Assembly (NCBI RefSeq): GCF_003345255.1
Contig: NZ_CP029331.1
Coordinates: 992,001 to 1,056,000 of the forward strand
DNA length: 64,000 nucleotides
Origin: Pseudothauera hydrothermalis
GTDB taxonomy: Bacteria; Pseudomonadota; Gammaproteobacteria; Burkholderiales; Rhodocyclaceae
Direction of reading: 5' to 3'
Part shown: positions 1 to 64,000 of the stretch, in pieces
Position numbering within the stretch: the first letter of the stretch is position 1
Layout of the letters: every line of letters begins with the position of its first letter
Program-made: the position numbers and the translations under genes
Notes under the pieces: model-generated
What the model saw: only the letters and a program-made list of their open reading frames with translations
The model's database searches: none
What the model was told of the DNA's origin: nothing

Positions 1-201
1 TTCGATACCATTATCGTTGCTGCGGCATCGCCCGCTGTGCCGCAAGCGCTGAAGGAACAACTCGCGCCCGGCGGACGGCTGATCATCCCGATTGGGGCGG
101 GCGAGCAGCGCTTGGTGCTGGTCGAGCGCCACGGCGGGTCGTTCAGGGAAAGCCGGCTCGAAGCGGTGCGCTTCGTGCCTTTGCTGACGGGTACCGAATG
201 A
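1..201 (+). CDS. pcm: Protein-L-isoaspartate O-methyltransferase, C-terminal fragment
   Basis: An open frame enters from the left edge and stops at TGA 199-201, giving 66 residues. It contains the beta-strand/turn [11 protein letters not shown] followed by a stretch rich in basic and aliphatic residues, typical of the end of the SAM-dependent enzyme that repairs isoaspartyl residues in aged proteins. The order pcm-nlpD-rpoS is classical in beta- and gammaproteobacteria and is the main support, because the catalytic and SAM-binding parts lie outside the window. Its stop overlaps the nlpD start (ATGA), so translation is probably coupled. Confidence 0.75.
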
Positions 202-1115
202 GAAGGAAAACGATGTCCGGAGGTTTTTTGCGTTTGGCCGTACTGGCGACGGCAACCCTGTTGCTTGGAGGATGTGCGTCCAAAACGGCGGCGCCGGTAC
301 GCAGTGCGACGGTCGAGCCGCCGGCTGCCGCAGGGGCGCCTACCCCGTCGGCGGATCCAGCTTTTCATGTGGTCCAGCCCGGTGATACCTTGTCTGGGTT
401 GTCCCGCCAGTACGGGCAGAGTATCGCCGATCTGGTTGCCTGGAATGGCCTGAGCAACCCGAATCAGATCGTCGTAGGCCAGCGCCTACGCGTTGCGCCG
501 CCCGACGGGGCAGTTGCGCAGGTGAGGGCAATACCCGATACCACCGAGCTGCGTCCGTTGGCTGCGTCGCCTGCAGCCGACGGGCCGCCGGTGCTCGAAA
601 GCCCCAAGGGCGGCCGGCAGCCATACAGCGATCAAGCCTGGGCGAAGATCAAAGGCGTGCCTGTGCCGCCTGCGGCCGCCGATGTGCCGCCAAAAGGCAG
701 TGAGCAAAACGTCCCCGCGGCCACCTCTGGCGCCTGGATATGGCCGGTAGCCAGCGGGGAAATTCTGCTCGGATTCGAGCAGCCCAAAGGTGAGAATGGC
801 AAGCTGGTCAATAAGGGCATCGACATCGGCGGGGTGCCCGGCACGCCGGTGCTGGCCTCGGCCGCCGGTACGGTCATGTATGCGGGCAGCGGCTTGCGCG
901 GTTTTGGAAAACTGGTCATCATCAGGCACGAATCGGACTACCAGACGGTATATGCTCACAACCAGACGCTGCTGGTCAAAGAAGGTGAGACGGTGAGCCA
1001 GGGGCAAAAGATTGCCGAACTGGGTAGTACCGATGCGGACCGTCCAATGCTGCATTTCGAGATCCGCAAACAAGGTAGGCCATTGGACCCGATGAAATTC
1101 CTGCCGCCGCGCTGA
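198..1115 (+). CDS. nlpD: NlpD-type lipoprotein, LysM + degenerate LytM (M23) domain
   Basis: A 305-residue envelope protein with a lipoprotein signal peptide (lipobox LLGGC, Cys26), one LysM peptidoglycan-binding domain at about 56-99, a Pro/Ala-rich linker, and a C-terminal M23/LytM domain at about 190-303. The M23 metal ligands are incomplete: the first motif reads NKGIDI with Asn in place of His. This matches NlpD, a non-enzymatic activator of septal amidases (AmiC in E. coli). ATG 198 overlaps the pcm stop; an in-frame ATG at 213 is an alternative start. rpoS follows after 10 bases, and in related bacteria the main rpoS promoter lies inside nlpD. Confidence 0.93.
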
Positions 1116-1125
1116 CGAGGAGGTT

Positions 1126-2061
1126 ATGCACGATCCGGCAATACCTGAGGATCTCGACTGCCAGGAACCGGATCTGCCCTTAGAGGTGGAGGTTTTCGCC
1201 GAACCTTCGCCGCCCGCAGCGGAGAGCGAGTTTCTGAGCGATGTCACCCAGATCTACCTGAACGAAATCGGTGCCAATCCGCTGCTCACGGCGCAGGAAG
1301 AAGTTGCGCTGGCAAGAAGGGTGCGCGCGGGCGACTTCGAAGCCCGGCAAATCATGATCGAACGCAATCTGCGTCTGGTCGTCAATATTGCCAAGCACTA
1401 CCTGAACCGCGGCATTCCGCTGCTCGATCTGGTCGAGGAGGGCAATCTCGGCCTGATGCATGCACTGGAAAAATTCGATCCTGAACGCGGTTTTCGCTTC
1501 TCGACTTACGCAACCTGGTGGATCCGGCAGAACATCGAGCGCGCGATCATGAACCAGTCGCGCACCATCCGGCTGCCGGTTCATGTGGTCAAGGAGCTCA
1601 ACCAGGTGCTGCGCGCACAGCGCCATGTGGAAGCTGCGGGCAACGGCGAATGCAGCCTGGAGGAAATCGCCCAGCGCCTAGGCCGTCCGGCGGAGGAGGT
1701 GCGCGCCATTTTGGCAGTATCGGAACATACCGCATCGCTGGATGCACCGCTGGACATCGACCCTTCCCTGTCCATTGGCGAATCCTTGGCCGATGAACAG
1801 GCCGAACCCCCCGAGTCGCGCATCCATAGTGGCGAGATCGAAACTTTGATCCGCGAATGGATTGCCATGCTCAATGACAAGCAAAGGCTGGTGATCCGGC
1901 ATCGTTATGGACTGGACGACTGCGAATTGATGACACTCGAAGAGCTTGCCGCGCAGCTCGGTTTGACCCGCGAGCGGGTGCGCCAGATCCAGCTCGAAGC
2001 GCTGGGCCAGCTGCGTCGCATTCTGAAGCGGCGCGGTATTTCCAAAGACGTCCTATTCTGA
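1126..2061 (+). CDS. rpoS: RNA polymerase sigma factor RpoS (sigma-38)
   Basis: A 311-residue sigma-70-family protein. The region 1.2/2.1 start ([12 protein letters not shown], near residue 38) follows a short acidic N-terminus. Region 2.3-2.4 reads [17 protein letters not shown], and region 4.2 ends with the helix-turn-helix [18 protein letters not shown]. Length and position right after nlpD identify the stationary-phase/general stress sigma factor rather than RpoD (too short) or RpoH. A GAGGAGG ribosome-binding site sits 5-6 bases before ATG 1126. The gene ends 13 bases from the convergent mltB stop with no clear hairpin between them. Confidence 0.96.
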
Positions 2062-2074
2062 TCGCCGTTGTCTG

Positions 2075-3070
2075 CTAGCGGTCTTTTGCCTGCCGCAGCG
2101 CCTCGGCCAGCTGAAATACCGCCATCGCATAGAAGCTGCTGCGGTTATAGCGGGTGATGACGTAAAAATTGCGGTACCCCAGCCAGTATTCGGTATTGAG
2201 GCCAGAGCTGGCCAAATCGACCAAAGTGGCGGTCTCCAGCGGTGCGCTGCCGTCGCTGCGGGTGACCCCGGCTGCGATCAGCGTTTCCGGGCTCAGGGCG
2301 GGTTCGATGCCAGCCTCAACCAACGTACCAACTGCGGCGTCTGAAGCAAGCTGCGCGCGCTCGGCAACCGGGTGGCCGCTCAGCCAACCGTGCGCCTGCA
2401 GGTAGTGGGCCACGCTGCCGATGGCGTCGATCGGGTCGGTATCGAAATCGATACGACCGTCGTCGTTGAAATCCACTGCATAGGTGCGCACGCTGCTGGG
2501 CAGAAACTGCGGATAACCAACCGCGCCGGCATATGAGCCAAGGTAACTCATCGGATCGCGGCCCTGTTCGCGGGCAAGTAGCAGCAGTTGCTCGAGTTCG
2601 CGCCGAAATAGCGACGCCCGCGGCGGGTAGTCGAACGCCAGAGTAGCCAGTGCGGACAGTGTTTGGAAGTTGCCGGTGTGGCGGCCATACAGTGTTTCGA
2701 TGCCGATGATGGCCACGATGATCTGTTCCGGGACGCCGTAGCGTTGGCTGGCCTGGCGCAGTGCCTCGGCGTGGGTTTGCCAGAAAGCCACCCCGCCATC
2801 GATGCGGATGCGATCCAGGAAACGCGCGCGGTAGCGCTGCCAGGAACGCGCTGCCGGCGTAGTCGGCGGGCGGATCAGGTCGATGACCCGTGCATCGTGT
2901 TTGGCGCGGTCGAACAAGGCGTAGAGCTGGGTATCGTCAAAGCCGTGCGCGCTGCTCATTTCACGGATGAACTCGCGCACCTCTTCGCGTTGCAGGTAAG
3001 AGGCGCCGGCGGTCAGCGGCAGGATGGCCGCCGTCAGGGCGATCGAGAGTTGGCGGATTGTTGCGCTCAT
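2075..3070 (-). CDS. mltB: Membrane-bound lytic murein transglycosylase B
   Basis: 331 residues with a signal peptide (cleavage probably near AGA/SYL, residue about 23). The catalytic glutamate lies in IIGIETLYGR (Glu125), followed by GAVGYPQFLPSS and the Asp-rich DFNDDGRIDF segment typical of the MltB family. The enzyme cleaves the MurNAc-GlcNAc bond to give 1,6-anhydro ends. No lipobox Cys is seen, so it may be soluble and periplasmic. The open frame continues upstream to 3496, but ATG 3070 gives the signal peptide and makes a 4-base ATGA overlap with the gene before it, so it is the last gene of the moxR-DUF58-transglutaminase set. Confidence 0.9.
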   Translation of the reverse strand: MSATIRQLSIALTAAILPLTAGASYLQREEVREFIREMSSAHGFDDTQLYALFDRAKHDARVIDLIRPPTTPAARSWQRYRARFLDRIRIDGGVAFWQTHAEALRQASQRYGVPEQIIVAIIGIETLYGRHTGNFQTLSALATLAFDYPPRASLFRRELEQLLLLAREQGRDPMSYLGSYAGAVGYPQFLPSSVRTYAVDFNDDGRIDFDTDPIDAIGSVAHYLQAHGWLSGHPVAERAQLASDAAVGTLVEAGIEPALSPETLIAAGVTRSDGSAPLETATLVDLASSGLNTEYWLGYRNFYVITRYNRSSFYAMAVFQLAEALRQAKDR

Positions 3071-5004
3071 GGTAGTTGCAGTCTCCGGATGCGTTGCGCC
3101 AGGGCGCGCAAGTCGGCCGCGGTGCCGGGCGCACGGTAGCGCAAGCGGGCGTAGTCGGCGGCGATTTGCGCGATTTCGGCAGCGCGGGCGGGAAAAGCCG
3201 CCTGCAAGCGGGCAGCATAGGCGAGCGGACCTTCCCACTGGGCGCGGGCCTGCCCCCGACGCGCGGCCTGACGGCAAAACGCCAGCCAGATGCGGTCGAG
3301 CCGGTCGACGCGATGTCGCTGCCGCAGCGCCCAGCCAAGCAGCGCTGCGATCAGTAGCCCCGCGGCGACGCTCATCATCACTGCCAAAGTCTGCCAGCCG
3401 GCCTGTACAAAGCCCAGGCGCGCCAGCAGCTCGCGCTGGCGGTCTGGATTGTAGCCAAGAACCCACTGGTTCCAGTGATTGGACAGCGCTTCCCAATGGT
3501 TGCGCAGTCCGCGCAGCCAGGATAGTTCAGCGCGCATCAGCAATGGACGCGGGTCGCCTAAGCGGATCGCTTCGCCCAGGCCGGCTTCGATGCGCTGCGG
3601 TGCGGCCACTGCGGTCGGGTCGATCCGCTGCCAGCCGGCGCCTTCCAGCCACACTTCGGCCCAGGCGTGAGCGTCGGATTGACGCACCACCATGACGCCG
3701 TCGACCGGATTGATCGCGCCGCCTTGGTAGCCGGTCACCACCCGTGCGGGAACGCCTGCGGCACGCATGACAAAGACAAAAGCCGAGGCGAAGTGCTCGC
3801 AAAAGCCCTCACGGGTGTCGAATAGAAAACCGTCTATCGTGTCGTCGCCAAGCCGGGCCGGGGTCAAGGTGTAGACGTAGCCGCCGGTGCGCAGATGGTC
3901 GATGGCCCGTTGCACAATGTCGCGTGCTCCGCCCCCGGCCTTGGCGAACTCTTGGGCCAGTTGGCGCGCACGTGGATTGCCGCGCGACGGCAGGCGCAGC
4001 GCCGCGGCCAGCACCGTTTCGCGCTCGTCGATGCCGACCATGGTGTGCGGTCGCGCGCGCAGCGCAAAGCGGGCGCGGCTACGCACCGGTTCGGGCGCAA
4101 GAAGTTGAAAATCGTCGGTGTAATGGACGCCGGCGAGTCCGGCATCCGCATAATCGAGCGCCAGCAGCCAACGCTGGTTGTGCGGTTCCAACGTAATGGT
4201 ATAGCGGTAGCTCGATCCGCTGGGTGGGTAAGCCGGTTCATTGCGCAATGTGCTGGGTGCCGAGCGCCAAGTGCGGCCGTCGAACTCGGTAAGGACCGGA
4301 CCGCGCCAGTAACGCAGGGCGGGCGCCGGGGTGGCGCCGTCGAATTGCGCACGGAAGGCGATGGCGTCCGACAGGCTGAGCTGGCTGATCGAGCCCGGCG
4401 ACATGGTATCGGACAAACCGCTGACACCGCTGTAGGCATCGGCGGGCAAGCCCCATAGCGGGCCTTGAACGCGCGGAAACAGGATGAATAGCGCCAACAT
4501 GAAGGGCAGTGCCTGGGCAAACAGCAATCCGCCGGTACCTAGTTGCGTGGCGATGGGCGCCTGCGGCTGGTGCAGGGCGAGCAGGGTGATGGTGGCAAGC
4601 CATGCGCCGGCCAGCGCAAGGGCCGCGACCGGCAGGCTCTGGTTGTAGAAAAACTGCCCCAATTGCAGGAAAAAGCAAAGGAGTACCGCGACGCGGACAT
4701 CCCGGGTATGGTCGCCCTCCATCAGTTTGAGACACAGCATGGCGGCCAGCAGGGCAATGCCCGGGTCCTTGCCGAAGAAATGGCCAAAGTCAAGGCGAAT
4801 GCCCGCGGCCACGCCGAGGGCTATGGCCATCAGTAACAGCCGTGGCGCTCGCCAGCGCCCGAGGTGCCAGAGCTGTGCGCCGCGCCAGATCAACAGCATG
4901 GCACACAAGGCCGCCAGCCAGCGCGGCAGATGGACGGTATGAGGCGCCAGGGTCAGCCCGGCGGTCAGTAGCAGCCAACGGTGTGCAGAGCGTTCAGCGA
5001 CCAT
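3067..5004 (-). CDS. TgpA-like membrane transglutaminase family protein (DUF3488 + transglutaminase core)
   Basis: A 645-residue inner-membrane protein. The first ~190 residues contain several hydrophobic helices, followed by a periplasmic transglutaminase-like domain with a complete Cys-His-Asp triad: Cys402 in GFCEHF, His446 in DAHAWAEVW and Asp462 in RIDPT. A further membrane segment lies near residue 540, then a cytoplasmic tail. This layout matches TgpA-type proteins, whose substrate is poorly defined; a periplasmic protease or crosslinking role is inference. ATG 5004 overlaps the DUF58 stop by 11 bases. The frame is open upstream to 5166, but that part lies antisense to DUF58 codons and looks non-native. 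Confidence 0.88.
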   Translation of the reverse strand: MVAERSAHRWLLLTAGLTLAPHTVHLPRWLAALCAMLLIWRGAQLWHLGRWRAPRLLLMAIALGVAAGIRLDFGHFFGKDPGIALLAAMLCLKLMEGDHTRDVRVAVLLCFFLQLGQFFYNQSLPVAALALAGAWLATITLLALHQPQAPIATQLGTGGLLFAQALPFMLALFILFPRVQGPLWGLPADAYSGVSGLSDTMSPGSISQLSLSDAIAFRAQFDGATPAPALRYWRGPVLTEFDGRTWRSAPSTLRNEPAYPPSGSSYRYTITLEPHNQRWLLALDYADAGLAGVHYTDDFQLLAPEPVRSRARFALRARPHTMVGIDERETVLAAALRLPSRGNPRARQLAQEFAKAGGGARDIVQRAIDHLRTGGYVYTLTPARLGDDTIDGFLFDTREGFCEHFASAFVFVMRAAGVPARVVTGYQGGAINPVDGVMVVRQSDAHAWAEVWLEGAGWQRIDPTAVAAPQRIEAGLGEAIRLGDPRPLLMRAELSWLRGLRNHWEALSNHWNQWVLGYNPDRQRELLARLGFVQAGWQTLAVMMSVAAGLLIAALLGWALRQRHRVDRLDRIWLAFCRQAARRGQARAQWEGPLAYAARLQAAFPARAAEIAQIAADYARLRYRAPGTAADLRALAQRIRRLQLP

Positions 5005-5980
5005 CGCCGGGACTCCGGTAGAGCGCCAGCAGACGCAGACCTTCATGCAAATGCCGCTCCCCGCAGCCGCGGGGCAGTTGCGCATTGCCCAGCCGCAGGG
5101 CAAAGGGCCGTCCGCTGGCATGGGCGGCAAGCAGCCAGGCAGCAAGCCGTGCAAGCCGGGCTTCATCGTTCATGCCCGCGGGCAGATCGGCCCAGTCGAG
5201 GGTGATTTCGCCGCTGGCGCTGCCGGCAAACTGTTTGGTGAGCAGCGGCGCGCCGCGGGCAAATGCTTTCCACGCAATGTGCCGCGGTGAATCGGCCAGG
5301 CGGTGTCCGCGCAAACCGGCAAAATCCTCGTCGCCGTGCTGCTGTCGGGCCGAGCCTGCGCCCGCCAGGTTGCCTTCTGGCAAGGGGGGCGGGTTTTTTT
5401 CCGGCGTCGGATACACTAGACAGCGCAGATCCGGCTCGATCACGCTCCAGGCGCGAATCAGGCCCAGTGGGTAGCGGGTTTCGATCGTGATGCGGCCGGG
5501 GTGCAACCAGCCGCGCTGGCGGGTGGGCAATTCGAACGCTGCGTCAACGGTGTCGCGCGCCGGTATATGGACGCCGACGCGGCTTGCGCCGGCCGCAAGC
5601 TGGAGTGCCGGCCGCGGGGTGTCGCGGTCGTTGCAAAGTTGCACAACGAACCGCGCCGGCTGGCCACAAAAAACCGGGGCGCAGCGACCGGCGCGAAGCT
5701 CGAGATTCAGCAGGTTGCGAAAAGCATGCACGATGCTGGTGACCGCGATGCCGCCGAGCAGGAAGGTCAGTGCGAAGCCCAGGCTGAGCGCATAGTTGAT
5801 CGAGGCGATCAGCATCACCAGCAAGGTGCCGGCAAACGCCCAGCCCGCCGCCGTGGGCAGTACGAAGATGCGTCGCTGCGGCAGGCGGATCGGCAGCGGC
5901 TCGGCCCGTTCGATGCGCCATAGCCAGCGCGCGGCCGCTGCATCGAGCGCTCGGCGCAACGATGCGAGTGGGCGGATCAT
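4994..5980 (-). CDS. DUF58 family protein
   Basis: 328 residues with two adjacent hydrophobic segments near 45-85 (around AGWAFAGTLLVMLIASINYA and LGFALTFLLGGIAVTSIVHAF), then a soluble part with the DUF58 signature region LRGHRLADSPRHIAWKAFAR. DUF58 proteins usually sit beside MoxR AAA+ ATPases and are thought to be chaperone or scaffold partners, some with von Willebrand A-like folds; the molecular role is not settled. Its start overlaps the moxR stop by one base (TGATG) and its end overlaps the next gene, showing a translationally coupled operon. Confidence 0.88.
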   Translation of the reverse strand: MIRPLASLRRALDAAAARWLWRIERAEPLPIRLPQRRIFVLPTAAGWAFAGTLLVMLIASINYALSLGFALTFLLGGIAVTSIVHAFRNLLNLELRAGRCAPVFCGQPARFVVQLCNDRDTPRPALQLAAGASRVGVHIPARDTVDAAFELPTRQRGWLHPGRITIETRYPLGLIRAWSVIEPDLRCLVYPTPEKNPPPLPEGNLAGAGSARQQHGDEDFAGLRGHRLADSPRHIAWKAFARGAPLLTKQFAGSASGEITLDWADLPAGMNDEARLARLAAWLLAAHASGRPFALRLGNAQLPRGCGERHLHEGLRLLALYRSPGDGR

Positions 5981-6897
5981 CAGATCAACGGCACGGCCTG
6001 GATGATGGCCTGCAACAGTTGCGGTGGCGCCGGTCGACCGTCGCCTGCCAGGTGCAGGCGATGGCCGGCGACATGGATGAACATGGCCTGCACATCTTCG
6101 GGCAGCACATAGTCGCGGCCATGAATCAGCGCCCAGGCACGCGCGGCCGACAATAGCGCCAGACCGGCGCGAGGGCTGAGTCCAGCGGTCAGTTCGGCGT
6201 GTTGGCGGGTGGCGGTGATGAGCGCGTAAAGATAGTCGATCAGCCGGTCGGTCGCGATGATCTGACGGGCCGCCTGTTGCAGGTCGAGCAGGTCTTGCGG
6301 ACAGATCACCGCCTCACGGCGCGCGAGCAGACCGCGACGATCTTCGCCCATCAACAGGGCACGCTCGGCGCCGCGGTCCGGATACCCCAGACGGATGCGC
6401 ATCAGAAAGCGGTCCAGTTGGCTCTCCGGCAGTGCAAAGGTGCCGATTTGCTCCGCCGGGTTCTGCGTGGCGATGACAAAAAAAGGCGCCGGCAAGGCAA
6501 ATGTCTGGCCGTCGGCGGTCACCTGGTGTTCTTCCATGGCTTCGAGCAGGGCGCTTTGCGTTTTGGGGGTGGCGCGGTTGATCTCGTCGGCGAGGATCAG
6601 TTGCGCAAAGATCGGCCCGGGGCTGAAGCGAAAGGCATTGGTGTCGCGGTCGAACACCGAAACGCCGAGAATGTCGGCCGGCAGCAGATCACTGGTAAAT
6701 TGGATGCGCTGGAACTGCAAACCGATCAGTCGCGCCATCACATGGGCCAGTGTGGTCTTGCCCACGCCGGGCACGTCCTCGATCAACAAGTGCCCGCCGG
6801 CAATGGCGCAGGTCAGCGCAAGGCGTAGTTCATGGTCTTTACCGAGAATGATCTGGTTGGCGGCTTCGAGCAAACGGGTGACACGTTGCGGGGGCAT
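5980..6897 (-). CDS. MoxR-family AAA+ ATPase
   Basis: 305 residues. Walker A is GVGKTT (44-49), Walker B is LILADE (100-105), followed by NRATPKTQSALLEAMEE and the sensor-1 region VIATQNP, all characteristic of MoxR ATPases. These act as chaperones for maturation of partner proteins. Here the partner set is presumably the DUF58, transglutaminase-like and MltB proteins encoded immediately downstream with overlapping codons. I chose ATG 6897; an in-frame GTG at 6906 would add three residues and neither has a strong ribosome-binding site. The promoter should lie in the 133-base gap shared with the divergent hydrolase gene, but I see no clear -35/-10 pair. Confidence 0.92.
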   Translation of the reverse strand: MPPQRVTRLLEAANQIILGKDHELRLALTCAIAGGHLLIEDVPGVGKTTLAHVMARLIGLQFQRIQFTSDLLPADILGVSVFDRDTNAFRFSPGPIFAQLILADEINRATPKTQSALLEAMEEHQVTADGQTFALPAPFFVIATQNPAEQIGTFALPESQLDRFLMRIRLGYPDRGAERALLMGEDRRGLLARREAVICPQDLLDLQQAARQIIATDRLIDYLYALITATRQHAELTAGLSPRAGLALLSAARAWALIHGRDYVLPEDVQAMFIHVAGHRLHLAGDGRPAPPQLLQAIIQAVPLI

Positions 6898-7030
6898 TGT
6901 CGGCACACTGTGAATTCAACGGGGAAGCGGTGATAATAGACGCAAAGATCACGAGGTTTGGCCTTCGCCAAGCCCGCTGTGTATGAGGCCGGCAAGCTTG
7001 GCAAAGTTCGGCATTGAGGAGAGAGGGAGT

Positions 7031-7957
7031 ATGACCACGACCGCGTTCATCACGCACCGTGAATGCTGGCTTCATGAAATGGGGAGTTTTCACCCCGAGT
7101 GTCCAGACCGCCTGGCAGCGATCAACGACCGTCTGATCGCCGCCGGTCTGGATCTCTATTTGTCGTTTTACGATGCCCCTTACGCCGAAGTCGAACACAT
7201 CGCCCGCGCCCACCCGGTGAGTTATTTCGAGTCGCTCAAGGCCAACGTGCCCGAGCACGGTATTCGTCACTTGGACCCGGACACGGCCATGTGCCCCAAC
7301 ACGCTGAAGGCCGCACTGCGCTCGGCCGGCGCCGGCGTGCTGGCCACCGATCTGGTGATCAAGGGCGAGGTGGAAAACGCCTTCTGCGCCATTCGCCCGC
7401 CCGGCCACCATGCGGAACGGACCAAGGCGATGGGGTTTTGCTTTCTCAACAACGTGGCCATTGCCGCTTTGCACGCGCTCGAAGCGCACGGTCTTGAACG
7501 GGTGGCGATCATCGATTTCGATGTGCACCACGGCAACGGCACGGAAGACATTTTCCGCGAAGACCCGCGGGTGATGATGGCCAGCATTTTTCAGCATCCG
7601 TTCTATCCCTACAGCGGCGCGGACAACCCGCCGGCCCATATGTGCAACGTGCCGGTGCCCGCCGGCACTCGTGGCGACGCGTTCCGGCAGATCGTCTCCG
7701 ACATGTGGCTGCCGGCGCTGCGCAATCACAATCCGCAGGCCATTTTCATTTCCGCTGGCTTTGACGCCCACTACGAGGACGATATGGGCTCGCTCGGCCT
7801 GGTCGAATCCGATTACATCTGGGTGACCGAGCAAATCAAGGCCCTGGCGGCCGAATGCGGCCACAAACGCATCGTGTCGATGCTCGAAGGCGGCTACAGC
7901 CTGTCTTCGCTTGCCCGGTCGGTGGTCTCGCATATCAAAGCCTTGGCCGATCTTTGA
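7031..7957 (+). CDS. Histone deacetylase family protein (acetyl-lysine/acetylpolyamine amidohydrolase-like)
   Basis: 308 residues of the arginase/deacetylase fold. The catalytic His pair lies in RPPGHHAER (His126-His127). Zinc ligands are in IDFDVHHGNGT (Asp164, His166) and in SAGFDAHYEDD, and the transition-state tyrosine region is LEGGYSL. Bacterial members (AcuC/HDAH/AphA-like) remove acetyl groups from lysines or polyamines; the real substrate cannot be told. ATG 7031 follows a purine-rich GGAGAGAGGGAG and begins the conserved core, so the upstream in-frame start at 6983 is rejected. It stands alone between the divergent moxR operon and dapA. Confidence 0.88.
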   Translation: MTTTAFITHRECWLHEMGSFHPECPDRLAAINDRLIAAGLDLYLSFYDAPYAEVEHIARAHPVSYFESLKANVPEHGIRHLDPDTAMCPNTLKAALRSAGAGVLATDLVIKGEVENAFCAIRPPGHHAERTKAMGFCFLNNVAIAALHALEAHGLERVAIIDFDVHHGNGTEDIFREDPRVMMASIFQHPFYPYSGADNPPAHMCNVPVPAGTRGDAFRQIVSDMWLPALRNHNPQAIFISAGFDAHYEDDMGSLGLVESDYIWVTEQIKALAAECGHKRIVSMLEGGYSLSSLARSVVSHIKALADL

Positions 7958-8036
7958 GTCGCGGCACGGTTGCGCGTCGGGCTGGTCGCGCGACCGTGAT
8001 CGGGTAGAATGAGCCTTTTATCGTTTCGGCCTTGTC

Positions 8037-8915
8037 ATGATTACCGGATCTATAGTCGCCATCGTCACCCCGATGCTCGAAGATGGCAGCCTGGATATCG
8101 CCCGCCTGCGCAGCCTGATCGATTTTCATGTTGCCGAAGGCACGGACGGTATCGTCATCGTCGGCACCACCGGCGAGTCGCCCACGGTCAATTTTGAAGA
8201 GCATTGCCAACTGATCAAAGTCGCCGTCGAGCACGCGGCCGGCCGCATTCCGGTGATCGCCGGCACCGGGGCCAACAGCACTGCCGAGGCGGTGGAGTTG
8301 GCGCGTTTTGCTGCCAGTGTCGGCGCCACCGCGCACTTGTCGGTGGTGCCGTACTACAACAAGCCTTCTCAAGAAGGGCTGTATCGCCATTTCCGCACCA
8401 TCGCCGAGGCGGTCGATCTGCCGCTGATCCTCTACAACGTGCCCGGCCGCACGGTGGCAGACTTGTCCAACGACACGGCCTTGCGCTTGGCCGAAATCCC
8501 CAACGTCGTCGGAATCAAGGATGCCACCGGCAGCATCGACCGGGCGTGCGATCTGATCGCCCGTGCGCCGGCCGGTTTTGCGCTCTATAGCGGCGATGAC
8601 ATGACCGCGGCGTGCTTCATCATGCTGGGTGGGCATGGCACCATTTCGGTCACCGCCAACGTGGCGCCTCGCGCCATGCACGACATGTGCGCTGCGGCGC
8701 TGGAAGGCGATGCGCGCCGGGTGCGCGAAATCAACGCCAGCCTGGTGGGTTTGCATCGCGAGCTGTTTTGTGAAGCCAACCCGATTCCGGTCAAATGGGC
8801 GGTCGAACAGATGGGTTTGATCGGTCCGGGCATCCGTTTGCCGCTCACCCCGCTGTCGCCGGCACTGCACCAGCGTGTGCGCCAAGCCATGCGCCAGGCG
8901 GGCATCCAGGTTTGA
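8037..8915 (+). CDS. dapA: 4-hydroxy-tetrahydrodipicolinate synthase
   Basis: 292 residues, the exact family length. It has the Thr44-Thr45 pair (GTTGES), catalytic Tyr133 ([10 protein letters not shown]) and Schiff-base Lys161 (GIKDATGS). The enzyme condenses pyruvate with aspartate semialdehyde in the diaminopimelate/lysine pathway. A TAGAAT -10-like hexamer at 8005-8010 precedes ATG 8037 and is a plausible promoter, though no good -35 is visible. The outer-membrane assembly gene bamC follows after a short gap, a linkage so common that bamC was once called dapX. Confidence 0.97.
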
Positions 8916-8942
8916 GACCTTGTCATGGACTGCAGGAACCCA

Positions 8943-10070
8943 ATGAACCGTTCATCGCGTCGTGTCGTCTCCCTCGTTGCGCTGTCGCTGGCGCTCGGCG
9001 GTTGCGGCACCCTGGAATCCAAGAAAATCGACTACAAAAGCGCGCAGAGTATCCGCCCGCTTGAAATTCCGCCCGATCTGACCGCCCCGACGCGCGACGA
9101 TCGCTATGCGGTGCCGGATGTCTCTCCGCGTGGCGTGGCGACTTATTCGGCCTACAGCGCCGACCGTGCGGCCCGGCCTCAGGCCGGTGTCGAGGTCCTG
9201 CCTGCCGTCGAGCAGATGCGTATCGAGCGCGCCGGCACGCAGCGCTGGCTGGTCGTGCCCGGCGATGCAGACAAACTGTGGCCGCAGATCAAGGATTTCT
9301 GGCTGGAACTCGGTTTCATCCTGAATATCGAGCGGCCTGATATCGGCGTCATGGAAACCGACTGGGCGGAGGATCGCGCAAAGATTCCGCAGGATTTCAT
9401 CCGCTCGACCATCGGCAAAGTGCTCGATGGTTTGTACTCCACCCCGGAGCGTGACAAGTTCCGCACCCGCCTGGAGCCGGGGCAGGATGGCAAGTCCGTG
9501 GAGATTTACATCAGTCACCGTGGCATGATGGAAATCTATCCCACCGAGGCCAAGGATCACACCATTTGGCAGCCGCGTCCTGCCGACCCCGAACTGGAGG
9601 CGGAGATGCTGCGTCGGCTGATGGTGCATCTGGGTGCGGACGAGGCTCGCGCCGCCGCGCAGCTGGCTACCGCAGCCGTACCGGAGCGGGCACAGATTCA
9701 GACGACTGCCGATGGGCGCGTGGCCTTGTCGATGAACGAATCCTTCGATCGCGCCTGGCGCCGGGTGGGTTTGGCGCTAGATCGCATCGGTTTCACGGTC
9801 GAAGACCGCGACCGTTCTCAGGGCCTGTATTACGTGCGTTACATCGACCCCGAGGCAGAGGAGGGCGGGAAGCGGAACAAGGGCTTCTTGTCGCGGCTGG
9901 CGTTCTGGCGCAGCGATGAAAAAGTGGCCGAATCGGGAAGCGAATACCGGCTGCGGCTGCGTAGCGAGGGCGAGCAAACGGTGGTCACGGTGCTGAGTCG
10001 CGAGGGCGGTGAAGATGCCTCCGCCACCGCACGTCGCATGTTGAGCCTGTTGCACGAGCAATTGCGCTGA
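8943..10070 (+). CDS. bamC: Outer membrane protein assembly factor BamC
   Basis: 375 residues. The signal peptide ends in the lipobox LALGGC (Cys21). The N-terminal stretch after it is extended, with RPLEIPPDLTAP, the conserved BamD-binding segment. Two helix-grip domains follow, joined by a short linker and with a C-terminal RRMLSLLHEQLR. BamC is a lipoprotein of the BAM complex that inserts outer-membrane proteins. ATG 8943 has an AGGAA ribosome-binding site, while the in-frame ATG 8925 has none, so the shorter start is preferred. It is downstream of dapA and ends before a bidirectional terminator. Confidence 0.93.
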   Translation: MNRSSRRVVSLVALSLALGGCGTLESKKIDYKSAQSIRPLEIPPDLTAPTRDDRYAVPDVSPRGVATYSAYSADRAARPQAGVEVLPAVEQMRIERAGTQRWLVVPGDADKLWPQIKDFWLELGFILNIERPDIGVMETDWAEDRAKIPQDFIRSTIGKVLDGLYSTPERDKFRTRLEPGQDGKSVEIYISHRGMMEIYPTEAKDHTIWQPRPADPELEAEMLRRLMVHLGADEARAAAQLATAAVPERAQIQTTADGRVALSMNESFDRAWRRVGLALDRIGFTVEDRDRSQGLYYVRYIDPEAEEGGKRNKGFLSRLAFWRSDEKVAESGSEYRLRLRSEGEQTVVTVLSREGGEDASATARRMLSLLHEQLR

Positions 10071-10167
10071 TGCAAAGGCCGGGCGCACAGCCAGTGCGCC
10101 GTGCGCGGCTTGGTGTCAAAGCAGGCGTTCGGGTGAATGCTTGCGCTGCGCAGGATGCGGGCGCAAA

Positions 10168-10197
10168 AACAAAGCCGGCCACAGGGCCGGCTTTGTT
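10168..10197. terminator. Bidirectional intrinsic terminator between bamC and the convergent lipoprotein gene
   Basis: A perfect 13-bp stem (AACAAAGCCGGCC / GGCCGGCTTTGTT) closes a 4-base ACAG loop. On the minus strand the hairpin is followed by TTTTTGCG, a good U-run for the leftward lipoprotein gene; on the plus strand TTTGTTGTG follows, so it probably also ends bamC transcripts. Confidence 0.85.
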
Positions 10198-10213
10198 GTG
10201 TGCGCAGTATGAA

Positions 10214-10564
10214 TTACTGCTTGGGCATGGCTTCCTTGGCCGCTTCGGCACCAGCTTGCACCGCGTCCTTGCCTGCTTCGACCGCTTCCTTGGCGGCCTC
10301 GGTGGTGGCTTCGGCAGCGTTTTGGGCCGCTTCCTTGGCGCCTTCGACCATTTCCTCAGCTTTTTCCTGGACGGCTTCAGTGCCTTCCTTTACCGCTTCG
10401 GTGACGCTACCGGCGGCGGGTTCGTTTTCTTTGGCCGGCTCAGCGGCCGGGGCGGCAGCCGGAGCCGCTTGCTGGGCCGGAGCCGGCGCAGCGTCTTCCT
10501 TCTTGCCGCAGGCGGAGACGGCGAGAGCAAGCAGGGTGGCGAGCAGCAGAGAAGTTTGCTTCAT
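10214..10564 (-). CDS. Small Ala/Glu/Lys-rich lipoprotein (unknown function)
   Basis: 116 residues. The signal peptide has lipobox VSAC (Cys19), followed by KKEDAAPAPAQQ and a Pro/Ala-rich linker. Residues ~50-116 are an uninterrupted amphipathic region built from degenerate 11-residue-like units of the type EAVKEGTEAVQ and EAAKEAVEAG, resembling LEA/apolipoprotein-like helices. No enzyme motif is present. It probably anchors to the outer membrane and lies along membrane or peptidoglycan surfaces; this is inference. ATG 10564 has an AGGAA site. It is a single-gene unit with its own terminator and a 301-base upstream region. Confidence 0.75.
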   Translation of the reverse strand: MKQTSLLLATLLALAVSACGKKEDAAPAPAQQAAPAAAPAAEPAKENEPAAGSVTEAVKEGTEAVQEKAEEMVEGAKEAAQNAAEATTEAAKEAVEAGKDAVQAGAEAAKEAMPKQ

Positions 10565-10865
10565 TATTCTGGTTCCTTGTCGATGGGTGTTGAAGTCTGC
10601 ATGGCCGGTTACATGACAAATTCAAGCTATGTCCATGTCCGGCAGCGGTGGGAATCCTAACATGCCGGTTTTGCAGAATCCATGGCGCAAGCGTTAAATT
10701 GCTGCGTTGCGAAAATTCCTGAAACACATTTAAAACCCAATAAACATGCCATTTGACGCCGGGTTGGCGTCGAATCACATTGTTTCAAATTGTGCGCGAT
10801 TGGGGCGCGGACGCTGGCGTGTCGAGGCTGTCTTTGCGCTGTGGCGGTCGCGGGGAAGCCTGGAT
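10565..10865. other. Intergenic region upstream of the small lipoprotein gene
   Basis: 301 bases with no convincing gene; the only open frame across it is GC-driven and lacks a ribosome-binding site. It is locally AT-richer (10685-10745), which suits a promoter for the leftward lipoprotein gene, but I could not assign a good -35/-10 pair. A 6-bp inverted repeat GACGCC-GGGTT-GGCGTC lies at 10755-10771 and has no U-run, so it is not a clear terminator for roxA. Confidence 0.4.
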
Positions 10866-11987
10866 TCAAACCGTCTGCGGATAGCCGAATCCGGCCAAAT
10901 ACCAATCGTACAGCAGGGCCAGCAACGCCGGGCTGGGCGGGGAGGTCGGCGCCAAGCGCCGATGATGAGCAAGGCCGGCCAGCGCATGGTGTTCTGTCGT
11001 GGGCGCATCGATCGCTTCACCATTGAGAAAGAAGCGCCCTTTGCGAAATAGCAAAATGGAGCGGGCGTCCAGTGCGAAGCCATGCTGCGCGACTGCCCGC
11101 TCAAAGCGCCTGCGCGGCAACGGCTGCGCTGGCGGGTCAAAGAACACCTGCGGCTTGGGTTCGGTGAGGTATTCGCCCAGAAACTCCGCCACCGTCTCGC
11201 GGTTCCATTCGATTGCCTGCAACATGCGCGCGACCTGGTCGACCATGGATTCGGAAATCAGCGCGGAGTTGTCCTGCAAGGACAGATCCGGATCGGCATA
11301 GACCCCCTCCAGACAGATGCGCTCCTGCAGCCAGCCGAGAAACCCGACGCCGAGTTCCTGCGCGGTCGGGGTGCGGAAACCGATGGAGTAGGTCATGCAT
11401 TCACCCATCGCGATGCCGTTGTGCGCCCAGTGCGGCGGTAGATACAGCATGTCGCCCGGTTCCAGCACCCAGTCATGAGTGGGGTGGAAATGGCGCAGAA
11501 TGCGCAGCGGGGCGCCTTCGACCAGGGTGTGGTCTTTTTGGTCGCCAATCTGCCAGCGCCGCTTGCCGATGCCTTGCAGCAAAAAGACGTCGTAGTGGTC
11601 GAAGTGTGGGCCGACGCCACCGCCGTCGACCGCATAGCTCACCATCAAGTCGTCCAGCCGGGCTTGCGGGATGAAGTCAAAGCTGTGCAGCAGACGGTCG
11701 GCTTCGGGCACCCAGAGGTTGACCCCTTGGACCAACACGGTCCACGGCGTGCGTTTGCCCCGCAGTCGGCTATGCCGTTGCGGGCCGTGTGCCACTTCCC
11801 AGGTGTCGCCGTCGTGACGCACCCAGCGCGACTCGACGTCCGGGTCGCAGGCAAGCGCAAAAAGTTGCTCCCGATCCAGGACGCCGGTGAATCCGGGGAT
11901 AGCCTGGCGGACGAGAAGCGGTTTTTTTTGCCAGTACTCTTGAAGGAACTGGCGGGGCGAGAGGCCCCCGAGCAAGGTCGCAATCAT
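10866..11987 (-). CDS. roxA: JmjC/cupin ribosomal protein arginine hydroxylase (RoxA/YcfD family)
   Basis: 373 residues. The 2-oxoglutarate/Fe(II) oxygenase core shows the facial triad: PHFDHYDVFLLQ (His128, Asp130) and the later LYLPPHWAHNG (His189 most likely), followed by a winged-helix-like C-terminal dimerisation half. E. coli YcfD hydroxylates an arginine of ribosomal protein uL16; the same role is inferred here from family membership. I chose ATG 11987 because MIATLLGGLSPRQFLQEYW is the normal start of this family; the frame extends to 12026. It is divergent from rlmD, itself a ribosome-modifying enzyme gene. Confidence 0.88.
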   Translation of the reverse strand: MIATLLGGLSPRQFLQEYWQKKPLLVRQAIPGFTGVLDREQLFALACDPDVESRWVRHDGDTWEVAHGPQRHSRLRGKRTPWTVLVQGVNLWVPEADRLLHSFDFIPQARLDDLMVSYAVDGGGVGPHFDHYDVFLLQGIGKRRWQIGDQKDHTLVEGAPLRILRHFHPTHDWVLEPGDMLYLPPHWAHNGIAMGECMTYSIGFRTPTAQELGVGFLGWLQERICLEGVYADPDLSLQDNSALISESMVDQVARMLQAIEWNRETVAEFLGEYLTEPKPQVFFDPPAQPLPRRRFERAVAQHGFALDARSILLFRKGRFFLNGEAIDAPTTEHHALAGLAHHRRLAPTSPPSPALLALLYDWYLAGFGYPQTV

Positions 11988-12165
11988 GCGCCGGATTATA
12001 GTCGGGTCGGGGCACCAAACCCTCATGCGCGACCAATTGTGAATGAGCCGATGGCGGTGTTGCCCCCGAGGTGGCCTAGTGCAAGGGTTTCCGCAAGCTG
12101 GATTGTGGCAACGAAAAACTGTCCGCTACCGGTAGAATCTTTCCCCTTTTGGCAGCACAACGACT

Positions 12166-13473
12166 ATGTCCGTGACCGTCATCGAATCGCTCGACTTGGA
12201 AGGCCGCGGTGTAGCCCGCGTCGATGGCAAAGCTGTGTTCATCGAGGGCGCGCTGCCGGGCGAGACGGTGGCGTATGAGGTGCATCGCAGCCGACCGAAT
12301 TACGATCAGGCCCACACCCTGCAGGTACTGCGGGCCAGTGCCCTGCGGGTGACGCCGCGTTGTCCGCATTTCGGCGTGTGCGGCGGCTGTTCAATGCAGC
12401 ATCTGGATGCCAGTGCGCAGGCCGCGATCAAGCAGCGGGTGCTGGAAGATGCGTTATGGCATGTCGGGCGGGTGCGGCCCAGAATGGTGCATGCGGCCAT
12501 CCACGGCCCGGCCTGGGGCTACCGCGATCGGGCACGGCTGACCGTTCGCCTGGTGCCCAGCAAAGGCGGTGTGCTGGTCGGCTTTCATCAACGCCGCTCC
12601 AGCTACGTGGCCGACATGCACACCTGTCCGGTGCTGCCGAAGCATGTGTCGGCGCTGTTGCCTGCCTTGCATCGGCTGATTGCCGGGCTGTCGATCCCCG
12701 ACCGTTTGCCGCAGATTGAAATTGCCCGCGGCCAGGCCGCCACCGTGCTGGTGTTTCGCCACCTGTTACCGCTCGATGCGGCCGATGAAGCACGCTTGGC
12801 GGCGTTCGCACAAGCGCACCGGGTGCAGGTCTGGTTGCAGCCGGCGGGCCCGGATTCGGCGCATCCGTTGTATCCGCGCGATGCGCCCGGTCTGTATTAC
12901 ACCCTGCCGGAATTCGGCCTGCGCATGGACTTCCGCCCGACCGATTTCACCCAGGTCAATGTGCATATCAACCGCGTGCTGATCCGCCGTGCGCTGCAAT
13001 GGCTGGCACCCGTTGCGGGCGAGCGTATTGCCGATTTGTTCTGTGGTTTGGGTAACTTCAGTCTGCCGATCGCGCGCAGCGGCGCCGAAGTGGTAGGCGT
13101 GGAGGGCAGCGAGGCCCTGGTCCGGCGTGCCGGCGACAACGCCCGGCGCAACGGCCTGGCTGCCAATACCCGGTTTTACGCGGCCAACCTGTTCGAGGCC
13201 ACCGAAGACAGTCTTGCCGCGCTGGGGCCGCTCGACAAGCTGCTGATCGATCCGCCGCGCGAGGGCGCGCTTGCCGTGGTCAAGGCCATCGGACCGCAGC
13301 AGCGGCCCCGGCGCATCGTCTATGTGTCGTGCAATCCGGCTACGCTGGCGCGCGATGCCGCGGTATTGGTGCACGACAAAGGCTATGTGCTCAGCGGTGC
13401 CGGGATCGCCAATATGTTTCCGCACACCTCACATGTGGAGTCGATTGCGGTATTCGATGATCCGCGCCGCTAG
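12166..13473 (+). CDS. rlmD: 23S rRNA (uracil-C5)-methyltransferase RlmD
   Basis: 435 residues with an N-terminal TRAM RNA-binding domain (1-58), then the [4Fe-4S] ligands Cys66, Cys72, Cys75 ([10 protein letters not shown]) and a fourth Cys in HTCPVLP. The SAM-binding motif is [16 protein letters not shown], and the catalytic Cys389 is in [11 protein letters not shown]. The Fe-S cluster and TRAM domain separate RlmD (U1939) from TrmA. A TAGAAT hexamer at 12133-12138 is a possible -10 box. It ends 41 bases before the tRNA-Ser gene. Confidence 0.94.
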
Positions 13474-13498
13474 ACCTGGCAGCAGTCAGCGGTATAAT
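13471..13498 (+). promoter_or_regulatory. Candidate sigma-70 promoter of tRNA-Ser
   Basis: A perfect -10 box TATAAT (13493-13498) lies 17 bases before the tRNA 5' end, with TAGACC (13471-13476) as a 4/6 match to the -35 box at 16-base spacing. The -35 box overlaps the last codon of rlmD. Confidence 0.6.
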
Positions 13499-13514
13499 CC
13501 CGCGCTCAGAATAG

Positions 13515-13604
13515 GGAAGCGTGGCAGAGTGGTTGAATGCACCGGTCTTGAAAACCGGCAGGGGTTCACGCCCCTCGTGAGTTCGAATCTCACCGCTTCC
13601 GCCA
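13515..13604 (+). tRNA. serT: tRNA-Ser (anticodon UGA)
   Basis: 90 bases with a full cloverleaf. The acceptor stem GGAAGCG pairs with CGCTTCC, the anticodon stem is CCGGT/ACCGG with loop CTTGAAA (anticodon TGA), there is a long class II variable arm, and the T-arm has GTTCGAATC. Discriminator G and CCA are encoded (13601-13604). The variable arm and the close match to E. coli tRNA-Ser(UGA) make the call secure. It reads UCA and other UCN serine codons. Confidence 0.97.
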
Positions 13605-13649
13605 ATTGGCTCTGACGGCTTCGATCGCGCTACCGCTGTCACTCTGCCT

Positions 13650-16019
13650 TCAACTCTCCAGCCGTTGCGGCGCAATCTTGGGCGACAATGTCACCCCCTT
13701 GGCGGTGCGGCGGTGGCGCAGGGGTTCGCGCTGCGCGGGTTGGAGTTCGATGGTGATCGGTTTGCCACCGCGGCCGGTGCCGACAATGCGTAGCGGAGCG
13801 TCGTCTGCTGGCAGGGCGACGGCGGTCAGCGCTTCGCCGCTTTCCAGTTTCATCAGGATCACGCCGCGCCCGCCGGCCTGCACTTTCATTTCGCTGCGGG
13901 CAAAGATGAGCAGGCGGCCGTTGGCCGACACCGCAGCGATCCATGCGCCCAGGGCGGGGGCGGGCGGCAATACTTTTTCGCCCCTCTCCAGGGTCATGAA
14001 AGCCTTGCCGGCACGTTGGCGGCTGGTGGCTTCTGCCAGCGTGCAAAGGAAGCCGTAACCGCCGGAGTTGGCGAACAGCCAAGTGGAGTCGGGGCTGGCG
14101 GAGAGCACCTGGGCAAGTTTGCCGCCGTCCTGGAAATCCACCAGCGTGGTGATCGGGGTGCCGTCGCCGCGGCCGCCGGGCAGGTCGGATACTTTCACCG
14201 TATAGGCGCGACCGTTGGTGTCGATGACCACCAGCGGCCAGGTGGTACGGGTTTCGATCTGTGCGAAGGCAAAGTCGCCAGCCTTGTAGCCGATGGTATT
14301 AGGGTCCAGGCCGTGTCCGACGCGGGTGCGCACCCAGCCGTTTTTGGACACGATCACAGTGACCGGCTCGTCGGCCACGCCAATGTCTGCCGCCGCGGCC
14401 GGGGCGACGGTTTCGATCAGCGTGCGGCGGGTGTCGCCGTATTTTTTGGCGTCCTCGTCGATCTCGCGCACGATGAGTTGAGTCATTGCCGCGCGGTTAT
14501 CGAGCAGGTGTTGTAGTCCTTTGCGTTCCTCTTTGAGTTCGGCCAGTTCTTTTTCGATCTTGAAGCCTTCCAGCCGAGCGAGTTGACGCAGGCGGATTTC
14601 CAGAATGTCTTCAGCCTGCAGTGTGGTCAGACCGAAGGCGTCGATGAGTGCCGGCTTGGGTTCATCGGACTCACGGATGACGCGGATCACTTCTTCGATG
14701 TGAAGGTAGGCGATCATCCGCCCTTCAAGAATGTGGATGCGCCGGGCGACTTCGTCGAGCCGGTGGCGGGTGCGGCGTTCGACGGTGACATAGCGAAAGT
14801 CGATCCACTCGCGCAGGATCTGCACCAGGTTTTTTTGCTGCGGACGCCCGTCGCGGCCTATCATGGTGAGGTTGACCGGCACGCTGCTCTCCAGCCCGGT
14901 GTGGGCCAGCAGCACGGCCATGAATTCATCGCGGTCGATGCGGCTGGAGCGTGGTTCCAGCACGATGCGCACCGGTTCGGCTTCGGAGGATTCGTCGCGC
15001 ACCGTCTCCAGCACACCGAGCAGGCGTTGTTTGAGCTGTTTCTGTTCCTGGCTGACTTCCTTTTTGCCGGCGCGTGGCTGCGGGTTGGTGAGCGCCTCGA
15101 TTTCGGCCAGTACGCTGGCAGTAGAGGTGCCGTGTGGCAGTTCATGGACGATGACCCGCCACTGGCCGCGGGCAAGTTCTTCGATCCGCCAGCGTGCTCG
15201 CAGGCGCAGACTGCCGCGTCCGCTGGCGTAAGCCTCGCGGATGACTTCGGGTGGGGAAATCAGCTGACCGCCGCCGGGAAAGTCCGGCCCCGGCAGCAGC
15301 GCCAGGATGTCGTCCAGCGCCGCTTCCGGGTGGTGGATCAGGTGGCAGGTGGCTTCGGCCACCTCGCGCAGGTTGTGCGGCGGAATTTCGGTGGCCATGC
15401 CCACCGCAATCCCCGAGGCGCCGTTGAGCAGCACGAAAGGCAGGCGCGCGGGCAGTAGCTTGGGTTCCTGAAAGGCACCATCGTAGTTGGGGACGAAATC
15501 CACCGTGTTGCGGTCGATCTCGGCGAGCAGCAGCTCGGCGATCGGGGTCAGGCGGCATTCGGTGTAGCGCATCGCCGCGGCCGAGTCGCCGTCGCGCGAG
15601 CCGAAGTTGCCCTGACCGTCGATCAGTGGATAGCGCAGCGAAAAGTCCTGCGCCACACGCACCATGGCGTCATACACGCTGGCGTCGCCATGCGGGTGGT
15701 ATTTGCCGATGACGTCACCAACCACGCGCGCACTTTTCACGTGTTTGGCGCCGGCTGCCAGCCGCATTTCGTTCATCGCAAAGAGGATGCGGCGCTGCAC
15801 CGGCTTCATGCCGTCTTCAACCTGCGGCAAGGCGCGCGACTTGACCACACTCATCGCATAGGCCAGGTAGGCGCGCTCGGCGTAGCGGTCGAGCGGCAGG
15901 CTGCCATCGCCGTTGCCGCCGTCGTTGCCGATGGGGGCGGGCGGTGGCGGCGGCGGGGCATCTGCCGGCGGGGTAGCGAAGAGGTCGAGGGTGTCTTGGC
16001 TCATGGGTGGGTTCTGCAT
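13650..16019 (-). CDS. parC: DNA topoisomerase IV subunit A
   Basis: 789 residues of the GyrA/ParC family. The quinolone-resistance region reads [14 protein letters not shown] and the catalytic tyrosine lies in MRYTECR. The C-terminal beta-pinwheel lacks a clear GyrA box and is short, as in ParC. The N-terminus carries a Pro-rich run ([10 protein letters not shown]). ParC cuts and rejoins DNA to decatenate chromosomes together with ParE, encoded just upstream on the same strand with one plus-strand gene between. ATG 16019 is used; ATG 16004 (MSQDTLDLF) is equally plausible, and neither has a good ribosome-binding site. At the E. coli Ser80 position this protein has Ala. Confidence 0.95.
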
Positions 16020-16114
16020 TGTTGCGGGCGGCCCGTCGCGGTGGCGGCAGGCGAGATTGTCAGGGCGTGCCGGGCGCGGTACGCTGAAGGTCTGGCAAAC
16101 GAGGGTAACGGGCG

Positions 16115-16576
16115 ATGGCAGGGCGCGACGACGATCCGCATAGCAACTTTTCTGCCGGACAACGGGACCGTCTGCTCAACGGCCTGCACGCGATCATCCG
16201 CCAGGCGGTGCGGGCGCTGTCCATCCTGATGGTGCTGGTGATCCTGTGGGGCATCGTGGACGTGGTCTGGGTGCTGTACCAGAAGCTCACCGCACCGCCT
16301 TTCCTGCTGCTCGGCATCAGCGACATCTTCGCCATCTTTGGCGCCTTTCTGGTGGTGCTGATCGCCATTGAGATCTTCGTGAATATCTCGCTCTACCTGC
16401 GTGACGATGTCATTCACGTCAAGCTGGTGGTGGCCACCGCGCTGATGGCCATCGCGCGCAAGGTCATCGTGCTCGATTTCAACACGGTTGAACCGGCCTA
16501 CGTTTATGCGACTGCCGCCACGGTGCTGGCGCTGGGCATTACCTACTGGCTGGTGAGTAAGCAGGCGCGCACCTGA
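16115..16576 (+). CDS. PsiE-like (phosphate-starvation-inducible PsiE family) membrane protein
   Basis: 153 residues with about four transmembrane helices (roughly 30-55, 68-92, 103-120 and 130-148) and a hydrophilic N-terminus. The stretch [18 protein letters not shown] between the second and last helices is the feature I recognise from the PsiE family. Function is unknown; the family name comes from phosphate-starvation induction in E. coli. A GAGGG ribosome-binding site precedes ATG 16115. It lies on the opposite strand between parC and parE and has no visible functional link to them. Confidence 0.75.
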
Positions 16577-16635
16577 GTAGTGACCGTGCTGAGAGGCGGG
16601 CAAGGCCGCGCAACGGTGTCTTTCGCCATTGGCGC

Positions 16636-18615
16636 TCACACGTCTGCCTCCACGCTGTGACCGTTTTCTTCCATCCAGGCACGTCGGGCTGCGGCCTCGC
16701 CCTTGCCCATCAGCAATGTGAACATGCGTAAGGTGTCCTCCAGCGCCTGCGGGCGCACGGTCACCGGTAACACCCGACGGGTGGCCGGGTCCATGGTGGT
16801 TTCGCGTAGCTGATCCGGGTTCATTTCGCCCAGCCCCTTGAAACGGCCGACTTCGATGGCCTCGGGGCGGAAACCTTCTTGCACCAGACGCTCGCGGATG
16901 GCGGTCAGTTCGGCTTCATCCAGCGCGTACAGACGGCGCGCCGGACGCTTTTTGCCTTGAGCTGGAACGTCGATGCGGTACAGCGGGGGCTGGGCCACGT
17001 AAATATGGCCGCGCTCGATGAGCCTGGGAAAATGGCGAAAGAACAGCGTCAGTAGCAGGGTTTGAATATGGGCGCCATCCACGTCCGCGTCCGACATGAT
17101 GATGATTTTGCCGTAGCGCAGTCCAGATAGATCCGGTTCGCTGTCGGCGCGATGGGCATCCACCCCCAAGGCGACCGCGATGTCGTGGATTTCGGCGTTG
17201 GCCAGCAGGCGGTCGGGGTCGATTTCCCAGGCGTTTTGCACCTTGCCGCGTAACGGCAGGATGGCCTGGGTTTCCTTGTTGCGCGCCAATTTGGCCGAAC
17301 CGCCGGCCGAATCGCCTTCGACCAGGAAAAGCTCATTGCGCGCAATGTCCTCGGATTCGCAGTCGGAAAGCTTGCCGGGTAGCACGGCGACGCCGGAGCT
17401 TTTCTTGCGTTCGACTTTCTGGGCGTTTTTCTGACGCGCTTGGGCCTGGCGAATCGCCAGTTCGGCGATCGCCCGACCGGCTTCCACATGGTTGTTGAGC
17501 CAGATTTCGAAAGGGTCGCGGATCTGCCCGGAGACCAGCTTGACCGCTTCGCGCGAGTTGAGCTTTTCTTTCACCTGGCCTTGGAACTGCGGGTCGAGCA
17601 GGCGTGCGGAGAGCACAAAGCTCATCCGCCCGCAGACGTCTTCTTGTTGCAACTTGATGCCGCGCGGCAAAAGCGCGTGGTGTTCGATGAAGGACTTGAC
17701 CGCCTCGAACACGCCGGCGCGCAGCCCGGATTCATGCGTGCCGCCGGCCACCGTGGGAATCAGGTTTACATAGGATTCGCTCGGCACCGCGGTTTCAAAC
17801 CAGGCCAGCGCCCAGCTTGCACCTTCGCCTTCGGCAAAGTTGGCATCGTCTGCGCCGGCGTAGCCCTCGGCCGTGTAGATCGGGGCCACCGGTTCGAGGT
17901 CGCCAGCCAGCTCCTTGAGGTAGCCGGCCAGACCTTCGGGGTAGCTCCAGCGTTTGGACAGTGCGGGGCCGGCTGCCTGCTCGATGTCCAACTGCACCGC
18001 CACGCCCGGCAGCAACACGGCTTTGGAGCGTAGCAGCCGTTCGAGTTCGCCGAGCGGAATCTTGGGGTTGTCGAAATATTTGGGGTCCGGCCACACCCGT
18101 ACCCGGGTGCCGCTGGCGCGCCCGCAGTCGCCTAAGGTTTGCAGGCTGCCGATGCGCTCGCCGCCATCGGCAAAGTCGATGCGGTAGTGCTTGCCTTCGC
18201 GCATGACCTCCAGCTCGATGCGGGTCGACAGCGCGTTGGTCACCGCCACCCCGACACCGTGCAGCCCACCCGAGAAGGCGTATGCGCTGTTGCCCTCGCG
18301 TTTGTTGAACTTGCCTCCGGCGTGCAGCCGGGTGTAGGCCAGCACCACCACCGGCACGCCTTCTTCGGGGTGCAGCCCTACCGGAATGCCGCGGCCATCG
18401 TCGGCCACCGAGACCGAGCCGTCCAGGTGCAAGGTGACGTGTATTTTTTTGGCAAAGCCGGCCAGCGCCTCGTCGGCGGCGTTGTCGATGACTTCCTGGA
18501 TGATGTGCGCCGGGCTGTCGGTGCGGGTGTACATGCCGGGGCGTTCGCGCACCGGCTCCAGCCCTTTCAAGACACGAAAGGAGGACTCGTCGTAGTGTTG
18601 CTGCTTGCCAGTCAT
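16636..18615 (-). CDS. parE: DNA topoisomerase IV subunit B
   Basis: 659 residues. The GHKL ATPase domain has EVIDNAADEA, DDGRGIPV and GGLHGVGVAVTNAL. The Toprim domain has LVEGDSAGG and the metal-binding DADVDGAHI. The C-terminus ends RAWMEENG, as in ParE/GyrB. The length without the GyrB insert, and the presence of parC downstream, favour ParE over GyrB. The ATP-driven subunit forms the heterotetramer with ParC. ATG 18615 is the first codon of the conserved N-terminus. Confidence 0.96.
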   Translation of the reverse strand: MTGKQQHYDESSFRVLKGLEPVRERPGMYTRTDSPAHIIQEVIDNAADEALAGFAKKIHVTLHLDGSVSVADDGRGIPVGLHPEEGVPVVVLAYTRLHAGGKFNKREGNSAYAFSGGLHGVGVAVTNALSTRIELEVMREGKHYRIDFADGGERIGSLQTLGDCGRASGTRVRVWPDPKYFDNPKIPLGELERLLRSKAVLLPGVAVQLDIEQAAGPALSKRWSYPEGLAGYLKELAGDLEPVAPIYTAEGYAGADDANFAEGEGASWALAWFETAVPSESYVNLIPTVAGGTHESGLRAGVFEAVKSFIEHHALLPRGIKLQQEDVCGRMSFVLSARLLDPQFQGQVKEKLNSREAVKLVSGQIRDPFEIWLNNHVEAGRAIAELAIRQAQARQKNAQKVERKKSSGVAVLPGKLSDCESEDIARNELFLVEGDSAGGSAKLARNKETQAILPLRGKVQNAWEIDPDRLLANAEIHDIAVALGVDAHRADSEPDLSGLRYGKIIIMSDADVDGAHIQTLLLTLFFRHFPRLIERGHIYVAQPPLYRIDVPAQGKKRPARRLYALDEAELTAIRERLVQEGFRPEAIEVGRFKGLGEMNPDQLRETTMDPATRRVLPVTVRPQALEDTLRMFTLLMGKGEAAARRAWMEENGHSVEADV

Positions 18616-18699
18616 GGCGGACCCGTCGGATTAGGACGGGCGCAAGGATAAGGCGGGATGAGACGGAACGAAAGGGGCGGGCAGGCGGTGTGGCCCTGC

Positions 18700-19170
18700 T
18701 CAGGCGCTGCCCAGCATGCGCCCGCCGCCCGTGGTACGGGCGTGGCCGTCGGCGTCGTAGAGTTGCGGGTGGTCGGCTGCGGCCAGCAGGATCGAGAGCG
18801 CACCCTGGTTGTGCTGCATACGTTCGATGATCAGTTTGCCGTTCAGGCTGTTGCGCTCGCGCGCCTCGGCGGCAAGTCGCAGCACTTCGTCCCACTGGGC
18901 GAGCGTGTCGGGCATGTTGGCGCACAGGCTGCGAATGGACTCGTCGGAATGGGTCAGGCCCAGCCGGCCGAGCAACATGGCGCGGGCGTCATGCAAACGC
19001 TGCAGGGTGTGGTAGAGCGCAGTTTTTTCCTGGGTGAGGGCGAGCAGCGCGTCGGTGTCGCCGGCCACCAGCAGGCTTTCCTCGCGACCCAGCAAGGTGA
19101 TGAAAGTGCGCAACTGCGCCACCTCCATGCCAAGAAGCTGGGAAAACTGCAGGCGTTCGGTGTGGTTCAC
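18700..19170 (-). CDS. flgN: Flagellar chaperone FlgN
   Basis: 156 residues, almost entirely alpha-helical, with LLGREESLLVAGDTDALLALTQEK near residue 26 and the C-terminal RNSLNGKLIIERMQHNQGAL, the usual FlgN pattern (the N-x-x-N-G-x-L region binds FlgK and FlgL). It escorts the hook-filament junction proteins to the export gate. The start is GTG 19170, overlapping the flgM stop in GTGA, so translation is coupled. It ends 84 bases before parE; no strong terminator is seen. Confidence 0.87.
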   Translation of the reverse strand: MNHTERLQFSQLLGMEVAQLRTFITLLGREESLLVAGDTDALLALTQEKTALYHTLQRLHDARAMLLGRLGLTHSDESIRSLCANMPDTLAQWDEVLRLAAEARERNSLNGKLIIERMQHNQGALSILLAAADHPQLYDADGHARTTGGGRMLGSA

Positions 19171-19475
19171 GGGCGTTGCGGCGCGTCGTGGAGCATCTGG
19201 CGGACGCTGTCGAGCAGTCCGTCAGCAATGCGGCTGGCGTCGATCTTGAAGCGTCCTTCGCTGATCGCCTGGCGAATTTCATCGACCCGCGCCCGGTCGA
19301 TCACCGGGGTATTGGCGATGGCCGCCTCGGCCTTTTGCAGGCTGGTCGATAGCGAAGACAACTGTACTTTGTCTGCGCTGGGCGCCGGGGCCGGCCCGTT
19401 TGCCGCCGGCAGGCGGGGTTTCGACTCGCCGGCCTGTGGGCCGCCGAGTGATTTGATCACGCTGTCGATCTTCAC
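19167..19475 (-). CDS. flgM: Anti-sigma-28 factor FlgM
   Basis: 102 residues starting at GTG 19475 (MKIDSVIKSLGG) behind a GGGAG ribosome-binding site. The C-terminal half has the sigma-28-binding region: DKVQLSSLSTSLQKAEAAI, then RVDEIRQAISEGRFKIDASRIADGLL. FlgM holds FliA inactive until it is exported through the finished hook. The frame runs open much further upstream (to 20009) but that part is antisense-like; the GTG start, spacing and a sigma-28 promoter at 19510-19536 fix the gene. It overlaps flgN by four bases. Confidence 0.9.
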   Translation of the reverse strand: MKIDSVIKSLGGPQAGESKPRLPAANGPAPAPSADKVQLSSLSTSLQKAEAAIANTPVIDRARVDEIRQAISEGRFKIDASRIADGLLDSVRQMLHDAPQRP

Positions 19476-19509
19476 GGCATAGCTCCCGATGGGTGTTGTC
19501 TGTAGACGT

Positions 19510-19536
19510 ATTTCGGCGCGACGCAGCAAAACCTTA
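19510..19536 (-). promoter_or_regulatory. Sigma-28 (FliA) promoter of flgM
   Basis: Read on the minus strand: TAAG (continuing GTTT), 15 bases, then GCCGAAAT, compared with the consensus TAAA-N15-GCCGATAA. It lies 34 bases before the flgM start, so flgM-flgN can be boosted by the sigma factor FlgM inhibits, in addition to any readthrough from flgA. Confidence 0.65.
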
Positions 19537-19576
19537 GCGATTTTTACAGTTATTTTTGCGCCTGGCGAGTGTTGCG

Positions 19577-20278
19577 TTAGAAGTCGACTTCGACCACCCC
19601 GCCGTTGCGCGCGGTGCCGGAGATGACCTGACCGCTGGGCATGCGCACACGCACCGGTTCGCCCTCGGTTGCGCCATTCAGAGCGCGGCCTTCGCTGCTC
19701 ACGGTAAATCCCGCTCCGCGGCTCACAACCTTGACATTCTGCCCTTGCCGCACTGCCGGTGGCAGCCGCAGATGGGTGCGCCTGAGCGGCGTGCCGGCGG
19801 CAACCGCGATGCGCGCATGGTGGCCGACCGCCTGAGCCGGGTCGGTGAGCGTGGACTCGGGCAGGGCGGCCAGGTCGCCGCGTTCGCGCTTGAGATCGGC
19901 CAGGGTGACGATTTGCCCCGGCCGCAGCCCACGCGCCAGCACCAGATAGTCGGTCAGCACCTCGACCCGCGCCGGCAGATAGACCGTCCATTCGACCGGT
20001 GACTCGCATCGCACGCCCACATTGGTCTGCCCCCAGGCGCGCGCACCGGCTGGGAAAAAGGCCACCAGGGCCGCACAGGCCGGCAGCTGGGTGTGCGGAT
20101 CGAGCGGCCCCACACTCACCCGCACCTCACCCGGCAGGCCGGCCGCTTCGGCTTCTAGAAACGCGCGTGCCGCATCTCGCACCGTTTCGGTGGGCTGCTG
20201 GGCTGCGGCCGGCAGAATCAGTGCGCCGCAAAACCACAAACCGACGCCCAGGCGGGCAGCTGTCGACAGTACTTTCAT
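19577..20278 (-). CDS. flgA: Flagellar P-ring assembly chaperone FlgA
   Basis: 233 residues with a Sec signal peptide (cleaved after PAAA, residue about 25) and a SAF-type domain in the C-terminal half, around ARGLRPGQIVTLADLK and AVGHHARIAVAAGTPLRRTHL. FlgA is a periplasmic chaperone for FlgI. ATG 20278 gives the signal peptide; the frame is open to 20638 but no signal or ribosome-binding site supports that. It is divergent from flgB across a 249-base regulatory region. Confidence 0.9.
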   Translation of the reverse strand: MKVLSTAARLGVGLWFCGALILPAAAQQPTETVRDAARAFLEAEAAGLPGEVRVSVGPLDPHTQLPACAALVAFFPAGARAWGQTNVGVRCESPVEWTVYLPARVEVLTDYLVLARGLRPGQIVTLADLKRERGDLAALPESTLTDPAQAVGHHARIAVAAGTPLRRTHLRLPPAVRQGQNVKVVSRGAGFTVSSEGRALNGATEGEPVRVRMPSGQVISGTARNGGVVEVDF

Positions 20279-20325
20279 GCGTCGATTGCACCACGCATGA
20301 CAGCCCGCCCGCAAGTGCTGCAAAC

Positions 20326-20340
20326 CGGCAAGCTTTGCCG
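20326..20340. promoter_or_regulatory. Candidate FlrC enhancer (CGGCA-N5-TGCCG) between flgA and flgB
   Basis: A perfect 5-bp-arm palindrome CGGCA-AGCTT-TGCCG. It is about 92 bases upstream of the flgB -24 element and 48 bases before flgA. The same arms and 5-base spacing recur near the fliF and flagellin 2 promoters, and with one mismatch near flgG and flagellin 1. Assignment to FlrC is inference. Confidence 0.4.
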
Positions 20341-20431
20341 CCAGGCAGGGGCGCACTTGCCGGCGGCGGCACCGATGCGCACGAATTGGCCGGTTTTTGC
20401 CGGTCTTATCCGCCCAAGCCGTTTGCCGGCG

Positions 20432-20447
20432 CGGCACTACCATTGCT
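20432..20447 (+). promoter_or_regulatory. Sigma-54 promoter of flgB
   Basis: CGGCAC-N5-TTGCT, one mismatch from the TGGCAC-N5-TTGCA/T consensus, with the essential GG and GC dinucleotides correctly spaced. It lies 80 bases before flgB and would start the flgBCDEF transcript. Confidence 0.7.
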
Positions 20448-20527
20448 GGCATGGAAGGTGCTGTGGCGTCGATGCCGATGCCTGAGCACCGTATACGGCA
20501 GCCGGAACGCATTGATGAGGTGATGCC

Positions 20528-20932
20528 ATGAAAAATCTGCTCGACAACAGCTTGCGCGTCCATCAGGCGGCGCTCAACACTCAAGCGTATCGCCAACAGT
20601 TGTTGGCGTCCAACATCGCCAACGCCGACACCCCTCACTACAAGGCGCGCGACATCGATTTTCGCAGCGCGCTACAAGGGGTGCTCGATGGCCGCTCTGG
20701 CGCGCTGGCGCTGGCCACCACCGCGCGCGGTCACATGAGCGGTGTGCAGTCCAACCCGCTGGAGCGCTTCGTCAAGTATCGCCAGGAGCTTCAGTCCGCG
20801 GTGGACGGCAATACCGTCAACATGGACGTGGAGCGCGCCGCATTTGCGGAAAATTCCATTCACTACGAGGCCAGTGTGACCTTCATCAATGGTCTGTTGA
20901 GCGGTATGCAGCGCGCGATCTCGGGTCAGTGA
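20528..20932 (+). CDS. flgB: Flagellar proximal rod protein FlgB
   Basis: 134 residues. The N-terminal rod/hook motif reads RQQLLASNIANADTPHYKARDIDF and the C-terminal helix ends SVTFINGLLSGMQRAI. FlgB is a proximal rod component exported without a signal peptide. It is the first gene of the rod/hook transcription unit, behind a sigma-54 promoter at 20432-20447. flgC follows after 17 bases. Confidence 0.95.
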   Translation: MKNLLDNSLRVHQAALNTQAYRQQLLASNIANADTPHYKARDIDFRSALQGVLDGRSGALALATTARGHMSGVQSNPLERFVKYRQELQSAVDGNTVNMDVERAAFAENSIHYEASVTFINGLLSGMQRAISGQ

Positions 20933-20949
20933 AAGAGTTGGAGTGAATC

Positions 20950-21363
20950 ATGAGCATGCTCAATGTGTTCAACATCGCCGGTTCCGCGCTCAATGCCCAG
21001 TCGGTGCGCCTGAATACGACCGCTTCCAATTTGGCCAACGCCGACAGTGTTGTTGCCGAAGATGGTCAGCCTTATCGCGCCAAGCAAGTGGTCTTTGCCG
21101 CCCGGCCGGTGGTCGGTGGCAGCAAGGACGCGGTGGGCGTGCAGGTGACCCAGGTGGTGGAGAGCGCCGCCCCGATGCGCTTGGTCTATGAACCCAACAA
21201 CCCCGCGGCCAACGCCGACGGCTATGTGGAAATGCCCAACGTGAACGTGGTGGAGGAGATGGTGAACATGATCTCCGCCTCGCGCTCCTACCAGAACAAC
21301 GTCGAAGTGATGAATACCGCGCGGACCTTGCTGCAGCGCACTTTGCAGATTGGTGCGCAATGA
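20950..21363 (+). CDS. flgC: Flagellar proximal rod protein FlgC
   Basis: 137 residues with the rod signature near the N-terminus ([17 protein letters not shown]) and the conserved C-terminal part [30 protein letters not shown]. FlgC builds the proximal rod with FlgB and FlgF. GAGTTGGAGTGA before ATG 20950 supplies the ribosome-binding site. Same operon as flgB and flgD. Confidence 0.96.
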
Positions 21364-21420
21364 GCACGGTTCTTGCTAGGAGGCTGGTGAATTCATTGGC
21401 AATGCCGTCCGGAGAATGAA

Positions 21421-22083
21421 ATGAGCGCGGTGAGCGAAACCCAAAACGTCCTGTCCAGTCTGGCACGCAGCGACAAAACCAACGCCAAGGCCACCGAGGA
21501 CATGCAGACCCGCTTTTTGACCTTGCTGACCACCCAGTTACGCAATCAGGATCCGATGAATCCGATGCAAAACGCCGAGGTGACCTCGCAACTGGCGCAG
21601 ATGAGCACGGTCGATGGCATCGAGCGGCTCAACAAGATGTTCCAGCAGTTCGTCTCCTCTCAGGAGTCGGCCGAGGCCATGCAGGCGGCGGCCTTGGTCG
21701 GGCGCGGGGTGTTGGTCGAAGGCAAAGGTATGATCCTGACCGAAGCGGGCGGGGTCGGTGGGGTTGAGTTGGCTGCTCCGGCGGACAAAGTTACCGTGAC
21801 CATTCGCGATGCCGCCGGGCTGGAAGTGGCCCGGGTGGAGTTCGAAGACCTCGAAGCGGGCAGCCACAACTTTGTCTGGGACGGCACCGCGCTGGATGGC
21901 CAAAAGGCCGCCACCGGCGTCTATAGCATGTCGGTGGTAGCCAGCGCCGGCGGTGAAAAGGTTGCGGCCAAGACCTTGGAGTTTGGCCAGGTCACCGGCG
22001 TCATCCGCGGACCCAAGAGCACGGATCTGCAGGTCGGTTCGCTTGGCATCTTCCAGTTCGACGACATCAAGCAGATTCTCTGA
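21421..22083 (+). CDS. flgD: Flagellar hook-capping protein FlgD
   Basis: 220 residues. The N-terminal scaffold motif reads RFLTLLTTQLRNQDPMNPMQNAEVTSQLAQMSTV. A FlgD Ig-like/tudor region (about 85-195) follows, containing NFVWDGTALDGQKAATGVY. It caps the growing hook and is lost when the hook is complete. A 57-base gap after flgC holds AGGAGG-like and GGAGAATGA sequences serving ATG 21421. Confidence 0.95.
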   Translation: MSAVSETQNVLSSLARSDKTNAKATEDMQTRFLTLLTTQLRNQDPMNPMQNAEVTSQLAQMSTVDGIERLNKMFQQFVSSQESAEAMQAAALVGRGVLVEGKGMILTEAGGVGGVELAAPADKVTVTIRDAAGLEVARVEFEDLEAGSHNFVWDGTALDGQKAATGVYSMSVVASAGGEKVAAKTLEFGQVTGVIRGPKSTDLQVGSLGIFQFDDIKQIL

Positions 22084-22098
22084 TCCGGAGTAACGATC

Positions 22099-23343
22099 AT
22101 GGCTTTCCAGCAAGGTTTGAGCGGCTTGGCATCTTCGTCCAAGGCCATCGACGTGGTCAGCAATAACGTGGCCAATGCCAGCACGGTGGGGTTCAAAAGC
22201 GCAACCGCCCAGTTTGCCGATGTGTATGCCTCGGCGCTCACCGGTGCGGTGTCGACCATCCAGGTCGGCATCGGAGCCACGGTCAATGCAGTCAAGCAAG
22301 CTTTTACTCAGGGCAATCTGACCTCCACCAACAATCCGCTTGATATGGCGATCAATGGCAACGGGTTCTTTCGTATCGAGCGCAATGACGGCACCCTTGC
22401 CTACACCCGAAACGGTCAGTTCGACATCGACAAAGAAGGCTACATTGTCAATGCTTTGGGCGAGCGGCTGACCGGCTATCAGGTGGACGCGGCCACCGGC
22501 CAGATCGGCAACGTGGTGGCGCCTTTGCGCATTCCTCAGGACGAAGCGCCGCCACAGGCCACCGGCACGGTCAATGGAGTGGCGATCACCGGCAATCTGG
22601 ATTCGCGGCAAACGGTGCCGACGGTGGCGCCTTTCGACCCGCTCGATATCGACTCCTACAACTCCACCACCTCGCTGACCGTCTATGACAGCTTGGGCAA
22701 TCCGCATACGCTGAGTTTGTACATGGTGCGGCTTGCACCCGAGACTTCGCGCACTTGGGAGATTCATGCCTCGCTCGATGGCGATGCGCCGACCTCGCTC
22801 GGCAATGTCGTATTCACCGATACCGGTTTGTTGGACCCGCTCTCACCGGCGTTGACGCCATTTACCCGCACCGCCGCGGCGTTGAACAATGGCGCGGCCG
22901 ATTTGACGTTTCCGATCGATCTGTCGAAACTGACCCAGTTCGGCTCGCCGTTCTCGATCACCGATATCCGGCAGGACGGCTTTTCGTCCGGCCAGGTCGC
23001 GGGGTATTCGATCAGCCGCGACGGCATCATCCAGGGCCGCTATACCAATGGCCAAACCCGCGATTTGGGTCAGGTTGCGTTGGTGACCTTCCGCAGCCCG
23101 AACGGCTTGGTGTCCTTGGGTAATAACATGTGGGCCGCCTCGCCCGAGTCCGGTCCGCCGGTGCCGGGGCGTCCTGGAACCGGGCTGAACGGGGTGATTT
23201 CCGCCGGCCAGGTGGAAGATTCCAACGTCGATCTGACCCAGGAACTGGTGCAACTCATCATCCAGCAGCGTAACTACCAGGCCAACGCGCAGTCGATCCG
23301 CACCCAAGACCAGATTCTGCAGACACTGGTCAATCTGCGTTGA
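22099..23343 (+). CDS. flgE: Flagellar hook protein FlgE
   Basis: 414 residues. The N-terminal core is MAFQQGLSGLASSSKAIDVV followed by SNNVANASTVGFKS; a central D1/D2 part carries NSTTSLTVYDSLGNPHTL; and the C-terminal core is EDSNVDLTQELVQLIIQQRNYQANAQ. Length is normal for a hook subunit. GGAG ten bases before ATG 22099 is the ribosome-binding site. Hook length is presumably set by FliK encoded at 36378-37622. Confidence 0.96.
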   Translation: MAFQQGLSGLASSSKAIDVVSNNVANASTVGFKSATAQFADVYASALTGAVSTIQVGIGATVNAVKQAFTQGNLTSTNNPLDMAINGNGFFRIERNDGTLAYTRNGQFDIDKEGYIVNALGERLTGYQVDAATGQIGNVVAPLRIPQDEAPPQATGTVNGVAITGNLDSRQTVPTVAPFDPLDIDSYNSTTSLTVYDSLGNPHTLSLYMVRLAPETSRTWEIHASLDGDAPTSLGNVVFTDTGLLDPLSPALTPFTRTAAALNNGAADLTFPIDLSKLTQFGSPFSITDIRQDGFSSGQVAGYSISRDGIIQGRYTNGQTRDLGQVALVTFRSPNGLVSLGNNMWAASPESGPPVPGRPGTGLNGVISAGQVEDSNVDLTQELVQLIIQQRNYQANAQSIRTQDQILQTLVNLR

Positions 23344-23393
23344 TCCACTGAAACCCCGGCGGCTTAACGTCTGCCGGCGACCAGGAGCCCATC

Positions 23394-24131
23394 ATGGACC
23401 GCGTGATCTATACCGCGATGACCGGCGCCAAGCATACGCTTGGCCAGCAGGCGGCGGTGGCGAACAATCTGGCCAATCTGAACTCCACCGGATTTCGTGC
23501 GGCCATGCACAAGCTGCGCGCGGTGGAGGTGCAGACCGAAGCCTTGCGCAGCCGCGCCTTTGTGGTCGATGCCACCATCGCCACCGATTTTTCCACCGGG
23601 CCGATCACCCATACCGGCCGCCAATTCGACGCCGCCATCGAAGGCAAGGGCTGGTTTGCGGTGCAAACCCCGGACGGCGGCGAAGCCTACACCCGCGACG
23701 GCAGCTTCGAGCTCAGCGCCAACGGCGTGCTGCAGACTCGCAGCGGCTTGCCGGTGATCGGCGACGGCGGGCCGATCACCATTCCGCCGGACAGTGAAAT
23801 TGTCATCGGCAAGGACGGGTCGATATCCGCATTCACGCCCGGGCAGGGGAATGTGGTCAATGTCGTGGCCCGGCTCAAACTGGTCAATCCGCCCGAGCAG
23901 GAGCTGGTGCGCGGCGACGACGGTCTTTTCCGCCAGCGCAGCGGCCAACCGGCAGCGGCCGATGAGGCGGTGCAGGTGGCTGGCGGCTATCTGGAAGGCA
24001 GCAATGTGAATGCGGTCGACCAACTGGTGCAGATGATTTCGCTCGCCCGCCAGTTCGAGATGCAGACCCGCATGCTGCAAACCGCTGAGGCCAATGACCA
24101 GGCCGCAGCCCGGGTGATCGGCAACCGCTGA
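23394..24131 (+). CDS. flgF: Flagellar proximal rod protein FlgF
   Basis: 245 residues with MDRVIYTAMTGAKHTLGQQ and NNLANLNSTGFRAAMHKLR at the N-terminus, a YTRDGSFELSANGVL segment (about 100-115), and NVNAVDQLVQMISLARQFEMQTRML near the C-terminus. FlgF is shorter than FlgG in its insert and belongs to the rod. The next gene, flgG, is separated by 160 bases with its own sigma-54 promoter, so this may be the end of the first transcription unit. Confidence 0.95.
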   Translation: MDRVIYTAMTGAKHTLGQQAAVANNLANLNSTGFRAAMHKLRAVEVQTEALRSRAFVVDATIATDFSTGPITHTGRQFDAAIEGKGWFAVQTPDGGEAYTRDGSFELSANGVLQTRSGLPVIGDGGPITIPPDSEIVIGKDGSISAFTPGQGNVVNVVARLKLVNPPEQELVRGDDGLFRQRSGQPAAADEAVQVAGGYLEGSNVNAVDQLVQMISLARQFEMQTRMLQTAEANDQAAARVIGNR

Positions 24132-24148
24132 TCGGGGTGGCTGCGCGG

Positions 24149-24163
24149 CGGCAAAAAGCGCCG
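24149..24163. promoter_or_regulatory. Candidate FlrC half-palindrome upstream of flgG
   Basis: CGGCA-AAAAG-CGCCG, one mismatch from CGGCA-N5-TGCCG, about 73 bases upstream of the flgG -24 element. Further CGGCAAAA half-sites occur at about 24180 and 24222. It is weaker than the flgB, fliF and flagellin 2 copies. Confidence 0.3.
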
Positions 24164-24236
24164 GAAATCTGCCGGTAATCGGCAAAATGATCGGGTGCTG
24201 CGGGCGATAAGCTGACACCAACGGCAAAAGGGGCAT

Positions 24237-24252
24237 TGGCACAGCGCTTGCT
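24237..24252 (+). promoter_or_regulatory. Sigma-54 promoter of flgG
   Basis: A perfect TGGCAC-N5-TTGCT lies 39 bases before the flgG start in the 160-base flgF-flgG gap. It would drive flgGHIJ separately from flgBCDEF. Confidence 0.85.
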
Positions 24253-24291
24253 CCTGGAACCTCAAACAGACCATCGCTCAGGAGCCGAAAA

Positions 24292-25074
24292 ATGATCCGC
24301 TCTCTGTGGACCGCCCGCACCGGGCTCGACGCCCAGCAAACCCAGTTGGACGTCATCTCCAACAACCTTGCCAATGTTTCCACCAACGGCCACAAGCGCC
24401 AGCGCGCGGTGTTCGAGGATCTGCTCTACCAGACCATCCGTCAGCCTGGTGCACAATCGACCCAGCAGACGCAAATCTCCTCCGGTTTGCAGATCGGCAC
24501 TGGGGTGCGTGTGGTGGCCACCGAAAGAGTGTTCACCCAGGGCAATTTGCAACAAACCGGCAATTCCCTGGATTTGGCCATTCAGGGCAATGGCTTTTTC
24601 CAGGTGCAGATGCCCGACGGCACCATCGCTTACACCCGTGACGGCGCCTTCCAGCTCGACAACCAGGGCAACGTGGTCACCGCCAGCGGCTATCCGCTGG
24701 CTGATGCGATCAACATTCCGGCCGATGCGCGCTCGATCACCATCGGCAAAGACGGCACGGTGAGCGTGCTGGTGGCTGGCGATGTCAATCCGGTGCAGGT
24801 CGGCGCCATCCAACTGGCCACCTTCGTCAATCCGGGCGGTTTGCAAAGCGCGGGCGAAAACCTGTTCTATGAGACCGCCTCCAGCGGGGTGGCCAACCTC
24901 AATGTGCCCGGCACCAATGGCGCCGGGGTGCTCAATCAGGGCTATGTGGAAACGTCCAATGTGAATGTGGCCGAGGAACTGGTGAGCATGATCATTACCC
25001 AGCGCGCCTATGAGCTGAACTCGCGCGCCATCCAGACTTCCGACCAGATGCTCGGCCGTCTGACCCAGCTCTAA
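24292..25074 (+). CDS. flgG: Flagellar distal rod protein FlgG
   Basis: 260 residues, the standard length. It has [64 protein letters not shown] and the C-terminal [26 protein letters not shown]. FlgG forms the distal rod inside the P and L rings. An AGGAG site precedes ATG 24292. It is the first gene behind the perfect sigma-54 promoter at 24237-24252. Confidence 0.97.
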
Positions 25075-25087
25075 AGGGGCGGTCATC

Positions 25088-25762
25088 ATGAAACTCGCTG
25101 CAACGTGTGTCACCCTTGCGCTGGCGCTGTTGTCCGGTTGCGCATCGATTTACGGCACCCCGCCGACCGTGGTGCACCAGCCGATGAGTATCCGCCCGCC
25201 GGCGCCGGCGCAAACCGCGCCGCTCTCCGGCGCGATCTTCCAAAACGCCCAGTTGCGGCCGCTGTTCGAAGACCGCCGCGCGCGCAACATCGGCGACACC
25301 ATCACGATCAACCTGGTCGAACGTACCACCGCGCAAAAAAGCGCCAATGCTTCGGCCAAGCGCGGCTCCAGTCTGACCGGCGGGATTACCGCCTCTGCAA
25401 AACTGCCTCTGGCCACACTCAACGGGCTCAATATCGATGCCGGCGTGGAGTCGGATTTTTCCGGCTCCGGTGCGGCGGCGGCGAACAATGCGTTCAACGG
25501 CACCATCACGGTGACCGTGATCGATGTCTATCCGAACGGCAATCTGCTGGTTTCGGGTGAGAAGCAGATTGCCATCAACCAAGGCCAGGAGTTCATCCGC
25601 TTCTCCGGGGTGATCAATCCCAATGTGGTAACCGCGGCCAACACCGTGCAATCGACCCAGGTGGCCGATGCGCGCATCGAATACAAGGGCAGCGGCTTTA
25701 TCGACGAACACAACACCATAGGTTGGCTGCACCGCTTCTTCGTTGCCATTTTGCCGTTTTGA
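25088..25762 (+). CDS. flgH: Flagellar L-ring lipoprotein FlgH
   Basis: 224 residues. The signal peptide has lipobox LLSGC (Cys18). Conserved segments are [42 protein letters not shown] and [34 protein letters not shown]. It forms the outer-membrane L ring. It is 13 bases after flgG with GGGGCGG as ribosome-binding region, and flgI follows after 34 bases. Confidence 0.96.
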
Positions 25763-25796
25763 AGCGTGCCGCCGGTTTTTGCGGAGCTGAACCATC

Positions 25797-26915
25797 ATGA
25801 GAGCCACTTTCGCCCGTCTTGCCACCTCGTTGCTGGCCGCTTGTGTGATGGCGGCTGCGCCGGCGCAGGCCGCGCCCGAACGCATCAAGGAATTGGCCTC
25901 GATTGCCGGCGTGCGTGACAACCAACTGGTCGGTTACGGTCTGGTGGTCGGTTTGGACGGTAGCGGCGACCAGACTACGCAAACGCCTTTTACCGTGCAG
26001 AGCATCATCAACATGCTGGGCAACATGGGGGTGACGCTGCCGCCGGGGACCAACCTGCAACTCAAAAACGTGGCGGCGGTCATGGTCACCGCTACGCTGC
26101 CGCCGTTTGCCCGGCCGGGTCAGCGCATCGATGTGACCGTATCCTCGATCGGTAATGCCAAGAGTTTGCGCGGCGGCACCTTGGTGATGACGCCGCTCAA
26201 AGGTGCCGACGGCCAGATCTACGCCATTGCCCAGGGCAATATGCTGGTCGGCGGCGCCGGCGGGCAAGGTGGCGGCGCGGCGGTGACCATCAATCATCTG
26301 TCGGCCGGTCGGATTCCCGGCGGTGCCACGGTGGAACGCGCGGTGCCCACCCTGCTGGGGCAGGGCGAGCATGTGGTGCTGGAGCTGAACGACACCGATT
26401 TTGGCACCGCCCGCAGGGTGGTCGATGCGATCAATCTGGCCATCGCGCCAGGCACCGCCCAGGCGGTGGACGGGCGCACCATCCGGGTTCGCGCCCCGCT
26501 CGATCCGTCCGAGCGGGTGGCTTTTCTGGGGCAGATCGAAAACCTCACCGTCACCCCGGTGCAGCAGGCGGCCAAAGTCATCGTCAATTCGCGCACCGGT
26601 TCGGTGGTCATGAATCAAAAGGTGATGGTGCAGAACGTGGCGGTGGCGCATGGCAATCTCACCGTCAATATCGTCACCGAGCAGCAGGCGAACCAGCCGC
26701 AACCGTTCGCGCAAGGGCAAACGGTGATTACCGAACGGGGTGAAGTCACCATCGAGCAGGTGCCGGGCAAGCTGGTCAATGTGCAAGCCGGCAGCAATCT
26801 TGCCGATGTGGTCAAGGCGCTCAACGCCTTGGGCGCCACGCCGATGGATTTGGTCAGCATTTTGCAGGCGATGAAGTCGGCCGGCGCGCTGCGCGCCGAA
26901 CTGGAGGTGATCTGA
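25797..26915 (+). CDS. flgI: Flagellar P-ring protein FlgI
   Basis: 372 residues. The Sec signal peptide is cleaved near AQAA/PERIK (residue about 24). Signature regions are RIKELASIAGVRDNQLVGYGLVVGL, QSIINMLGNMGVTLPPGTNLQLKNVAAV and the C-terminal VVKALNALGATPMDLVSILQAMKSAGAL. It forms the peptidoglycan-level P ring with FlgA as chaperone. flgJ starts two bases after its stop. Confidence 0.97.
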   Translation: MRATFARLATSLLAACVMAAAPAQAAPERIKELASIAGVRDNQLVGYGLVVGLDGSGDQTTQTPFTVQSIINMLGNMGVTLPPGTNLQLKNVAAVMVTATLPPFARPGQRIDVTVSSIGNAKSLRGGTLVMTPLKGADGQIYAIAQGNMLVGGAGGQGGGAAVTINHLSAGRIPGGATVERAVPTLLGQGEHVVLELNDTDFGTARRVVDAINLAIAPGTAQAVDGRTIRVRAPLDPSERVAFLGQIENLTVTPVQQAAKVIVNSRTGSVVMNQKVMVQNVAVAHGNLTVNIVTEQQANQPQPFAQGQTVITERGEVTIEQVPGKLVNVQAGSNLADVVKALNALGATPMDLVSILQAMKSAGALRAELEVI

Positions 26916-26917
26916 TC

Positions 26918-27943
26918 ATGCTTGCCAGCAGGCCGATCAACGCGCTCGACCCGAATGCGCTGGCCAGCCTCAAAACGCTGGCACGCGAGGGCGATTCGCC
27001 CGCGGCGCTGCGCGCAGCTGCCAAGCAGTTCGAGGGCTTGTTCCTGCAAATGGTCATCAAGTCGATGCGCGATGCCATGCCCACCGACAGCCTGTTCGGC
27101 AGCGAACAGGGCCGCTTGTACCAACAATTACTCGATCAGCAGATGGGGCTCAACCTTGCCCAGGGGCGGGGGATGGGACTGGCGGAAGTCATTTACCGCC
27201 AGCTCGGCGGCAAGGCGCAGGGCGTAACGGATGCCCCCATCGTTAATCTGGATGCCGCGGCGACCGGCGTATTTCCGCTCGATGCCCGCCGCACCGGCAG
27301 CGCCGCGGATGCCGACCCGATTCTTGCGCTCATCGATGCGCAGCGCCGGGCGGCAACACTTGCCGCCCGGCGGACGTCGCCGGATGATGCCCGCGCACAA
27401 GCGGCAGCGTTTGCCGCCCGCTTCGGGGCCGCGGTCGACGCGGTGCGCGATGCCCAGGCCGACCTTCCAGGGTCTGCGCGCGAGTTTGTCAGCATGCTGT
27501 GGCCGCATGCGTTGCAGGCCAGCCGAAAGACCGGCATTCCGGCGCAGTTCATGGTGGCCCAGGCCGCCCTGGAAACCGGCTGGGGGGCGAAGATGCTGCG
27601 CCACGCCGACGGCAGTCCCAGCTACAACTTGTTCAATATCAAGGCCGGCAGCGGCTGGCGTGGGGCCACGGTATCCGTGCCGGTCACCGAATACACCGCC
27701 GATGGCCGCCGCTATACCGAAAATGCATGCTTCCGTGCTTATGGCTCCTATGCCGAAGCCTTTGCGGATTATGTGTCGCTACTGACCGCCAGCCCGCGCT
27801 ATGCCGGGGTGCTCGGGCAACGGGACGCCACCGCCTTTGCCCGTGGGCTCGCGCAGGCCGGCTATGCCACCGATCCGCAGTACGCCGAAAAGCTGACCCG
27901 GATCATCGCTGGCAATACCCTGCGCGAGGCATTGACCGGCTAA
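26918..27943 (+). CDS. flgJ: FlgJ, rod cap and peptidoglycan hydrolase
   Basis: 341 residues with the two-domain form. The N-terminal rod-capping domain (1-100) has AAKQFEGLFLQMVIKSMRDA. A variable linker (100-185) follows, then a glucosaminidase-type muramidase domain containing AQAALETGWGAKML with the catalytic Glu219 and LFNIKAGSGW. It opens the peptidoglycan for the rod. The dual-domain form is typical of beta- and gammaproteobacteria. The start follows the flgI stop by two bases, so coupling is likely. Confidence 0.95.
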   Translation: MLASRPINALDPNALASLKTLAREGDSPAALRAAAKQFEGLFLQMVIKSMRDAMPTDSLFGSEQGRLYQQLLDQQMGLNLAQGRGMGLAEVIYRQLGGKAQGVTDAPIVNLDAAATGVFPLDARRTGSAADADPILALIDAQRRAATLAARRTSPDDARAQAAAFAARFGAAVDAVRDAQADLPGSAREFVSMLWPHALQASRKTGIPAQFMVAQAALETGWGAKMLRHADGSPSYNLFNIKAGSGWRGATVSVPVTEYTADGRRYTENACFRAYGSYAEAFADYVSLLTASPRYAGVLGQRDATAFARGLAQAGYATDPQYAEKLTRIIAGNTLREALTG

Positions 27944-27975
27944 GACTTGTCCAGCCAGCCAATACCCACCGGTGT

Positions 27976-27991
27976 TGGCAAGGATTTTGCT
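27976..27991 (+). promoter_or_regulatory. Sigma-54 promoter of flgK
   Basis: TGGCAA-N5-TTGCT, one mismatch (final A for C of the -24 box), 40 bases before flgK. It gives the hook-filament junction genes flgKL and the lipoprotein gene behind them their own promoter. Confidence 0.75.
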
Positions 27992-28030
27992 CCACTCTGG
28001 CTATAGGCACTGAGAAGCGAAGGAAAGATC

Positions 28031-29977
28031 ATGGCCGGACTGCTCACCATCGGCTTGACGGGCCTCAACGCCGCGCAGCTACAGCTCAATACCACGTCGC
28101 ACAACATTACCAATGCGGCCACCCCCGGCTACAGCCGGCAAGTCGTGGTGCAAAGCACCAACGAGCCGCTGTTCTCGGGCGTGGGTTTCTTCGGTCAGGG
28201 CACGCGCATTGCCGGGGTCAATCGTCAGTACAGCCAGTTTCTGGAAAACCAGGTGCTGGCGGCAGACAACCGGCGCTCGGAGTTTGCCGCCTACAGTGCG
28301 CAGATCACCCAGATCAACAACCTGCTGGCCGATCCCACGGCCGGCCTGTCTCCGGCGCTGCAGTCGTTTTTTGCCGGTACGCAGGAGGTGGCCGCCAATC
28401 CGACCAGTGTGCCCGCGCGTCAATCTTTGATTTCTTCCGCCCAGGCCATGGTCAGTCGCTTCCAAGCAATGGATCAACGCCTGACCGAGATCCGCTCGGG
28501 GGTCGAAGGCGAAATCGGTACCACGGTCGATAGCATCAATGTACTGGCCGACCAGATTGCCCAGCTCAATCTGCGCATCGTCGTCGCTCAGGCCGCAGGG
28601 GACGGCGTGCCGGCCAACGACTTGCTCGACCAGCGCAATGTGCTGGTCAGTGAGCTGAACAAACTCATCAAAACCTCGACCACGCTGGAAAAAGACGGTC
28701 AGCTCAACGTGTTCATCGGTTCCGGCCAGCCGCTGGTGGTTGGGCAGACGGTCAGCCGGCTGGCAACCCAGCCGTCGCTCAACGATCCGTCGCGCAGTGC
28801 GGTGGTGCTGGTGGCCGACAACGGTAATCAGATTCTGCTGCCCGAGTCGGTACTCAATGGCGGATCGCTGGGCGGGCTGCTGGCTTTCCGGCGCGAATCG
28901 CTGGATTCTGCGCAGAACCGTCTGGGCTTGATTGCCCTGGGGCTGGCTACCGAGTTCAACCGGGTGCACCGCTTGGGCAGCGACCTGGACGGTGTGCTGG
29001 GCGGCGACTTTTTCACCGCCCCCGCGGTGGTGACCACGCCGAGCACCGCTGCCACCGTCACCGTGGATCCGGCTGCGGTTAGCCAGCTCACCGCCAGCGA
29101 TTACAGACTGTCTTTTGACGGTGCCAATTACACCGTCACCAATATCAATACCGGTGCCAGCCAAACCTTTAGCGCACCGGGCAGTACTTTTGAAGGGTTG
29201 CAGATCGATGTGTCGGGCTCCACGCTGACCGCGGGTCAAAGCGCCCTGATCCAACCTACGCGCTATGCTGCGCGCGATCTGGCGGTGGCAATCAATGATC
29301 CGCGCAAGGTGGCGGCGGCCAGTCCGGTGTCGGTGACCGTACCGGTGTCCAATGCCGGCAACGCCAAGGTGAGCGACATCGTGGTCAATTCGGTAGCCGG
29401 CTTGGCGCCGTCATCCACCGATCCGCACTTTGCGCCTTTTACGCTGACTTGGGACGGCACCAACCTGACCGGCCTGCCCGGCGGCTATACCATTGCGCCC
29501 AGTGCGGCCTACAACCCGGCGACCGAGGCTACCGGCAAAGTCTTTACCATTACCGCCGCAACCGGTTTCAGCTTTACGTTCAAACTGGCTGGCACCACCG
29601 AGGTGGGCGACACCTTTACCTTTGCCTCGACGACCGCGGGCATTGCCGACAACCGCAATGCGGTGCGGCTGGGCGCTTTGCAGACCGAGAAAGTCATGAT
29701 CGGTTCGGGCGGCGGTGCGCCCACGGCGACTTTCCAATCGGTCTATTCCCAACTGGTCAGTGCGGTCGGCAACAAAACGCGTGAGGTTCAGGTTGGCGAG
29801 CGCGCGCAGGAAACCTTGTTGACCCAGGCCAGCGAGGCGCGCGACGCATTGTCCGGGGTGAATCTGGATGAGGAGGCCGCCAATCTGATCCGCTACCTGC
29901 AAGCCTACCAAGCGGCCGGACGGGTGATGTCGGTGGCCCAGCGCCTGTTCGATGAACTGCTGTCGATTGGACGATAG
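28031..29977 (+). CDS. flgK: Flagellar hook-associated protein 1 FlgK
   Basis: 648 residues. The N-terminal rod/hook motif is LLTIGLTGLNAAQLQLN and NITNAATPGYSRQVV; the helical region has GDGVPANDLLDQRNVLVSEL; and the C-terminal core is SGVNLDEEAANLIRYLQAYQAAGRV. It forms the first hook-filament junction layer, with FlgN as chaperone. GAAGGAAAG precedes ATG 28031. Confidence 0.95.
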   Translation: MAGLLTIGLTGLNAAQLQLNTTSHNITNAATPGYSRQVVVQSTNEPLFSGVGFFGQGTRIAGVNRQYSQFLENQVLAADNRRSEFAAYSAQITQINNLLADPTAGLSPALQSFFAGTQEVAANPTSVPARQSLISSAQAMVSRFQAMDQRLTEIRSGVEGEIGTTVDSINVLADQIAQLNLRIVVAQAAGDGVPANDLLDQRNVLVSELNKLIKTSTTLEKDGQLNVFIGSGQPLVVGQTVSRLATQPSLNDPSRSAVVLVADNGNQILLPESVLNGGSLGGLLAFRRESLDSAQNRLGLIALGLATEFNRVHRLGSDLDGVLGGDFFTAPAVVTTPSTAATVTVDPAAVSQLTASDYRLSFDGANYTVTNINTGASQTFSAPGSTFEGLQIDVSGSTLTAGQSALIQPTRYAARDLAVAINDPRKVAAASPVSVTVPVSNAGNAKVSDIVVNSVAGLAPSSTDPHFAPFTLTWDGTNLTGLPGGYTIAPSAAYNPATEATGKVFTITAATGFSFTFKLAGTTEVGDTFTFASTTAGIADNRNAVRLGALQTEKVMIGSGGGAPTATFQSVYSQLVSAVGNKTREVQVGERAQETLLTQASEARDALSGVNLDEEAANLIRYLQAYQAAGRVMSVAQRLFDELLSIGR

Positions 29978-29986
29978 GAGCGCATC

Positions 29987-31264
29987 ATGCGTATTTCGAC
30001 CAGCATGATTTATCAAAAGGGGCTGACTGCGATCCAGCAGCAGACCGCCGATTTATTGAAAACCCAGCAACAGGTCTCCACCGGGCGGCGCATTCTGACG
30101 CCTGCGGACGATCCGATCGCTTCGGCTCGCGCCCTCGAGTTGAATCAGTCCAAGGCAGTAACCCAGCAATTTGCGGTCAATCTCGGCTATGCGGACGACA
30201 ACCTCAAACTGTTGGAAAACAAACTGGTCGGGGTGGGCGACATTTTGCAGTATTCGCGCGAGCGTGCGGTGCAAGCCGGCAGTGGCGCAATGTCGGCCGA
30301 AGATTTGCGCTACATTGCCACCGACCTCAAATCGCAATTCGATGCGCTGCTGGCGCTGGGTAACAGCCAAAACGGACAGGGTGAATACATCTTTTCCGGC
30401 TACCGGGCGGGGGTGCAGCCATTCAATGGCGGGCTCAGTGGGGTGAGCTACGCTGGCGATCAGGGCGAACGTACGATTCAGGTTAGTGCATCGCGCTTCA
30501 TGCCGATCAGTCTGGCCGGCACCGATGTGTTCGACCGTACCCGCCAGATCGACGGCTTTCAAGTCTCCAATAACGACGCGCTCTATAGTTTTCGTGGCCA
30601 CAACAACCGCGGTACTGGCGCTGCGCTGACCGTATCGCTGGATGCGCTCAATCTGCCGCTGGCTCAGGCTAATCAAGGCCGGCGCTATATCGTCACATAC
30701 ACCGAAACCACGCCAGGCAACCCGGCTACCGGTAGTTATGGCATCGAAGAGGTGGTGCCGGGGCTGGGCCGCAGCACCGTGGCCAGCGGTCTGGCGCCGG
30801 GCAGTAATTACGCTTTCAACGGCATTGAGATTGCCTTGCCTGCCTATGTGCCGGCTGCCAACCCGAGCGATCCCGGCAACATCGAACATGGCGATGCCTT
30901 CGAGGTGATGGTGGCTTCGACCAATATGTACACCAACTTTGCGCTGGCCATCAGTGCTTTCGACGACCACACCGGGGTGGGGCCGGCCGGTGGCGTGGCC
31001 TTTGCGCTGGAGAACTTCGACTTTGCGCTGGAGAACGTGCTCAAGGTGCGTGCGCAAGTCGGCTCCCAGATGGTCGAGGTGGAGCAATTGCAGTCGCTCG
31101 GCAGCGATCTCGAACTGCAATACACCGAGGCGATTTCCCGCTTGGAGGATGTGGATTACGCCGAGGCCATCTCCCGGCTCATTCGTCAGCAGACGTTCTT
31201 GGAGGCCGCGCAGCAGTCCTATTTGCGGGTCACCAACTTGTCGCTGTTCAACTTTCTCAACTGA
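29987..31264 (+). CDS. flgL: Flagellar hook-associated protein 3 FlgL
   Basis: 425 residues of the flagellin superfamily. The N-terminus MRISTSMIYQKGLTAIQQQ and DLLKTQQQVSTGRRILTPADDPIAS are typical of FlgL; the C-terminus is YAEAISRLIRQQTFLEAAQQSYLRVTNLSLFNFL. The protein links FlgK to the filament. The start follows the flgK stop by nine bases with TAGGAGCG as ribosome-binding site. Confidence 0.95.
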   Translation: MRISTSMIYQKGLTAIQQQTADLLKTQQQVSTGRRILTPADDPIASARALELNQSKAVTQQFAVNLGYADDNLKLLENKLVGVGDILQYSRERAVQAGSGAMSAEDLRYIATDLKSQFDALLALGNSQNGQGEYIFSGYRAGVQPFNGGLSGVSYAGDQGERTIQVSASRFMPISLAGTDVFDRTRQIDGFQVSNNDALYSFRGHNNRGTGAALTVSLDALNLPLAQANQGRRYIVTYTETTPGNPATGSYGIEEVVPGLGRSTVASGLAPGSNYAFNGIEIALPAYVPAANPSDPGNIEHGDAFEVMVASTNMYTNFALAISAFDDHTGVGPAGGVAFALENFDFALENVLKVRAQVGSQMVEVEQLQSLGSDLELQYTEAISRLEDVDYAEAISRLIRQQTFLEAAQQSYLRVTNLSLFNFLN

Positions 31265-31270
31265 TCGGCG

Positions 31271-31816
31271 ATGGGGCGCGCACGCACGGTTTGGATCCTG
31301 CTTGGCATGTTGCCGGTGCTTGCCGCGTGTGCAGGCGCAAGCCTCGGTCATGGCCCGGCGACGCTGACCGAAAGCCATGAAGTCGGCGCGCAGCCGCTGG
31401 CCGCTGCGCCAGGTCTGGGCGCGTTGCTCGAACGCTTGGCGGCTTGGCAGGAGGATCGCCGCCCTGACAAGCAGGACACTTACAGGCTAGATGATCCATC
31501 CGCGCCTTTATGGTCGATCAGCGCCCGGATCGCCGCTGCGGACACGGTGGCTTTTCGGTTGACCAGATTGCATCTGGCCAGTGGCGGTGAAGGGGAGGCC
31601 CGGCGGATTTTTCTGCGTGTCGCCTCTCAGATTGCTGATCGGGGCGGTTATGCCGGATTCGATGTGCTGCAGTACGAAGAGGGCATCGAATCGATGTGGC
31701 CCTTTGCCCAACGCAGCGCAAGCGGCGCAATCCGTCTGGTCGGTTCGCGGCAATTCCCCGATCTGTTGGTGCCGGCCACGCTCGGTCCGGTTGGCGCTGA
31801 GGCTGCGATGCAGTAA
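31271..31816 (+). CDS. Unrecognised lipoprotein downstream of flgL
   Basis: 181 residues. The signal peptide carries lipobox VLAAC (Cys20). Then a low-complexity stretch leads to a short helix (PGLGALLERLAAWQEDRR), an acidic/basic patch and a C-terminal part beginning SARIAAADTVAFRLTRLHLA. I recognise no domain. The start is six bases after the flgL stop, so it is co-transcribed with flgKL from the sigma-54 promoter, which suggests a role linked to the flagellum or cell envelope. It converges with fliR, with 16 bases between stops. Confidence 0.7.
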   Translation: MGRARTVWILLGMLPVLAACAGASLGHGPATLTESHEVGAQPLAAAPGLGALLERLAAWQEDRRPDKQDTYRLDDPSAPLWSISARIAAADTVAFRLTRLHLASGGEGEARRIFLRVASQIADRGGYAGFDVLQYEEGIESMWPFAQRSASGAIRLVGSRQFPDLLVPATLGPVGAEAAMQ

Positions 31817-31832
31817 GTGCGCAGCCGACGTC

Positions 31833-32615
31833 TCAGGCCAGCGTGGCCAGCATTGATTCGATGGCTGAAAATCCTTGCTCGAAGAAGCTCACCATCACCG
31901 GCCCCAGAAAATGCATGGCCAGCATCAGGACGAGCATGCCCATGGCCAGCGATACCGGAAAACCGATGGCAAACAGGTTGAGCTGCGGCGAGGCGCGGGT
32001 GAGGATGCCCAGGGCGATGTTGGTAACCAATAGCGCGGTGAGCATGGGCAGCGACAGCAGCAGCCCGGTGGCAAACACCACCGTGGCGTAGCGCACGATG
32101 AAGTGCCAGCCGTTCGGCGACAAGGGGGCAGTGCCGATCGGCAGCCACTCGAAGCTACGCACCAGCACGTCGACCATCAATAGATGGCCATTGATCGCCA
32201 AAAACAGCAAGGTGGCGATCAGACCCAGAAACTCCGACAGCACCGCGGTCTGGCCGCCGGTGCCGGGGCTGAAAAAGATCGCGAAGGACAGGCCCATTTG
32301 CATGCCTACCAACGAACCGGCCATGTCGACCGCGGCAAAGACCAGCCGCATCATGAAGCCGATGGCCACACCGATGGCCATTTGCCAAAACAGCACCAGC
32401 AGCCCCATATAAGAACCGGGATCGATGGCCGGCATCGGCGGCAGTACCGGCACGATGGCCAACGCGATGCCCAGCCCGACCCCCAGACGTACCCGTGCCG
32501 GCACTGCGCGGTTGGAGAACACCGGCGCGCTGGCGAACATGCCCAGCAGGCGCGCCAACGGGTAGAGAAAGGCGGCAAGCCAGCCGGCAAGCTGTTCGTA
32601 GGTGACGCTCAGCAC
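31833..32615 (-). CDS. fliR: Flagellar export gate protein FliR
   Basis: 260 residues with about six hydrophobic segments and conserved parts such as LARLLGMFASAPVFSNRAVPARVRLGVG near residue 20 and NIALGILTRASPQLNLFAIGFPV near residue 195. FliR is part of the FliPQR export gate in the inner membrane. The start appears to be GTG 32615, ten bases after the fliQ stop. It is the last gene of the fliK-R operon; flhB, often next, is absent from the window. Confidence 0.93.
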   Translation of the reverse strand: MLSVTYEQLAGWLAAFLYPLARLLGMFASAPVFSNRAVPARVRLGVGLGIALAIVPVLPPMPAIDPGSYMGLLVLFWQMAIGVAIGFMMRLVFAAVDMAGSLVGMQMGLSFAIFFSPGTGGQTAVLSEFLGLIATLLFLAINGHLLMVDVLVRSFEWLPIGTAPLSPNGWHFIVRYATVVFATGLLLSLPMLTALLVTNIALGILTRASPQLNLFAIGFPVSLAMGMLVLMLAMHFLGPVMVSFFEQGFSAIESMLATLA

Positions 32616-32625
32616 CGGGCGAACC

Positions 32626-32895
32626 CTAGCCGATCAAGGTCGGGATGGATTCGAACAGCCGACGGATGAAGTCGGTCATCACGGTCAGCAGCCACGGGCC
32701 GGCCACCACCATGGCGATGAACATGGCCACTACTTTCGGCACGAAAGACAGGGTCATTTCATTGATTTGCGTGGCGGCTTGGAAAATGCTGATCACTAGT
32801 CCGGTGACCACCGCGGCCAGCAGCATCGGCGCGGAAACCAACAGTGCCACTTCCACGGCTTGGCGGCCCAAATCGACGACGGCGGTGGGGGTCAT
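32626..32895 (-). CDS. fliQ: Flagellar export gate protein FliQ
   Basis: 89 residues with two transmembrane helices, TPTAVVDLGRQAVEVALLVSA and QINEMTLSFVPKVVAMFIAM, as in all FliQ proteins. ATG 32895 has an AGGAG site; the frame extends seven codons upstream without one. fliP precedes it by 17 bases and fliR follows. Confidence 0.95.
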   Translation of the reverse strand: MTPTAVVDLGRQAVEVALLVSAPMLLAAVVTGLVISIFQAATQINEMTLSFVPKVVAMFIAMVVAGPWLLTVMTDFIRRLFESIPTLIG

Positions 32896-32912
32896 GTCGG
32901 CACTCCTGGGGG

Positions 32913-33665
32913 TCAAATGGCAAAGCTTCGTACCAGCGAACCGACCAGTAGCGTCCAGCCGTCGACCAGAACGAAAAGCATCAGCTTAAAGGGCAGGGAG
33001 ACAATGACCGGGCTCATCATCATCATCCCCATGGACATCAGCACCGAGGCGACCACCATGTCGATGATGATGAACGGAATGAACACGATGAAACCGATCT
33101 GAAATGCGGTCTTGAGTTCCGAAGTGACAAAGGCCGGCACCACTACCCGCATCGGCAAATCTTCCGCTTTGTCGACCGGCGGCACTTTGGCCAGTTCGGC
33201 AAACAAGGCCAGGTCCGGCTCGCGCACTTGGGCGAGCATGAAGGCTTTCATCGGCACCGCGGCACGCTCCAGCGCGTCATCGAAGCCGATCGTGCCTTCG
33301 GCCATCGGTTGGTAGGCCTCCAGATAAACCTTCTCGGCCACCGGGGCCATGATGAAAAAGCTGAGAAACAGCGCCAAGCCAATCAGTACCTGGTTTGGGG
33401 GAGAAGTCTGTGTGCCCAGCGCCATGCGCAACAATGACAGCACGATGACGATGCGGGTGAAGCTGGTCATCATCAGCACCACCGCCGGCAGGAATGTCAG
33501 CGAGGTGAGCAGCAGCAGTGTCTGCACGCTCAGGCTGTAGCGGGTGCCGCCTCCGGCGGTCGGGGTGGCGGTGACCGCCGGCATCACCTGGGCCAGCGCA
33601 ATCGCCGGCCCGACCAGCAACAGCAGGCCGAGCAGGGCGCGGAGGATGCGGGGTTTAGCTGCCAT
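32913..33665 (-). CDS. fliP: Flagellar export gate protein FliP
   Basis: 250 residues. A cleavable signal peptide ([13 protein letters not shown]) is followed by the FliP signatures [28 protein letters not shown] and [23 protein letters not shown] 33665 overlaps fliO by 11 bases; the frame open to 34127 is not native. It assembles the pentameric FliP ring with FliO's help. Confidence 0.95.
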
Positions 33666-34104
33666 GTTTGCGGCGTTCGACGGATTGCTTGAGCCAGGCG
33701 GAAAAATCCAGGCCAGTGGGCGGCTGCGGTGTTGCGGCAGGAAGCTCGCCGGCATCGAGCACATGCAGGGTTTGCACGCTACTCTGGGTGACGCCAAGCA
33801 CCAGCACCTTGCCGGCCAGCTCCACCAGCACGATCCGCTCGCGCGGTCCGACTGCGGTGGCACCGAGCACTTTGAGTGGCACGCTGCCGCCGCGCGGGGC
33901 CGTAAGGCGTTTGATTGCCCACAAGGTGGCGAACAGGATGGCGATGACCACGGCCAAGCCGAACAACATCTGCCCGAACCCGCTGCCCAGCTCGGAGGTC
34001 GCCGGGGTAGTGCTCTGTGCATGCGCGGCGGCAGACAGAAACGGCAGGAGCAAGGCGCAGACGCGGGACACGGCAGTGCGGGAAAGTGACGATAGCTCGA
34101 GCAT
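33655..34104 (-). CDS. fliO: Flagellar biosynthesis protein FliO
   Basis: 149 residues with a signal-like N-terminus, one strong transmembrane helix (about 44-64, [20 protein letters not shown]) and a cytoplasmic domain with [30 protein letters not shown], the FliO/MopB pattern. It stabilises FliP during gate assembly. It starts 109 bases after the fliN stop, the largest gap in this operon, and overlaps fliP. Confidence 0.88.
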
Positions 34105-34213
34105 ATACGCCGGCCGCGAACCGGCACGGCCGGAACAGGCGGGGAAAAGCGCGGCTATTCCAAGGTTTGACAGTGCCAGCGGTCGAACGCAGCAGCCGAT
34201 GGCTGCCGAAAAA

Positions 34214-34699
34214 CTAGCTGCGGATCTTACGCATCCGCTCGGCCGGCGTGATGATGTCGGTCAGACGGATGCCGAATTTATCGTTGACCACCACCACTTC
34301 GCCCTGGGCGATCAAGGTGCCATTGACCAACACGTCCATCGGCTCACCGGCCAGGCCGTCTAGCTCGACCACCGAGCCGTGGGCCAGTTGCAGCAGGTTA
34401 CGAATCGACAGCTTGGTGCGGCCCAGTTCCACGGTGAGCTGGACCGGGATGTCCAAGATCATGTCAAAGTCGTTCAGACTGCCGCCTTGAGCCGTTGGCG
34501 CGCCAAAGTCCGGGAACAGATGACTGGCGGGTTTGGCCTGATAGGGCGACTCGCCTTCTGCTGCGGCGGCCGCCAGATCGGCCGCCACCTGTGCAGCCTC
34601 GGCATCCCCGCTGGCCGATTCGGCCGCGGCCTGCTCCATCATTGCAGCCGCCCAATCGTCTTCGGTGATTTGACCTTCTTCGGTTTCGTTCTCAGCCAT
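34214..34699 (-). CDS. fliN: Flagellar motor switch protein FliN
   Basis: 161 residues. The Ala/Glu-rich N-terminus (1-75) is longer than in E. coli, and the SpoA domain (about 85-160) contains DIPVQLTVELGRTKLSIRNLLQLAHGSVVELD and VNDKFGIRLTDIITPAERM. FliN forms the C ring with FliM and FliG. ATG 34699 overlaps the fliM stop by eight bases. Confidence 0.95.
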   Translation of the reverse strand: MAENETEEGQITEDDWAAAMMEQAAAESASGDAEAAQVAADLAAAAAEGESPYQAKPASHLFPDFGAPTAQGGSLNDFDMILDIPVQLTVELGRTKLSIRNLLQLAHGSVVELDGLAGEPMDVLVNGTLIAQGEVVVVNDKFGIRLTDIITPAERMRKIRS

Positions 34700-35705
34700 T
34701 TTGGGCTCCGGGTATTGGTGTGGCATCGGCGTCCTCACTGGCGAGGAAGCGTTCCACCTTGACTGCGTACTGACCGCCGAGCACGCCGTAGTGTCCTTCG
34801 AGGACCGGCACGCCGTCAGCTTCGAGTTGCACCAGATCGGGGACGTTGAGCGGAATCACATCGCCGACGCGCATGTTGACGATGTCGCGCAAGGTCACCC
34901 GCGCATGACCCAGGTTGCACACCAGTTCCACCTCGGCGGTCTGCAGTTGGCGGGAAAGCAGGTTGATCCAGCGCTTGTCCTGGGTGAGATGGTCACTCTG
35001 CATGGTCGAGTAGAGCATCTCGCGGATCGGCTCGATCATCGAGTAAGGAAAGCAGATGTGCATCTCGGCTTGCGCGCCGCCCATTTCCAGCGAAAAAGTG
35101 GTGGCCACCACGATCTCTGAGGGCGTGGCAATGTTGGCGAACTGGGAGTTCATCTCCGAGCGCACATATTCCATTTCGATCTTATAGACCGGCGCCCAAG
35201 CCTTGCAGTACTCGGTAAACACCACCCCCAGCATGCCCTGGATGATGCGCTGTTCGGTGGGGGTGAAATCCCGCCCTTCGACCCGGGTGTGAAAGCGCCC
35301 GTCGCCACCGAACATGTTATCTACGACCAGAAACACCAGGTTGGGGTCGAACACTACCAGCCCGGTGCCGCGCAGCGGCTTGGCGGTAACCAGATTGAGG
35401 TTGGTCGGCACCACCAGGTTGCGCACGAACTCGCCATATTTTTGCACCTTGATCGGCCCCACCGACACTTCGGTGTTGCGATGCATGTAGTTGAACAGGC
35501 CGATGCGCAGGTAGCGCGCAAAGCGTTCGTTGATGAGCTCCATGGTGGGCATGCGCCCACGCACGATGCGCTCCTGAGTGGCCAGGTTGTAGGGCCGTAT
35601 GCCACCGGCGGCCTCGGCTTCCTCGGTCTCGGGTTCGTCGGACTCTCCGGTGACGCCGCGCAGCAGGGCATCGACCTCATCCTGAGAGAGAAAGTCCGAA
35701 GACAT
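34692..35705 (-). CDS. fliM: Flagellar motor switch protein FliM
   Basis: 337 residues. The N-terminal CheY-P-binding segment is FLSQDEVDALL (residues 5-15), the middle domain has GGDGRFHTRVEGRDFTPTEQ and the C-terminal SpoA domain has LRDIVNMRVGDVIPLNVP. It binds phosphorylated CheY to reverse rotation. ATG 35705 is chosen because it begins the conserved MSSDFLSQDEVDALL; the frame is open to 35768. 14 bases after fliL. Confidence 0.97.
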   Translation of the reverse strand: MSSDFLSQDEVDALLRGVTGESDEPETEEAEAAGGIRPYNLATQERIVRGRMPTMELINERFARYLRIGLFNYMHRNTEVSVGPIKVQKYGEFVRNLVVPTNLNLVTAKPLRGTGLVVFDPNLVFLVVDNMFGGDGRFHTRVEGRDFTPTEQRIIQGMLGVVFTEYCKAWAPVYKIEMEYVRSEMNSQFANIATPSEIVVATTFSLEMGGAQAEMHICFPYSMIEPIREMLYSTMQSDHLTQDKRWINLLSRQLQTAEVELVCNLGHARVTLRDIVNMRVGDVIPLNVPDLVQLEADGVPVLEGHYGVLGGQYAVKVERFLASEDADATPIPGAQNG

Positions 35706-35719
35706 GATTGGCCGCCTCG

Positions 35720-36286
35720 TTACTGAATGATGAACGAGTTGAACAGCACGCCATGCACCGGCCCCCATGGAATGCCCGGACGGGGGTCGCGCGGCTCTTG
35801 GGCGCCCAGCGCTTCATTGACCTGCACCAGCACCTCGCGGGCGAGCTGTTCCCGTCCTTCCGTGGTGGAGACCTCGGACGGCTTTTTACTGGACAGCAAA
35901 AGATTGATGCGGTGCCTGATTTCGGGCATGAAGCCGTTTAGTTGCGCGCCCACGGCCGCGTCGGCAACCCGCAGCACAATGACGGTTTGCAGATAGTGGT
36001 CGGTTTCTTCGCGCGCCAGATTGACGGTAAAGGTGTCCAGTTGCACGAACACCGGTGGCTTGGATAGATCCACCGTCGGCGCCGCCTGCACCGCCGGGGC
36101 CGGGGCGGCTTCGGCATGGTCGTCGCCGCTGTTTTTGCCTTTGACCAGTAACAGCACCCCGACCAGCGCTACCGCGATCAACAATAGCAGCACCAAGACC
36201 ACCAAAATGATGATCAAAAGCTTGCTCTTTTTGGGGGCGGGTGCGTCAGTTGCCGCCACTTCCGGTTTTGCCGGCGCCTTGGCCAT
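35720..36286 (-). CDS. fliL: Flagellar basal body-associated protein FliL
   Basis: 188 residues: a basic N-terminus, one transmembrane helix (about 22-48, rich in Leu/Ile/Val) and a periplasmic domain with VQLDTFTVNLAREETDHYLQTVIVLRV and a C-terminal GVLFNSFIIQ. It associates with stators around the motor. The start ATG 36286 has AAGGAG, which lies at the foot of a strong predicted RNA hairpin linked to the fliK stop codon, so its translation may be regulated. Confidence 0.94.
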   Translation of the reverse strand: MAKAPAKPEVAATDAPAPKKSKLLIIILVVLVLLLLIAVALVGVLLLVKGKNSGDDHAEAAPAPAVQAAPTVDLSKPPVFVQLDTFTVNLAREETDHYLQTVIVLRVADAAVGAQLNGFMPEIRHRINLLLSSKKPSEVSTTEGREQLAREVLVQVNEALGAQEPRDPRPGIPWGPVHGVLFNSFIIQ

Positions 36287-36292
36287 CGTTTA

Positions 36293-36380
36293 CTCCTTTT
36301 TCATGCTTCGATTATCGGCGAGCGCGATTGAATCTGAAGCACGAAAAAGTGGGGCAGACGCACCCTTATTTCATGCTTCA
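36293..36380 (-). promoter_or_regulatory. Mutually exclusive RNA hairpins joining the fliK stop to the fliL start
   Basis: Three related arms in mRNA order: A (36380-36365, TGAAGCATGAAATAAG, beginning with the fliK stop TGA), B (36349-36335, CTTTTTCGTGCTTCA) and C (36310-36296, CGAAGCATGAAAAAG, running into the fliL GGAG). B can pair with C in 14 consecutive pairs including one G-U, or with A in 12 consecutive pairs including one G-U, but not both. B:C would hold the fliL ribosome-binding site at its base. No U-run follows, so translational control is likelier than termination. The effect is inference; the repeats are seen. Confidence 0.55.
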
Positions 36381-37622
36381 GGCAAAAATATCCACTAGAC
36401 CCTCGCCTTGCCGGGTCCATCCGGTGGCATGACCGATGCTGCCAAGGCCCGTCTCCGACGTCCAGCCCCAGCTCTGGCGTGCCTGCGGGTTGTGCGGCGT
36501 AGCGGTGTCCTGACCGCTGCGCTGATCGCCCGAGGTGTTGACACTGGTCTGCCCCAGGCTGACCCCGGATTGCGCCATCAACTCGCGCAGCCGCGGCATG
36601 GCCTGTTCCAGCGCTTCCTTGGCTTCCCGGGTGCTGGCCAGGAATTGGGCCGTGGCCTGGTCGCCATTGAGGTTGATCGACACTTCGATTTTGCCAAGGT
36701 TCGGCGGGGTGATCACCAGCTCTGCTTTGGATTCGCCGCGGTTGCTCATCCAGATGAGCTTGCTGCCGACATCTTCAGCCCAGCCTTGCTGCCCGAGCGG
36801 GGTTGCAACCTGCAACTGTGCGCCCGGCTGCAGCGGATGGGCGCTGCGTGGCGCCAATACGCCGTGCAGCGCGCTGGCAGGGTCGTTTTGCAGCGCTGCG
36901 ACTGCCTTGGTCGGGCCCTCGGGCACGGCGCCCGCCTTGGCGCCAAGGCCGGCCGGCCCCTGTACCGGCAGCGTTATCTCACGGTTGGCGCCGGGCGCCG
37001 CTTCGGCGAGGGTTGCGGTCTGATCGGCGAGCGCGTTTTGCACCCCTTTGCCGGCTTTGTCATCCGTGACGGCCAAAAGTCCCGCGCCTGCCTGGGGTTT
37101 GCCGGAAGGTCCGGTGTCTTGCAGCGCTTCGGCCTGTCCATCGGCAGCGGCGAGCAGCGCCTCGGCGTCTGCGGCCGGCAAGGGGATCGGGGCGGCAAGG
37201 GCTGCCGGTTGTGCGGCAACGCCGCTGCCGTCGGCGGCAGCTTTGCCGGCTTCGGCGTGCTCGGCCGGCTGCGCTTCCTTGCCGTCCGTGTTGGGGGCGG
37301 CGGACGTCGTGGAATCCTTGGCCGACGGGTCGCTGGGCGGTGCCGGTTCGGTGCGATCAGGCGTTTCTGAACTGCGCCGGGCATCGGGGCTGCGGCTGGA
37401 TTCAGTCTTGCGAACGTGGTCGGTGGCCGGCCGCTCGCGCGCTACCGAGGTGTCGCTCGGGCGTTCGGCGCTGCGATCCCGGGAGGCTGTCATACGGTTC
37501 TGCAAGGTCTGCGAAAAGTCCCCGGCTTGACTGCCATGACCGGCTTGAGGGGTCATGAAAGGCGGCAAGCCGGATGGCGCGGCGGTAGCGTACTGGGGTT
37601 GAAAGGTGAGCGGAGACGTCAT
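36378..37622 (-). CDS. fliK: Flagellar hook-length control protein FliK
   Basis: 414 residues. The first ~270 are Pro/Ala/Ser/Asp-rich and disordered, as in FliK rulers. The C-terminal substrate-switch domain (about 280-370) has ELVITPPNLGKIEVSINLNGDQATAQFLA and ALEQAMPRLRELMAQSGVSLGQTSV. It measures hook length and switches FlhB specificity. ATG 37622 is supported by the sigma-54 promoter 39 bases upstream; the open frame up to 37841 runs antisense-like into fliJ. First gene of the fliKLMNOPQR transcription unit. Confidence 0.92.
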   Translation of the reverse strand: MTSPLTFQPQYATAAPSGLPPFMTPQAGHGSQAGDFSQTLQNRMTASRDRSAERPSDTSVARERPATDHVRKTESSRSPDARRSSETPDRTEPAPPSDPSAKDSTTSAAPNTDGKEAQPAEHAEAGKAAADGSGVAAQPAALAAPIPLPAADAEALLAAADGQAEALQDTGPSGKPQAGAGLLAVTDDKAGKGVQNALADQTATLAEAAPGANREITLPVQGPAGLGAKAGAVPEGPTKAVAALQNDPASALHGVLAPRSAHPLQPGAQLQVATPLGQQGWAEDVGSKLIWMSNRGESKAELVITPPNLGKIEVSINLNGDQATAQFLASTREAKEALEQAMPRLRELMAQSGVSLGQTSVNTSGDQRSGQDTATPHNPQARQSWGWTSETGLGSIGHATGWTRQGEGLVDIFA

Positions 37623-37660
37623 GGTGGCTGACCTCTTGGGTTTTGTCTGCCAACCAATCG

Positions 37661-37676
37661 AGCAAGTGGTGTGCCA
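37661..37676 (-). promoter_or_regulatory. Sigma-54 promoter of the fliK operon
   Basis: Minus strand TGGCAC-N5-TTGCT, a perfect match, in the short gap between the fliJ stop (37694) and the fliK start. It would drive fliKLMNOPQR independently of fliFGHIJ. Confidence 0.85.
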
Positions 37677-37693
37677 GTCCTGCCGAAATGTTG

Positions 37694-38143
37694 CTAGTCG
37701 TCTGCCTTGCCGGGGAAGCGGCGGGCGGCGTGCTCGTCGGACAGCCGTTGTTCCTGCCGCGCTTCGGCGCGCAGCGCTGCGCTGCGTTGGCGCTGGGTCA
37801 GGGTGTCGAGGGCCTTGACCTTGTTGCGGTGGTTGATCCACACCTGCTGGCCTTGAAGGGTGAGCTGCCGGGATTGCTCCACCAGGCCGCGTTGCGCAGC
37901 GATGGCCTCATCGATTTTGGCCAAGAAAGCGCTGTAGTTGCGCCAGGCATCCGGGCCAATGCCGCTGGCCGCAGCTTGCAAGAAGCGTTGCTGATACTCG
38001 TCGCGATAACTTTGCAGCATCTCGAGCTTGCGCTGACCTTCGGTTTCGCTGGCAATCAGCGCCCCCAGCCGGCGGGCGGCGTCATCCAGGCGCGTCTGCA
38101 TCAGTTCGAGCAGAGGTTGTAGCGGAGATGTCCTGTTCAACAT
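37694..38143 (-). CDS. fliJ: Flagellar export chaperone FliJ
   Basis: 149 residues forming a continuous antiparallel coiled coil rich in Gln, Arg and Ala, with YRDEYQQRFLQAAASGI near residue 55, as in FliJ. FliJ couples the FliI ATPase ring to the export gate. ATG 38143 (MLNRTSPLQPLLELMQ) is chosen; the frame runs 12 codons further without support. Last gene of the fliFGHIJ unit. Confidence 0.9.
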   Translation of the reverse strand: MLNRTSPLQPLLELMQTRLDDAARRLGALIASETEGQRKLEMLQSYRDEYQQRFLQAAASGIGPDAWRNYSAFLAKIDEAIAAQRGLVEQSRQLTLQGQQVWINHRNKVKALDTLTQRQRSAALRAEARQEQRLSDEHAARRFPGKADD

Positions 38144-38230
38144 GGCCTCTCTTGGGTCGCGTTTGGGCCGCGGCGGCAAGGGCGAGCGCTCGGGCGGCCG
38201 GTCGCGCGCTCACCCGGTGCGGGGTGCGGG

Positions 38231-39637
38231 TCAGTCCGCCGGGGCGAAGAGCCGGTGCAATTTGGCGGCGGCGGTATCAAAGGCTTCGCGTTCGTCGATA
38301 CGCTGCTGGAGAAACGCTTCAAGTTTAGGATAAAGCGCAACGGCCGTGTCGAGCAGCGGATCGGCGCCCGGCTGGTAGGCGCCCACCGCGATCAGGTCGC
38401 GCGAGCGCTGGTAACGCGAAAACAACTGTTTGAAGCGGCGCACCAGTTCAAAGTGTTCCGCGCTCACCAGGTTGTGCATGGCGCGTGAGATGGATTGCTC
38501 GATGTCGATGGCCGGGTAGTGGCCTTGGTCGGCCAATGTGCGTGAGAGTACGAAGTGGCCGTCGAGGATGGCCCGGGCTGAATCGGCGATTGGGTCTTGT
38601 TGGTCGTCGCCTTCGGCCAGCACGGTGTAGAAAGCGGTGATCGATCCGCCGCCGTCCGGGCCATTGCCGGCGCGCTCGACCAGCGCTGGCAGGCGGGCGA
38701 ATACCGAGGGCGGATAACCGCGGGTGACCGGAGGTTCGCCGATGGCTAGCGCGATCTCGCGCTGGGCCATGGCATAGCGGGTCAGCGAATCCATGATCAG
38801 CAGCACTTGTTTGCCCTGGTCGCGGAAGTGTTCGGCAATGGTGGTGGCGTAGGCGGCGCCTTGCAGACGCATCAACGGACTGGTGTCGGCCGGGGCGGCC
38901 ACCACTACCGAGCGGGCGAGACCTTGCGGGCCAAGGCTGTGCTCGATGAATTCCTTGACCTCGCGCCCCCGTTCGCCGATCAGCCCGACGACGATCACAT
39001 CCGCCGAGGTGTAGCGCGCCATCATGCCGATCAGCACCGACTTGCCCACCCCCGAGCCGGCAAACAGGCCCAGGCGCTGGCCGCGGCCGACGGTGAGCAA
39101 GCTGTTGATGGCGCGGATCCCTACATCCAGCGGGGCGGCAATCGGTGCGCGCTGCAGCGGGTTGAAGGGGCGGCTTTGTAGCGAGCGGGTCTGGGGGGCG
39201 TCCAGTGGGCCCAAACCGTCCAGCGGCCGCCCGCCGCCATCGACCACCCGGCCAAGCAGGCCCTCGCCCACCGGAAGGTGCTTGGCACGGTCGGCAGCGC
39301 GCCGGTTGCGCGGGGCGTCTTGTCCGGGCTGGAGGCGGTTGGGCGGGGTTTCCAGTGGCAGAACCAAGGCGCCGGGGGCCAAGCCGAAGACATCCTCGGT
39401 GGGCATCATGTAGAGCTTTTCACCATGAAAGCCGACGACTTCGGCTTCCACCCAACCGCCGCCTGGCACCATGATGCGGCAGCCCGAGCCGAGCGGCAGC
39501 TTGAGTCCGGCCGCTTCCATGACCAGGCCGTTGATGCGCGTGAGGCGGCCGGAGAGTTCGAACGGACGGGCGTCGTCGGCCATTGCTCGGTTGCCGGCCA
39601 GATAGTTGCGCCAGGTGTCAGCCGGTTGCCTCATCAT
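38231..39637 (-). CDS. fliI: Flagellum-specific ATPase FliI
   Basis: 468 residues, F1-beta-like. Walker A is GSGVGKS (194-200), Walker B lies in [12 protein letters not shown], and [13 protein letters not shown] and [18 protein letters not shown] are FliI signatures. It energises type III export with FliH and FliJ. The start overlaps the fliH stop (ATGA); a second Met is one codon later. Confidence 0.97.
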
Positions 39638-40374
39638 CTGTCGTCGTTCGCATCCCAGGCGGTCTCGTCCCGCCCCAGGTTTTCGATGATGCGTCGCCAG
39701 CGGGTGTGCACCGTGGCGTCCACCCGGGTGTCGCCGGCTTCGAGCACGCAGCCGCCGGGGGTGAGCGTGTCGTCTTCGATCAAGCGGTGTGCGCCGTGGG
39801 CAAGCGACTCGCCAAGCAGTTCCCGCACCCGCGCCGCGTCATCCGGATGCAGACGGATGATGGCCGAGCGCTGCGGCAATTCTTGCAGGGCGCGGCGCAC
39901 CGTGTCGGCAATGGCTTGTGGCTGGGTAGCCAGCGTGTCGCCCACCATTTTGCGTGCGATGGCCAGCGCAAGCCCCATCAGCTCTTCGGCGATCTGGGCG
40001 TCGAGTTGCTCGAAGGCGTGTTCGAGCGCTTCGACCATGTGGCCTAGTTTTTGCGCTTCGGCGCGCGCCTGTTCAAGACCGTCGCGGTAGCCTGCTTCAT
40101 GGCCTTCGCGGTAGCCGGCTTGCTGCCCTGCGGCAAAGCCGGCGCGATAGCCTTCCTGGTGCGCCTCGGCGCGCGCTTGTTCCTGCATGCGTTCGAGCTC
40201 TTCCGCGGTGGGAAAGCGGAAGTCGGCGGGCAGGGTGGCTTCGGCCTCGATGCTGGATGGCGGGGGCGCTTGCTGGACAGACGGCTCGGGCGCCGGCGCC
40301 TGCTCTTGGGGGTCGAAAGATGGCGGCTCCCAGCGCCGGTAGGCGCCTGCGGCCTGGTGACGTTCGATAGCCAT
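39634..40374 (-). CDS. fliH: Flagellar assembly protein FliH
   Basis: 246 residues. The short conserved N-terminus [11 protein letters not shown] interacts with the C ring. An AxxxG/GxxxG repeat helix follows ([17 protein letters not shown] and onward, about 80-105), then the FliI-binding C-terminal domain. The Gly-repeat register is the hallmark of FliH. ATG 40374 avoids overlap with fliG; a start at 40407 would overlap it by 14 bases. It inhibits and positions FliI. Confidence 0.93.
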
Positions 40375-40393
40375 CAGCGGCGGATGTCGAGGT

Positions 40394-41398
40394 CTACACA
40401 AAGGCATCGTCGCCGCCCTTGCCGCCTAGCATGATCTGCCCTTCCTCGGCCAGGCGGCGAACGATCTTGAGGATCTCTTTCTGCTCGGCTTCGACTTCGG
40501 ACAGGCGCACCGGGCCCTTGGCCTCCAAATCTTCGCGCAGCATTTCGGCTGCCCGGCTGGACATGTTCTTGAAGATTTTTTCGCGCAGTTCCGGCGCCGC
40601 CCCTTTGAGCGCGATCACCAGCGAATCGGACTGCACCTCGCGCAAAATGGTCTGGATGCCACGGTCGTCGATGTCCATCAGGTTCTCGAACACGAACATT
40701 TCGTCGAGAATCTTCTGGGCCAGATCGGGATCGTATTCGCGGACGTTGTCGATGATCGCGGTTTCGGCCGCCGAGCCGACGAAGTTGAGAATCTCGGCGG
40801 CATGGCGCACCCCGCCCATGGCCGCTTTTTTGACCGTGGAAGCCCCTGAAAGCATGCGGGTCAGGGCATCGTTGAGCTCTTTGAGCGCTGCCGGCTGCAC
40901 CCCGTCCAGCGTGGCGATGCGCAGCACCACGTCATTGCGCAGCCGCTCCGGGAAGTGCTTGAGAATTTCGCCTGCCTGATCGAATTCCAGATGCACCAGG
41001 ATGGTGGCAATGATTTGCGGGTGTTCGTTCTTGATTAGATCGGCGGCAGTGGCCGCGTCCATCCATTTCAGGCTTTCGATGCCGGCGGTGTCCGAACCGC
41101 TCAGTACGCGCGACAGCAGATGGGCGGCGCGCTCGTCGCCCAGCGCCTTGGTCAGCATTTCGCGAATCTGCGCTTCGTCGGCCTGGATGGCCGCGCCCTT
41201 GCTGGCGTGTGCTTCCAGTTCGTCCAACAAGGGTTCGACCTTGCTGCGCGGCTGCGCCGGCATGGTCGCCATCTTCATACCGAGTTTTTGCACCTCGCGC
41301 GGGCCCAGATGCTTGAGGACTTCGGCGGCTTCGTTCGGGCCCAGGGTGAGCAGCAGCAGCGCCGCTTTTTCCAGACCTTCTTCCGGGGATGTGCTCAC
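40394..41398 (-). CDS. fliG: Flagellar motor switch protein FliG
   Basis: 334 residues. ARM-like domains have LLLTLGPNEAAEVLKHLGPREVQKLG and EHPQIIATILVHLEFDQAGEIL. The C-terminal torque helix region is IDDRGIQTILREVQSDSLVIALKG followed by NMSSRAAEMLREDLEAKGPVRLSEVE, with the charged residues that contact the stator. The start is GTG 41398 in a GTGA overlap with fliF, behind a GGAGG site inside the fliF end. Confidence 0.96.
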   Translation of the reverse strand: MSTSPEEGLEKAALLLLTLGPNEAAEVLKHLGPREVQKLGMKMATMPAQPRSKVEPLLDELEAHASKGAAIQADEAQIREMLTKALGDERAAHLLSRVLSGSDTAGIESLKWMDAATAADLIKNEHPQIIATILVHLEFDQAGEILKHFPERLRNDVVLRIATLDGVQPAALKELNDALTRMLSGASTVKKAAMGGVRHAAEILNFVGSAAETAIIDNVREYDPDLAQKILDEMFVFENLMDIDDRGIQTILREVQSDSLVIALKGAAPELREKIFKNMSSRAAEMLREDLEAKGPVRLSEVEAEQKEILKIVRRLAEEGQIMLGGKGGDDAFV

Positions 41399-43053
41399 TT
41401 GCGACCCTCCTCACTCACACCCATCCATTCCTTGATCAGCGCAGCAACGATCTTGGGATCCTGGCTGGCCAGCTCCCGGGCGCGCGCCAAGCGGGCTTCG
41501 TAAGAATCCACCGCGGCAGCGGCCGACAAACTGACCTCGACATCTTCTTCGTCTTCTTCCATCTCCTCGTCCTCTTCTTCCTGCGCAGGGGGCGGCGGCG
41601 CCACGGTGCGCAGCAGCGGACGGATGATGGCCAGATACACGAACAGCACCACCAGCAGGATCAGCAGATAGCCGGCGGCTTCCTTGGCCAGTTCGAGCAC
41701 ATCCGGATCTTTCCATAATGGTACTTCAGGGGCAGCTTCCGGTTCGGCGAAGGCGCTGCCGACCACGTTGAGGCTGTCGCCGCGTTCCTGGTTGTAACCC
41801 ATGGCTTCGCGTACCAAGCTGGTGATCTGGGCGATTTCCTCCTCGGTGAAGGGCACGCTCTCGGTTTCGCCCGCCTGGTTCGTCCGGGTACGGTTGTTGA
41901 GCACCACCGCCACCGACAGGCGCTTGACCTGGCCCATGGCCTGGCGCACATGCTGGATGGTGCGGTCGAGCTCGTAATTGGTGACCGCGCTGCGGGTGCT
42001 GTTGATCGCCGCGGCATAGGCGCCGTCATTGCCCACCGACGGTGTGGTGATCGGGGCGGTTGCCGGCACCGGAGGCTGGTTGGTCAGTGCGCCGGGCACG
42101 CCCTGCGGACCGGCGTCGGCATTGCGGCTTTCGTTGATCTGCTGGCTGCGGATGGCCTGGTCGGGCGAGGGATTGGGTTTGTAGGTCTCGGCCGTTTGTT
42201 CGACCTGGTTGAAATCGATGTCGGCGGTGACCTGGGCGCTGAAATTACCCTTGCCGAGAATGGGCAGCAGGATGTTTTCGATACGCCGAATGTATGCCGC
42301 TTCGACCTCGGCCACATAATCCAGTTGTTTCGGTTCCAGGCCCGGGCGGTCGAGCGCGTTCGGCTTGCGGGTGAGCAAGGTGCCGGTCTGATCGATGATG
42401 CTCACGTCGCTTTGCGCCATGCGTGGCACGCTCGAGGCCACCAAATGCACGATGCCGGCAATCTGCGTTTCGTCCAGTACCCGCCCCGGGCGCAAGTTGA
42501 TCATCACCGAGGCAGTCGGCTTCTGGTTGTCGCGCAAAAACGCGGTTTGCTTCGGAATCGCCAAATGCACCCGGGCGCTGGCCACCGAGGCGATCGACTG
42601 GATGGTGCGCGACAGCTCGCCTTCGAGTGCGCGCTGATAATTGACCTGCTCGTGGAACTGCGAAATGCCCAGCTTCTGGGTCTCCATGACCTCGAAACCG
42701 ACCAGCCCGCCCTTGGGCAGTCCTTCGGCCGCAAGGCGCAGGCGCACCTCATGTACTCGTTCGGCCGGTACCAGGATGGCGTTGCCGGTGGGCGACAGGC
42801 GATAGGGGACGTTTTGCTGCTGCAGCGCGGTGACGATGGCGCCCCCGTCGCGCTCATCGAAATTGGAAAACAACACTGCATAGGCGGGTTCGCGTTGCCA
42901 GAGCAGCACCCCGACCACCAATGCAATGGCCAGCGCAAGCGCCGCCGCGCCGGCCAGCTTCTGTTTCTGGTCCAGTGCGCGGATATTGTCGATGATCTGC
43001 TGCAATCGAGAGCGGGGGGCTGGTGCGGCAGCGGCGGTGTCTGCGGTTGCCAT
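41395..43053 (-). CDS. fliF: Flagellar MS-ring protein FliF
   Basis: 552 residues with transmembrane helices at about 33-52 and near 445-465, and ring-building motifs (YAVLFSNFDERDGGAIV; GLVGFEVMETQKLGISQFHEQVNYQRALEGELSRTI region; PKQTAFLRDNQKPTASVMI). The C-terminal tail DPKIVAALIKEWMG binds FliG. ATG 43053 follows CAGGAATCCAGC; the frame extends to 43311, overlapping the divergent regulatory region and flrB, so the long form is rejected. Confidence 0.95.
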   Translation of the reverse strand: MATADTAAAAPAPRSRLQQIIDNIRALDQKQKLAGAAALALAIALVVGVLLWQREPAYAVLFSNFDERDGGAIVTALQQQNVPYRLSPTGNAILVPAERVHEVRLRLAAEGLPKGGLVGFEVMETQKLGISQFHEQVNYQRALEGELSRTIQSIASVASARVHLAIPKQTAFLRDNQKPTASVMINLRPGRVLDETQIAGIVHLVASSVPRMAQSDVSIIDQTGTLLTRKPNALDRPGLEPKQLDYVAEVEAAYIRRIENILLPILGKGNFSAQVTADIDFNQVEQTAETYKPNPSPDQAIRSQQINESRNADAGPQGVPGALTNQPPVPATAPITTPSVGNDGAYAAAINSTRSAVTNYELDRTIQHVRQAMGQVKRLSVAVVLNNRTRTNQAGETESVPFTEEEIAQITSLVREAMGYNQERGDSLNVVGSAFAEPEAAPEVPLWKDPDVLELAKEAAGYLLILLVVLFVYLAIIRPLLRTVAPPPPAQEEEDEEMEEDEEDVEVSLSAAAAVDSYEARLARARELASQDPKIVAALIKEWMGVSEEGRK

Positions 43054-43130
43054 GCTGGATTCCTGTTGCAGTCCCTTTGACGGATGCCGGGATTGTCTGC
43101 CTACAGGCGCAACATCAATGTTTGGAAAAG

Positions 43131-43145
43131 CGGCATTTTTTGCCG
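43131..43145. promoter_or_regulatory. Candidate FlrC enhancer between fliF and flrB
   Basis: Perfect palindrome CGGCA-TTTTT-TGCCG (extended by one more pair, G/C, on both sides). It lies about +17 to +31 relative to the start predicted from the fliF -24/-12 site, the same side and similar distance as the copy at flagellin 2. As RNA it also makes a small hairpin followed by UUUU in the fliF direction, so an attenuation role is possible. Confidence 0.45.
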
Positions 43146-43173
43146 CCTGTTTGCCGGTTACCATACACTGTGG

Positions 43174-43189
43174 CGCAGCTAGACTGCCA
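43174..43189 (-). promoter_or_regulatory. Probable sigma-54 promoter of fliF
   Basis: Minus strand TGGCAG-N5-CTGCG keeps the essential GG and GC at the right spacing but has a poor -12 box. The nearby CGGCA-N5-TGCCG palindrome supports it. The implied leader before fliF is about 110 bases. Confidence 0.45.
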
Positions 43190-43221
43190 GCCATGAAAAA
43201 GCCGCCGGGAGTCCGACTCCG

Positions 43222-44403
43222 ATGCCCAATACCGCAGCTTCTGCCGATTCCGATCGATCGGTGCCGCGCACGGCAGCCGAGCGGGGCGCAGCGCGCCTGG
43301 ATGCGGCGCAACTGGCCGAAGCCTTCCAGTTGTTCAGCCGGGCCTCGGAAGAGCTTTCACAGGCTTACAAAGCCTTGCAGGGCCGGGTCGAGCAGCTGAC
43401 CGAACGCTTGACCGTGCTGATGGGCGCACTGCCTGCCGGCGTGGTGGTACTGGATCGCACCGGCACCTTGGTGCAGGTCAACCGCGCCGCCGAGGAACTG
43501 CTTGGCACCGGTATCACCGGACAATCCTGGAAGCAGGTGGGAGCGGCATTGCAGGCCACCGAAACCCCGGGGGAAATGAGCGTGGAACTGGCCGACGGTC
43601 CGCGCCGCCTGTCGGTGTCGGAGACCGCGCTGGAGTCCGGCGACGAGCGCATCGTCTTGTTGCATGACATTACCGAAACCCATCGCATGCGTCTGACCGC
43701 CGAGCGCAACGAGCGCCTCGCCGCCATGGGGGAGATGGTCGCCGGTCTGGCGCACCAGCTACGCACCCCGCTGGCAGCGGCTTTGCTCTACATCGGCAAT
43801 CTGCGCCAGCCCGAACTTGGACCGGCCGAACGCCTCAAGGTGGCCGATCGCGCCATCGAGCGCATGCGCTATCTGGAACGGCTGATCCGCGACATGCTGC
43901 TGTTTGCCCGCGGCGACAGTCTGGGGCGACAGTATTTCAGTGTTTGCGAGCTGAGCGCTGAGCTGGCGCATACCCTGGAGCCGGTGGCACGTGCGCGGCA
44001 GATCGAATTCACCAGCCGCTGCGACTGCGGCGACACGGAACTGCATGGCGACCGCAAGGCGCTGGCCGGCGCGCTCACCAATCTGCTGGAAAACGCCATT
44101 CAGGCGACCGAACCGGGCGGACGTGTCGACTGCCATGTCGGTCAGCTAGGGCAAGACATCGTGTTTACCGTCCGCGACACCGGGCGCGGCATCGAGCCGG
44201 CTTTGCAAGCGCGGCTGTTCGAACCCTTCTTCACCACCCGGGCCGAGGGCACCGGCTTAGGCTTGGCAATTGCCCGCGGCGTGGCGCGTGCACACGGCGG
44301 CGACATCACCCTGCAGTCTTCGCTCGGCAAGGGCTCCACCTTTGTGCTCACCGTCCCGCTGCCGACCGAGGGCGCAGACGCAGACGGCAAGGTCGTACCA
44401 TGA
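43222..44403 (+). CDS. flrB: Sensor histidine kinase FlrB (FleS family)
   Basis: 393 residues, cytoplasmic (no transmembrane helix). An N-terminal helix-rich part (20-68) precedes a PAS domain (about 68-150, MGALPAGVVVLDRTGTLVQVN). The HisKA box is VAGLAHQLRTPLAAALLY (His178). The HATPase_c domain has LLENAIQATEPGG, VRDTGRGI and GTGLGLAIA. It phosphorylates FlrC, whose gene overlaps it by ATGA. It is divergent from fliF across a 168-base region. Confidence 0.93.
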   Translation: MPNTAASADSDRSVPRTAAERGAARLDAAQLAEAFQLFSRASEELSQAYKALQGRVEQLTERLTVLMGALPAGVVVLDRTGTLVQVNRAAEELLGTGITGQSWKQVGAALQATETPGEMSVELADGPRRLSVSETALESGDERIVLLHDITETHRMRLTAERNERLAAMGEMVAGLAHQLRTPLAAALLYIGNLRQPELGPAERLKVADRAIERMRYLERLIRDMLLFARGDSLGRQYFSVCELSAELAHTLEPVARARQIEFTSRCDCGDTELHGDRKALAGALTNLLENAIQATEPGGRVDCHVGQLGQDIVFTVRDTGRGIEPALQARLFEPFFTTRAEGTGLGLAIARGVARAHGGDITLQSSLGKGSTFVLTVPLPTEGADADGKVVP

Positions 44404-45830
44404 TCGAACAACTCAACATCCTGGTCGTTGAAGACGATGACGCATTGCGTGACGCGGTGTGTTTCACCCTGGAGATGGCTGGCCACGGCGTGACCGGCGT
44501 CGATGGCGGACCGGCGGCGCTGGCCGAACTGGAACGCCAGTCCTTCAATCTGGTGATTACCGACTTGCGCATGCAACCGTTGGACGGCCTGCAGGTGCTC
44601 GGCGAGGTGCGCAGCCGTCAGCCGCATGTGCCGGTGTTGCTGATGACCGCCTACGGCGACGTGGACAAGGCTGTTGCTGCGATGCGCGGCGGCGCCTGCG
44701 ATTTTCTGATGAAACCGTTCGAGCCCGAAGTGCTGCTCGAGCATGTGCGCCGCTACGCCGCGGTACCGCCTGCCGCCGATGACACCATTGCCGAAGACCC
44801 GCACACCCGCAATCTGCTGGCGCTGGCTGCACGGGTGGCCGAAACCGATGCCACGGTACTTTTGACCGGCGAGTCGGGCACGGGCAAGGAAGTGTTTGCG
44901 CGTTATATCCATCACCACTCGGCGCGCGCGCGCGGCGCCTTTGTGGCCATCAACTGCGCGGCGATTCCTGAGAACCTTTTGGAAGCTACGTTGTTCGGTT
45001 ACGAAAAAGGCGCATTTACCGGCGCGCACAGCGCCCAGCCCGGTAAGTTCGAACAGGCCCAGGGCGGCACCATTTTGCTCGACGAGATTTCCGAAATGCC
45101 GCTCGGGCTGCAGGCCAAGCTGCTGCGCGTGCTGCAGGAGCGCGAAGTGGAGCGGGTGGGCGGCAAAAAACCGGTGGCGCTGGATATCCGTGTGCTGGCC
45201 ACCAGCAACCGCGACATGTTGCGCGAAATTGCCGCCGGCCGTTTCCGTGAAGACCTGTACTACCGCCTCAATGTGTTTCCGTTGGCGATTCCGGCGCTAC
45301 GCGAACGGCCGGGCGATGTGCTGCCGCTGGCCCGCCATTTTCTGGCCCGTCACGGTGAGCGGTTAAAACGCCAGGCGCATCTTTCTCCCGCGGCCGAAGC
45401 CCTGTTGCAAGCCTACCACTGGCCCGGCAATGTCCGGGAGCTGGAAAACACCATGCACCGGGTGCTGATTCTGACCGCCGGCGACAGCGTGTTGCCCGAA
45501 ACCATCCGGCTGTGCCTGCCGCACTGGCATGGCGAGGCCGCGTCGCGGTCGCCGCAGGCGAATGCGCAGACCGCTGCGCAGCCAGTGGCCATGAGCGCGC
45601 CGCCGCCCGCGACAAGTCTGCCGGCAAGTTTTGCCGCCGCGGCCTCATCCGCGCCGCCTGTGTCGCCGCCGCGGCCGGCCAATATGAAGGATCTGGAGCG
45701 CGAGCACATTCTGGCAACATTGCGCGAGTTTGGCGGCTCCCGCAAGAAAACCGTTGAAAAGCTTGGAATTTCCGAACGTACTCTGCGCTACAAGCTGCAG
45801 CAGTATCGCAAAGAGGGATACGAGGTCTGA
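44400..45830 (+). CDS. flrC: Sigma-54-dependent response regulator FlrC (FleR family)
   Basis: 476 residues in three parts: a receiver (1-120, Asp55 as phospho-site, VVEDDD acidic pocket); an AAA+ sigma-54 activator with Walker A GESGTGKE (157-164), the sigma-54 contact loop GAFTGA (204-209) and RLNVFPLAIPALRERPGD; and a C-terminal Fis-type helix-turn-helix ending KTVEKLGISERTLRYKLQQYRKEG. A Pro/Ala-rich linker of ~50 residues precedes the DNA-binding part. It should activate the sigma-54 promoters found across this locus. Confidence 0.95.
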   Translation: MIEQLNILVVEDDDALRDAVCFTLEMAGHGVTGVDGGPAALAELERQSFNLVITDLRMQPLDGLQVLGEVRSRQPHVPVLLMTAYGDVDKAVAAMRGGACDFLMKPFEPEVLLEHVRRYAAVPPAADDTIAEDPHTRNLLALAARVAETDATVLLTGESGTGKEVFARYIHHHSARARGAFVAINCAAIPENLLEATLFGYEKGAFTGAHSAQPGKFEQAQGGTILLDEISEMPLGLQAKLLRVLQEREVERVGGKKPVALDIRVLATSNRDMLREIAAGRFREDLYYRLNVFPLAIPALRERPGDVLPLARHFLARHGERLKRQAHLSPAAEALLQAYHWPGNVRELENTMHRVLILTAGDSVLPETIRLCLPHWHGEAASRSPQANAQTAAQPVAMSAPPPATSLPASFAAAASSAPPVSPPRPANMKDLEREHILATLREFGGSRKKTVEKLGISERTLRYKLQQYRKEGYEV

Positions 45831-45919
45831 GGGGTTCGGCTGCGGGCATCTTCTTTGCTTGGGGTTTGGTGAGGCGCTGAAGTTGCGCCGGGCAGGGCAC
45901 GCCTGATCGTGAAACTGGT

Positions 45920-45935
45920 GGCATGCGTTTCGCTC
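45920..45935 (+). promoter_or_regulatory. Candidate sigma-54 promoter of fliE
   Basis: TGGCAT-N5-TCGCT: GG and GC correctly spaced, two mismatches to consensus. It lies 46 bases before fliE in the 151-base flrC-fliE gap and would let fliE be expressed as an independent class III-type gene. Confidence 0.6.
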
Positions 45936-45981
45936 TGCTAGACTGCAAACCAAGCCAATCCGGATACGCCGGGGGAAGACG

Positions 45982-46308
45982 ATGGATACCCGCGGAATCG
46001 ATCAAGTACTGAATGAGCTACGCTCGGTGTCGCAAGCCGCCGCCGGCAAACCGGCCGCGGGCGCTGCCGCGCAGACTGCCGAGGGGGTGGATTTTGCCCA
46101 GGTGCTGCAAAATGCGCTGGTGGAGGTGAGCACCGCGCAAAAAGAAGCGCGCGCCATGGCCGAAAGTTTTTCCGCTGGCGATCCCAACGTGAATCTGCAA
46201 GACGTCATGATCGATCTGCAAAAGGCTAGCTTGTCTTTCCAGCAGATGGTGCAGGTGCGTAACCGCCTGGTCACCGCCTACCAGGACATCATGAACATGC
46301 CGGTCTGA
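45982..46308 (+). CDS. fliE: Flagellar hook-basal body protein FliE
   Basis: 108 residues. The C-terminal conserved region reads DPNVNLQDVMIDLQKASLSFQQMVQVRNRLVTAYQDIMNMPV, the FliE signature. It joins the MS ring to the rod. A GGGGGAAG ribosome-binding site precedes ATG 45982. In many bacteria fliE heads fliFGHIJ; here it is separated from fliF by the flrBC genes, on the opposite strand, and has its own promoter and terminator. Confidence 0.93.
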   Translation: MDTRGIDQVLNELRSVSQAAAGKPAAGAAAQTAEGVDFAQVLQNALVEVSTAQKEARAMAESFSAGDPNVNLQDVMIDLQKASLSFQQMVQVRNRLVTAYQDIMNMPV

Positions 46309-46331
46309 CAGATTCCTTGTACCCGAAGATT

Positions 46332-46363
46332 CGACAACGCCGCCCGGTTGGGCGGCGTTGTCG
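46332..46363 (+). terminator. Intrinsic terminator of fliE
   Basis: A perfect 14-bp GC-rich stem (CGACAACGCCGCCC / GGGCGGCGTTGTCG) with GGTT loop, followed by TTTAG. It begins 24 bases after the fliE stop and closes the flrBC-fliE side of the locus. Confidence 0.88.
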
Positions 46364-46365
46364 TT

Positions 46366-46445
46366 TAGCAGGCCGTTGAAAAACGGCTTCGGTGTGCGCT
46401 TCTTCGCCTTTCTATTCAACATGCGCCCGTCACAGCGATTCGTGC
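46366..46445. other. Junction stretch with possible insertion-sequence end remnant
   Basis: Right after the fliE terminator comes TAGCAGGCCGTTGAAAAACGG, containing the 6-bp hairpin GCCGTT-GAAA-AACGGC (46372-46387), and further on a TTCTTCGCC-rich stretch. The GGC(C/T)GTTGAAAAA core resembles terminal inverted repeats of some insertion sequences as I remember them. No transposase is present. It marks the left edge of the zinc island. Confidence 0.3.
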
Positions 46446-47090
46446 TTACCACCCTGCGTCCATCGCGACCAGCACTCGCGGTGGGTGCGTGACGGCCGGC
46501 GAGCGGTGGACGATACCGCGCCCGGCATTGCCCTGCCACAGGCTGCCCTTAAGCAGGGCAACGGCAAATGGCGGGATGGATTCGATGCGATGACCCGGGC
46601 GCAGAAGGCCCGATGTTTCGTCCGGAAGGCCGCTGGAGCCGGCACCGAGGAAGCGCCGGTCCACTGAGTGGTCCTCCACCCATTCTGTTCCTGGCCCCCG
46701 GTAGGTGCACAGCATGCGGATACCGACACGGTCGACATGCAGGCGCGGGCACATCGCCCGCCGGATGACCTCCAACCGCAGGCCGATGGTCGGCGCATCC
46801 AGCAGTTCGCCCAGCATCTCGGCAAGCAGTCCCAGGTCTTCGGCGAGCGCGTCACGCCCGGCGCCCGCGGGCAGTTGGCTGAGGTCGGGCGGTTGGCCGG
46901 GCGACAGGGTCTGGCGCAGGCCGGGGCCGAGTCGGTCGGCGTGAGTCTCGAGCCAGTCGCATATTCGAGAATCCGGTGCCCTGCGCCACTGCGCGAGCTG
47001 TATCGTTGGCTCGAAAATGCGGGTTAATCCGAGCGCTTCATTGGTGATGGCCGCGCAGGTCGTCGGGTGAAGCGGATGCGGTGCGTTCAT
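46446..47090 (-). CDS. DUF1826 domain-containing protein (zinc-responsive cluster member)
   Basis: 214 residues, soluble, no signal peptide. It has CPRLHVDRVGIRMLCTYRGPGTEWVEDHSVDRR (about 113-145), with His117 and Cys113 as possible metal ligands, and a C-terminal HRSPAV.PPRVLVAMDAG. I recognise it as DUF1826, a family often found in Zur-controlled gene sets; its biochemical role is unknown. It is the last gene of the leftward zinc operon, 28 bases after znuB. Confidence 0.72.
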   Translation of the reverse strand: MNAPHPLHPTTCAAITNEALGLTRIFEPTIQLAQWRRAPDSRICDWLETHADRLGPGLRQTLSPGQPPDLSQLPAGAGRDALAEDLGLLAEMLGELLDAPTIGLRLEVIRRAMCPRLHVDRVGIRMLCTYRGPGTEWVEDHSVDRRFLGAGSSGLPDETSGLLRPGHRIESIPPFAVALLKGSLWQGNAGRGIVHRSPAVTHPPRVLVAMDAGW

Positions 47091-47118
47091 TTTGCCAGCT
47101 CTCAGTTGTTGAACAGGA

Positions 47119-47907
47119 CTACGGCAGCTCGGTGCTGGTCGGCTGGGGCCACCTGACCGAGATGCCGAAGCAGATCACCAAGACCGCGACCAGCACCGGC
47201 CCGAAGGGTTGGTCGAAGACCAGCGCCAGCCAGAAGGCGAGGCCATAGCCGGCAACGCCGATGCCGGCAGCCAGCCACTGCGCGCGCCGCCAGTCGGCGC
47301 CAAGGCGAAAGGCGATCCACGGCGGCACGAAGATGAGCGCGAAGCTCGCCATTAGGCCAAAAGTGGCCGTACCGGCGGCAATGGCCACGGCGGCAAGCAG
47401 GTCGAAACCGAGGTGCCAGCGCCAGGCCGCCAAGCGGTTGGCCTGCTCGCGCGCGGGGAAAAGGCGCGCGACGATCAGTCGTGGGGCGAGCCAGCGCAGC
47501 GCCGGCAAGGCTATTAGCAAGATCAAGAAATCGAAGGCCAGCGCCTGCCTGCCGACGAAGTACAACTGGCCGTCGATTAGCGCATGGGCCAGCGCGTCGC
47601 CGAGTGCCGTGTTTGCCGCGACGAGCAGGGTGAGTGCCCAGCCGGCAAGGATCATGAGGCCGTAGGCGGAATTGCTGCGTCCGCCGCTTGCCTGCTTGGC
47701 GCCGGCTCCCGCGAGCGCTCCAGCCAGCGCGCCGAGGAAGCTCGGTAGATGCAGCGCCATCCCGAACAAGGCCCCCGCCGCGGCCAAGTGGGCCAGCCCC
47801 AGTGTTGCCAGCCATTCGTCGCGCAGACGCAGCAGATTGCCGACCAGCGGCAGCAGCAGGGCCAGCGTCAGTCCTGCACAGAAGGGAAGAACGAACAGCT
47901 CATCCAT
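47119..47907 (-). CDS. znuB: Zinc ABC transporter permease ZnuB-like
   Basis: 262 residues with about eight hydrophobic helices, of the ABC-3 (metal) permease family; LGLAHLAAAGALFGM corresponds to the family's AHASLPGVALAFL-like region and ATFGLMASFALIFVPPWIAFRLG to its late conserved part. It is more divergent than E. coli ZnuB. Its start overlaps the ATPase gene by eight bases. Zinc as substrate is inferred from the flanking zur and its operator. Confidence 0.82.
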   Translation of the reverse strand: MDELFVLPFCAGLTLALLLPLVGNLLRLRDEWLATLGLAHLAAAGALFGMALHLPSFLGALAGALAGAGAKQASGGRSNSAYGLMILAGWALTLLVAANTALGDALAHALIDGQLYFVGRQALAFDFLILLIALPALRWLAPRLIVARLFPAREQANRLAAWRWHLGFDLLAAVAIAAGTATFGLMASFALIFVPPWIAFRLGADWRRAQWLAAGIGVAGYGLAFWLALVFDQPFGPVLVAVLVICFGISVRWPQPTSTELP

Positions 47908-48466
47908 GAGGCGCGCCCAGATCGACGATGCGGGTGCTTACGGCTTCCAGGAAACTGCGGTCGTGGCTGACCACCAACGTCGCCCGCTGCGGGCGTACGG
48001 CGGCGATCTCGGCGATGGCCGTGTGGATGTGGCCGGCATCCAGGTTGTTGGTGGGTTCGTCCAGCAGGATCAGCTCGCCCTCGCCTGCCAGCGTGGCCCA
48101 CAGCATCAGTAGCTGGTACTCGCCGCCGGATAGGCGGTCGACCCGTGCGCAGAGCCTTGTCGCCAGACGCGCGGGTGGCCGCTGGCGGTGTGCCCCCAGC
48201 GTGGCGAGCAGTTCGCGCCCGGACAGCGGAACCTCGGGCAGCCGCACCGGCTGTTGTGGAAGGTACCCGATGCGCGTTGCCGGTCCGCGCTCGATGCGGC
48301 CCGCGAACAGCCGTGCCGAGCCAAAAATGGCCTTCAACAGGGTCGACTTGCCGATGCCGTTCGGACCGGCCAGTCCGACGACCTCGCCGCGGGCAACCGA
48401 GAACGTTGCCGGCGGCGAAACTGGCGCGGTATAGCCGGCCACAGCACCAGCGAGCGTCAGTATCAT
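47900..48466 (-). CDS. znuC: Compact zinc ABC transporter ATPase ZnuC-like
   Basis: 188 residues, about 60 shorter than usual ZnuC. It keeps Walker A GPNGIGKST (34-42), Q-loop region GYLPQQPVRL, signature LSGGEYQ, Walker B LILLDEP and the switch His in VVSHDRSF. The C-terminus ends right after the ATPase core, lacking the regulatory tail. The start overlaps the znuA stop (ATGA). It is complete, not a truncated pseudogene. Confidence 0.85.
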   Translation of the reverse strand: MILTLAGAVAGYTAPVSPPATFSVARGEVVGLAGPNGIGKSTLLKAIFGSARLFAGRIERGPATRIGYLPQQPVRLPEVPLSGRELLATLGAHRQRPPARLATRLCARVDRLSGGEYQLLMLWATLAGEGELILLDEPTNNLDAGHIHTAIAEIAAVRPQRATLVVSHDRSFLEAVSTRIVDLGAPHG

Positions 48467-49344
48467 TTCGACAGCGCCGCAACCCAGCGGTCGATCAGTG
48501 CGAAGTAGTCATCGGCATTGGCGCCGGAAGGTGGGTCGATCGGCAGCACGGCGATTGGCCAGCCGGTCAGACTGGTGAGCTTTTCGGCGCCTGCCGGGGG
48601 CTGGTAGGGTGTGTGCACGATCACGCCCTTCTTGCGCCCCTTGTCCTTAAGCTTCCCAGCCAAGGTTTCGAGGTGTGCAGCAGTCGGTGCCAAACCCGGG
48701 ACCGGCTCCAGCGTGCCGTGCAGGGGGATACCCAGCGCATGCAGCAGATAGATACCATCCTTGTGATAGAGCACCGCGCCGCCGCTACCGGCTGCCTGCC
48801 GCTTCCAGGCGGGCAGCTTTGCCTCGACCGCGGCGGCAAAGTGCTTTGCACGTTCGCGGTAAGCGGCTGCACTCGCGGGATCGAGTTGCGCAAGCCGTTC
48901 AGCCAAAGCGCTGGCTATGGTCGCCATGCGCAGCGGATCGAGGCTGACGTGCGGATTGCCGGCCGGATGCACATCGCCTTGCGCACGATCGGCGGCCTGC
49001 CCGGCATCGAGCAGTGGTACCTGAGCGGCGGCCTCGAAGTAACCAGGTCGGCCCGGCAGGATGGCGCTGTTGGCCGCGCCCTTGATCGCTGCCGGCAGCC
49101 AGCCGATTTCGAGCTCGGCGCCAACGGCGACCACCAGTTGCGCATCGCGTAGCGCGCGCAGCATCGACGGCCGCGCTTGCAGCATGTGCGCATCGCGGTC
49201 GGGCGGTGCAAGCTCCGTTACGCTGACCTGCGGTCCGCCGACGGTGCGCGCAAGCATGCCCATACTCGAGGTGGTGGCGACCACATCGAGCGCCCAAACC
49301 GGCAGGGCAATAAAAGCAGCCAGGAAGAGCAACAATCGCTTCAT
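48463..49344 (-). CDS. znuA: Periplasmic zinc-binding protein ZnuA-like
   Basis: 293 residues. A Sec signal peptide (cleaved after VWA, residue about 18) precedes a cluster A-I metal-binding fold with likely ligands His53 (DAHMLQARPS), His132 (NPHVSLDP) and His194 (LYHKDG). The His/Asp-rich loop common in ZnuA is missing. ATG 49344 has AGGAGAGAGG before it; the frame extends to 49443 only as non-coding. It lies 11 bases after the outer-membrane protein gene. Confidence 0.85.
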   Translation of the reverse strand: MKRLLLFLAAFIALPVWALDVVATTSSMGMLARTVGGPQVSVTELAPPDRDAHMLQARPSMLRALRDAQLVVAVGAELEIGWLPAAIKGAANSAILPGRPGYFEAAAQVPLLDAGQAADRAQGDVHPAGNPHVSLDPLRMATIASALAERLAQLDPASAAAYRERAKHFAAAVEAKLPAWKRQAAGSGGAVLYHKDGIYLLHALGIPLHGTLEPVPGLAPTAAHLETLAGKLKDKGRKKGVIVHTPYQPPAGAEKLTSLTGWPIAVLPIDPPSGANADDYFALIDRWVAALSK

Positions 49345-49355
49345 CGCCTCTCTCC

Positions 49356-50810
49356 TCAGAAACTGTGCGCACCGTGGGCGCCGAGGCTGTGCTGGTATTG
49401 CAGGAAGATCTGATTGACCTTCTCTTTCTCGCCCTCGACCCATAGATCGGCGCGAGAAGCCTGCAGGCGTAGCAGCGAGAAATGATCGATTTGGCGGGTC
49501 AGCGCGAAGGTCCAGCGATCTGACTTGCCGTAGTCTCGGATCTTGCCGGCCGGGCCATGGATGTCGTTTTTCGTCAGACCGGTCGCGTCGTAGCGCACGC
49601 CGGCTTGCCAGTGCGGCAGAAAGCCATAGGTGCCCTGCAAGACGATGCCATCTTGTGTGAAGTCGCGCTTTTGGCCGACCAGCGCACCGTTTTCGTGGAA
49701 GGCGATCTTGAGGTCCTTGTTCAGGCGTAGATACTCGCCGATCAACTTGAAGTCACCTTTGCCGCCATATCCGCCGGCATCGTACTTGTAGACCGCATCG
49801 AGGCCCCAGACCTTACCCTTGCCTTCGAGCGCATGTACCAGGGCGGCCGGATTTTCGCCGGTATGGTCATGCACTTCCTGATGCTGGTTGGAGCGGGCAT
49901 ACCAACCGCCGAACTGCAAGGCGTGATCGTTGCCGAGATCAGGACCGAACTTCATGAATAGCGTGGTCAGACGCGGGCCGGCTTTTGCAGACGATAGTTC
50001 GCCTGCCGCCGTGGCGGCCAGCGGATTTCCATCGGCACGTTCCGTGGGGGTGTCCTCGCCGCTCGTGGCGAAGGTCTGTTCCTTGCCTTGCAAAAGCTCA
50101 AAACCGATCTGTGTGTACCAGTTGCCGGTTTTAGGCAGCCAGCTAAGGCGCAGGCCGGTATCGAGCAGGCCGTGGTCACCCAGCAGCGTGCGGTAGGGCA
50201 GGTTCTGGTCGACGAAGTCCCACTGATGCGGATGCTGGGCGTTCAGGTAGCCGATGCCGGAGAGAAATTTGCCGCCTCGGACCTTTAAACCATAAGGCAG
50301 GCTGCGCGTGTCGAAATAGGCCTCCTCGAGCTCGACGTCGCCTTCGGAGCTGACGGTCATCATCGCCGTCGCGTCGAAATGCGGGCTGACCGTTGCCGAG
50401 AAGGCCAACTCGGTCTCCCGCAGGTTGAAGCCGCGCTCGAGTCCGCCATGGTCGTGGCCCTCGTGCTCGTGGCTGTGGTTGATGCCGTCGATGTGTTCAT
50501 ACATTTCGACGCTGCCGCCTTTTTTGTTGTCGCGGAAATAGACGCCGTCGAGGGTCAGTGAGATCTGCGGGTTGAAATCGGAGCCTGCGCTGACCTTGCC
50601 GGCCGGCGCTGCGGCGGCCACGGGCGCCGGAGTGCTTTCGGCATCCTTCAAGCGCTTTTCCAGCGCGGCGATACGCTGCTCGTAGGCTTGTTTGAGCTGC
50701 GCGATTTCGGCGCGCAGGGCTTTCAGATCGTCGTCTGCAATGGCCGGTTGGCCGATCAGCATCAAGGCCGCGATCAGCGGCAAGCGTGAAAGTAAGGCGC
50801 GGCTCTGCAT
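49356..50810 (-). CDS. Outer-membrane beta-barrel protein with His-rich segment (zinc-regulated)
   Basis: 484 residues. The signal peptide is cleaved near AIA/DDD (residue about 25), followed by a coiled coil (27-58, LKALRAEIAQLKQAYEQRIAALEKRL). A His-rich stretch 106-121 holds six His (SHEHEGHDH). The remaining part has alternating beta-strand character and ends in Phe, an outer-membrane barrel signal. The coiled coil plus barrel resembles trimeric porins. No TonB box or plug is seen. Position next to the Zur operator and before znuA suggests zinc uptake across the outer membrane; this is inference. ATG 50810 has GGAGAA. Confidence 0.75.
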   Translation of the reverse strand: MQSRALLSRLPLIAALMLIGQPAIADDDLKALRAEIAQLKQAYEQRIAALEKRLKDAESTPAPVAAAAPAGKVSAGSDFNPQISLTLDGVYFRDNKKGGSVEMYEHIDGINHSHEHEGHDHGGLERGFNLRETELAFSATVSPHFDATAMMTVSSEGDVELEEAYFDTRSLPYGLKVRGGKFLSGIGYLNAQHPHQWDFVDQNLPYRTLLGDHGLLDTGLRLSWLPKTGNWYTQIGFELLQGKEQTFATSGEDTPTERADGNPLAATAAGELSSAKAGPRLTTLFMKFGPDLGNDHALQFGGWYARSNQHQEVHDHTGENPAALVHALEGKGKVWGLDAVYKYDAGGYGGKGDFKLIGEYLRLNKDLKIAFHENGALVGQKRDFTQDGIVLQGTYGFLPHWQAGVRYDATGLTKNDIHGPAGKIRDYGKSDRWTFALTRQIDHFSLLRLQASRADLWVEGEKEKVNQIFLQYQHSLGAHGAHSF

Positions 50811-50972
50811 GAAGTTCTCCTTAAAGTTGGCAGGTTTTCGCAAGGTGCTTAGCGCTTGAAGAGAATGAGGAGTCCGCGTCGGCGGGGCGGGAAACGCAGC
50901 ATCGGTTGTTTCCGCTCTGCCGGCTGTCGAGGATTTGAGCTTTGTGACGTTGTGAACATCAGCCAGAGAAGA

Positions 50973-51012
50973 AATACACAAATGCAATGATATAACATTG
51001 CATTTGTGTATT
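50973..51012. promoter_or_regulatory. Probable Zur operator, 40-bp palindrome
   Basis: Two perfect 17-bp arms, AATACACAAATGCAATG and its complement, flank the 6-base centre ATATAA. The inner AATGATATAACATT resembles the core of known Zur boxes (AATGTTATA-N-TATAACATT). It lies between the divergent zur and outer-membrane protein genes, 28 bases before zur and 163 bases before the other start, so it could control both arms. Confidence 0.8.
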
Positions 51013-51039
51013 CCATGGCGGCCGCCTAAAATTGCCCTC

Positions 51040-51522
51040 ATGAACATCATGTGTCCGGGCGCAGCTAACAAGAACACGGATCCTCTGGATCGTGCAGCTG
51101 CCCGCTGCGCGGCGCGCGGGGTGCGGTTGACACCAATTCGCCGTGATGTGCTTGCGTTGCTTCTTCGGCACGAGAACGGCCTGAAAGCCTATGATCTGCT
51201 CGCCCAGATCAAGCAACTACGCAGTAACGCAACCCCGCCGACGGTTTATCGGGCACTGGACTTTTTGATTGAGCAGGGGTTGGTTCACAAGATCGGTCGG
51301 ATCAACCAGTTCGTGGCCTGTCGTCACGAATCGCATGACCTACCCGGTCTGTTCCTGGTCTGTCCTCGTTGCGGGAAAGTGAGCGAACTTCAGGATGCGG
51401 CTCTGATGCAATCGTTGTTGCGTAGCATCGGCCAAGCCGGGCATGCACTCGACTGCCCGGAAGTGGAAGTTACCGCAACCTGTCCGGATTGCCGTGGCTG
51501 TCGTCCAACGGCGTGCTGTTGA
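51040..51522 (+). CDS. zur: Zinc uptake regulator Zur (Fur family)
   Basis: 160 residues of the Fur superfamily. A winged-helix DNA-binding half has RGVRLTPIRRDVLALLLRHENGLKAYDLL and PPTVYRALDFLIEQGLVHKI. Regulatory metal ligands lie around ACRHESHD (Cys94, His96, His99). The structural zinc site is Cys108-x2-Cys111 and Cys148-x2-Cys151. The Cys4 structural site and the position beside a znu set make Zur likelier than Fur. ATG 51040 or the in-frame ATG 51049 could start it. Confidence 0.9.
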   Translation: MNIMCPGAANKNTDPLDRAAARCAARGVRLTPIRRDVLALLLRHENGLKAYDLLAQIKQLRSNATPPTVYRALDFLIEQGLVHKIGRINQFVACRHESHDLPGLFLVCPRCGKVSELQDAALMQSLLRSIGQAGHALDCPEVEVTATCPDCRGCRPTACC

Positions 51523-51546
51523 GCGGAGTCTTCAACTGGCCGGTGC

Positions 51547-52320
51547 TCAAAGACCGCGCTCGCGGGCGTTGCGGTCGCGTTCGACCTTGAAGATGTAACG
51601 CTGGATCAAGTTGTTGGCGCTGTTGGGCAGATCGACGAATTCACAGCCGACGCGCAGCACCTCCACGCCATTTCGATTGGTCAGGCGGAACACGTTGCGA
51701 ACCCGCATGCGCACGCTGACCGGGCCGAACTCCGGCAGATTCACACGGCAACCGTCGAACTCCATGCCGGGAATGAAATCCATGTCCTCCGGCGGCGCGA
51801 TGATGGCCATGCCGCCCCCGGAAATATCCAGCACCCGCGCCTCGATGCTGCGCGGCTCGCCATCTTCTTGCGGAACGGGAATGAGGCAGGTCAGCGCATG
51901 GGTGACGGGGGCGACCAGCCGGTAAAATTCGCGGCGTTGCAAACGCAGCAAACGCTCGGGACGGTTGGCCAAAAAAGCGTCGCGCCCTTGGTAGGTGACT
52001 TCCTGAATGCCGTTCAAGGCAAACTGAATCTTGATGCCGTCGAGCTGGGTGGCGCAGACCAATTCATCCGTGGATGCCACCCGGCGATTCATCGCCGCAT
52101 CCGGGCTGACATCGAATACCACCCGCTCCTCGTTGTCGATCAGCGCGAGGATGGCGGTCAGAAAAGACTGGTTACCCGTGGGCAGATAAGTGGTGATCAA
52201 GGCCCGGTGTTCGACCAGTGAGCGCAGGATCTGCTTGATTTGCCGGGCATCGTGCAACAGATACTGGGCAAAGTCGTCAGAGCGGAGCAGTTCGACGCGC
52301 GTGGTGTTTTCGGTGCTCAT
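51547..52320 (-). CDS. ycgR: Flagellar brake protein YcgR (PilZ domain)
   Basis: 257 residues. The N-terminal YcgR_2-like half (about 15-115) is followed by a C-terminal PilZ domain with RREFYRL (Arg130-x3-Arg134) and DISGGG (Asp165-Ser167-Gly170), the c-di-GMP-binding motifs. On binding c-di-GMP such proteins slow the motor. ATG 52320 is preferred over 52347. It converges with zur and lies 107 bases after the FlhB-like gene, on the same strand. Confidence 0.9.
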   Translation of the reverse strand: MSTENTTRVELLRSDDFAQYLLHDARQIKQILRSLVEHRALITTYLPTGNQSFLTAILALIDNEERVVFDVSPDAAMNRRVASTDELVCATQLDGIKIQFALNGIQEVTYQGRDAFLANRPERLLRLQRREFYRLVAPVTHALTCLIPVPQEDGEPRSIEARVLDISGGGMAIIAPPEDMDFIPGMEFDGCRVNLPEFGPVSVRMRVRNVFRLTNRNGVEVLRVGCEFVDLPNSANNLIQRYIFKVERDRNARERGL

Positions 52321-52427
52321 GCAAAGGCCGGTAGCTGCGGTGCGCAAGTAGGATGAGGTCCGATTCTAAAGCATGGACGGTTGCACGTCGCCGGCATTAG
52401 CGGGCATGAAGGCGCGCTATTTTGGCT

Positions 52428-52793
52428 TCAAGGCGGCGTGCTGTTTGCTTGCGTGCCCCCATCTGTGCCGGGTGGCGTGTCGGGCAGGGTAAGTTTGGAT
52501 GGCGGCGGTGCGTCAAGCTCGCCTTGTTCGACCCGGTACAGCCAGGCCAGCAGTTCGGCCACCGCCAGGTAGAGCTGGGGCGGGATACGTTCGTCCAAAT
52601 CCACCTGCATCAGCAGCGCGACGAGTTCGGGCGATTCGTGCACATAAACTCCCGCTTCGCGCGCCCGGGCAATGATTTCCTGGGCTATCAGGCCGCGCCC
52701 TTTGGCAACGACCCGCGGGGCGGCGTCGCCGGCGGAGTAGGTCAGCGCTACCGCTTCGTCGCGGCTGGCTTGCCGATCAGGCTCAGGTTGCAT
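52428..52793 (-). CDS. Stand-alone FlhB C-terminal-domain protein (FhlB type)
   Basis: 121 residues matching only the cytoplasmic end of FlhB: AVALTYSAGDAAPRVVAKGRGLIAQEIIARAREAGV, then HESPELVALLMQVDLDERIPPQLYLAVAELLAWLYRVE. The NPTH self-cleavage motif and all transmembrane helices are absent: the sequence begins where the fragment after cleavage would begin. It overlaps the FliK-like gene by 11 bases, so the two are coupled. Its role in export specificity is inference from the family. Confidence 0.85.
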   Translation of the reverse strand: MQPEPDRQASRDEAVALTYSAGDAAPRVVAKGRGLIAQEIIARAREAGVYVHESPELVALLMQVDLDERIPPQLYLAVAELLAWLYRVEQGELDAPPPSKLTLPDTPPGTDGGTQANSTPP

Positions 52794-53898
52794 CGGCCAC
52801 CTCGACTACCATGCCGGTCAGTGGCACGCCCGCGGCATCAAGCGCTTTTTCCAGCGCTGGCTGGCCGGCTTGCAAGGCTTGGGCGGTATCGGCATCGCCG
52901 GCCTGGATGCGCAGTGCGAGACCGCCTGCGCCAAGTTGCAGATGTGCTTGCACGCTGCCCAGACGTGGCAGCGTCAGACGCAGCGAGGTGCGCCACTCGG
53001 GGGGCTGGTCGCGGCCGTCGCCATGGCCTTCGCCTTCGCGCCCCGGGTCTTCGATCCGCCATTCGATCGGCTGCCCCGGCCACGCCTGACCGTGCCAGAC
53101 ATATTGCTGGGTGGCCAGCGCATCGAGTTGCTGGTGCACCATGGGTAACAGACGCTCCGGTATTGCCGGCAGCCGCGCGGCGGGGGCGCTGTCCGCCTGC
53201 GACGAGGCGCCGCTGGCACGCTCGAATGTGCCGGCTGACATGGCGCCGGTCTGCCTGCCCGCCGCGGGGCCGGCCGCCGCTGCGTGCTGTGGTGTCTGCG
53301 GCGTTGGGCTGGCGGATTGCTGGGCTTGCGGCTCCTTCAGTAGTGCTGCGATATCGATTTTTCCGGCCAGCCATTGGGACTGATGCGCTTCGTAGAACAA
53401 ACCGCTTTGCGCCAGTGCCTGCCGCAGCACAGGGGCCAGTGCGGCGCCGTTGGCCGGCGGGGCGGATAGCAGGGGTTTGCCGCCGGCCAGCGCCGCCGGT
53501 TCGGCGGCCGGTTGGCCGGTCAATAGAAAGCTGATCAGACGTCCGGTGGGGCTGAGTTCCGGCCGGGTGATGGAGGTACCCGCCGTTGCCGGCGGTTCGG
53601 CCAGTTGGGCAAAGACCGCACGCGGCGTGGTGTGGGTGACGACAAGCTCCAGGGTATCGCCGGCGTTGGCTGTCTGGGGAAGCGCCAGGGTGATCTGACG
53701 GCCGGCGACAATGGCCTGAAAGGTGCCGTCGGGCAGGGCGCGTTGCAGGGCCGCGGTGATACGCTGGCCAGGCAACAAGTCCGGGAGTTGGGACTGAATC
53801 TCGCGCGCACGCTGCAGACCGGGTAGCGGCGGTTCGGTCTCAAAGAAGCGGGCTTCGGTGAGCAGGCGCAGGCGGGCGGCGAGGTCGGCGGGGATCAT
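52783..53898 (-). CDS. Second FliK-like hook-length control domain protein
   Basis: 371 residues. A Pro/Ala-rich middle (180-230) is followed by a Flg_hook-type C-terminal domain (about 275-365) with LRLTLPRLGSVQAHLQLGAGGLALRIQ and ALDAAGVPLTGMVVEV. The N-terminus (LPGLQRAREIQSQLPDLLPGQRITAALQ) differs from FliK at 36378-37622. Paired with the FlhB C-domain protein, it may act on the same export switch. ATG 53898 follows a weak purine-rich stretch. Confidence 0.75.
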   Translation of the reverse strand: MIPADLAARLRLLTEARFFETEPPLPGLQRAREIQSQLPDLLPGQRITAALQRALPDGTFQAIVAGRQITLALPQTANAGDTLELVVTHTTPRAVFAQLAEPPATAGTSITRPELSPTGRLISFLLTGQPAAEPAALAGGKPLLSAPPANGAALAPVLRQALAQSGLFYEAHQSQWLAGKIDIAALLKEPQAQQSASPTPQTPQHAAAAGPAAGRQTGAMSAGTFERASGASSQADSAPAARLPAIPERLLPMVHQQLDALATQQYVWHGQAWPGQPIEWRIEDPGREGEGHGDGRDQPPEWRTSLRLTLPRLGSVQAHLQLGAGGLALRIQAGDADTAQALQAGQPALEKALDAAGVPLTGMVVEVADAT

Positions 53899-53954
53899 GG
53901 ACTAGCCTGTCATGGCGATCGGATATCCAGCACGGTTCGAATGCATCGACACGG

Positions 53955-54278
53955 TCAGAACTCGGCGCTCCGATAAGCGTTTCGCACAGCCCGGTCTTTG
54001 ACGCTGCCGGACAAAAGCTTGCGGGTTTCCTCCAACAGCGGCCCGACGTATTCAAGGATCTGGGCGTCGATCTCCAGCATGCGCGCGATCTGGGTTTGCA
54101 TGGTTTCGATGCTTTCCCGGCTCAACTCTATAGGTGTGTGCTGTTCGACCGCGCGCATGCGTAACTGCGCCAGGGTGTGTTCATGGGCGCTCAGTGCTTC
54201 CAGATCGTTGTTATGGGCTGCCGCCAGCATGGACGCGTAACACTGATACATGGCCGCGCAGATTTCCGGTGTCAGCAT
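53955..54278 (-). CDS. fliT: Flagellar protein FliT
   Basis: 107 residues, all helical, with MYQCYASMLAAAHNNDLEALSAHEHTLAQL at the N-terminus and a C-terminal amphipathic helix LEYVGPLLEETRKLL, the general FliT layout. Similarity is limited but position directly after fliS is typical. FliT is the chaperone for FliD. An AGGAGCGC site precedes ATG 54278, 22 bases after fliS. Confidence 0.75.
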   Translation of the reverse strand: MLTPEICAAMYQCYASMLAAAHNNDLEALSAHEHTLAQLRMRAVEQHTPIELSRESIETMQTQIARMLEIDAQILEYVGPLLEETRKLLSGSVKDRAVRNAYRSAEF

Positions 54279-54300
54279 CGCAGTGCGCTCCTGTGCGTGT

Positions 54301-54702
54301 TCAGCCGCCGGCTTTGGGGGTGATTTGGCGCCAGGCGTCTTGCAGTTCGGCCAGCAAGCCTTGGACTTCTTTCAGGGCGGCCAAGTCGTTCTTGAGGTTT
54401 GCCCAGAACAGCCGGGAGGTCATGTAGTTGTACAGCGCAGACAGGCGTTCGGCCAGTTCTCCGCCTTGCTCCGGGTCCAGGCTGGCGTCCAAACCGTTGG
54501 AGATGATATCGATGGCTTTGGAGATGGCCGCACCCTTGGTGGCTAGGTCGTTGTTTTCCATCGCGTACTTGGCGGTGGCCAGCGCGGTGCTGGCGCCTTC
54601 GAACAGCATCAGGATCAAGCGGTGCGGGTCGGCCGTCTCGATGGCCACATCGAGACTGACCTGTTGGTAGGCTGCTGCGGCTTTTTTGGTCGAAGCGAAC
54701 AT
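54301..54702 (-). CDS. fliS: Flagellin chaperone FliS
   Basis: 133 residues with the four-helix FliS pattern: YQQVSLDVAIETADPHRLILMLFEGA near residue 12 and SLDPEQGGELAERLSALYNYMTSRLF near residue 75. It binds the flagellin C-terminus and prevents premature polymerisation. The start overlaps the fliD stop by one base (TAATG). Confidence 0.95.
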   Translation of the reverse strand: MFASTKKAAAAYQQVSLDVAIETADPHRLILMLFEGASTALATAKYAMENNDLATKGAAISKAIDIISNGLDASLDPEQGGELAERLSALYNYMTSRLFWANLKNDLAALKEVQGLLAELQDAWRQITPKAGG

Positions 54703-56117
54703 TATCGGTTACTCCAGGACTGCAGCGACGCAAGTTGCTGAGCCAAATAGTTACTGGTGTCCTTCATGCCGGCGACCAGGGTATCCAGCGCGGTAAACTG
54801 CTTGCGGTAACGCTCTTCGATGCTGGCCAGACGCTGATTCAGGATCGTACGCTGCGAATCCAGATCCTTGATCATACGGTTGACGCTATCGGTCAGATTG
54901 TTGATGGTGCCGCCGGTGCCTACGACGCTGTCGAGCGAGTTCTTGAACGCTTCCCCGATATTGGTGGTCAGTCTCAGCACTGCGTCATAGTCGTTTTCCA
55001 GCGCACGGTCGAGTTTGGCGCCATCGACCACCAATTGCCCTTCCTTGCTGAAGGCAATGCCGATGTCGGCCAGGCGCTGAAACTGTGTGTTGCCACCGGC
55101 GGTGGTGTTGAACACCAGGTTGCGCAACTGCGCCTGCGTGGTGCGAATGACCGCCTGACCCTGTAGCGGCCCGCTTTCCTTGGTTTCCGGGTTATAGGCG
55201 CCAAGATTGGCGATGGTGGACACCGCCTCGTTGAGGCTTTTGACAAACGCGTTGAGGTTGGCCTTCAACGCCGTGGTCGTATCCTTTTTGACCGTGATAT
55301 TGGTCGGATTGCCGGCATTGGTTGCCTTCAAGGTCAGCGTCACGCCGTCGAGTGCGCCCGAGATGGTATTGGTGCTGCTGGTGATGGCAATACCGTTCAA
55401 AGTGAGGGCGGCATTCTGCGCTGCCCGCCCGCCTTGCGCGGCATCCTGGCTCATACTGCCGGTTGCGGTTTGTGGGTCGAAATCGAAACCGGTCAAGCCG
55501 GAGAGCTGCATCACGTTCTCAGTGCCGGAATGATCGGAAGTGAGCACCAGCCGGGCTCCTGCGGTGCCGGTGATGATGGTCGCGGTCACCCCGCCTTTGG
55601 CGGCATTGATCGCATCGCGCAAGCCGGCCAGCGTGTTGTTCGAGGAATCGATGGTGATTTCCAGTTGGCGGCTGCTGTCTGGGGTGTAGACACCACCGAC
55701 CAGGGTACCGAAGTCGATGGTGAGTGTTCCAGTGGCGATGGTATCGTTGGCGCTAGCAAAGGGCGAAGAGACCAGTCGGTGGCTTTGCGCCAGGCTGGTG
55801 ACTTCGAGCGCATAGACGCCGGCGACCGCGCCGGAGGCGGCGCTGGCCGTGGCGACATTGGTGTCGGCCACGGTGGCCAAAAATGAGGTGTATTTTTCGG
55901 CCGCGGTTTGCCCAGAACCCGGCAGCAAGGCCGAGGCCGAGGACTGCAAGGCAGACAACGCGCCCTTTAGCGAACCCAGTGCGGAAATGCGCGCCTGATA
56001 AGACGCTTCCTTGCGCTGCAGGTTGATCAATGGTTGCTGTTCGACCTGCATCAGGCCCTTGAGAATGCCGGCCAGATCCAGGCCTGATCCTACGCCGAGT
56101 GAAGTGACGCCAGCCAT
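54702..56117 (-). CDS. fliD: Flagellar filament cap protein FliD
   Basis: 471 residues. The N-terminal coil has SGLDLAGILKGLMQVEQQPLINLQRKEASYQARISALGSLK, and the C-terminal region has NRMIKDLDSQRTILNQRLASIEERYRKQFTALDTLVAGM. The middle is variable and beta-rich. It caps the filament and helps insert flagellin. ATG 56117, 40 bases after flaG. Confidence 0.95.
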   Translation of the reverse strand: MAGVTSLGVGSGLDLAGILKGLMQVEQQPLINLQRKEASYQARISALGSLKGALSALQSSASALLPGSGQTAAEKYTSFLATVADTNVATASAASGAVAGVYALEVTSLAQSHRLVSSPFASANDTIATGTLTIDFGTLVGGVYTPDSSRQLEITIDSSNNTLAGLRDAINAAKGGVTATIITGTAGARLVLTSDHSGTENVMQLSGLTGFDFDPQTATGSMSQDAAQGGRAAQNAALTLNGIAITSSTNTISGALDGVTLTLKATNAGNPTNITVKKDTTTALKANLNAFVKSLNEAVSTIANLGAYNPETKESGPLQGQAVIRTTQAQLRNLVFNTTAGGNTQFQRLADIGIAFSKEGQLVVDGAKLDRALENDYDAVLRLTTNIGEAFKNSLDSVVGTGGTINNLTDSVNRMIKDLDSQRTILNQRLASIEERYRKQFTALDTLVAGMKDTSNYLAQQLASLQSWSNR

Positions 56118-56157
56118 GTCGTATCTCCTGAGTGGTCCGAGCCAAAGAAAGCAGAAA

Positions 56158-56568
56158 TCATGCCTTGTTGTGGATCAACAAGCCTTGCAGCCGATCCAGC
56201 GCCTTGGCGATGTTCAGGACTTCTTCAGACGGAATTTGCCGCAGCACCTCCTGGGTTTGCAGGTCGATGACCTTGACGATAGTGCGTCCGGTGTCGTCGT
56301 CCAGCGAAAACTGGATGCTGTCGTTGATCGGTTGCACAAACTCCCGGATGCGCTTGACGGCCTCTTCGAGCGCCTGCGGATCGTTTGCCTGCTCCGGCTG
56401 TGCAACCAGTGCGATACCAACGCTTTGTTCGACTGCATTGACCTCGGCACTGCGGTTTGACTGCGGTGTGCCGCGAACGGTCGCCTCATCCAGCTTGCCG
56501 GCCGGGTTTGCCAGCTCATAGCCGCCGGGTGCCACAGGCGTGCTGCTGCTCAAAGGTTGGATGCTCAT
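56158..56568 (-). CDS. flaG: FlaG family protein
   Basis: 136 residues. A disordered N-terminus is followed by the conserved FlaG domain with IREFVQPINDSIQFSLDDDTGRTIVKVIDLQTQEVLRQIPSEE (about 75-117). FlaG is thought to affect filament length. An AAGGAG site precedes ATG 56568. It sits between flagellin 1 and fliD, the usual place. Confidence 0.92.
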   Translation of the reverse strand: MSIQPLSSSTPVAPGGYELANPAGKLDEATVRGTPQSNRSAEVNAVEQSVGIALVAQPEQANDPQALEEAVKRIREFVQPINDSIQFSLDDDTGRTIVKVIDLQTQEVLRQIPSEEVLNIAKALDRLQGLLIHNKA

Positions 56569-56598
56569 GATGGGCTCCTTGAACTACTCAAGGCGAAA

Positions 56599-56628
56599 CG
56601 GCGCGGTAGCCGTGCCGCTACCGCGCCG
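56599..56628 (-). terminator. Intrinsic terminator of flagellin gene 1
   Basis: A 12-bp perfect stem (CGGCGCGGTAGC / GCTACCGCGCCG) around a 6-base loop. In the leftward transcript it is followed by TTTCGCC, so it is moderate and could allow some readthrough into flaG-fliD. Confidence 0.7.
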
Positions 56629-56655
56629 CCGCTTTTACCGCAAGGTCGCTGCCGA

Positions 56656-58170
56656 TCAGCCGCGCAGCAGGCTCAGCACATTTTGCGGCAGCGCGTTAGC
56701 CTGGGCCAGCATCGCGGTACCCGCCTGTTGCAGCACCTGGGCGCGAGTGAGCGCCGCGGTTTCGGCCGCAAAGTCGGCGTCACGGATGCGCGAGCGGGAG
56801 GCCGACAGATTTTCCACCGACGTCTGCAGATTGGCCACGGTGGCCTCGAAGCGGCTTTGCAGCGCACCGAACTTGGCGCGTTGGCCGTTGATTGCATCCA
56901 GTGCGCTGTCGACCACACGCAGCGCGTTGGTGGCGCCGGAAACGGTGGAAATGTCGAGCTCCTGCACTTTCTTCAAGGTGCTGCCCACCGTGGTGCTCAC
57001 CGCGACCGCGCCGCTGCCGAGCACGCCGGCAGTAAAAGCGGCGTCCGAGGAGGTGGTGATCGAGTACGACTTGGACGAATCCAGCGTCACTTGGCCGGCC
57101 GCGGTGAGGGTGCCCGAGGTGTTCGCGGCAAGCGTTTCCGTGGTGCCGGAGCCCAGGATGATGCCGGCCGTTGCCGCGCCGGTGCTGGCCGCCCCGATGT
57201 TGATCGAGCTGCCATCGTCGGTGCTCAGCAGGATGGCATTGTTGGCGCTGTTCAAGCGCGCGGTGATGCCGGTCTTGGAGCTGGCCTCGTTGATGGCATT
57301 GACCGCCTGAGTCAGGCCGTCCGCGGTATCGGCGTCCGATACGGTAAAGGAGACGGTCTGGATGGTGCCGGGGCCAGCGGCGTTGGACGAAAAGAGCTGA
57401 ACCGAGAAGTTGCCCGAGGCAGCAAAATCCAGCACGGTTTCGGTGCGGGCCGAGGCGCGCACCCCGGTGGTCGGTTGCGAGTTAATCTTGGCGGCAATGT
57501 CGCGCGCGCTGTCGCTGGTGGTCGTGGTGATGGTTGCCGAACCGCCCGCGCCATTGATGGTCACCGTGCCGCCGGAGGCCACGGCGGCGCCGGTAATCGC
57601 CGACCCGGTGCTGGTACCGCTGACCGCGGTGGACTGGGTAGCGTTACCGATCTGATAAGTGCCGTATTGGCTGGTGCGGAAATCGGTGGTGGTGGCGGTG
57701 ATGGTCTGGTTGGCATTGGCACCGACCTGATACACCAGCGAGCTGTTGGAACCGTCGAACAGCCGGGTGCCGTTGAATTCGGTGGTGTTGGCAAAGCGTT
57801 CCAGTTCGGCCACCAGTTGGGTGACTTCGGCGTTCAGCGCGGCACGGTCGGAAGCGCTGTTGGTGGCGTTGGCCGATTGCACCGCCAGCTCGCGCACCCG
57901 CTGCAAAATGTTGCCCATTTGGTTCAGTGCGCCTTCGCCGGTCTGTGCCAGGGACACGCCGTCATTGGCATTGCGGCGGGCTTGATCCAGGCCGCGGATC
58001 TGCGCGGTAAAGCGTTCGGAAATGGCCAGACCGGCAGCATCGTCCTTGGCGCTGTTGATGCGCAAACCGGACGACAGGCGCTGCAGCGAGGTGGCGAGCG
58101 CGTTGCCGGTACCCGCAAGATTCCGCTGTGCGTTGAGCGACGCGACGTTGGTGTTGATGACGGCAGACAT
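56656..58170 (-). CDS. fliC: Flagellin 1
   Basis: 504 residues. The N-terminal D0/D1 is [38 protein letters not shown] and the TLR5-type [33 protein letters not shown] Thr/Ser/Gly-rich central region (145-400) follows, and the C-terminal D1/D0 ends [36 protein letters not shown] site precedes ATG 58170 and a sigma-28 promoter lies upstream. About nine of ten residues match flagellin 2 by eye. Confidence 0.96.
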   Translation of the reverse strand: MSAVINTNVASLNAQRNLAGTGNALATSLQRLSSGLRINSAKDDAAGLAISERFTAQIRGLDQARRNANDGVSLAQTGEGALNQMGNILQRVRELAVQSANATNSASDRAALNAEVTQLVAELERFANTTEFNGTRLFDGSNSSLVYQVGANANQTITATTTDFRTSQYGTYQIGNATQSTAVSGTSTGSAITGAAVASGGTVTINGAGGSATITTTTSDSARDIAAKINSQPTTGVRASARTETVLDFAASGNFSVQLFSSNAAGPGTIQTVSFTVSDADTADGLTQAVNAINEASSKTGITARLNSANNAILLSTDDGSSINIGAASTGAATAGIILGSGTTETLAANTSGTLTAAGQVTLDSSKSYSITTSSDAAFTAGVLGSGAVAVSTTVGSTLKKVQELDISTVSGATNALRVVDSALDAINGQRAKFGALQSRFEATVANLQTSVENLSASRSRIRDADFAAETAALTRAQVLQQAGTAMLAQANALPQNVLSLLRG

Positions 58171-58243
58171 TTTGGTTCTCCTCTTGGAAAGAAGGGCTCT
58201 ACGGAGGTCGGGTCAGGGCGTCAACCGCTGCTCCTTGGGTGCA

Positions 58244-58270
58244 TTAACGGACGGTTGCATAAAATCTTGA
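58244..58270 (-). promoter_or_regulatory. Sigma-28 (FliA) promoter of flagellin 1
   Basis: Minus strand TCAA-N15-TCCGTTAA against TAAA-N15-GCCGATAA: 3/4 and 6/8 matches with exact spacing. It lies 74 bases before the start codon. Confidence 0.65.
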
Positions 58271-58285
58271 GGGCAATTTTTGCCG
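58271..58285. promoter_or_regulatory. CGGCA-N5-TGCCC palindrome next to the flagellin 1 promoter
   Basis: Minus strand CGGCA-AAAAT-TGCCC, one mismatch from the CGGCA-N5-TGCCG motif seen near other flagellar promoters. It abuts the sigma-28 -35 box. If FlrC binds here, it could block or tune sigma-28 transcription rather than act as an enhancer. Confidence 0.35.
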
Positions 58286-58301
58286 CCTCGGGATGTCGAC
58301 G

Positions 58302-61300
58302 TTAGAAGCGGAACCAAGCTTCCATCCATTCATCCAGGTGGTCCTGCAACAGCCAGTGTTGGCGCACATGCTCACGCAACGCGTCACCGCGTGCGGCCAG
58401 CGCGTCCGGGTCGGCCAGATGCTCGCGGATGGCGGCCACCCAGTCGCGGGTGCGGTTCTTGACCAAGGTGACCGGAAAACCGCAGCGGTAAGGGCCAAAA
58501 TCGCTGGCAATCACCGGATAGCCCAGAATGCCATACTCGAGCAGCTTGAGGTTGCTCTTGCAAAGGTTGAAGTCATTGTGTTCGATCGGTGCCAGCGCCA
58601 GGTCCAGATTGAGGGCGGCCAGTTTTGCCGGGTAGTCGGGCGTTGGCACACCCAGGTGGAATTCCTGCACATAGGGGCGGATGGTGTCCGGGCACATGCC
58701 CAAAAACACCCACTCCACCTCGTTGGCCAACTCGCGCACCACATCGGCAATTTCTGCCAGGTCGCCGCCGTGGCTCAGCCCGCCGGCCCAGCCCACCCGC
58801 GGTTTGCGTCCTGCGCGGCGGCGGGGTTGCAAATGGGCCCATTTTTCGGCGTCGATCCGGTTGGGGACTACGCGAATCTCGGGGGCGTACGCGCGATAGG
58901 CTTCGGCCAGCCCTTCGGTGGATACGATGAAGCGGTCGCACAACTCCAGGCCCCTGCGCAGCCGTTTGGCGATGTCTTTGGGAATATGTGCGCGGTGAAA
59001 GCTGCGCACCGGGACATTGGTGATGAGGTCATCGAGCTCATACACCAGTTTCAGCGAGAAGAACTTGCGATACTGCTCAAGGTGCCGGAGCTGGTCGTCG
59101 GTTACCTGGCGCTGCAGCAGCAAGGTGTCGGCATCGAAGGCGCTCAAGTCCAGCGGGTTGTAGTGGTCGGTGCCCAGATAACCGTCGATCCGGCCGGCGG
59201 CCATGGCGGCCTGGAAGGGTTCGATGACGCGGTAATGACCGCAGCCCATCAGGTCGGCCGGAAAAGCCAGCAGGCGCGGCAGCGGTTTCCAGGGCAGCCG
59301 CAGGCGGCTGACCTGGGGTTTTTCGGCCAGCGCAAAAGGCAGGTTGCGGCTGAGGTTGCGGTTGTAAAACGGGTCCTGGGCAATGTCGGGCAGCCATTTT
59401 TTCAGCAGCGCCTGTTCGTCGGCCGGGTCGACCGTGGGATAAGAGGCGCGGGCTTCGATCAGCGTGATGTTGGGCGTCCACAACATCCTTAGCCCGGCGC
59501 GTTTGAGCCGCAGGCAAAAATCGATGGCGGCCGCCGTCGGATGCAGGCTGGCGTCGAGCCCGCCGGCTTCCAGATAGGTTTGTCGACGGAAGGCCAGCGC
59601 GGCAAGCGATAGTGCGCTCGGATTCTGGGCGACCAATTGGCGGCCAAAATGCCCCCAATCGTCAAACCGGCGGGCTTGGCCGAAGCCGGTGGCCAAACCG
59701 CCGCAGCCCAGAATGAGCGCATTGCCGGTGAGCGTGCCTTGGGCATCGACCACCCGCGGCGCCACGGCCCCCAGTTCCGGCCGTTGCGCCAGGGCGGCCA
59801 GTTGCTCCAGCCAGTCTTTGGTGGCCGGCTGCACACCGGGGGAGAGCAGCAGGACGATGTCCGCATCGGTTTGGCGGATGGCGGCATCGAACAGCGCAAG
59901 AAGGCTGTGCTCGGCAGGACGCCGATAAACCTCGATACCGGCCGCTTCGGCTTCGGCGGCATCGGCCTGGGTCAGATAATCCAGCACCTCCGGCGCGGCC
60001 TCTGGCGAGATGAACAGCAATAGCTTGGCGTGGGCGTATTGGCGTTGCAGAAAGGTCTGCTCCACCAACTGCCGGCATGCGTCGAGCGATGCCGGGGCTT
60101 CGCAAAGCAGGGCCACGGTGGGCTGGCCGTCGAGCCGATGACGGATATGGCGGCTGCCCGGCAGCAAACCGGGGCTGAGTGTCACCGGCTGCTTCAGGCG
60201 TGCGAAGAAGTCTTCGACCGCGTGCCGGTCGCCTTCTTGGTCGCGCGGCAGGCTGCGACGCGGATGGCGGCGATACAGGACATCGGGCAGATGCTCGACG
60301 CTGCGCTCACCGCAGTTGGCATAAATGCGTAAAACCAGGTCGTAGAGCGGATCGCCAAAGCCGCGGATGCGCAAACCGCCCACTTGTCGCACGGCGTCGG
60401 CCCGGATGAATACGCCGTTGCCCAGATAGGGGAAGGCCAGCAGGTAGTCCGGGGAGAAATCCGGCTTGAAGTACGCGGTATCCGGTTTGCCGGCTGCGTC
60501 GAGCTGGTCTTCGTCCACATAGACCACCGCAGTGTCTTTGCGCCGTAGGCCGAGTTCGGCCACATAGGGCAGGGCGTGTTCGACCACCTGGTCGCCCGCT
60601 TCCAGTAAAAGCAGCCAGTCGGCCGGGCTGTCGGCAAAAATCTGCGCAACGTTTGCCCACGGGGTGTCGGAAGATACCCAGTGCATGTGGGCGGAGGCGG
60701 CAATGGCCGCCGGTGCGGTGCCGGGTCCGATCAGGGTGAGGCGATGGTGGGCGTACAGTTGCCGGGCAATCGAGCCCAGCGTGCCGGCCAGTTGGTCGAG
60801 CGTTTGCGCGCTGCAGACGATGACGATTTCGAACACCGGCGGTTTGTCCAGCGCGTCGAAGTAGCGGTCGAAGGCGCGCGCTTCGTGCACGGTCATCTGA
60901 TGGGCCTGCAGAAACTGCAGGTAGTCGGTGTGCTGGCCGCGCCAGAAAAAGCTGCCCATCTTGGGTGGCGCATAGCCGGTGAGCGGCTCGCTGCCCGGCG
61001 TTGCGGTGACAAAAAACTGCCCGCTAAAGAGTTCGTTGAGATCTTGTTCGCTCAGGTCGCGCAACACCATCTTGCCGGTATCGATGGTGCAGGGCAGGGT
61101 TTTCTTGTACTGGTTGAGTTGCCCGATCAGGGTCGGATCGAGCCCGTAACGCACATCCAGGATGCGATAGCCGGTTTCAAACAGAAAACGGCGCAACTCT
61201 TGGAAGGTGAAAAAGCGCAGGTGGGTGATGTCGAGAATGCCGTTTGCCGCATACCGCCAGTAGCCGTGCGCCAGATCGTCCAGCAGTGGCAGGAAGCGGA

Positions 61301-61721
61301 TGTTCGGGATGCTGATCACCACTTGTCCGTCCGCGGCAAGGTAATGGCGCAGCTTCACCATGACCTGCCAGGGGTTGTACATGTGTTCCAGCACATCGGC
61401 GCAGATCACCAGATCCAGGCTGCCGGGCTCGATGCCGTACGCTTCCAGCTCGATTTCTTCAAATTTGCCGGATATGACCGAATCCAGCCGCTCGGCGGCA
61501 ATCTTTGCCGCCGCCTTGTTCAGTTCGATCCCCCAGACCTTGGCCTTGGGATATTTTGCCTTGAGGTAAGCGCCGGTGCCGCCTGCTCCGCAGCCGATGT
61601 CCAACACCCGCGATGGCGCCCGCCCGAGCGCTTCGACCAGGTCGCTGCGTACATTTTCGTGATAGCCGGTGGCATCGATGTCCGGGACATCCAGGCAGGT
61701 TTGCCAAACGTAGTCAGTCAT
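58302..61721 (-). CDS. Methyltransferase-glycosyltransferase fusion, candidate flagellin glycosylation enzyme
   Basis: 1,139 residues. A SAM methyltransferase domain (about 15-230) has RVLDIGCGAGGTGAYL (38-53) and LDLVICADVLEHMYNPW. A long middle (about 295-770) contains two GT2-like parts, with DWLLLLEAGDQVVEHAL, AVVYVDEDQLD and DADIVLLLSPGVQP as probable DxD/EDQ-type sites. The C-terminal ~320 residues (about 815-1139) look like a GT4 domain (RVGWAGGLSHGGDL, LLEYGILGYPVIASDFGPY). It lies between two flagellin genes; glycosylation and methylation of flagellin is an inference from that position and domain content. Confidence 0.85.
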   Translation of the reverse strand: MTDYVWQTCLDVPDIDATGYHENVRSDLVEALGRAPSRVLDIGCGAGGTGAYLKAKYPKAKVWGIELNKAAAKIAAERLDSVISGKFEEIELEAYGIEPGSLDLVICADVLEHMYNPWQVMVKLRHYLAADGQVVISIPNIRFLPLLDDLAHGYWRYAANGILDITHLRFFTFQELRRFLFETGYRILDVRYGLDPTLIGQLNQYKKTLPCTIDTGKMVLRDLSEQDLNELFSGQFFVTATPGSEPLTGYAPPKMGSFFWRGQHTDYLQFLQAHQMTVHEARAFDRYFDALDKPPVFEIVIVCSAQTLDQLAGTLGSIARQLYAHHRLTLIGPGTAPAAIAASAHMHWVSSDTPWANVAQIFADSPADWLLLLEAGDQVVEHALPYVAELGLRRKDTAVVYVDEDQLDAAGKPDTAYFKPDFSPDYLLAFPYLGNGVFIRADAVRQVGGLRIRGFGDPLYDLVLRIYANCGERSVEHLPDVLYRRHPRRSLPRDQEGDRHAVEDFFARLKQPVTLSPGLLPGSRHIRHRLDGQPTVALLCEAPASLDACRQLVEQTFLQRQYAHAKLLLFISPEAAPEVLDYLTQADAAEAEAAGIEVYRRPAEHSLLALFDAAIRQTDADIVLLLSPGVQPATKDWLEQLAALAQRPELGAVAPRVVDAQGTLTGNALILGCGGLATGFGQARRFDDWGHFGRQLVAQNPSALSLAALAFRRQTYLEAGGLDASLHPTAAAIDFCLRLKRAGLRMLWTPNITLIEARASYPTVDPADEQALLKKWLPDIAQDPFYNRNLSRNLPFALAEKPQVSRLRLPWKPLPRLLAFPADLMGCGHYRVIEPFQAAMAAGRIDGYLGTDHYNPLDLSAFDADTLLLQRQVTDDQLRHLEQYRKFFSLKLVYELDDLITNVPVRSFHRAHIPKDIAKRLRRGLELCDRFIVSTEGLAEAYRAYAPEIRVVPNRIDAEKWAHLQPRRRAGRKPRVGWAGGLSHGGDLAEIADVVRELANEVEWVFLGMCPDTIRPYVQEFHLGVPTPDYPAKLAALNLDLALAPIEHNDFNLCKSNLKLLEYGILGYPVIASDFGPYRCGFPVTLVKNRTRDWVAAIREHLADPDALAARGDALREHVRQHWLLQDHLDEWMEAWFRF

Positions 61722-61812
61722 GGTTTTTGCTCAGGCTGGTAAAGGGGCGGAACGAAAAAGACCGATGCATGGCGGCAGTGCGATGGCATGGTCTTTCCCC
61801 ATTTGCCGCAGT

Positions 61813-61974
61813 TTAACCCAGATTGCTCATCCGGCCGGCCAGCGCCTTGAGTCGGTTTGCGCGGGCATGCGTGATGGCCTTGCCGTGGCCCTGCTGGCGT
61901 GGCCTGTATGTATCCCGATGGCAGCTCTGGGTGCGGGTTTGTGGCGAATCAAGCGGTTTTTTTGATTCTGGCAT
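61813..61974 (-). CDS. Possible small basic protein (weak)
   Basis: 53 codons from ATG 61974 to TAA. The product is basic and polar, rich in Arg, Lys, His and Gln, ending NRLKALAGRMSNLG. No homolog is recognised, the ribosome-binding site is poor, and the start codon lies within the sigma-54 -24 element of flagellin 2. It is listed because it is the only frame in this gap with a composition unlike a GC shadow. Confidence 0.2.
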   Translation of the reverse strand: MPESKKPLDSPQTRTQSCHRDTYRPRQQGHGKAITHARANRLKALAGRMSNLG

Positions 61975-61984
61975 GGTGATTGCT
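61969..61984 (+). promoter_or_regulatory. Sigma-54 promoter of flagellin 2
   Basis: TGGCAT-N5-TTGCT, a single mismatch, 95 bases before the flagellin 2 start. Flagellin 1 has a sigma-28 site instead, so the two flagellins should be made at different stages. Confidence 0.75.
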
Positions 61985-62019
61985 TCTGAGAGGCCATCCG
62001 CGATCGTCGTCGCATCGGG

Positions 62020-62034
62020 CGGCAACCACTGCCG
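62020..62034 (+). promoter_or_regulatory. Candidate FlrC enhancer downstream of the flagellin 2 start site
   Basis: Perfect CGGCA-ACCAC-TGCCG at about +24 to +38 from the predicted transcription start. FlrC in Vibrio cholerae can act from sites downstream of a flagellin promoter, so the position is credible. Confidence 0.45.
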
Positions 62035-62079
62035 AAGACAGCGGAACGCAACAGGAATGTCCAATCCAGGAGAGCCATC

Positions 62080-63597
62080 ATGTCTCAGGTCATCAATACC
62101 AACGTTGCTTCGCTCAATGCGCAGCGCAACCTTTCCCGCACGTCCGGAGAACTGGCGACGTCCCTGCAGCGCCTGTCATCGGGCTTGCGCATCAACAGTG
62201 CCAAAGACGACGCAGCCGGCTTGGCGATCTCGGAGCGGATGACCGCCCAGGTCAGGGGTATGAACCAGGCGATGCGTAATGCCAACGATGGCGTGTCGCT
62301 TGCCCAGGTGGGCGAAGGCGCCTTGAACCAGATGGGCAACATCTTGCAGCGGGTGCGCGAGCTGGCGGTGCAATCGGCCAACGCCACCAACAGCGCTTCC
62401 GACCGTGCCGCGCTGAACGCTGAAGTCACTCAACTGGTGGCCGAACTGGAACGTTTTGCCAACGCCACCGAGTTCAACGGGCTGAAAATGTTCGATGGCA
62501 GTTTTGGCTCGGCGGTCTATCAGGTGGGCGCCAATGCCAACCAGACCATCACCGCGATCACCACCGATTTTCGCACCAGCCAGTACGGCACTTATCAGAT
62601 CGGTAACGCCACCCAGTCCACCGCAGTCAGCGGCACCAGCACCGGGTCGGCGATTACCGGAGCCGCCGTGGCCTCCGGCGGCACGGTGACCATCAACGGC
62701 GCAGGCGGTTCGGCAAATATCACTACGACCACCGGCGACAGCGCGCGCGATATTGCCGCCAAGATCAACTCGCAACCGACCACCGGGGTGCGTGCCTCGG
62801 CCCGTACCGAAACCGTGCTGGACTTTTCCGCCTCGGGCAATTTCTCGATTCAGCTCTTCTCGTCCAACGCCGCCGGCCCCAGCAGCATCCAGACCGTCTC
62901 CTTTACCGTATCGAACCAAAACACCGCGGATGGCCTGACTCAGGCGGTCAATGCCATCAACGAGGCCAGCTCCAAGACCGGCATCACCGCACGCTTGAAC
63001 AGCGCCAACGATGCCATCGTGCTCAGCACCGACGATGGCAGCTCGATCAACATCGGGGCGGCCAGCACCGGTGCGGCAACGGCCGGTATTCAACTCGGCT
63101 CCGGCGCCACCTCCGGCACCCTTGCCGCCAACACCGTGGGCACCATTACCGCGGCCGGCCAAGTGACGCTGGATTCGTCCAAGTCGTACTCGATCACCAC
63201 TTCCTCGAACGCCGCTTTCACCGCCGGCGTACTCGGCAGCGGCGCGGTCGCGGTGAGCACCACGGTCGGCAGCACCTTGCAGAAAGTGCAGGAGCTGGAC
63301 ATTTCCACCGTCTCCGGCGCCACCAACGCGCTGCGTGTGGTCGACAGCGCACTGGATGCAATCAACGGCCAACGCGCCAAGTTCGGTGCGCTGCAAAGCC
63401 GCTTCGAGGCGGCCATCAAGAACCTGCAGACTTCGGTGGAAAATCTCTCCGCATCGCGCTCCAGAATTCAGGATGCCGACTTTGCAGCCGAAACCGCGGC
63501 GCTCACCCGCGCCCAGGTGCTGCAACAGGCCGGCACTGCGATGCTGGCCCAGGCCAACGCGCTGCCGCAAAACGTGCTGTCTTTGCTGCAACGCTAA
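62080..63597 (+). CDS. Flagellin 2
   Basis: 505 residues, almost a copy of flagellin 1. It has the same conserved D0/D1 ends ([45 protein letters not shown]) and a nearly identical central region. Differences cluster in residues 17-24, 54-66 and 133-145 rather than the centre. An AGGAG site precedes ATG 62080. It has its own sigma-54 promoter and a strong terminator, so it is a single-gene unit. Confidence 0.95.
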
Positions 63598-63612
63598 GCG
63601 CAGGGCGAATAG

Positions 63613-63642
63613 GCCGGGCAGGACCCCTGCCCGGCGCTTTTT
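63613..63642 (+). terminator. Intrinsic terminator of flagellin 2
   Basis: A 10-bp perfect stem GCCGGGCAGG / CCTGCCCGGC with 3-base loop, followed by GCTTTTTGG. It begins 16 bases after the flagellin 2 stop. Confidence 0.9.
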
Positions 63643-63663
63643 GGCATGCTGCGCCGGGCGGGA

Positions 63664-64000
63664 TCAGGAGGCGGCGATTTCCACCCGGTTCTTTCCGCTT
63701 TGCTTGGCCCGATACATCGCCGCATCGGCGCGCGCGACCGCGTGTTCGAGGGGCTCTCCTGGCACCCAGCGGGTTACGCCGGCGCTGAAGGTGATGAACA
63801 CTTTTTTGTTGTCGGCAAGGAAAAAAGTGGTGGTGAGCGCGCGCTGCAGCCGGGTCAGCGCGGTGGCGGCTTCGGTCAGCTCGGTGTCCGGATAGAGCAG
63901 GATGAATTCCTCGCCGCCATAGCGCGCCACGCTGTCTTGCGGGCGCAAATTTTCACGGACCACCCGGGCCAGATGTACCAGCGCATCGTCACCGCTTTGG
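63664..64000 (-). CDS. GGDEF diguanylate cyclase, C-terminal part (runs off the window)
   Basis: A 111-codon open frame continues past the right edge. It reads SGDDALVHLARVVRENLR, then RYGGEEF, the catalytic GGEEF signature loop, and ends with ADAAMYRAKQSGKNRVE, typical of GGDEF domains. No RxxD inhibitory site can be placed in the visible part. It makes c-di-GMP, which the nearby YcgR could sense. It converges with flagellin 2. Confidence 0.92.
   Translation of the reverse strand, partial: QSGDDALVHLARVVRENLRPQDSVARYGGEEFILLYPDTELTEAATALTRLQRALTTTFFLADNKKVFITFSAGVTRWVPGEPLEHAVARADAAMYRAKQSGKNRVEIAAS

Follow-up and report, generated by a model that had tools for sequence, protein, structure and literature searches.

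The fliK-fliL junction and its inverted repeats

The window, by which we mean the whole 64-kb stretch of DNA analysed, carries its fli genes on the minus strand, which is also the strand of the fliK-fliL mRNA. By Pfam, genes for FliG and FliF lie upstream of the junction, and the genes that follow fliL in its operon encode FliM, a FliN-like protein, FliP, FliQ and FliR; the parts of the junction are collected in Table 1. At E 0.001 a 221-nt query from the fliK-fliL gap found no match in the genome other than itself, and a mobile or repeated element was rejected on this ground; positions 36100-36600 gave no Rfam match up to E 1.

Table 1. Features of the fliK-fliL junction and of a related layout upstream of fliF (positions in the window)
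Feature	Position	Strand	Comment
fliK	36378..37841	-	PF02120; start codon as in the listed ORF
fliL	35720..36286	-	PF03748; ATG 36286-36284
fliK stop TGA	36380-36378	-
fliL Shine-Dalgarno AAGGAG	36298-36293	-
Arm A	36369..36380	-	first letters are the fliK stop codon
Arm B	36336..36349	-	complement of A and C; shares bases with the -35-like hexamer
Arm C	36296..36309	-	complement of B; start of the putative fliL leader
Putative FlhDC box	36336..36379	-	9+9 of 28 consensus positions
Left half-site of putative box	36379-36364	-	holds most of arm A
Right half-site of putative box	36351-36336	-	holds arm B; 12-bp spacer between half-sites
-35-like hexamer TTCAGA	36333..36338	-	from the sigma-70-like promoter scan
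-10 element GATAAT	36311..36316	-	exactly 19 bp past the putative box
Second box and -10 layout, upstream of fliF	43092..43159	-	box 20/28, spacer 11, 19 bp, GACAAT

The sequence-only reading had described three related arms in this gap, A, B and C, able to form two mutually exclusive hairpins, and all of this was borne out. B:C consists of 14 consecutive pairs (36349-36336 with 36309-36296; 13 Watson-Crick and one G-U), and A:B of 12 with one G-U, arm A being 36380-36369, or 13 if a flanking C-G is counted. Folds of different lengths showed one hairpin or the other, A:B being preferred at 93 and 112 nt and B:C at 131 nt, where the z of the whole fold was only -1.7. Folded as separate pieces, A:B reached -24.7 kcal/mol (z -6.2) and B:C -24.0 kcal/mol (z -4.8), and in neither case did any of 200 dinucleotide shuffles do as well. 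The short ATGAAA frames reported in A and C are real in this genome but, by eye, are absent from A and C of the other 21 of 22 aligned sequences.

A probable FlhDC-dependent promoter of the fliL operon

We consider it very probable (about 0.82) that the gap provides the fliL operon with an FlhDC-dependent (class 2) promoter, as suggested by a box-like sequence, its fixed spacing to a -10 element, a second copy of this layout at fliF and co-occurrence with FlhC among relatives. Arms A and B would each supply one half-site of an FlhDC operator, and FlhDC bound there would recruit sigma-70 polymerase to the GATAAT downstream and so activate the operon. The main fliL mRNA would then start in arm C, at a predicted position near 36304, and would carry neither A nor B. 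Since A and B would be half-sites of one operator they are palindromic and read-through RNA folds, and hairpin A:B in such RNA would be a by-product of the operator.

Both flhD and flhC are encoded in the genome. Against the FlhDC box consensus of PMC9962212, AAYGSSNNAAATAGCG-N10-12-CGCTATTTNNSSCRTT, the fliL site scores 18/28 with a spacer of 12 (p 0.06 in this genome alone); the same paper counts fliLMNOPQR among the FlhDC targets of E. coli. We dropped the E. coli consensus as a proof by itself: a plain-consensus scan of the window found 8 placements that outscore the fliL site, itself one of 29 with its score, and shuffled windows reach plain box scores of 19-20. The specific signal is only the box plus a -10 at fixed distance. 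Scanning both strands of the window for a box scoring at least 18 with a -10 at 18-21 bp returned just two sites, one preceding fliF and the other preceding fliL, each with 19 bp between box and -10; six base-shuffled windows gave one match in total. A separate scan of 36000-36700 (701 nt) for sigma-70-like promoters found one site, TTCAGA-16-GATAAT, where shuffles averaged 0.1, and the -10 of this sole site is the same GATAAT that the box layout uses.

The fliF copy of the layout is present in 5/6 genomes of the genus. Its box is the palindrome AACCGGCAAACAGGCG..CGCTTTTCCAAACATT, centred on a striking GGCAAAAAATGCC core. Neither flgA/flgB nor the 80 kb surrounding flhDC gave a match scoring at least 18; of the box and -10 matches scoring 17, one fell within that 80 kb and a further two in the window. 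A sigma-28 promoter, suggested by the motif GCCGATAA, was also considered and dropped, as many relatives have GGATAAT, CATAAT or CTGATAAT.

Divergent from fliF, at 43222-45830 (+), lie a histidine kinase and a response regulator with a sigma-54 interaction domain, a pair which we take to be FleSR-like; FlhDC thus coexists here with a sigma-54-type regulator gene that adjoins fliF. Upstream of a flgB-like rod gene at 20528 (PF00460), TGGCATGGAAGGTGCT at 20447-20462 (+) fits the consensus of a sigma-54 -24/-12 element, and no FlhDC box with a -10 was found upstream of that gene. This suggests that the flg and fli operons are under split control.

Box and -10 across relatives

For the family sample 96 loci were tried and 92 fliK-fliL gaps extracted. 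Many of these share a common plan: the fliK stop is followed by an inverted repeat and, some 17-21 bp on, by a hexamer resembling ATAAT; a short leader then precedes the Shine-Dalgarno (SD) sequence and the fliL start. In several genera the inverted repeat reads nearly as an FlhDC box, the best scores in the family being 24/28 in genome G243, 23 in G223 and 22 in G066. In 67/92 gaps the best box placement starts at a distance of 0-4 nt from where the fliK stop codon begins; also in 67/92, a -10-like hexamer follows the best placement by 8-28 nt. Box scores were better than those of dinucleotide shuffles at p <0.05 in 39/92 gaps, a few of these boxes lying elsewhere in the gap. Between the half-sites, the spacer sequence GGGGC-NGCTCT-GCCCC (36352-36365) is strongly conserved in part of the family, although the FlhDC consensus leaves it free.

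FlhC was searched for in 80 of the 90 family genomes, four being left out for lack of an extractable gap and six as redundant. The layout test took the best placement, with no score cut-off, and asked for the -10 pattern NAYAMT 18-22 nt on. The layout was found in 54/68 FlhC-positive and 0/12 FlhC-negative genomes (Fisher 1.6e-7), or by genus in 20/27 and 0/9 (1.2e-4), a contrast that partly reflects gap length because several FlhC-negative gaps are too short for the layout. It was missing in 14/68 FlhC-positive genomes, three of which have boxes scoring 18-21 with a -10 outside the pattern. Outside the family, at a score of at least 17, the layout occurred in 6/29 FlhC-positive genomes and 0/41 others, with a step of 18-19 bp; four genomes with weak FlhC-like matches were counted as negative, and the genomes scored as lacking the layout, 23/29 of the FlhC-positive ones among them, include any whose gap was not located.

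From these comparisons the fliK-fliL junction likely carries an FlhDC operator in relatives of Thauera and Azoarcus, and box, 19 bp, NAYAAT is a usable spacing rule for these bacteria. Among the open-licence papers listed in literature searches, none indicates by its title or abstract opening an FlhDC box at fliK-fliL in Rhodocyclales.

The inner hairpin of A:B could alternatively be read as an intrinsic terminator of the fliK transcript, a GGG..CCC stem followed by CACTTTTTCG whose GGGGC/GCCCC is kept in part of the family. We think this quite unlikely: the five-T run is not kept in most relatives, and one terminator-like site was found where 1.0 was expected by chance. A terminator, including that of an attenuator, was rejected on this count.

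Covariation of A:B and B:C

The sequence-only reading had proposed an attenuator or translational switch, and had offered compensating changes in relatives as the check. Several sets of sequences were used. Swap tests drew on 60 or 63 rows defined by the -10 pattern; the sliding-window and upstream-leader interaction tests used the 61 rows (19 genera) in which the start codon was found. Alignment A3 held 58 of these 61 rows, chosen by length and not for B:C, and alignment A2 held 22 rows picked mainly from genera with a visible B:C.

The check came out positive for B:C and negative or weak for A:B. On the 58 sequences A:B pairs in 72% of cells, and its covariation of 0.150 compares with 0.136 in shuffles, 58/500 of which were as high; two cruder counts were each reached by 1/500 shuffles. 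On the 22 sequences the values were 0.129 and 0.117 (99/500 as high). Own A:B energies had no clear advantage over those swapped between genera (z -1.2; strand-neutral z 0.1). Such scant covariation is what would be expected of an operator, because the palindrome follows a fixed consensus.

B:C pairs in 66% of cells of the 58 sequences, with a covariation of 0.309 against 0.213 in shuffles (0/500 as high) and at most 0.100 in slid controls. On the 22 picked sequences RNAalifold chose the B:C helix, with double changes in four of its pairs, and also gave three GGG/CCC pairs that lie centrally in A:B. Joint changes in B and C are seen in several genera (CGCTTCG/CGAAGCG, CGCTTGG/CCAAGCG, CAATTGG/TCAATTG). 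Own B:C pairs beat genus-swapped pairs at z -4.7, with 0/2000 permutations as good, and reversed and antisense controls gave no signal. The only mildly positive neighbouring segment was B with the fliL codons (z -2.0, 54/2000); B:C without its SD part likewise reached only z -2.0 (58/2000). When a window of the same geometry was slid along 430 nt the sole peak fell at B:C (z -4.5), values elsewhere running from -2.4 to +1.7.

About six of the 20 genera account for the signal, since dropping the best genera in turn weakened z to -2.8 after three and to -0.9 after six. In the home genus B:C clearly beats shuffled leaders in only 2/6 genomes (G000 and G005). A strand preference, judged by G-U against A-C cells, was not seen for B:C: the counts were 50 vs 29, the 10 vs 2 of the strict core being non-independent, and a looser alignment gave 76 vs 87. 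These G-U counts are uninformative because A:B itself gives 83 vs 28 and 5/6 slid controls lean to G-U. The fliF promoter has no consistent counterpart of B:C (1/5 loci with p 0.04, the others 0.29-0.99).

On these comparisons B:C is a real coupled inverted repeat, whether at the level of RNA, DNA or mutation, and its covariation is left unexplained by the operator reading. An arm pair that evolves like a real stem is a modest new lead.

What B:C may do

Under the switch as proposed, a ribosome at the fliK stop would open A, B would then pair with C and fliL translation would drop. In this genome each of the two hairpins folds and competes with the other, B:C covaries, and masking A raises the predicted B:C pairs from 11.9 to 15.0. 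Placing a ribosome on the stop, however, raises predicted accessibility of the fliL ribosome-binding site (RBS) here from 0.64 to 0.73; A:B shows no clear covariation, and only two of the six genus members have a B:C clearly above shuffled leaders. A direct test of RBS hiding, taking at most four rows per genus from the 61-row set, was also null, as own upstream RNA hid the fliL RBS no better than foreign RNA (lower in 10/19 genera, mean difference 0.004). We therefore regard the switch as very unlikely. The FlhDC operator mostly displaces it, with A:B lacking clear covariation and no terminator above chance, and the idea that FliL is tuned to FliK translation by RBS hiding finds no support. 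There is a caution in this: once transcribed into read-through mRNA, a palindromic operator mimics the hairpin of a riboswitch.

B:C is probably a hairpin of the fliK read-through mRNA whose loop contains the promoter, and it may shape or shield the leader or provide weak coupling. One possibility, which we hold only tentatively, is that B:C closes the RBS in read-through mRNA alone, while mRNA from the internal promoter, having no B, gets translated. The geometry fits, with the -10 in the loop and B upstream of the putative start, and a precedent exists in phage T4 (PMC3014915). The predicted unpaired fraction of the RBS is 0.66 in long and 0.99 in short mRNA here, with means of 0.44 and 0.59 over the 61 loci, but longer RNA pairs more anyway. 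Own upstream-leader interactions average -9.0 against -7.1 for swapped ones (1/5000 permutations as low; reversed control z -0.09), and in some genera, such as those labelled g73 and g27, another upstream arm pairs the SD and AUG. Set against this are the null result over 19 genera and the position of the helix: the best B:C core helices reach at most into the first part of the SD, and in g69 and g58 the core helix stops ahead of the SD.

In six of eight g73 loci (L028, L033, L034, L041, L044 and L049) the other upstream arm is GCGATCTTCC-like and pairs with both the fliL SD and the start codon, and the predicted RBS accessibility is 0.18-0.26 in five of the six and 0.45 in L033.

Equally plausible, and also a tentative proposal, is that quasipalindrome template switching, a mutational process, keeps B:C without any function. 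Multi-base blocks differ jointly in both arms between genera, there is no excess of G-U over A-C beyond that of A:B and the slid controls, and template switching can make and mend stems according to PMC8794818. The single peak along 430 nt and the lack of a consistent counterpart at fliF (1/5 loci, p 0.04) argue against it.

Arm C could also act at the DNA level, as one more half-site bound by FlhDC or by a different regulator. It resembles A and B, and a strand-neutral measure of B-C coupling (z 5.3) equals the RNA energy measure in strength. Under one protein, however, A should track the lineage-specific letters of B, and A:B has no such coupling; by inspection, the polarity and spacing of B to C are also unlike those of an FlhDC box. 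We judge this improbable.

Combining the FlhDC promoter with an RNA hairpin around it gives a further proposal, in which the promoter-proximal half-site would double as the 5' arm of a covarying leader hairpin. These shared bases would mark the origin of an mRNA, promoter or read-through, and the two would be handled differently. This, the boldest reading left standing, we regard as speculative and rather unlikely.

Comparison with known systems

Attenuators and translational coupling switches likewise have two alternative hairpins with one common arm. The fliK-fliL junction differs from them in having no supported terminator, in ATGAAA frames that are not kept in relatives, and in an A:B without clear covariation.

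The class 2 promoters of E. coli, fliL among them, are described in PMC9962212 as having 16-bp inverted half-sites with a 10-12 bp spacer upstream of the promoter. The layout of the putative half-sites, the target operon and the position of the site at the fliK-fliL junction are alike. In contrast to E. coli, the half-sites here drift from the consensus (18/28), the putative box overlaps the fliK stop codon, and an additional arm, C, can pair with the half-site nearer the promoter.

For the T4 genes e, soc, 49 and I-TevI, PMC3014915 describes a hairpin close to the start codon whose upstream portion contains the promoter. As in those genes, only read-through mRNA would be able to form the hairpin. 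The setting here is instead a bacterial operon, the core helix extends at most into the first part of the SD, and selective hiding of the RBS is unsupported. If true, the reading that sets the promoter within a hairpin would make the fliK-fliL junction the equivalent, in a bacterium, of what is seen in phage T4.
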